From a candidate division KSB1 bacterium (lineage in GTDB: Bacteria; Zhuqueibacterota; JdFR-76; DREG01), in NCBI GenBank assembly GCA_022566355.1, contig JADFJB010000100.1:1-17554 (forward strand): a stretch of 17,554 nt of DNA, read 5' to 3'. The notes below the pieces were generated by a model. It saw only the letters and a list, made by a program, of their open reading frames with translations, made no database searches and was not told the origin of the DNA. The position numbers and the translations under genes were made by a program. Shown here piece after piece: positions 1 to 17,554 of the stretch (the first letter of the stretch is position 1; the number at the start of each line of letters is the position of its first letter).

Positions 1-368
1 TGTTTGGCAGGCAATGTAGACGGTCACGGTAATCCCGGACTGGTTAACCCGGGTAACCAATAACCTGGCTTGCATGATAGCTATCGTCATGGAAGAGTCC
101 ATTACAAGAGACACAAAACAACGATAGTAAACCACACACTGTCCACATAGCGTTCCGTAAGGAAACTTACGGGATAATCAAGCAGAAGTCAGCAGAGACC
201 ATAGTAGCCGAATGCTCAACGTAATGGTTGAGATATGGTGAAGGGTTGAACATCGTGAGTCAAGGAGTAGCTTCGTTAGTCCTCGTTTACAATGCAGATT
301 CCCGATCGGGATTAGTTGTGAGACGGCGCATTAGCGATTGCAAACCTTGAACAAGAAGGAGTAAGTGT
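1..368 (+). ncRNA. Group II intron 5' RNA domains (partial, domain I to IV)
   Basis: This stretch upstream of the intron RT has no convincing ORF but is rich in short self-complementary segments. Examples are CCCGG/CCGGG-type pairs near 33-55, GATAGCTATC around 77-86, and ATTCCCGATCGGGAT around 298-312. This is the folded intron RNA, with the RT gene placed in domain IV. I cannot assign the domain borders or the exon-binding sites from sequence alone. The RT ribosome binding site AAGGAG lies at 356-361. Confidence 0.7.
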
Positions 369-1622
369 ATGTTGGAACTAATTCTCAATCGAGCCAACCT
401 ACTTCGTGCCTGGAAACGCGTGCGTGCCAACTGCGGCGCTGCCGGAGTCGACGGTGTAATCATCGAAGACTTTCCGGCATGGCTTCGGGCTCACTGGTGT
501 GAAGTCAAAGCGTCACTGTTGGACGATAATTATCGTCCAGCACCGGTTAAGCGGCACGACATTCCCAAGCGTAGTGGCGGCAAACGTCCGTTGGGTATCC
601 CGACGGTACTTGACCGTGTGATTCAACAGGCGATATTGCAGGCGCTACAACCACTATTTGACCCGGATTTTTCTGAGTCGAGTTATGGTTTTCGCCCTGG
701 TCGATCCGCCCATGACGCGGTTAAACGTGTCCGAGAGATATTGGACAGCGGCTACATGTGGGTGGTGGACATCGACCTGTCAAAGTTTTTTGATAGAGTC
801 AATCATGACGTTCTCATGGCCCGTGTAGCACGCAAGGTGAGAGACAAGCGCGTTTTACGCATAATTGGCCGCTACCTCAGAGCAGGAGTCGAAGTGGACG
901 GCAAAATTGAGCCGACCACAGAAGGCGTTCCGCAGGGTGGGCCGCTTTCGCCTTTGCTTGCCAATATCGTGTTGGACGATTTTGACAAAGAACTGGAACA
1001 GCGTGGTCACCGTTTTGTGCGTTATGCCGATGACTTTCTTATTTTCGTCAGAAGCAAGCGTTCAGCCGTTCGTGTTGGCCGCAACGTCATCCGGTTTCTC
1101 AAGCGTCGGCTGAAACTGGAAATTAATCGCCAGAAGAGCCGCATCGTTCGAGGCGAGAACTGCGAGTACCTGGGGTTTATTTTCCCGGGTAAACGCATCG
1201 TCTGGTCGTCCGAGTCGCTTGCGAATTTTAAGTATAACATCCGCCGCCTGACAGCCCGAAGCTGGGGTATCTCCATGGAGGCTCGGTTTCAGAAGCTGTC
1301 AAGCTACATTCGCGGCTGGATGAATTATTATGCTTTGTCAAGGTACTACCGTCCACTTCCGGAGTTGGATGAGTGGATTCGTCGTCGTGTTCGGATGTGC
1401 TATATGAAACAGTGGCGCAGAACTCGTACTCGGATTCGTAATCTTCTCAGTCTCGGAGCATCCAAATCGCAAGCAATTCCAGTGGGCTTGAGTAGTAAAG
1501 GCCCCTGGCGACTTGCTCGGACGTATGCGACCCAATTGGGTATGAATAACGCCTGGCTCAAAGATCAAGGATTAGTTTCGGTTCGCGAACTCTGGATTGC
1601 GTTTCACTATCCGAATGGTTAG
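369..1622 (+). CDS. ltrA: Group II intron reverse transcriptase/maturase (class C)
   Basis: Multifunctional intron protein: it helps the intron RNA splice and reverse-transcribes the inserted intron. The 417 residues show the RT fingers and palm, with SYGFRPGRSAHDAV near residue 105, PQGGPLSPLL at 188-197 and the catalytic YADD at 219-222. A maturase (X) domain follows at about 286-356 (RGWMNYYALSRYY), then a basic C-terminus. There is no HNH endonuclease domain after it; such short proteins are typical of class C introns. The ATG at 369 has a strong AAGGAG seven bases upstream. The stop lies 16 nt before domain V, the normal arrangement. All expected RT motifs are present, so the protein is probably functional. 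The symbol ltrA is used in the family sense only. Confidence 0.96.
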   Translation: MLELILNRANLLRAWKRVRANCGAAGVDGVIIEDFPAWLRAHWCEVKASLLDDNYRPAPVKRHDIPKRSGGKRPLGIPTVLDRVIQQAILQALQPLFDPDFSESSYGFRPGRSAHDAVKRVREILDSGYMWVVDIDLSKFFDRVNHDVLMARVARKVRDKRVLRIIGRYLRAGVEVDGKIEPTTEGVPQGGPLSPLLANIVLDDFDKELEQRGHRFVRYADDFLIFVRSKRSAVRVGRNVIRFLKRRLKLEINRQKSRIVRGENCEYLGFIFPGKRIVWSSESLANFKYNIRRLTARSWGISMEARFQKLSSYIRGWMNYYALSRYYRPLPELDEWIRRRVRMCYMKQWRRTRTRIRNLLSLGASKSQAIPVGLSSKGPWRLARTYATQLGMNNAWLKDQGLVSVRELWIAFHYPNG

Positions 1623-1638
1623 TGAATCCTTCGATGAA

Positions 1639-1702
1639 CCGCCCGGTCCCGGCTAGCCGGGATGCCGGGTGGTGTGGGGAGGGCGGGAGTGAAACCCGCC
1701 CT
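1639..1702 (+). ncRNA. Group II intron domains V and VI
   Basis: Domain V is an exact 34-nt hairpin at 1639-1672. CCGCCCGG (1639-1646) pairs with CCGGGTGG (1665-1672, one G-U). A bulge follows, then CCCGG (1648-1652) pairs with CCGGG (1657-1661) around a CTAG loop. The catalytic triad reads CGC rather than AGC, the class C form. Domain VI is the next hairpin: AGGGCGGG (1680-1687), loop 1688-1694, CCCGCCCT (1695-1702). The intron then ends with the short tail TACCCGAT. Confidence 0.9.
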
Positions 1703-1710
1703 TACCCGAT

Positions 1711-1715
1711 TAGGC
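1711..1715 (-). other. Half of an attC core site (R'') split by the intron
   Basis: The first bases of the intron's 3' exon are TAGGC, so the minus strand reads GCCTA up to the intron border, right at the end of the HNH gene. GCCTAAC is the common R'' core (RYYYAAC) of integron attC sites. The missing AAC would be on the other side of the intron, outside the window. Known IIC-attC introns cut this sequence and lie antisense to the cassette gene, as here. This is inferred from five bases plus context. Confidence 0.5.
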
Positions 1716-2518
1716 AAATATTCACTCCATTCATGAATTTCGTAATGCCTTAAAATATACTGAGCTAAAGGCCAATGGTCTTTATTCTTTGGCAACATCA
1801 TTTTCTTTAAATGAAGATTGACGGTTAACAGTTTGTCATATTCAGAATACGGTCCTTCATCCATATCAGGGTCATAGAATACGATTCTGTAGTCATCTGT
1901 AATTGTTATCATGCCTTGGTCAAACAGACTGTGATGAAAGCTGTTTAATAATATCCCGTTTCGAATATCCATCCGTTCGGATTTTGACGATTTAGACCAA
2001 GGAATGATATGTGCTGCTTGCAATCCAGAAACAAATGAAAGTTTGGTGAATGCACATTTATTCTTATACGTTTTTAGCAAAGCATCACGAAACATTGATT
2101 GGGCTATACCCCTTGTTTTAACTTTAACATAAACATCTTCTGACTCTTCTGGTTTTTGTATCAGAGTAGTTATAAGTTGATCGTATCGTTCTCCGTCACT
2201 GGCATATGAGAACGGATTATCTATTAAATCCCAATTATACTCGACGACCTTATTGAAACCCTCATCATAATTGTCTACGTCCCACGCTATAAAGCCACCT
2301 CCTGGTTTTCCAGATTGGTTTACAATAAGGATTGTCAAAGGTGGTAGCTTTTCCTCTAAACAGTAATCTTGTATAAGTCCAAGGACATATCTAACAGTTC
2401 GATGATGGATGCCGATAGCATCTCCAAGTGCTTTATACGCTATCGTTTTACCTTTCTTAGCCTGTCCAATCAAAATTGGCCACGCCAGATATGCTCTTTC
2501 AGCTTGATTTACTGCCAT
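1711..2518 (-). CDS. HNH endonuclease, 3' end interrupted by the group II intron
   Basis: Predicted metal-dependent DNA endonuclease. The C-terminal half has an HNH fold from about residue 150 to 205. It shows a CAFT knuckle (second Cys absent), the AAHIIPWS histidine motif, then RNGILLNSFHHSLFDQG with the Asn and His of the signature. The N-terminal ~100 residues (KTIAYKALGDAIGIHHRTVRY, then LPPLTILIVN) look like a winged-helix or alkyltransferase-like DNA-binding fold; this is a weak resemblance only. I chose the ATG at 2518 because AAGGA lies just upstream; an in-frame TTG at 2539 has no such support. After residue ~269 the frame runs into antisense intron DNA and stops at 1619, adding about 30 foreign residues. 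The gene looks like integron cassette cargo, perhaps for restriction or defence; the true substrate is unknown. Confidence 0.85.
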
Positions 2519-2530
2519 TTTTTTGTCCTT

Positions 2531-2537
2531 GCCTAAC
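2531..2537 (-). other. attC/attI-like core GTTAGGC before the HNH start
   Basis: The minus strand reads GTTAGGC, then 12 bases, then the HNH ATG. GTTRRRY is the R' core at which integron integrases join cassettes, and cassette genes usually start within a few bases of it. With GCCTA at the gene's other end, this gives the HNH gene both cassette boundaries. No matching RYYYAAC partner was found upstream on the minus strand, so the site that should end here is degenerate or is not an attC. Confidence 0.4.
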
Positions 2538-2539
2538 AA

Positions 2540-2857
2540 GTAATTCTAAAGAACTGTAGATCATCTCATTTGACATGATATACGGAATGAACACATCCGC
2601 CTAACATAAGTATGAATGAGTCCCTCGTAATATTTATAGGTTACAAATAAACTCGTTCATCCAAATCATTAATAACAGCTATTAATATCATAATAACAAA
2701 TACTTAAATACATTTATTGTATTTTCTTTTTCCAGTATAAGCGACTGATCTAAACCGGTTCGGGCTAATATTATTTTAACGATTCCACAGGGTGCGAACA
2801 CCTCTACTACCCTGATCAGAATTGAATACCAATAATTTATTCCATTAGCCCCAATTA
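2540..2857. other. Intergenic region between HNH gene and lipoprotein gene
   Basis: AT-rich, with no convincing ORF. It holds a second GTTAGGC (minus strand, 2599-2605) and, right behind it, an imperfect inverted repeat: ATGAATGAGT at 2613-2622 against ACTCGTTCAT at 2651-2660, with one mismatch. This resembles the L'/L'' arms of an attC beside R'. Otherwise there is one small hairpin near 2788-2814. No clear promoter was recognised. Confidence 0.5.
2788..2814. repeat. Small hairpin downstream of the export operon
   Basis: CAGGGT (2788-2793) and ACCCTG (2809-2814) form a perfect 6-bp stem. Within it a competing hairpin GGTG-CGAA-CACC (2791-2802) is possible. It lies 44 nt past the last stop of the minus-strand operon, so it may be part of a terminator or an RNA end. 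No T-run follows on the minus strand, so an intrinsic terminator is not supported. Confidence 0.35.
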
Positions 2858-3701
2858 TTATCGTACTGTAGTTATTTCAAAACTACCGCCGGTTCGTTTA
2901 AGAGGCATGTTTAAATATTCCCGGCCAAGAGCTTTTACCGTATCACCAAGGTTAAGAAGTAATTCGGAAGGGATATCGTCCCGATTAACAAACAAATAAG
3001 GAATAATCTCATAATCGCCGGCAGGAAGATCGATTGTCGCTAAAGTAAAACTTAAACTTCTTGTAATTTGAGAATCTTTAATTTCAATAATTGAGGATGA
3101 TAACACATTGGGATAAGCTTTAAAAATTATAATTTGATTGGTAGAATCGCAACAAGCTAGTATCACTCCAAGCGTACGGGGAACAGAAAAGGGAAATTCA
3201 ACATCTACAGGATTATTTGCCACAAGTGATACTTCAACATCAATAAAACCGGTATAATCGGTTGATACAGAATCCGGGATAACTTTAGTATGGATTCTAA
3301 GATTCCGTTGCAAAGTAACCGGCGTTAATTCGCCGATATCATTCAAATCACCGGATAAAAAAACAAATTCACTGTTTCTTATAACAATATTTGAGCTGGC
3401 TAATTCGTAATTGGCAATATAATAATAAATTTTAAAAATACCACTGATGCCATTCGTGCCACCCTGGGCCTGCTTTGGAGGAATACTCAGTTCAAAATTT
3501 CCCGATGAATCCACTCGTGTACTGGAATCAAATCCCTCTAACCAGATAAATGTCCCCTCTGGATCCGCACCATCCTTTAAGGCTAGGAACTTCAATTTCA
3601 GAATTTTCAGAGATTGGGCTGCTAGTGCAACCTGAAACGATGGCCAGTATTATTTAGTAAAAGCTGAATTTGAATTGATTTTGTATTTTCGGTTGAGCCA
3701 T
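2858..3701 (-). pseudogene. Decayed lipoprotein gene (carboxypeptidase-regulatory-like domain)
   Basis: One lipoprotein split by two lesions. From ATG 3701 the frame reads MAQPKIQNQFKFSFY, then TAA (3654-3656), then IILAIVSGCTSSPISENSE, a lipobox with Cys at 3627-3629. Restoring one base of the TAA to a Leu codon gives a normal lipoprotein signal peptide. About 18 codons after the Cys the reading moves by one base near 3560-3580. It then continues open to the stop at 2858 (about 235 residues), starting GADPEGTFIWLEGFDSSTR, which resembles a CarboxypepD_reg-type beta sandwich. The rest is beta-rich with no family I recognise. It follows the TolC gene by 100 nt and was probably the last gene of the export operon. 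A TTG at 3595 could start the long frame, but it would lack the signal peptide. Sequence error cannot be excluded. Confidence 0.65.
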
Positions 3702-3800
3702 GGGTATTAGCACTAAAAAAATAAATTTATTATTGAATCATATGAATCTTCTTAAGTAAAATCGAATATATCAAATTCGTGGCTAAAAAAGACTCCTTTT

Positions 3801-5348
3801 CTATTCAATGCCAATTATACTTTGATTTTTTTCGAAATCGAACATCGTCTTGCGCTTCAAATCAGCCAGTGACAATTTGTAATCGATATAAGCATTTAGA
3901 TAAGAAAACTTCGACTGAGTGAGTCTATTTCTGTCCAATGCGAGTTCCTGAACTGTTATATCGCCATTGTTAAATCTTTCAATGGATATATCGAAAGCTT
4001 TTTGAGCTACTTCCTGGTTTTTAATCAAAACTTCCAATCGATTCTCTGCTTCATTCAGCTTCCCTACAACTTCACGCACCTCTCGTGTGATGGTTTTATG
4101 TTGCTCATCAAGCCCTAATGCCACGGTGGACAAATTAGCATCTGCCGCCGCCACCTCGGCTGAATTTACACCCCAGTCCCAGATTGGCATTGAAAGTGTA
4201 AATACAACACCACGATTATTGGGCCGTCTCCTCATATCTTCAAAACTTGAATCAAATAATGTACCTGGCGCGGAGCCATACGGAAGAGAGGGATCGCTAA
4301 TTCCGGTAATATCATAAAACGCCTCAATATCACCGCGTATTTCACTCCTGGCGTCCGCTTCTTTAACGGCGAGTTTGGCCAGTTCAACATCTATTTTTGA
4401 TTCACGAATTTCAGATCGGTTTGCCAGCGCCATAGTGATTGCTTTATCCAGATCTACAGTGATTTTTGAAAAATCAAAATCGGTTTGTACGCCGATATTG
4501 TCGGAAAATTTCAAACCGATTAACTGTTTAAAAACATCCTCGCTTCTTGCCAGATTACCCTGGGCTTCGACTAAAGCATTCTTGCTTTCAGCCAAATCGA
4601 CTTCCATTTGTAAAGCCTCTACCTCTGGAATTAAACCTGCTTCATATTTTTTGCTGGCGAGATCGTATAGTTCCTGTTGCTGGTTTGCATCATCATTTGC
4701 GATTTGTTCTAGTCGAGTTGCTTGATATAAATTGAAGAACGCTTGTGTCACTAAATATACGATATCTAATTCGCTTCTCTTATAACGAAGGGCGGTGCGT
4801 TCGTAGTTTAGATTGGCATTATTTAATCCTAATTTTAATCGATTAATTGTAAAAAGCGGTTGCTGGAAACGAAGGCTCAATGATGTATAAACTTCCTTGC
4901 GCTTTATATCCTGGGTTAAATCGGCGGTGAATGTAGAAACATCCCTGTGATAGACAAATCCACGCAGTGTGAATATCCCATCGGTAGGCAACGGCTGGTT
5001 TATATCAAAGATACCCTGGAAACGAAGTCGGCTGGTTGTATTAAAAACCGGCAAAGCGTTCTGGACCTGGATTTCACTGACCGATTCACTCCAACTTGGC
5101 ATATCAAATCGTATATCGGCATTGGTTTTAAATCTACCTTTGGCTGCATGGAGATTCTCTTCGGCTTGCACCAAACTTAACCGCAATGTCTTCATCCGGT
5201 AGCTTTTTTCCAGCGAAATTGCAATAGCGTCTTTTAATGTGAGGAGTTTCTTCTCTTGGGCTGTTGAATAACTTACAAGGAGGAAAAGCAAGATAGATAT
5301 GATAAACAGAATTCGGAATATTTTAAACTGATGGTTCATTGTAATCAT
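3801..5348 (-). CDS. TolC-family outer membrane efflux protein
   Basis: Outer-membrane channel that docks on the HlyD-type adaptors encoded upstream and lets substrate leave the cell. A signal peptide (hydrophobic run FRILFIISILLFLLVSY, cleavage near AQEKK) is followed by two OEP repeats, about residues 35-260 and 290-510. Each has long amphipathic helices (for example QQELYDLASKKYEAGLIPEVEALQ split over the first repeat, and AFDISIERFNNGDITVQEL in the second). The total of ~515 residues is slightly longer than classical TolC. I chose ATG 5348 because GGAGGA lies just before it; ATG 5360 overlaps that same site. It follows the frameshifted exported-protein gene by 26 nt and shares the operon with the permease and adaptors. 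Fold and role are clear; the substrate is not. Confidence 0.93.
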   Translation of the reverse strand: MITMNHQFKIFRILFIISILLFLLVSYSTAQEKKLLTLKDAIAISLEKSYRMKTLRLSLVQAEENLHAAKGRFKTNADIRFDMPSWSESVSEIQVQNALPVFNTTSRLRFQGIFDINQPLPTDGIFTLRGFVYHRDVSTFTADLTQDIKRKEVYTSLSLRFQQPLFTINRLKLGLNNANLNYERTALRYKRSELDIVYLVTQAFFNLYQATRLEQIANDDANQQQELYDLASKKYEAGLIPEVEALQMEVDLAESKNALVEAQGNLARSEDVFKQLIGLKFSDNIGVQTDFDFSKITVDLDKAITMALANRSEIRESKIDVELAKLAVKEADARSEIRGDIEAFYDITGISDPSLPYGSAPGTLFDSSFEDMRRRPNNRGVVFTLSMPIWDWGVNSAEVAAADANLSTVALGLDEQHKTITREVREVVGKLNEAENRLEVLIKNQEVAQKAFDISIERFNNGDITVQELALDRNRLTQSKFSYLNAYIDYKLSLADLKRKTMFDFEKNQSIIGIE

Positions 5349-5374
5349 GCATTCCTCCATAATTTTGGGTTTGT

Positions 5375-6206
5375 CTATTGAAAATTTCTTTTTCGAAATT
5401 CAATCAAGTCTTGAATGGTTTTTGCTTCACTAATATGATTTCTAACTAAACGATGGAAAACAATATCCCCTCCATGAGACTTATAAAATGCTAAACGTTT
5501 TAAAATATTTAATTTTTTTTCATTTGATTTTTCCTGCTCAAGACGTAACAGATCTTTTCTATATTCGAATTCTGCTACGGAATTCAAAGACTGAATTAAC
5601 TCCCATACTGGTTGTCGATTTGCCTTATAATCATCTAATAATTTTTTATAAAGTTTGTGATATGTTTTGTTAAAATCTTGATAAGAGAATATTGAAGAAG
5701 ATGTCGTAACCGGATAATCCCCAAAATTGTTTGGATAGATATGTCCTAAAGTAAAAATAGAAGCTTCCAATTGAATATTACCATGCCCTGCTTCATTTAT
5801 AAAATTATCCAATTCCTTCCCAATAACACGTACTTCGGTACCAGTTTTATAAGGAGACTTGACTTTCTCTTCAGAATATGGTACTCGTTCACAAGAATTA
5901 CCCATAAAGTAAAGATAAACTTCAAAATACCTTTTTGGCTTGTTTGGTGTGAAAATCTCATCTTTTAATTCGACCAACAGACCATATGCTTCATTACTAT
6001 TTTTTCTACCGTCATATGACCAAAAATTTATAGTTTTAGGACCAATAATCTTAGTAACACGGGCCAAGGAAAATATATTCAGTTTTATCAAAATTAATAG
6101 GAAGCACATAGTGGGGGGAACATGCGATAATTTTACTATACGAATTAAACAAAGTAATCAAAATTGTAAAAATAATTACTGATGATTTTTTCAATGGGTC
6201 TCTCAT
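5375..6206 (-). pseudogene. Exported protein of unknown function, frameshifted
   Basis: Two overlapping frames together make one plausible secreted protein of ~275 residues. The first frame (ATG 6206, or 6245 overlapping the permease stop) gives MRDPLKKSSVIIFTILITLF, a signal peptide, then ACSPHYVLPINFDKTEYIFLG and a stop at 6051. The second, open from about 6060 to 5375, continues ARVTKIIGPKTINFWSYDG. Removing one C from the CCC run near 6062 joins them as FLGRVTKIIG. Both frames fit one protein, so a one-base indel is the simplest reading. The Cys followed by a beta strand of the F-L-G-R-V-T type recalls netrin/TIMP-like bacterial proteins, but weakly. The C-terminal half is charged and helical (KKLLDDYKANRQPVWELI). 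It sits between permease and channel genes, so it may be a periplasmic accessory. Function unknown. Confidence 0.65.
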
Positions 6207-6237
6207 GAAAAATATTATTGTTTGCGGAACATCTGGA

Positions 6238-7476
6238 TTATTCATGCCTTAACGCCTCGATGGGATTCAGGTTTGCGGCGCGTTTAGCCGGAAATGTACC
6301 AAATATGATACCCACCGCACCAGACACACCAAATGCCAGGATTACAGATAGGGGTGTAATGATGGTGGTAAATTCTGCCAGGCTGTCTATTATTAGCGAC
6401 ATTACAAATCCAAGTGTAATTCCAATAATACCTCCAGCTAAACATAGGCCTACGGCTTCCACCAAAAACTGTATAAGGATTTCATTTTTTTTAGCGCCAA
6501 TGGATCGTCGAATACCGATCTCGCTGGTGCGCTCTAGAACCGAGGCCAGCATAATGTTCATAACGCCAATGCCTCCAACCAGAAGTGAAATCGCCGCTAT
6601 CGAACCTAGTACAACATTATAAATGCGGGTTTCCTTTTCTTCTTGCTTTAGGAGTTCGTATGGAATGATGATATCAAAATCTTCATTTTTATGATGACGG
6701 CGGTTTAAAATCCGGCTTATTATTGCGGCGCTTTCCACTAACTTTTCCGATTCATGAACCTTTACCGTCAGCTGATCGATTTGGCTGGCAAGTTGCTTTT
6801 CCTTGCTAAACCGCCGCAGAAATGTAGAAAGAGGAATATAGACATCTTGATTTAAATTCCGTGAGGCTAGCTCGCCAATTGTTTCGGTGAACAAGGATTT
6901 GGGGGCCATCGTCCCAACAACTTCGAACCACTGATCATCCAATTTAATTTTCTTACCCACCGGGAATTGAACCGGAAATAGTTTTTTGGCAACTTCAGCG
7001 CCAAGGACGCATACGCGAAGTTCCCGTTTATGATGATCGTTAGATAAAAATGTTCCATGCTGCGTTTCATAATTCAACAGATATTTGAACACATCCGTTA
7101 CACCCACAACCGTAGTTTTTGTGGATTTGTCTTCATATTTCGCCTCGGAATCAAACTCGGCCTGGGGGGCAACCTGCTCAATAGTTGGAATGATTTTTTT
7201 AATGGCTTCAGCGTCTTTCAGAGAAAGACCGCGAGAGAATTTTGCCCGAACTTCTTCTAATTCTTTATCGCTTAAATCTTTATCCCGTACGATGATATTA
7301 TTAACACCCAATTCCTTATATTTTTTTAAGGCTTCCCGTTTGGCGCCTTCTCCAATAGAAAGCATGGCGATGACGGCTCCAACGCCAAAGATGATACCTA
7401 GCATCGTTAAGATAGATCGCAACCTGTGGACTTTTAAACCTTCTAAACCAATAAATAAACTTTCTTTGGTAATCAT
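6238..7476 (-). CDS. MacB-type ABC transporter permease, no ATPase domain
   Basis: Inner-membrane permease with the MacB/LolCE/FtsX topology. TM1 lies near residues 20-42 (LRSILTMLGIIFGVGAVIAML), followed by a large periplasmic MacB_PCD domain (~45-275). Three more membrane segments follow, with the FtsX signature VLERTSEIGIRRSIGAKKNEI after TM2 (~310-335). It ends in NPIEALRHE, the usual end of this family. At 412 residues it is a lone permease half; true MacB carries its own N-terminal ATPase, which is absent here. Such subunits work as dimers with a separate ATPase, and none is encoded nearby. The ATG overlaps the stop of the third adaptor gene (ATGA), and AGGGTGG just upstream can act as ribosome site, so translation is coupled. 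Confidence 0.93.
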   Translation of the reverse strand: MITKESLFIGLEGLKVHRLRSILTMLGIIFGVGAVIAMLSIGEGAKREALKKYKELGVNNIIVRDKDLSDKELEEVRAKFSRGLSLKDAEAIKKIIPTIEQVAPQAEFDSEAKYEDKSTKTTVVGVTDVFKYLLNYETQHGTFLSNDHHKRELRVCVLGAEVAKKLFPVQFPVGKKIKLDDQWFEVVGTMAPKSLFTETIGELASRNLNQDVYIPLSTFLRRFSKEKQLASQIDQLTVKVHESEKLVESAAIISRILNRRHHKNEDFDIIIPYELLKQEEKETRIYNVVLGSIAAISLLVGGIGVMNIMLASVLERTSEIGIRRSIGAKKNEILIQFLVEAVGLCLAGGIIGITLGFVMSLIIDSLAEFTTIITPLSVILAFGVSGAVGIIFGTFPAKRAANLNPIEALRHE

Positions 7477-8663
7477 TGTACCACCCTATCAGAATTAAAA
7501 ATGGTATCACCGGTTTTTAAGTCTCCATAAACAACGACTGAATTGTTATTGCGAGGGCCGATGGTAACTTTGACCTCTTTTTTACCAGATCCATCTTTTA
7601 CGAATACAAAATACTCGCCTCCGTTTTCGTAAATGCACGAGTTGTTAACAAACAATGCATCCTCCATCTCCGCCACTAAAATTTCACAACTTACTGTCAT
7701 CCCCGGTCTTAGAATCCGTGCAGATTGATTGAGCAGAACCGTTACATCAAATATTTTGACTTTTGAATCCTTGTCTTTTTCATGGCAAATTTTGCTGATT
7801 GAACTAATCGATCCATCGAAGATAGTCTTCGGAAACGCATCTAACCTGACAGTAACTTTCTGTCCCAGTTTAATTTTTTCAATATCGGTCTCACTCACAG
7901 AAGTAAGCACTTTCATTTTACGTAAATCAGGAAGTCCGATGATTGGCTCGCCAGGAAATAATTGATCTCCTATTGCGACCTTCTCACCCCTTCTTTTTTT
8001 GCGATAGACAATCATACCGTCTGCCGGTGCACGCAAAATATATCGATCAATGGTTCTTATTGCTTTTTGGATTTCGGATTTGGTTTTTTCAATTTTCAAT
8101 TTTTGAATTAACAGTTCTTCTTTTTGGATTCTATATGTATGTTCTAAAGTCCTCTTAGCCTTTTGATATGAGATTTCGACTATTTTTAATTTTAGTTTGT
8201 TCATCTCTATTTTTGTTTGCGATTCAAACCGGACTCTTTGAGTATCAATTCGAGCCTGGCGAAGTTCTGCTCGGGAAGATTGAATATCCGCGTCCAGTTT
8301 TTTTAATTGAGATACATGCCGCACTGCTAATTTCCTGAAATCAGCCCGCCCAATTTCCAGATCTGCTCTTTTTTGTCCGAGGACTCGTACGACACCCGAG
8401 GAATCAAGTTGTCCGACAAATTGGCCTTTCTTGACGAGTGTACCCTCTTTTTCGAGAGCGGTAATTTGTGGCCTGCCATATGACCAATCGAATATTGGCA
8501 TGGGGATTACCGTCGAATTCAGGGCCTGAAGTTCACCGGTCTCAGTTAAAAATTCTTTGAATTCACCACTTTCAACTCGATAATTGTGATCGTTAATGAT
8601 GCTGCAGCTACTGAACAACAAATAAGCAATAATGCAAATCAGGTTTTTAGTTTTTTGTTTCAT
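7473..8663 (-). CDS. HlyD/MacA-type periplasmic adaptor lipoprotein (third of three)
   Basis: Membrane-fusion protein that bridges the permease and the TolC-type channel. N-terminal MKQKTKNLICIIAYLLFSSC is a lipoprotein signal peptide (F-S-S-C), followed by the first lipoyl half. A coiled-coil hairpin rich in Lys, Glu and Gln covers about residues 85-195. The second lipoyl half (LRAPADGMIVYRKKRRGEKV) and beta-barrel domains follow (RLDAFPKTIFDGSISSIS; LRPGMTVSCEILV). A TTG at 8675 would overlap the previous stop, but the ATG at 8663 gives a normal signal peptide. It starts 8 nt after the second adaptor gene and overlaps the permease gene by 4 nt. It is more like the second adaptor (shared KDSKVK, RLDAFP, PGMTVSCEI) than the first, which suggests duplication. 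Confidence 0.92.
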   Translation of the reverse strand: MKQKTKNLICIIAYLLFSSCSIINDHNYRVESGEFKEFLTETGELQALNSTVIPMPIFDWSYGRPQITALEKEGTLVKKGQFVGQLDSSGVVRVLGQKRADLEIGRADFRKLAVRHVSQLKKLDADIQSSRAELRQARIDTQRVRFESQTKIEMNKLKLKIVEISYQKAKRTLEHTYRIQKEELLIQKLKIEKTKSEIQKAIRTIDRYILRAPADGMIVYRKKRRGEKVAIGDQLFPGEPIIGLPDLRKMKVLTSVSETDIEKIKLGQKVTVRLDAFPKTIFDGSISSISKICHEKDKDSKVKIFDVTVLLNQSARILRPGMTVSCEILVAEMEDALFVNNSCIYENGGEYFVFVKDGSGKKEVKVTIGPRNNNSVVVYGDLKTGDTIFNSDRVVQ

Positions 8664-8671
8664 GATTTTAT

Positions 8672-9910
8672 TCAATTCGAATTTGATTCTTTTGCATAGT
8701 TCGTAGTTTGATTTAAAAATGGATTCATCAATGCGATTTGGTCCCCCTCTTTTAGTCCACCGGCGATAACCACATAGTCATCATTCTCAGGTCCGATGGT
8801 GATAGAGTGGGGTTCAAAATCGTTTCCATTTTTCAAATAAACAATATTCCCTCCAGCAACATTGAATAATGCTTCGAGGGGAATGAATAAAGTATCCGGA
8901 ATTTGATTTAAGATAATTTCACAACTGACAGTCATGCCTGGCATTAATTTTTCGTTACTTTCATCTAACAGAATTGTTATGTCAAAAACTTTTACTTTTG
9001 AGTCTTTCTCTTTATTTCGCGCCAATGCAGCAATATCCGATACTTTTCCGTGAAATACAGTTTCCGGAAAAGCGTCCAGTCTAATATTGGATTTCTGCAT
9101 GGTATCAATTTTCGCTATATCCACTTCATTAATTTGCACTATCGCCTGCATTGCACTCAAGTCAGGTAATCCAATCATGGGCCAACCCGGCCAAACCTGG
9201 TCGTCAACCTGGTATTTAGATCGGGTCATCATGCTTTTTTCAATGACAGCGATACCGGGAGATGGGGCAGAGACGCTTAGTTTTTCAAAGGTGGCTTTAG
9301 CTTCCTCCATTTTGGTTTGTACCTGGGAAACTCTTAAGTTTTGCTTGCTAATTTCTTCACGATTAATACTTTTTTGGCTTTCTATTTCCAATTTCGCTTT
9401 TTCCAATGCTATACCCGCTTTTTCTAATTCAAGCTCGATTTCCTTCCTCCTGATGTCTGATTCAAATGTTGCTTTTTCTAAATTCAATTGTGAAATTCTA
9501 TGTTGAAGAGAGGTTTTTTCAAAGTCTGCCTGCAAGCCTTCGATTTGTGAAGCTTGCGTGGCATGTGTTTTTCTTAATTCAGCTTCTGCAATTTCTAATT
9601 CAGCTTTTGCATCGTCAATACCTTTCGCAACTTCGGCTTTATCAAATTCGATTAATAATTCACCTGCTTCAACTTGTTTACCATCCTCAATAATTTTTGT
9701 GATTTTTAATCCTCCAAAACGCCATGAAATACTGGGTGCTGTAATTCTTTGTGAATTCACTGCCATCAATTCACCGGTTTCAGTTATACTATCTATGAAA
9801 TCTCCCCGAACCACCGTATATGACTCCAGGGATGCACCGGTATTTGATTGACAGGATCCAACCATAAAACACAGCGAAATCAACTGCAATGCCTGGTATT
9901 TTCTTTTCAT
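8672..9910 (-). CDS. HlyD/MacA-type periplasmic adaptor lipoprotein (second of three)
   Basis: Membrane-fusion protein of the same export machine. The lipoprotein signal ends in CFMVGSC (V-G-S-C lipobox). The first lipoyl half follows (SISWRFGGLKITKIIEDGKQ), then a long coiled-coil hairpin at about residues 90-205 (AKAELEIAEAELRK; KEIELELEKAGIALEKAKLE). The second lipoyl half (VSAPSPGIAVIEKSM) comes next, then barrel and membrane-proximal domains with RLDAFPETVFHGKVSDIA and LMPGMTVSCEIIL. The ATG at 9910 has only a weak TAGG-like ribosome site. It starts 13 nt after the first adaptor gene, so the two are co-transcribed. All adaptor domains are complete at 412 residues. Together with its neighbours it may form a mixed adaptor ring; that is inference. 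Confidence 0.93.
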   Translation of the reverse strand: MKRKYQALQLISLCFMVGSCQSNTGASLESYTVVRGDFIDSITETGELMAVNSQRITAPSISWRFGGLKITKIIEDGKQVEAGELLIEFDKAEVAKGIDDAKAELEIAEAELRKTHATQASQIEGLQADFEKTSLQHRISQLNLEKATFESDIRRKEIELELEKAGIALEKAKLEIESQKSINREEISKQNLRVSQVQTKMEEAKATFEKLSVSAPSPGIAVIEKSMMTRSKYQVDDQVWPGWPMIGLPDLSAMQAIVQINEVDIAKIDTMQKSNIRLDAFPETVFHGKVSDIAALARNKEKDSKVKVFDITILLDESNEKLMPGMTVSCEIILNQIPDTLFIPLEALFNVAGGNIVYLKNGNDFEPHSITIGPENDDYVVIAGGLKEGDQIALMNPFLNQTTNYAKESNSN

Positions 9911-9923
9911 TTTTTGAACCTAC

Positions 9924-11231
9924 TTAATTTAAATTATCCATTAAAGTTGAACTCGAGTCGGTTACACTTGTATATGGCTTTAATTCATCCGGCCATTTAA
10001 CCTGGGAATTATTTGGCTGGCGCAGGGCACACAAATCGCCGATACTTAAATCACCTTTGATAATAACAAAATCCTCATCTTGTTGCGACACAGCGATTGG
10101 ACATGGGTGAAACGATCCCTTTTTGAATACATAAACGATTTTCACGCTATCCTTTTCAAAAAGGCATTCTTTTGGAAGGAATATTGCTCCTGGTATTTTT
10201 TCAATTTGGATCCGGCAAGTTGCACTCAGTCCGGGCACAAGTTTTTGAAATGTGCTATCGATCGTTACAATCACATCCACCTTTTTCACCTTCGAGCCTC
10301 GTTTGATTGGCTTCGCCATTCTTCCGACTCTCGAAACTTTACCCGTTAAAATTAAATCTCCCAGTACAGGTACGAAGACAGTTGCATTTTGTCCAACCTT
10401 TACCTTCTGAGCATCATTTTCACTGATTTTCAAATTTACCTGCAGGGATGACATATCTGGTATTTTTACTACCGGCATATTTGGGTAAATAGCATCCCCT
10501 TCCTGGACTTTATTCCCGGTAATCCAACTTCGTTCGTACACCACGAGACCATCAACCGGAGCCTTTAAATCCAAGAGATCTAATTGAGATTTGGATCGCT
10601 GCAGTTTGCTTTGCGCCTGTTTGATCTTCAATAGCATGTGAGCAAGTTCTTCTATTTTTATCTTTTCTAATGCCTTGATCTTGTCTCTACTTACTTTGGC
10701 TTCCAGCTCGATTTTTTTAATTTCCAACTTTTTAATTTCCCTGGTTGTTGGCGCTTCAAATTTCAATTTATCCAGGTGGAGTTTTGAGGTTTTAAGTGAA
10801 GCCAGGGCTATTTTCAGTTGAGATTCCTGCAAAAGACGCTTTAAGGTTAACTCCGCTTCTTTTTTGTGAGCATCTGCTTTGGCAATTTCAACCTCATCCA
10901 AGGCATTTCTATAATCACTCTCTATCGTCTCAGCTTCCAGTTGAACGACAATATCGCCTTTCAAAACAGCTGTTCCCTCTGGAATTAAATAAGATATTTT
11001 GGGTTGAGCCCGCACACGAGGAACGACCAACATATGTGACTTCACCGCTTCCAGCTCTCCATCTCCATCAACTGTAATGACAAAATCCATTTGTGAAACC
11101 GGATAAGTGATTTGTGAATGATTTTGTTCTGAGGAAGTGCAGGCAATAGTGAGTATGGCGGGAAGAATCAAAGATCTTAGGAAACTAAAACAGAAAATAT
11201 TGAAAAGGCTCTTAATGGATGATTTCATCAT
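9924..11231 (-). CDS. HlyD/MacA-type periplasmic adaptor lipoprotein (first of three)
   Basis: Membrane-fusion protein and first gene of the export operon. The signal sequence ends LTIACTSS, a slightly atypical lipobox with Cys near residue 31. The order is lipoyl half (PKISYLIPEGTAVLKGDIVV), coiled-coil hairpin at about residues 100-220 (KKLEIKKIELEAKVSRDKIK), second lipoyl half (LKAPVDGLVVYERSWITGNK), then barrel domains with RRGRMAKP-type basic loops and LVPGLSATCRIQI. It is the most divergent of the three adaptors and has a Ser-rich C-terminal tail. GAGAG lies directly before two adjacent ATGs (11231 and 11228); either could start. Expression is probably driven by the promoter at 11318-11344, leaving a leader of about 80 nt. 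Confidence 0.93.
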   Translation of the reverse strand: MMKSSIKSLFNIFCFSFLRSLILPAILTIACTSSEQNHSQITYPVSQMDFVITVDGDGELEAVKSHMLVVPRVRAQPKISYLIPEGTAVLKGDIVVQLEAETIESDYRNALDEVEIAKADAHKKEAELTLKRLLQESQLKIALASLKTSKLHLDKLKFEAPTTREIKKLEIKKIELEAKVSRDKIKALEKIKIEELAHMLLKIKQAQSKLQRSKSQLDLLDLKAPVDGLVVYERSWITGNKVQEGDAIYPNMPVVKIPDMSSLQVNLKISENDAQKVKVGQNATVFVPVLGDLILTGKVSRVGRMAKPIKRGSKVKKVDVIVTIDSTFQKLVPGLSATCRIQIEKIPGAIFLPKECLFEKDSVKIVYVFKKGSFHPCPIAVSQQDEDFVIIKGDLSIGDLCALRQPNNSQVKWPDELKPYTSVTDSSSTLMDNLN

Positions 11232-11278
11232 CTCTCTTTTCCCCGACGGTATGAATGGATAAATTTAAGTTTTTGTAA

Positions 11279-11294
11279 ATTAACATCTGTTAAT
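11279..11294. promoter_or_regulatory. Inverted repeat in operon leader (possible operator)
   Basis: ATTAAC-ATCT-GTTAAT is a perfect 6-bp inverted repeat lying about 20 nt downstream of the predicted transcription start of the export operon. Size and position suit a dimeric repressor. No regulator gene is in the window, and AT-rich DNA produces such repeats by chance, so the role is tentative. Confidence 0.3.
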
Positions 11295-11317
11295 CATTTA
11301 ACCTGCACTATTCATGA

Positions 11318-11344
11318 ATTATAGTATTAAGCTTGAAGTTTCAA
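11318..11344 (-). promoter_or_regulatory. Sigma70-like promoter of the export operon
   Basis: On the minus strand TTGAAA (11344-11339) is followed by a 15-base spacer and a perfect TATAAT (11323-11318). Shifting the -35 box by one or two bases (TTTGAA, TTTTGA) gives 16 or 17 bases. Transcription would start near 11310 and run into the first adaptor gene. It is the best promoter-like sequence I noticed in the window. Confidence 0.55.
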
Positions 11345-11347
11345 AAG

Positions 11348-11374
11348 TGTCATCCCGTTCACGACGGGATGACA
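11348..11374. terminator. Strong hairpin between GWxTD gene and export operon
   Basis: TGTCATCCCGT (11348-11358) and ACGGGATGACA (11364-11374) form a perfect 11-bp stem with a 5-nt loop. Read on the minus strand, it is followed two bases later by TTTTGAAAC, a poor T-run. It lies downstream of the GWxTD gene and directly upstream of the operon's -35 box, so it may end the first transcript and insulate the second. It could instead be a copy of a REP-like repeat; TGTCATCCCG-type palindromes are often dispersed in genomes. Confidence 0.5.
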
Positions 11375-11648
11375 GTGATAAGGTTCGTGAATTATCCAGG
11401 TTAATCAATCAAAATGTCTAAAGCAGCCAACAATTGAAAAATCCATCTCAAAACATTGTAGTATACGGATAAACTGTTGATTTAGAAAGCCCTTTTAAAT
11501 GACATTCACAGAATAAGAAGAATTTTTTGGGTTAATCAAATTGTGGTCGTTTTGAGAACTAGTATAATGCCGATTGGTTCCAATTTAAAAAATTATTCGA
11601 GATATTGTATTCATACCAATTTGGATTAAGCCAACGAATACTTTGCCT
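11375..11648. other. Intergenic region downstream of the GWxTD gene
   Basis: AT-rich spacer with no ORF, RNA gene or clear signal that I can recognise. If the GWxTD transcript ends at the hairpin 11348-11374, this stretch is its 3' untranslated part. Confidence 0.4.
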
Positions 11649-14405
11649 CTATTTTAACAGAAATGCGATCTTACTTGTCTTCTTCTTATTTGCGTTGATA
11701 TCAGTAACCTTAACGATTAAATCATAAAGTCCTTGCGCTAACTGGCCAAAATCCAATTGCACCCAAAAAACTTCATTGATATTAGCACCCTCACGGACAT
11801 CTGTAATTGAGATGGAGCCTTTATCTTGCTTGAAAGGATTTAAACTTGATACCAGGGCAAGAACTCCTTTTTTCTTTTTGGGTTGAACCGAATGCTCGAC
11901 CTGGTAATGAGTTTTTCCATCCGGGCCTTTTACCAGATTATAAATTTCAAAATACACAAAAATTGGTTTTATTCGTTTCAGGGTAGAAAAGGGGTACATT
12001 TCGATTTCAAGGTCATTGCGAACTATTGAGGAAGTTAATTTCAAATTCTGTGTTGAAGAAGTGGCAGTGATAGGCTTAATATTTTTGGCGAAAATCACAC
12101 TGCTTAATTGAAACTCTCCATCACCAAATGGAGGTACTTTCACGGAAATATCCTTAATCCCTCGTTGCTTTCTTTCAGGATTATTAACATCGATAAGAAC
12201 ATAATACTGGTTGATTTCATTTGGGATCTGTATTGCCGTAATGAACTCATTATGTTCATCAAAATCTTGTTCTTCAACTGATAAATTGTCCTCTCGAGAA
12301 GAGATATCTATCAGGGCAGGATTACGAATAACCGTGCGTAGTGATAAGTTTGATCTGTTTTCTTTTTTGGAGCGCTTTATCTTATTCCCCTTAAACCCAT
12401 AAGCCAAAGCCAGCTCATGTTCGGTTTCGTTGTTCCGAAAAATGGCAGACTTCACGATAAAATCAAGATTTGATATGCTGTCAAATATTTTACTGGTACT
12501 GACAGGCAGGTTTGCCTGGTTTCCGTATTGTTCTTGCGTTAACTCTTTTAATTCAGATTCCATTATCCGGAGCACTCCTTCATAATTAATGTCCTCTTGT
12601 TGCGAAAGGTCTAGAAATCTATTATATGCAATGGCATATTTAAAACTAATATTAGCCCGATTACTTAAAATGTTACCAAGTGCGGCAAATTTAAATTTAG
12701 GAGTAACGACTACAATGCTCTCGCCAACTCTATAAGACAAATCATAACCAAGTCCTTTGTCTACAAAATCATAGATGATTTGACCGGCGCCTGTTTCATA
12801 AACCCAGGTTTCTGTCGATTTACCACCTGATGGCAAATCCAAAGATCTATTATCAGGTGCGCCATATTTTACATGAATTTTCCCCCTGTCATCATAACCA
12901 ATGGTTGTAAATGAATTATAAAACGTTCGAGCTAATTTTAAACGGTAATAATGTTCGTTCAATCTTTCGTTAATTTTGTCGCCATACGTCGTATCACGAA
13001 TCAACCAGAATTGCCGGAGGTAATCGGCTTTTTCTTTGTTTGTCTTAAGCCGCTGCCACTTTTCTCTTTCGGTTTCATCGATTATGTCCCAAATGTCTGT
13101 GTGAAGTCTATCGATGATTTTCTCATGATCACTATCCTTAAAGGACAACTCGTCGAGTGCATTATAGACCAGACCCCCGGTAAGTTTTTCATAAGATCGT
13201 GATTGAAGCATATTCTCCAGGGAATCGATTGCTGAAGTAGATACCAGGTTTGATGTTACGCTTGATCCAGGTATACTTGATCCAGGTATATAATCTGTCG
13301 GCAACAAATCGCCAACCCGTTTCCAGGCCCAATAGCCGTGTTTTTTCAGGACATTGCGATAAAGCAAGTTGCCCCTGGTATCAACACTAACCGATGGATC
13401 GAGCAATTCAATCCACGAGATTTGGGCAATACTGCTCATGTTTGAAACGTCCCGAACGGAGAGGGTGCGCAGATAATCGGCTTCTGCTTGTTCCTTGCCG
13501 TACTCAACTTGTAGACAGCCCTGGAAATTGAGGGTTTTTTCAAACGGTTGGAAACCCGGTTCGATGTGAATAGTTGCTTTGGCGCCAACCTTAGGTATCT
13601 TCTTACCTACAGTTTCTCTGCTTGGACATTCGGACAAAGCAAAAAAAGAAAAGCCTTCATCTGTCGATTTTTCGGACAACACAGATGCCAAAAAATGACG
13701 CATGGAACCTGCATAAGCTTGCAAACGATTGGATTGCCATCTTAATCGTTCCTTTTCATTTTCCGGCTCCAGTTCTGAAAAACGCGTTTCTCCCGAATAA
13801 TTCAATTCGGTTTCGCTAGCTACAAAATATTCCAAACTGAATTCGATTTCAAAACCCAGGGCTTTGTTGATAAGGATAATTGGCATTTGCGCTTTTGCCG
13901 TGAAAGCTCTTCGCGATCCTTTGGTGAAATCGATAATTTCAGGATTCCGGATCTCACATTCTCTGGCAAAATTTGAGTTACCTAAAAAGAGATATTTAAA
14001 CTTTTTAAGGTCTTTTTTCCACTGTGATGCATTGTAAGCGATGATTTCTACAGCCTCAAATTCAAAGGTTTTCAGCTTGAGATTAAAATCACGAGCAGTG
14101 GTTTCCCCGGCTAAAACATTGATTGTTGTTTTTTTGGTTTCATAACCCATCATAGATGCGACCAGGGTATACTTGCCCGGCAGAACTTTAGAAATGATAT
14201 ATTCACCGGATTTATTCGATGCGTCGCCTTTTGTGGTATTGCTTAAAAAGACGCTGACATTTTCAATGGGCGCTCTGGATTTATTGTCATGAACGAAGCC
14301 AGTGACCGATCCGTATTGCTGTTTTTCCTGGGCGTTCAAGTTCGTGATAAATAGGAAAGAAAAACTGAGGAATAATAATAGTATGCGAAATTTTAATGAA
14401 GACAT
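11649..14405 (-). CDS. Secreted GWxTD-type protein with carboxypeptidase-regulatory-like domain
   Basis: A 918-residue envelope protein. The signal peptide (LKFRILLLFLSFSFLFITNLNAQ) is followed by a CarboxypepD_reg-like beta sandwich at about 32-112 (SVTGFVHDNKSRAPIENVSV; GKYTLVASMMGYETKK). Then comes a segment starting WKKDLKKFKYLFLGNSNFA, seen in many Bacteroidota proteins of that kind. A GWxTD-like module follows at about 430-545, with DETEREKWQRLKTNKEKADY, LRQFWLIRDT, LNEHYYRLKLART and GYDDRGKIHVKYGAPD. The signature is GYDD instead of GWxTD. The C-terminal ~350 residues are beta-rich, ending in an Ig-like sandwich. No enzyme motif is seen; a surface or scaffold role is likely. The ATG at 14405 has GGGGA six bases upstream. 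It is co-oriented with the export operon, but a 418-nt gap with a hairpin and promoter separates them. Confidence 0.85.
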   Translation of the reverse strand: MSSLKFRILLLFLSFSFLFITNLNAQEKQQYGSVTGFVHDNKSRAPIENVSVFLSNTTKGDASNKSGEYIISKVLPGKYTLVASMMGYETKKTTINVLAGETTARDFNLKLKTFEFEAVEIIAYNASQWKKDLKKFKYLFLGNSNFARECEIRNPEIIDFTKGSRRAFTAKAQMPIILINKALGFEIEFSLEYFVASETELNYSGETRFSELEPENEKERLRWQSNRLQAYAGSMRHFLASVLSEKSTDEGFSFFALSECPSRETVGKKIPKVGAKATIHIEPGFQPFEKTLNFQGCLQVEYGKEQAEADYLRTLSVRDVSNMSSIAQISWIELLDPSVSVDTRGNLLYRNVLKKHGYWAWKRVGDLLPTDYIPGSSIPGSSVTSNLVSTSAIDSLENMLQSRSYEKLTGGLVYNALDELSFKDSDHEKIIDRLHTDIWDIIDETEREKWQRLKTNKEKADYLRQFWLIRDTTYGDKINERLNEHYYRLKLARTFYNSFTTIGYDDRGKIHVKYGAPDNRSLDLPSGGKSTETWVYETGAGQIIYDFVDKGLGYDLSYRVGESIVVVTPKFKFAALGNILSNRANISFKYAIAYNRFLDLSQQEDINYEGVLRIMESELKELTQEQYGNQANLPVSTSKIFDSISNLDFIVKSAIFRNNETEHELALAYGFKGNKIKRSKKENRSNLSLRTVIRNPALIDISSREDNLSVEEQDFDEHNEFITAIQIPNEINQYYVLIDVNNPERKQRGIKDISVKVPPFGDGEFQLSSVIFAKNIKPITATSSTQNLKLTSSIVRNDLEIEMYPFSTLKRIKPIFVYFEIYNLVKGPDGKTHYQVEHSVQPKKKKGVLALVSSLNPFKQDKGSISITDVREGANINEVFWVQLDFGQLAQGLYDLIVKVTDINANKKKTSKIAFLLK

Positions 14406-14589
14406 AGCGAATCCCCATCTGTTATGGATGATTGCTTTTATTAAGCTCTATTTAACTTAAATGAATGAAAAATGTTTCTCATTTTCACTTTAAATTAACT
14501 TTTAATTAAAACTTTAGGTCCTTCCGGTTTTAAGTAGCCCTCTCTGCCTATATTAATGAGACAAAAAGTTGCTTTTAATTTAAGCTAGA

Positions 14590-14638
14590 ATCATCAGAAA
14601 CAGAAGGAAGCCGTAGGCTGACTGGAGATTCTGATGAT
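14590..14638. repeat. Long-loop hairpin with inner stem upstream of the GWxTD gene
   Basis: ATCATCAGAA (14590-14599) and TTCTGATGAT (14629-14638) are perfect 10-bp inverted arms. The 29-nt loop holds a second stem, AGCC (14609-14612) with GGCT (14616-14619). It lies about 185 nt before the GWxTD start, within or near its promoter or leader. Confidence 0.5.
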
Positions 14639-14869
14639 AAATACCCCTTTTCGAAATGTTCCAAGTTTAAAAAGTGTCCTAAATTATATTCAAATATATC
14701 CATATTCTGACTTCAAAAATAATTTTCAAATGTTTTTTGCTAATTGGTCATAATGACCCCAATTTTCCCAAGGTTATTATTAACCTGATTAATCAAGCTG
14801 ACTGGAAATTATATAATTGAGCGAGGAATGTCAAGAAAAAATAGAAGAAAAATGGGTAATGGTGAATTG

Positions 14870-14887
14870 TGAATTATTAATAATTCA
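14870..14887. repeat. Perfect 18-nt AT palindrome
   Basis: TGAATTATTAATAATTCA reads the same on both strands. It lies 17 nt past the stop of the CysK-like relic. It could be a protein-binding site or a weak bidirectional transcript end; base composition alone makes such palindromes fairly easy to form. Confidence 0.4.
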
Positions 14888-14903
14888 TGTCAGCCTTTAT
14901 TTC

Positions 14904-15122
14904 TTATCGATATAAATCACCATGGAGATATTTTAATCCTGAATCTATAACAACGGTTACAATTCTTTTTCCTGCTCCAATAATTTTTGCCCTTTGAATA
15001 GCTGCCCACACATTTGCTCCGGATGTAGTTCCGCCAAATATACCTTCCAATCTTGCCAGTTTTCTTGCAGTTTCAGTTGCATCTTCATCGGATACGGACA
15101 TTATTTCATCGGCCAAATTTCG
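14904..15122 (-). pseudogene. Cysteine synthase (CysK-like) C-terminal fragment
   Basis: Only the last ~70 codons of a PLP-dependent cysteine synthase remain: ADEIMSVSDEDATETARKLA, then LEGIFGGTTSGANVWAAIQR and a KRIVTVVIDSGLKYL tail. These match the C-terminal part of the family, including the SGANV motif and the DSG-x-KYL end. The N-terminal ~240 residues with the PLP lysine and substrate loops are missing, so it cannot be an enzyme. The frame is open into the PIN-like fragment upstream, forming a chimeric reading frame. Stop TAA at 14904. Confidence 0.8.
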
Positions 15123-15292
15123 GGGATAGTTTCCTCGATTTAGTTCTGCAATTGTTTCTAAAGAAATAAAAATATCAAAATTACGACTTTCTTCTTCCCA
15201 CCATTTTCTAGTAATATCGCAAGGAAATTTTAATGCAACTCATCAAAATAATAGCTTGGAATTGTTGTATCTATGTAAACTGATTTTTTCAC
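15123..15292 (-). pseudogene. PIN-domain (VapC-like) gene fragment, frameshifted and truncated
   Basis: A GTG at 15292, with AAAGG seven bases upstream, starts MKKSVYIDTTIPSYYFDE, the N-terminus of a PIN-type RNase with its first catalytic Asp. After ELH a TAA stops this frame at 15230. The next frame continues ALKFPCDITRKWWEEESRNF, then DIFISLETIAELNRGNYP with the second acidic site, so one base is lost near 15236. After NYPR the PIN sequence ends and the CysK relic begins. The rest of the PIN domain, with its other acidic residues, is absent, so it is inactive. PIN toxins of this family usually have an antitoxin gene just upstream, but none is recognisable at 15293-15658. Confidence 0.75.
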
Positions 15293-15658
15293 TTCGAGCC
15301 TTTAAAAATTGTTCAGAAATTCTATCGTATTTAATTTATTATGAAAGCTTTCAAAAATAAAGAAATACTTTCAGTAAATGGCAGAAAAATAGTGGTAAAA
15401 TGGTGGATGATTAGTATCACATGCCACAATAACTTCTACTATTCTTAACTACCTTAGGAAAACTCTTCATAGTTTAGCCTGTCCGTTACCGTGCAATTAA
15501 TGTAACACCAGCGGATACTAATTTTTAATAAAAATTGTGTCCCCTGTTCAAAAGAAAATGGCATAATAGTTGAACCTTTTCTCAACTAAGTAGCTCGGTG
15601 ATTATTGTTCATTGTTAGATTTGCCTCAATGATTTTTCATCGCTAATCGGAGAAAAAA
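15293..15658. other. Intergenic region between PIN relic and permease
   Basis: No gene I can support. A 35-codon + strand ORF at 15341-15448 (MKAFKNKEILSVN...) and a 17-codon minus-strand ORF start from ATG but have no recognisable family. A 9-bp inverted pair (ATTAGTATC at 15410-15418, GATACTAAT at 15514-15522) and a 7-bp hairpin at 15567-15588 are present. The promoter of the permease should lie here; CATAAT at 15562-15567 is a possible -10 box without a well-spaced -35 box. Confidence 0.4.
15567..15588 (+). repeat. Small hairpin in the permease leader
   Basis: TAGTTGA (15567-15573) and TCAACTA (15582-15588) form a perfect 7-bp stem with an 8-nt loop, 70 nt before the permease start and directly after a CATAAT box. 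It could be an operator or a leader structure; no further support. Confidence 0.35.
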
Positions 15659-17554
15659 ATGTTCAAACATTATTGTATAATAGCCTTTCGTAATCTGTAC
15701 AAAAACAAAACCTATTCGATTATCAATGTATTCGGACTCGCCATCGGTATAGCTTGCTCCATCCTGGTTTTTTTGTATGTCCAGGATGAGCTGAGTTATG
15801 ATTCCTTCCACAATAATGCCGATCGAATATTTCGTGTGAACCTGGTGAGTAAAGCTCCGTCCGGGAAAGTTAAATATATGGCTGGGCAACCCTTGCCTTT
15901 AGCAAGAACATTGATGGCAACTTTCCCTGAGATAGAACATGTAACCCGATTTATAGAGGGAACTGCCGTCGTACGATCTTCAACGCATGATCCTAGCAAA
16001 GAGAAGGTTCTTTTTACCGACAGTGATGTTTTTCATATTTTTTCATTCCCATTATTGCAGGGCAGTACAGAAACAGCATTGGCAGAGAAGAATGATATTG
16101 TGATCAGTGAGGCCATGGCTCAGAGGTTTTTTGGCGATGAGGTACCCTTGGGCAGAATCCTTACTCTAAACTTTGGCAGCAGTATACAGGATTTCATCGT
16201 CTCCGGTGTTGCCAGTAAGATTCCGGCAAACTCCAGTATCCAATTCGATTTTCTAATACGTTTTGAGCATTCACCCAATTTTAATAAACTGTCTACCTCC
16301 TGGAATGCTTGGTCGGCTATAACCTATATTAAAATTGCCGATTCAGCTCGCCAAATTGATCTTCAGGACAAATTAAAGTTATTTACCAAAAATAACTATG
16401 TAGATATGATTCGAACCTGGCAAATCCTGGGTTGGATTAATGAAGACGAAGACGCATTAAAGTTACAGCTTCAACCTTTACAGTCTGTTCACCTTGATCC
16501 TACTGTAGAAGGAGGATTATTAACTGCAAGCAGTCCGGTTTATGCCTATATTTTAACCGGTATCGGGTTCATTGTTCTACTCATAGCTTGTATCAACTTT
16601 ACAACTCTATCAATAGGACGGGCAGAAAGCCGAACTATGGAGGTCGGTTTACGAAAGACCTTGGGTGCCATAAAAACACAACTCATGAGGCAATTTTGGG
16701 GCGAAGCGCTACTCTTCAGTCTTCTTGCACTTTTGACCGGCATTATGTTAGTCGAGGTTTTTTTGCCTGTTTTCAATACACTTGCAAACAAGTCTTTATC
16801 CATCGATTACCTTAGTGGATGGCAAACACCTGTCGTGTTTCTAGCCCTGGTTTTATTTACAAGCATGACTGCGGGTGGCTATCCTGCTCTTTTCCTTTCC
16901 CAATATAAACCTGTTGATTCTTTAAAAAACAGAAACTTATTTCGTGGAAGATTCAATTTAAACCGCAGCTTGATCGTTGTACAATTTACCCTGTCTGTGT
17001 TGTTAATCATCTGTACAATGGTAATGTCAGATCAAATAAGTTGGCTTAAATCCCGCAATCCAGGCTTTGACAAAGAACAGGTTGTCGTTATCCCGACGAA
17101 TACTAAAGATCAGGCCGGTGAAAAGCTTTTGCGTCTTTACAAAGAAGAGCTAAAGGGGCAGAAGAACATAATCGCTATTACCGGTAATTCTGATGGGTTT
17201 AACAAAGAACCTGGTTGGGTTTCCTATGGCAGCCAGGATGGAACGAACTGGAAAGTGAATGTCATGAGAGTCGATGAAGATTTTGTAAAGACTTTTGATA
17301 TGGAAATTCTACAAGGGAGAGACTTTTCAAAAGAGATTGTCTCAGATGCGACGAGTGCAATTGTTGTTAATGAAGCGCTTGTTAAAGAGTTTGATTGGCA
17401 GAATCCGGTTGGCCAGGTATTTAAGAACTTCAATTTGCTCAACCTGAAAGAACCTGAAATAATTGGAGTCATAAAGGATTTTAATTATGCCTCTTTGCAT
17501 GAAAATGTCAAACCGCTAGCCATGGTTCTTGAACCTGATGAGGCGATTAAATAT
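15659..17554 (+). CDS. FtsX/MacB-type ABC transporter permease, 3' end outside window
   Basis: Large two-lobe permease common in Bacteroidota-like bacteria, normally about 800 residues; 632 are visible and the frame is open to the last base. ATG 15659 has GGAG six bases upstream. TM1 is near residues 20-42 (NVFGLAIGIACSILVFLYV), followed by a MacB_PCD periplasmic domain. The first FtsX core spans about 296-400 (IVLLIACINFTTLSIGRAES, then RTMEVGLRKTLGA). A fourth TM leads to GGYPALFLSQYKPVDSLKN. Around residue 435 the second half begins (RSLIVVQFTLSVLLIICTMV) with its own periplasmic domain. It has no ATPase domain; a partner is usually encoded nearby, perhaps beyond the right edge. It diverges in sequence and layout from the 412-residue permease on the other strand. 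Confidence 0.92.
   Translation, partial: MFKHYCIIAFRNLYKNKTYSIINVFGLAIGIACSILVFLYVQDELSYDSFHNNADRIFRVNLVSKAPSGKVKYMAGQPLPLARTLMATFPEIEHVTRFIEGTAVVRSSTHDPSKEKVLFTDSDVFHIFSFPLLQGSTETALAEKNDIVISEAMAQRFFGDEVPLGRILTLNFGSSIQDFIVSGVASKIPANSSIQFDFLIRFEHSPNFNKLSTSWNAWSAITYIKIADSARQIDLQDKLKLFTKNNYVDMIRTWQILGWINEDEDALKLQLQPLQSVHLDPTVEGGLLTASSPVYAYILTGIGFIVLLIACINFTTLSIGRAESRTMEVGLRKTLGAIKTQLMRQFWGEALLFSLLALLTGIMLVEVFLPVFNTLANKSLSIDYLSGWQTPVVFLALVLFTSMTAGGYPALFLSQYKPVDSLKNRNLFRGRFNLNRSLIVVQFTLSVLLIICTMVMSDQISWLKSRNPGFDKEQVVVIPTNTKDQAGEKLLRLYKEELKGQKNIIAITGNSDGFNKEPGWVSYGSQDGTNWKVNVMRVDEDFVKTFDMEILQGRDFSKEIVSDATSAIVVNEALVKEFDWQNPVGQVFKNFNLLNLKEPEIIGVIKDFNYASLHENVKPLAMVLEPDEAIKY

Follow-up and report, generated by a model that had tools for sequence, protein, structure and literature searches.

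The window (the whole stretch of DNA analysed, 17,554 nt) very probably carries at its left end a group IIC-attC intron lodged in the attC bottom strand of an HNH endonuclease gene cassette, antisense to the gene, with the R'' core split as TTGT|TAGGC and with a decayed reverse integron alongside, its attI end adjoining the cassette. This kind of element is already known; what is new is its occurrence, with a second truncated copy, in a little-studied phylum, the KSB1-type phylum of the host. A literature search found no published report of IIC-attC introns in this phylum, and likewise none on its integrons or group II introns. The feature reaches past the first 2,537 nt to which the first-pass annotation had assigned it, its attI-like site and integrase relic extending to about 2842. 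Its parts are as follows.

1..1710, plus strand: group IIC-attC intron (Rfam D1D4-1 match; alignments with relatives; a second copy in the genome has the identical 3' end)
151..246, plus strand: conserved D1-D4 segment, RF01998 (group-II-D1D4-1), 62.3 bits, E 2.4e-9
369..1622, plus strand: intron-encoded reverse transcriptase/maturase (RT), class C, without endonuclease domain (profile matches; RT tree)
1636..1673, plus strand: domain V, from its fold, with the CGC triad at 1640-1642 and an apical stem longer than that of relatives
1676..1710, plus strand: domain VI and intron 3' end, from its fold, ending ..CTTACCCGAT at 1710
1711..1715, plus strand: 3' exon TAGGC, complementary to what is left of the HNH cassette's attC R'' core, GCCTA(AC)
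1711..2518, minus strand: HNH endonuclease cassette gene, ATG at 2518, HNH_2 domain at 51 bits
2531..2537, minus strand: R' core GTTAGGC at the cassette boundary, complementary to the R'' remnant (1711-1715)
2538..2598, minus strand: stretch between two GTTAGGC cores (68-bp repeat unit), without a recognisable attC R'' half
2599..2605, minus strand: attI-like core GTTAGGC, where homology to contigs C24 and C108 stops
2601..2747, minus strand: attI-like region, 80% identity over 147 nt to C24:15931-16076, similar also to C108, C15 and C28
2774..2842, minus strand: integron integrase (intI) 3'-end relic, frame broken, alignable to the C-terminal intI relics on C15 and C24

The genome measures 4.6 Mb in 213 contigs, one of which (G000:C100) is the window itself, so that base 1 is a contig edge. 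Alignment to complete relatives (IIC-attC introns of class 1 integrons and of the same phylum) indicates that some 245-270 nt of the intron's 5' end, all within D1, and the whole 5' exon lie off that edge; the missing intron part was searched for on the other contigs of the genome and found on none. The visible ribozyme features are the D1-D4-1 segment and the domain V-VI fold, which within 1632-1712 has an energy of -52.8 kcal/mol (z -5.4). The RT frame is intact and encodes 417 aa, matching TIGR04416 (group_II_RT_mat) at 418 bits; it carries RVT_1 and GIIM only, and both the absence of an endonuclease domain and the class C CGC triad are as the first-pass annotation had read them. The Rfam model RF00029 gives no match in the window at E<=1, yet it matches in two related loci (L198 and L022); it misses the longer-stemmed domain V of the window copy, which may therefore not be active. 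A match to snR5 in the window scored below its gathering score and was set aside as chance.

The intron, its 3' boundary and its orientation are directly observed. The border reads CCCGAT|TAGGC, the exon starting at 1711 directly after the last intron base, and the HNH gene lies on the opposite strand with its 3' end at this border, 1710/1711. The HNH frame reads on antisense into the intron for some 30 codons, as far as a stop at 1621-1619, and does not use the TAA within GCCTAAC. The cassette is bounded before the gene by GTTAGGC at 2537-2531 (minus strand), 12 nt upstream of the ATG, and after it by GCCTA (1715-1711), to which the final AC of GCCTAAC would presumably have belonged. Thus the position, exon bases and upstream core that had first drawn attention to this locus all hold on re-examination. 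TAGGC also begins with the T of the R'' core, as in the TTGT|TRRRY junction by which IIC-attC introns are recognised. The HNH protein is similar to restriction-type HNH proteins in PADLOC (84 bits); its resemblance to a phosphorothioate-DNA restriction family falls below the cut-off. No intron-free homologue of the cassette was found, the best matches in relatives being some 40% identical along a portion of the protein and those on plasmids all less than 60%. An attC hairpin is not visible at this locus because the 5' exon is missing, and a simple attC scanner, unreliable for attC orientation, returned only chance-like hits in the window. From the five exon bases and their context we infer that an attC, with TTGT as 5' exon, would have stood here.

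A second copy in the same genome retains both exons. Positions C15:13516-13548 match the final 33 nt of the window intron with no mismatches and lie antisense directly behind HigA; the junctions read GAGAAGT|intron 3' end|TATCC. The order on C15 is intI pseudogene, GTTATCC, HigB-HigA, then GGATA|33-nt intron 3' end|AC... Without the intron fragment GTTATCC is restored, identical in all seven bases to the cassette's core on the attI side, so the expectation that the 5' exon completes a cassette core is confirmed for C15; the 5' exon of the window copy is off the contig. The C15 3' exon TATCC likewise starts with the T of the R'' core; its 5' exon is AAGT, closely preceded by a hairpin that has a single bulged base. 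At both loci the cassette's start core is the complement of its end core (GTTAGGC/GCCTA in the window, GTTATCC/GGATAAC on C15). At least two moves of this intron family have taken place in this genome. In the C15 region (L027, C15:6000-20000), positions 6380-7550 hold a degraded intI, a site resembling attI, the first cassette HigB-HigA and, in the end core of that cassette, the intron tail.

The suggestion of an integron nearby is supported, with two corrections: the intI and attI relics lie on the right of the HNH gene and not, as had been expected, on the left, and the integrase is a relic only. The intI-relic/attI-like element occurs five times in the genome (in the window and on four other contigs), always decayed. 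The C15 and C24 copies start with a decayed integrase C-terminus, reading ..VLNQGGRGVRSP(V/A)DRLK, and C15 also retains IntI-type segments that match intact IntI proteins of the phylum. The genes that follow the core differ, being HNH in the window, HigB-HigA on C15 and a putative DUF4145-like gene on C108, all on the same strand, and the end of the window's homology with C24 and C108 at the GTTA core is as expected of an attI. The intI relic points in the same direction as the cassettes, with attI on its 3' side, which makes the whole, as relics, a "reverse integron". No match in the window's genome rises above the TIGR02249 cut-off, and only decayed pieces of intI are present. The strongest TIGR02249 matches, on C20 and C96, resemble XerC/XerD genes and were rejected; for this reason, and because 14 of 14 control genomes also match TIGR02249, no intact intI is claimed, and the element is filed as a relic rather than as a working integron. 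A promoter scan found fewer sites than in shuffles, so no Pc is claimed.

Several minor features adjoin these relics. Positions 2538-2598 of the window, between the GTTAGGC direct repeats, are possibly a decayed gene-less cassette. On C108 (L026, about 700-1460, reverse strand) the attI-like relic is followed by the DUF4145-like gene, a possible cassette whose end core was not found. On C24 (L025) a diverged third match to the intron 3' end, with 3 mismatches, lies at 4453-4474, about 0.5 kb from the attI relic, and at about 5270-5400, past that relic, a degenerate attC-like stretch, GGCTAAC..TTCAGCTGACGG..TAGCTGAGTTCGGCGTTTAGG, was spotted by eye. Farther along the window, 3801-11231 encodes an outer membrane efflux protein, a MacB-type permease and several HlyD-like adaptors, which seem to form a single efflux cluster.

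An RT tree (a quick tree with SH-aLRT support only, in which the long rows L137 and L020 are unsure) groups the window RT with those of IIC-attC introns. The window pairs with L198, from the same phylum and 84% identical (support 100), inside a clade of KSB1 and Planctomycetota members (support 99); the Bacillota-dominated, terminator-type clade is separate (branch support 100). Site labels on the tree are loose where the 5' exon is lacking: L113, L142 and L147 (Bacillota) and L126 were labelled TTGT/TA from the 3' exon alone. L198 has a complete attC bottom strand of 124 nt with the insertion at CTTGT|TAGCT, its intron lying antisense behind an ORF whose stop falls a few bases before the core. 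The TTGT 5' exon and an attC bottom-strand hairpin are present in L198, L083 and L022, and the junctions of gamma-proteobacterial relatives are mostly TTGT|TA.., many with a recognisable attC bottom strand. The first-pass reading, a class C-attC intron lying antisense where a gene cassette ends, in a chromosomal integron of a host outside the Proteobacteria, is thus supported by the tree, the relatives' junctions, the attI/intI relic and the C15 copy with both exons. One closely related copy, L118 (in G040), has a terminator-like hairpin and then CAGTG, not TTGT, at its 5' junction, so members of the window's clade are not always attC-targeting; in G040 what comes after the 3' exon is the end of an Mrr-type restriction gene read from the other strand. 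The contig of L198 (G056:C248) has a further strong attC-like hairpin at 2017-2085 (scanner score 16.3). Two contigs of G040 (L201 on C107, L202 on C51) end and start inside an RT with a 141-nt overlap, a break typical of multi-copy introns.

The L118 junction is one reason to weigh whether the window intron is of the ordinary group IIC type and sits behind an intrinsic terminator belonging to the HNH gene or to some gene on the left, TAGGC being there by chance. Most IIC introns insert in this way (PMC4424553), and IIC-attC introns retain the use of other hairpins (PMC7923331). However, the window RT stands apart from the terminator-inserting clade, TAGGC matches the HNH gene's own start core GTTAGGC, an intI/attI relic adjoins, and the C15 copy restores a cassette core, so that we regard this explanation as very improbable. 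Less probable still, to the point of being hardly credible, is an assembly chimera at the contig edge that has joined an intron and an HNH gene not truly adjacent. The contig does end inside the intron, and contigs of relatives break there too (C107 and C51 of G040, with their overlap in the RT); the HNH junction, however, is 1.7 kb from the contig edge, coincides exactly with the intron 3' end and has a cassette-type 3' exon, and the same arrangement recurs on C15.

The alternative to be taken most seriously, though still unlikely, accepts the attC insertion and questions its surroundings: the intron would sit in an isolated attC or CALIN, and the intI/attI-like sequence to the right would be a dispersed repeat with a piece of intI in it instead of this cassette's own platform. 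Five occurrences, always decayed, in a genome where an intact intI was not found would suit a dispersed repeat, as would the 68-bp unit without recognisable attC that separates attI from the HNH cassette. Against it, the copies cease to be homologous at the GTTA core, directly after which come genes that differ between copies (HigBA, DUF4145-like, HNH), on the same strand.

On the preferred reading, an attC insertion beside the attI of a decayed reverse integron, the intI relic, attI and the HNH cassette follow one another in that order along the minus strand. From published work on its class we infer that spliced intron RNA and its RT would have reverse-spliced into the single-stranded, folded attC bottom strand, a target probably recognised by its hairpin together with IBS1 TTGT and IBS3 T. 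The cDNA would then have been primed from a replication-fork strand, since this RT has no endonuclease domain. The route described for IIC-attC introns (PMC7923331, PMC4424553) is reverse splicing at TTGT/T, with the folded attC bottom strand as target and fork strands as primers. The C15 copy, retaining the 3' end only, is what incomplete reverse transcription or a later deletion would be expected to leave.

The closest known systems are the proteobacterial IIC-attC introns, of which S.ma.I2 is one named in the literature. Those on plasmids NZ_CP071026.1 and NZ_OQ420468.1 have RTs 52-54% identical to that of the window, likewise without endonuclease, and lie antisense in class 1 integron cassettes behind genes such as dfrA14 and aadA1. 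Shared features are the 3' end ..TACCCGAT, the TTGT|TA.. site in the attC R'' core, its TTGT half being presumed for the window, and, in complete relatives, the 5' end GTACGCCC. The window intron differs in its KSB1-type host, its own RT clade with KSB1 and Planctomycetota members, the longer apical stem of domain V, the decayed reverse integron and the missing 5' part. UHB.F1, a truncated IIC-attC intron from a hypersaline soda-lake metagenome (PMC7923331), is similarly truncated, antisense in a cassette array and at a contig edge, and its best hit is also outside Proteobacteria, in a Verrucomicrobia bacterium; frameshifts are reported for it, whereas the window RT is intact and is accompanied by intI/attI relics and a second copy in the same genome. 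In the reverse integrons of Treponema denticola, intI and the cassettes are codirectional and attI separates the first cassette from the 3' end of intI (PMC7691350). The window has the same arrangement, but its intI is only a relic and an active platform is not visible. Bacillota terminator-type group IIC introns (B.h.I1 type) share the class C RT and the IIC ribozyme, but form the separate RT clade, end in ..CTCGAT and have a T-rich 5' exon without an attC core.

With these results the range of integron-targeting retroelements takes in a KSB1-type phylum in which integron integrases abound: of 99 genomes (the window's genome and relatives), 41 encode an intI, intact or as a long part of one. 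The simple attC scanner, applied around the intact intI genes of the phylum, found little array. A 22-nt pattern of the intron 3' end, with up to 3 mismatches allowed, occurs at 44 places in 12 of 82 genomes of the phylum vs 1 for the reversed control (the exon bases TA are included in the pattern and so are not independent evidence). Among 30 loci read, few retain an RT, and in most others only domain V-VI or less is recognised. An ORF of at least 90 aa ends on the opposite strand within 45 nt of 11 of 27 tails, compared with 4.9% of random sites (p 2.5e-8, a guide only because some copies may be related by descent). We offer as a tentative and rather doubtful proposal that IIC-attC introns have spread through the cassette ends of KSB1-type bacteria, for the most part as copies that are 5'-truncated or lack the RT, with tails repeatedly left between a cassette gene and the attC remainder, as their proposed role in building cassettes would leave them. 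Full, RT-less and truncated copies, recurring at cassette ends, provide material with which an intron role in the making of gene cassettes can be tested. Locus L223 (G056:C408) holds a complete RT-less intron of IIC-attC type, 729 nt long, with D1-D4 and domains V-VI, at the site TTTGT|TAGAA; the stretch before its domain V is common to L207, L222, L230, L234 and L235.
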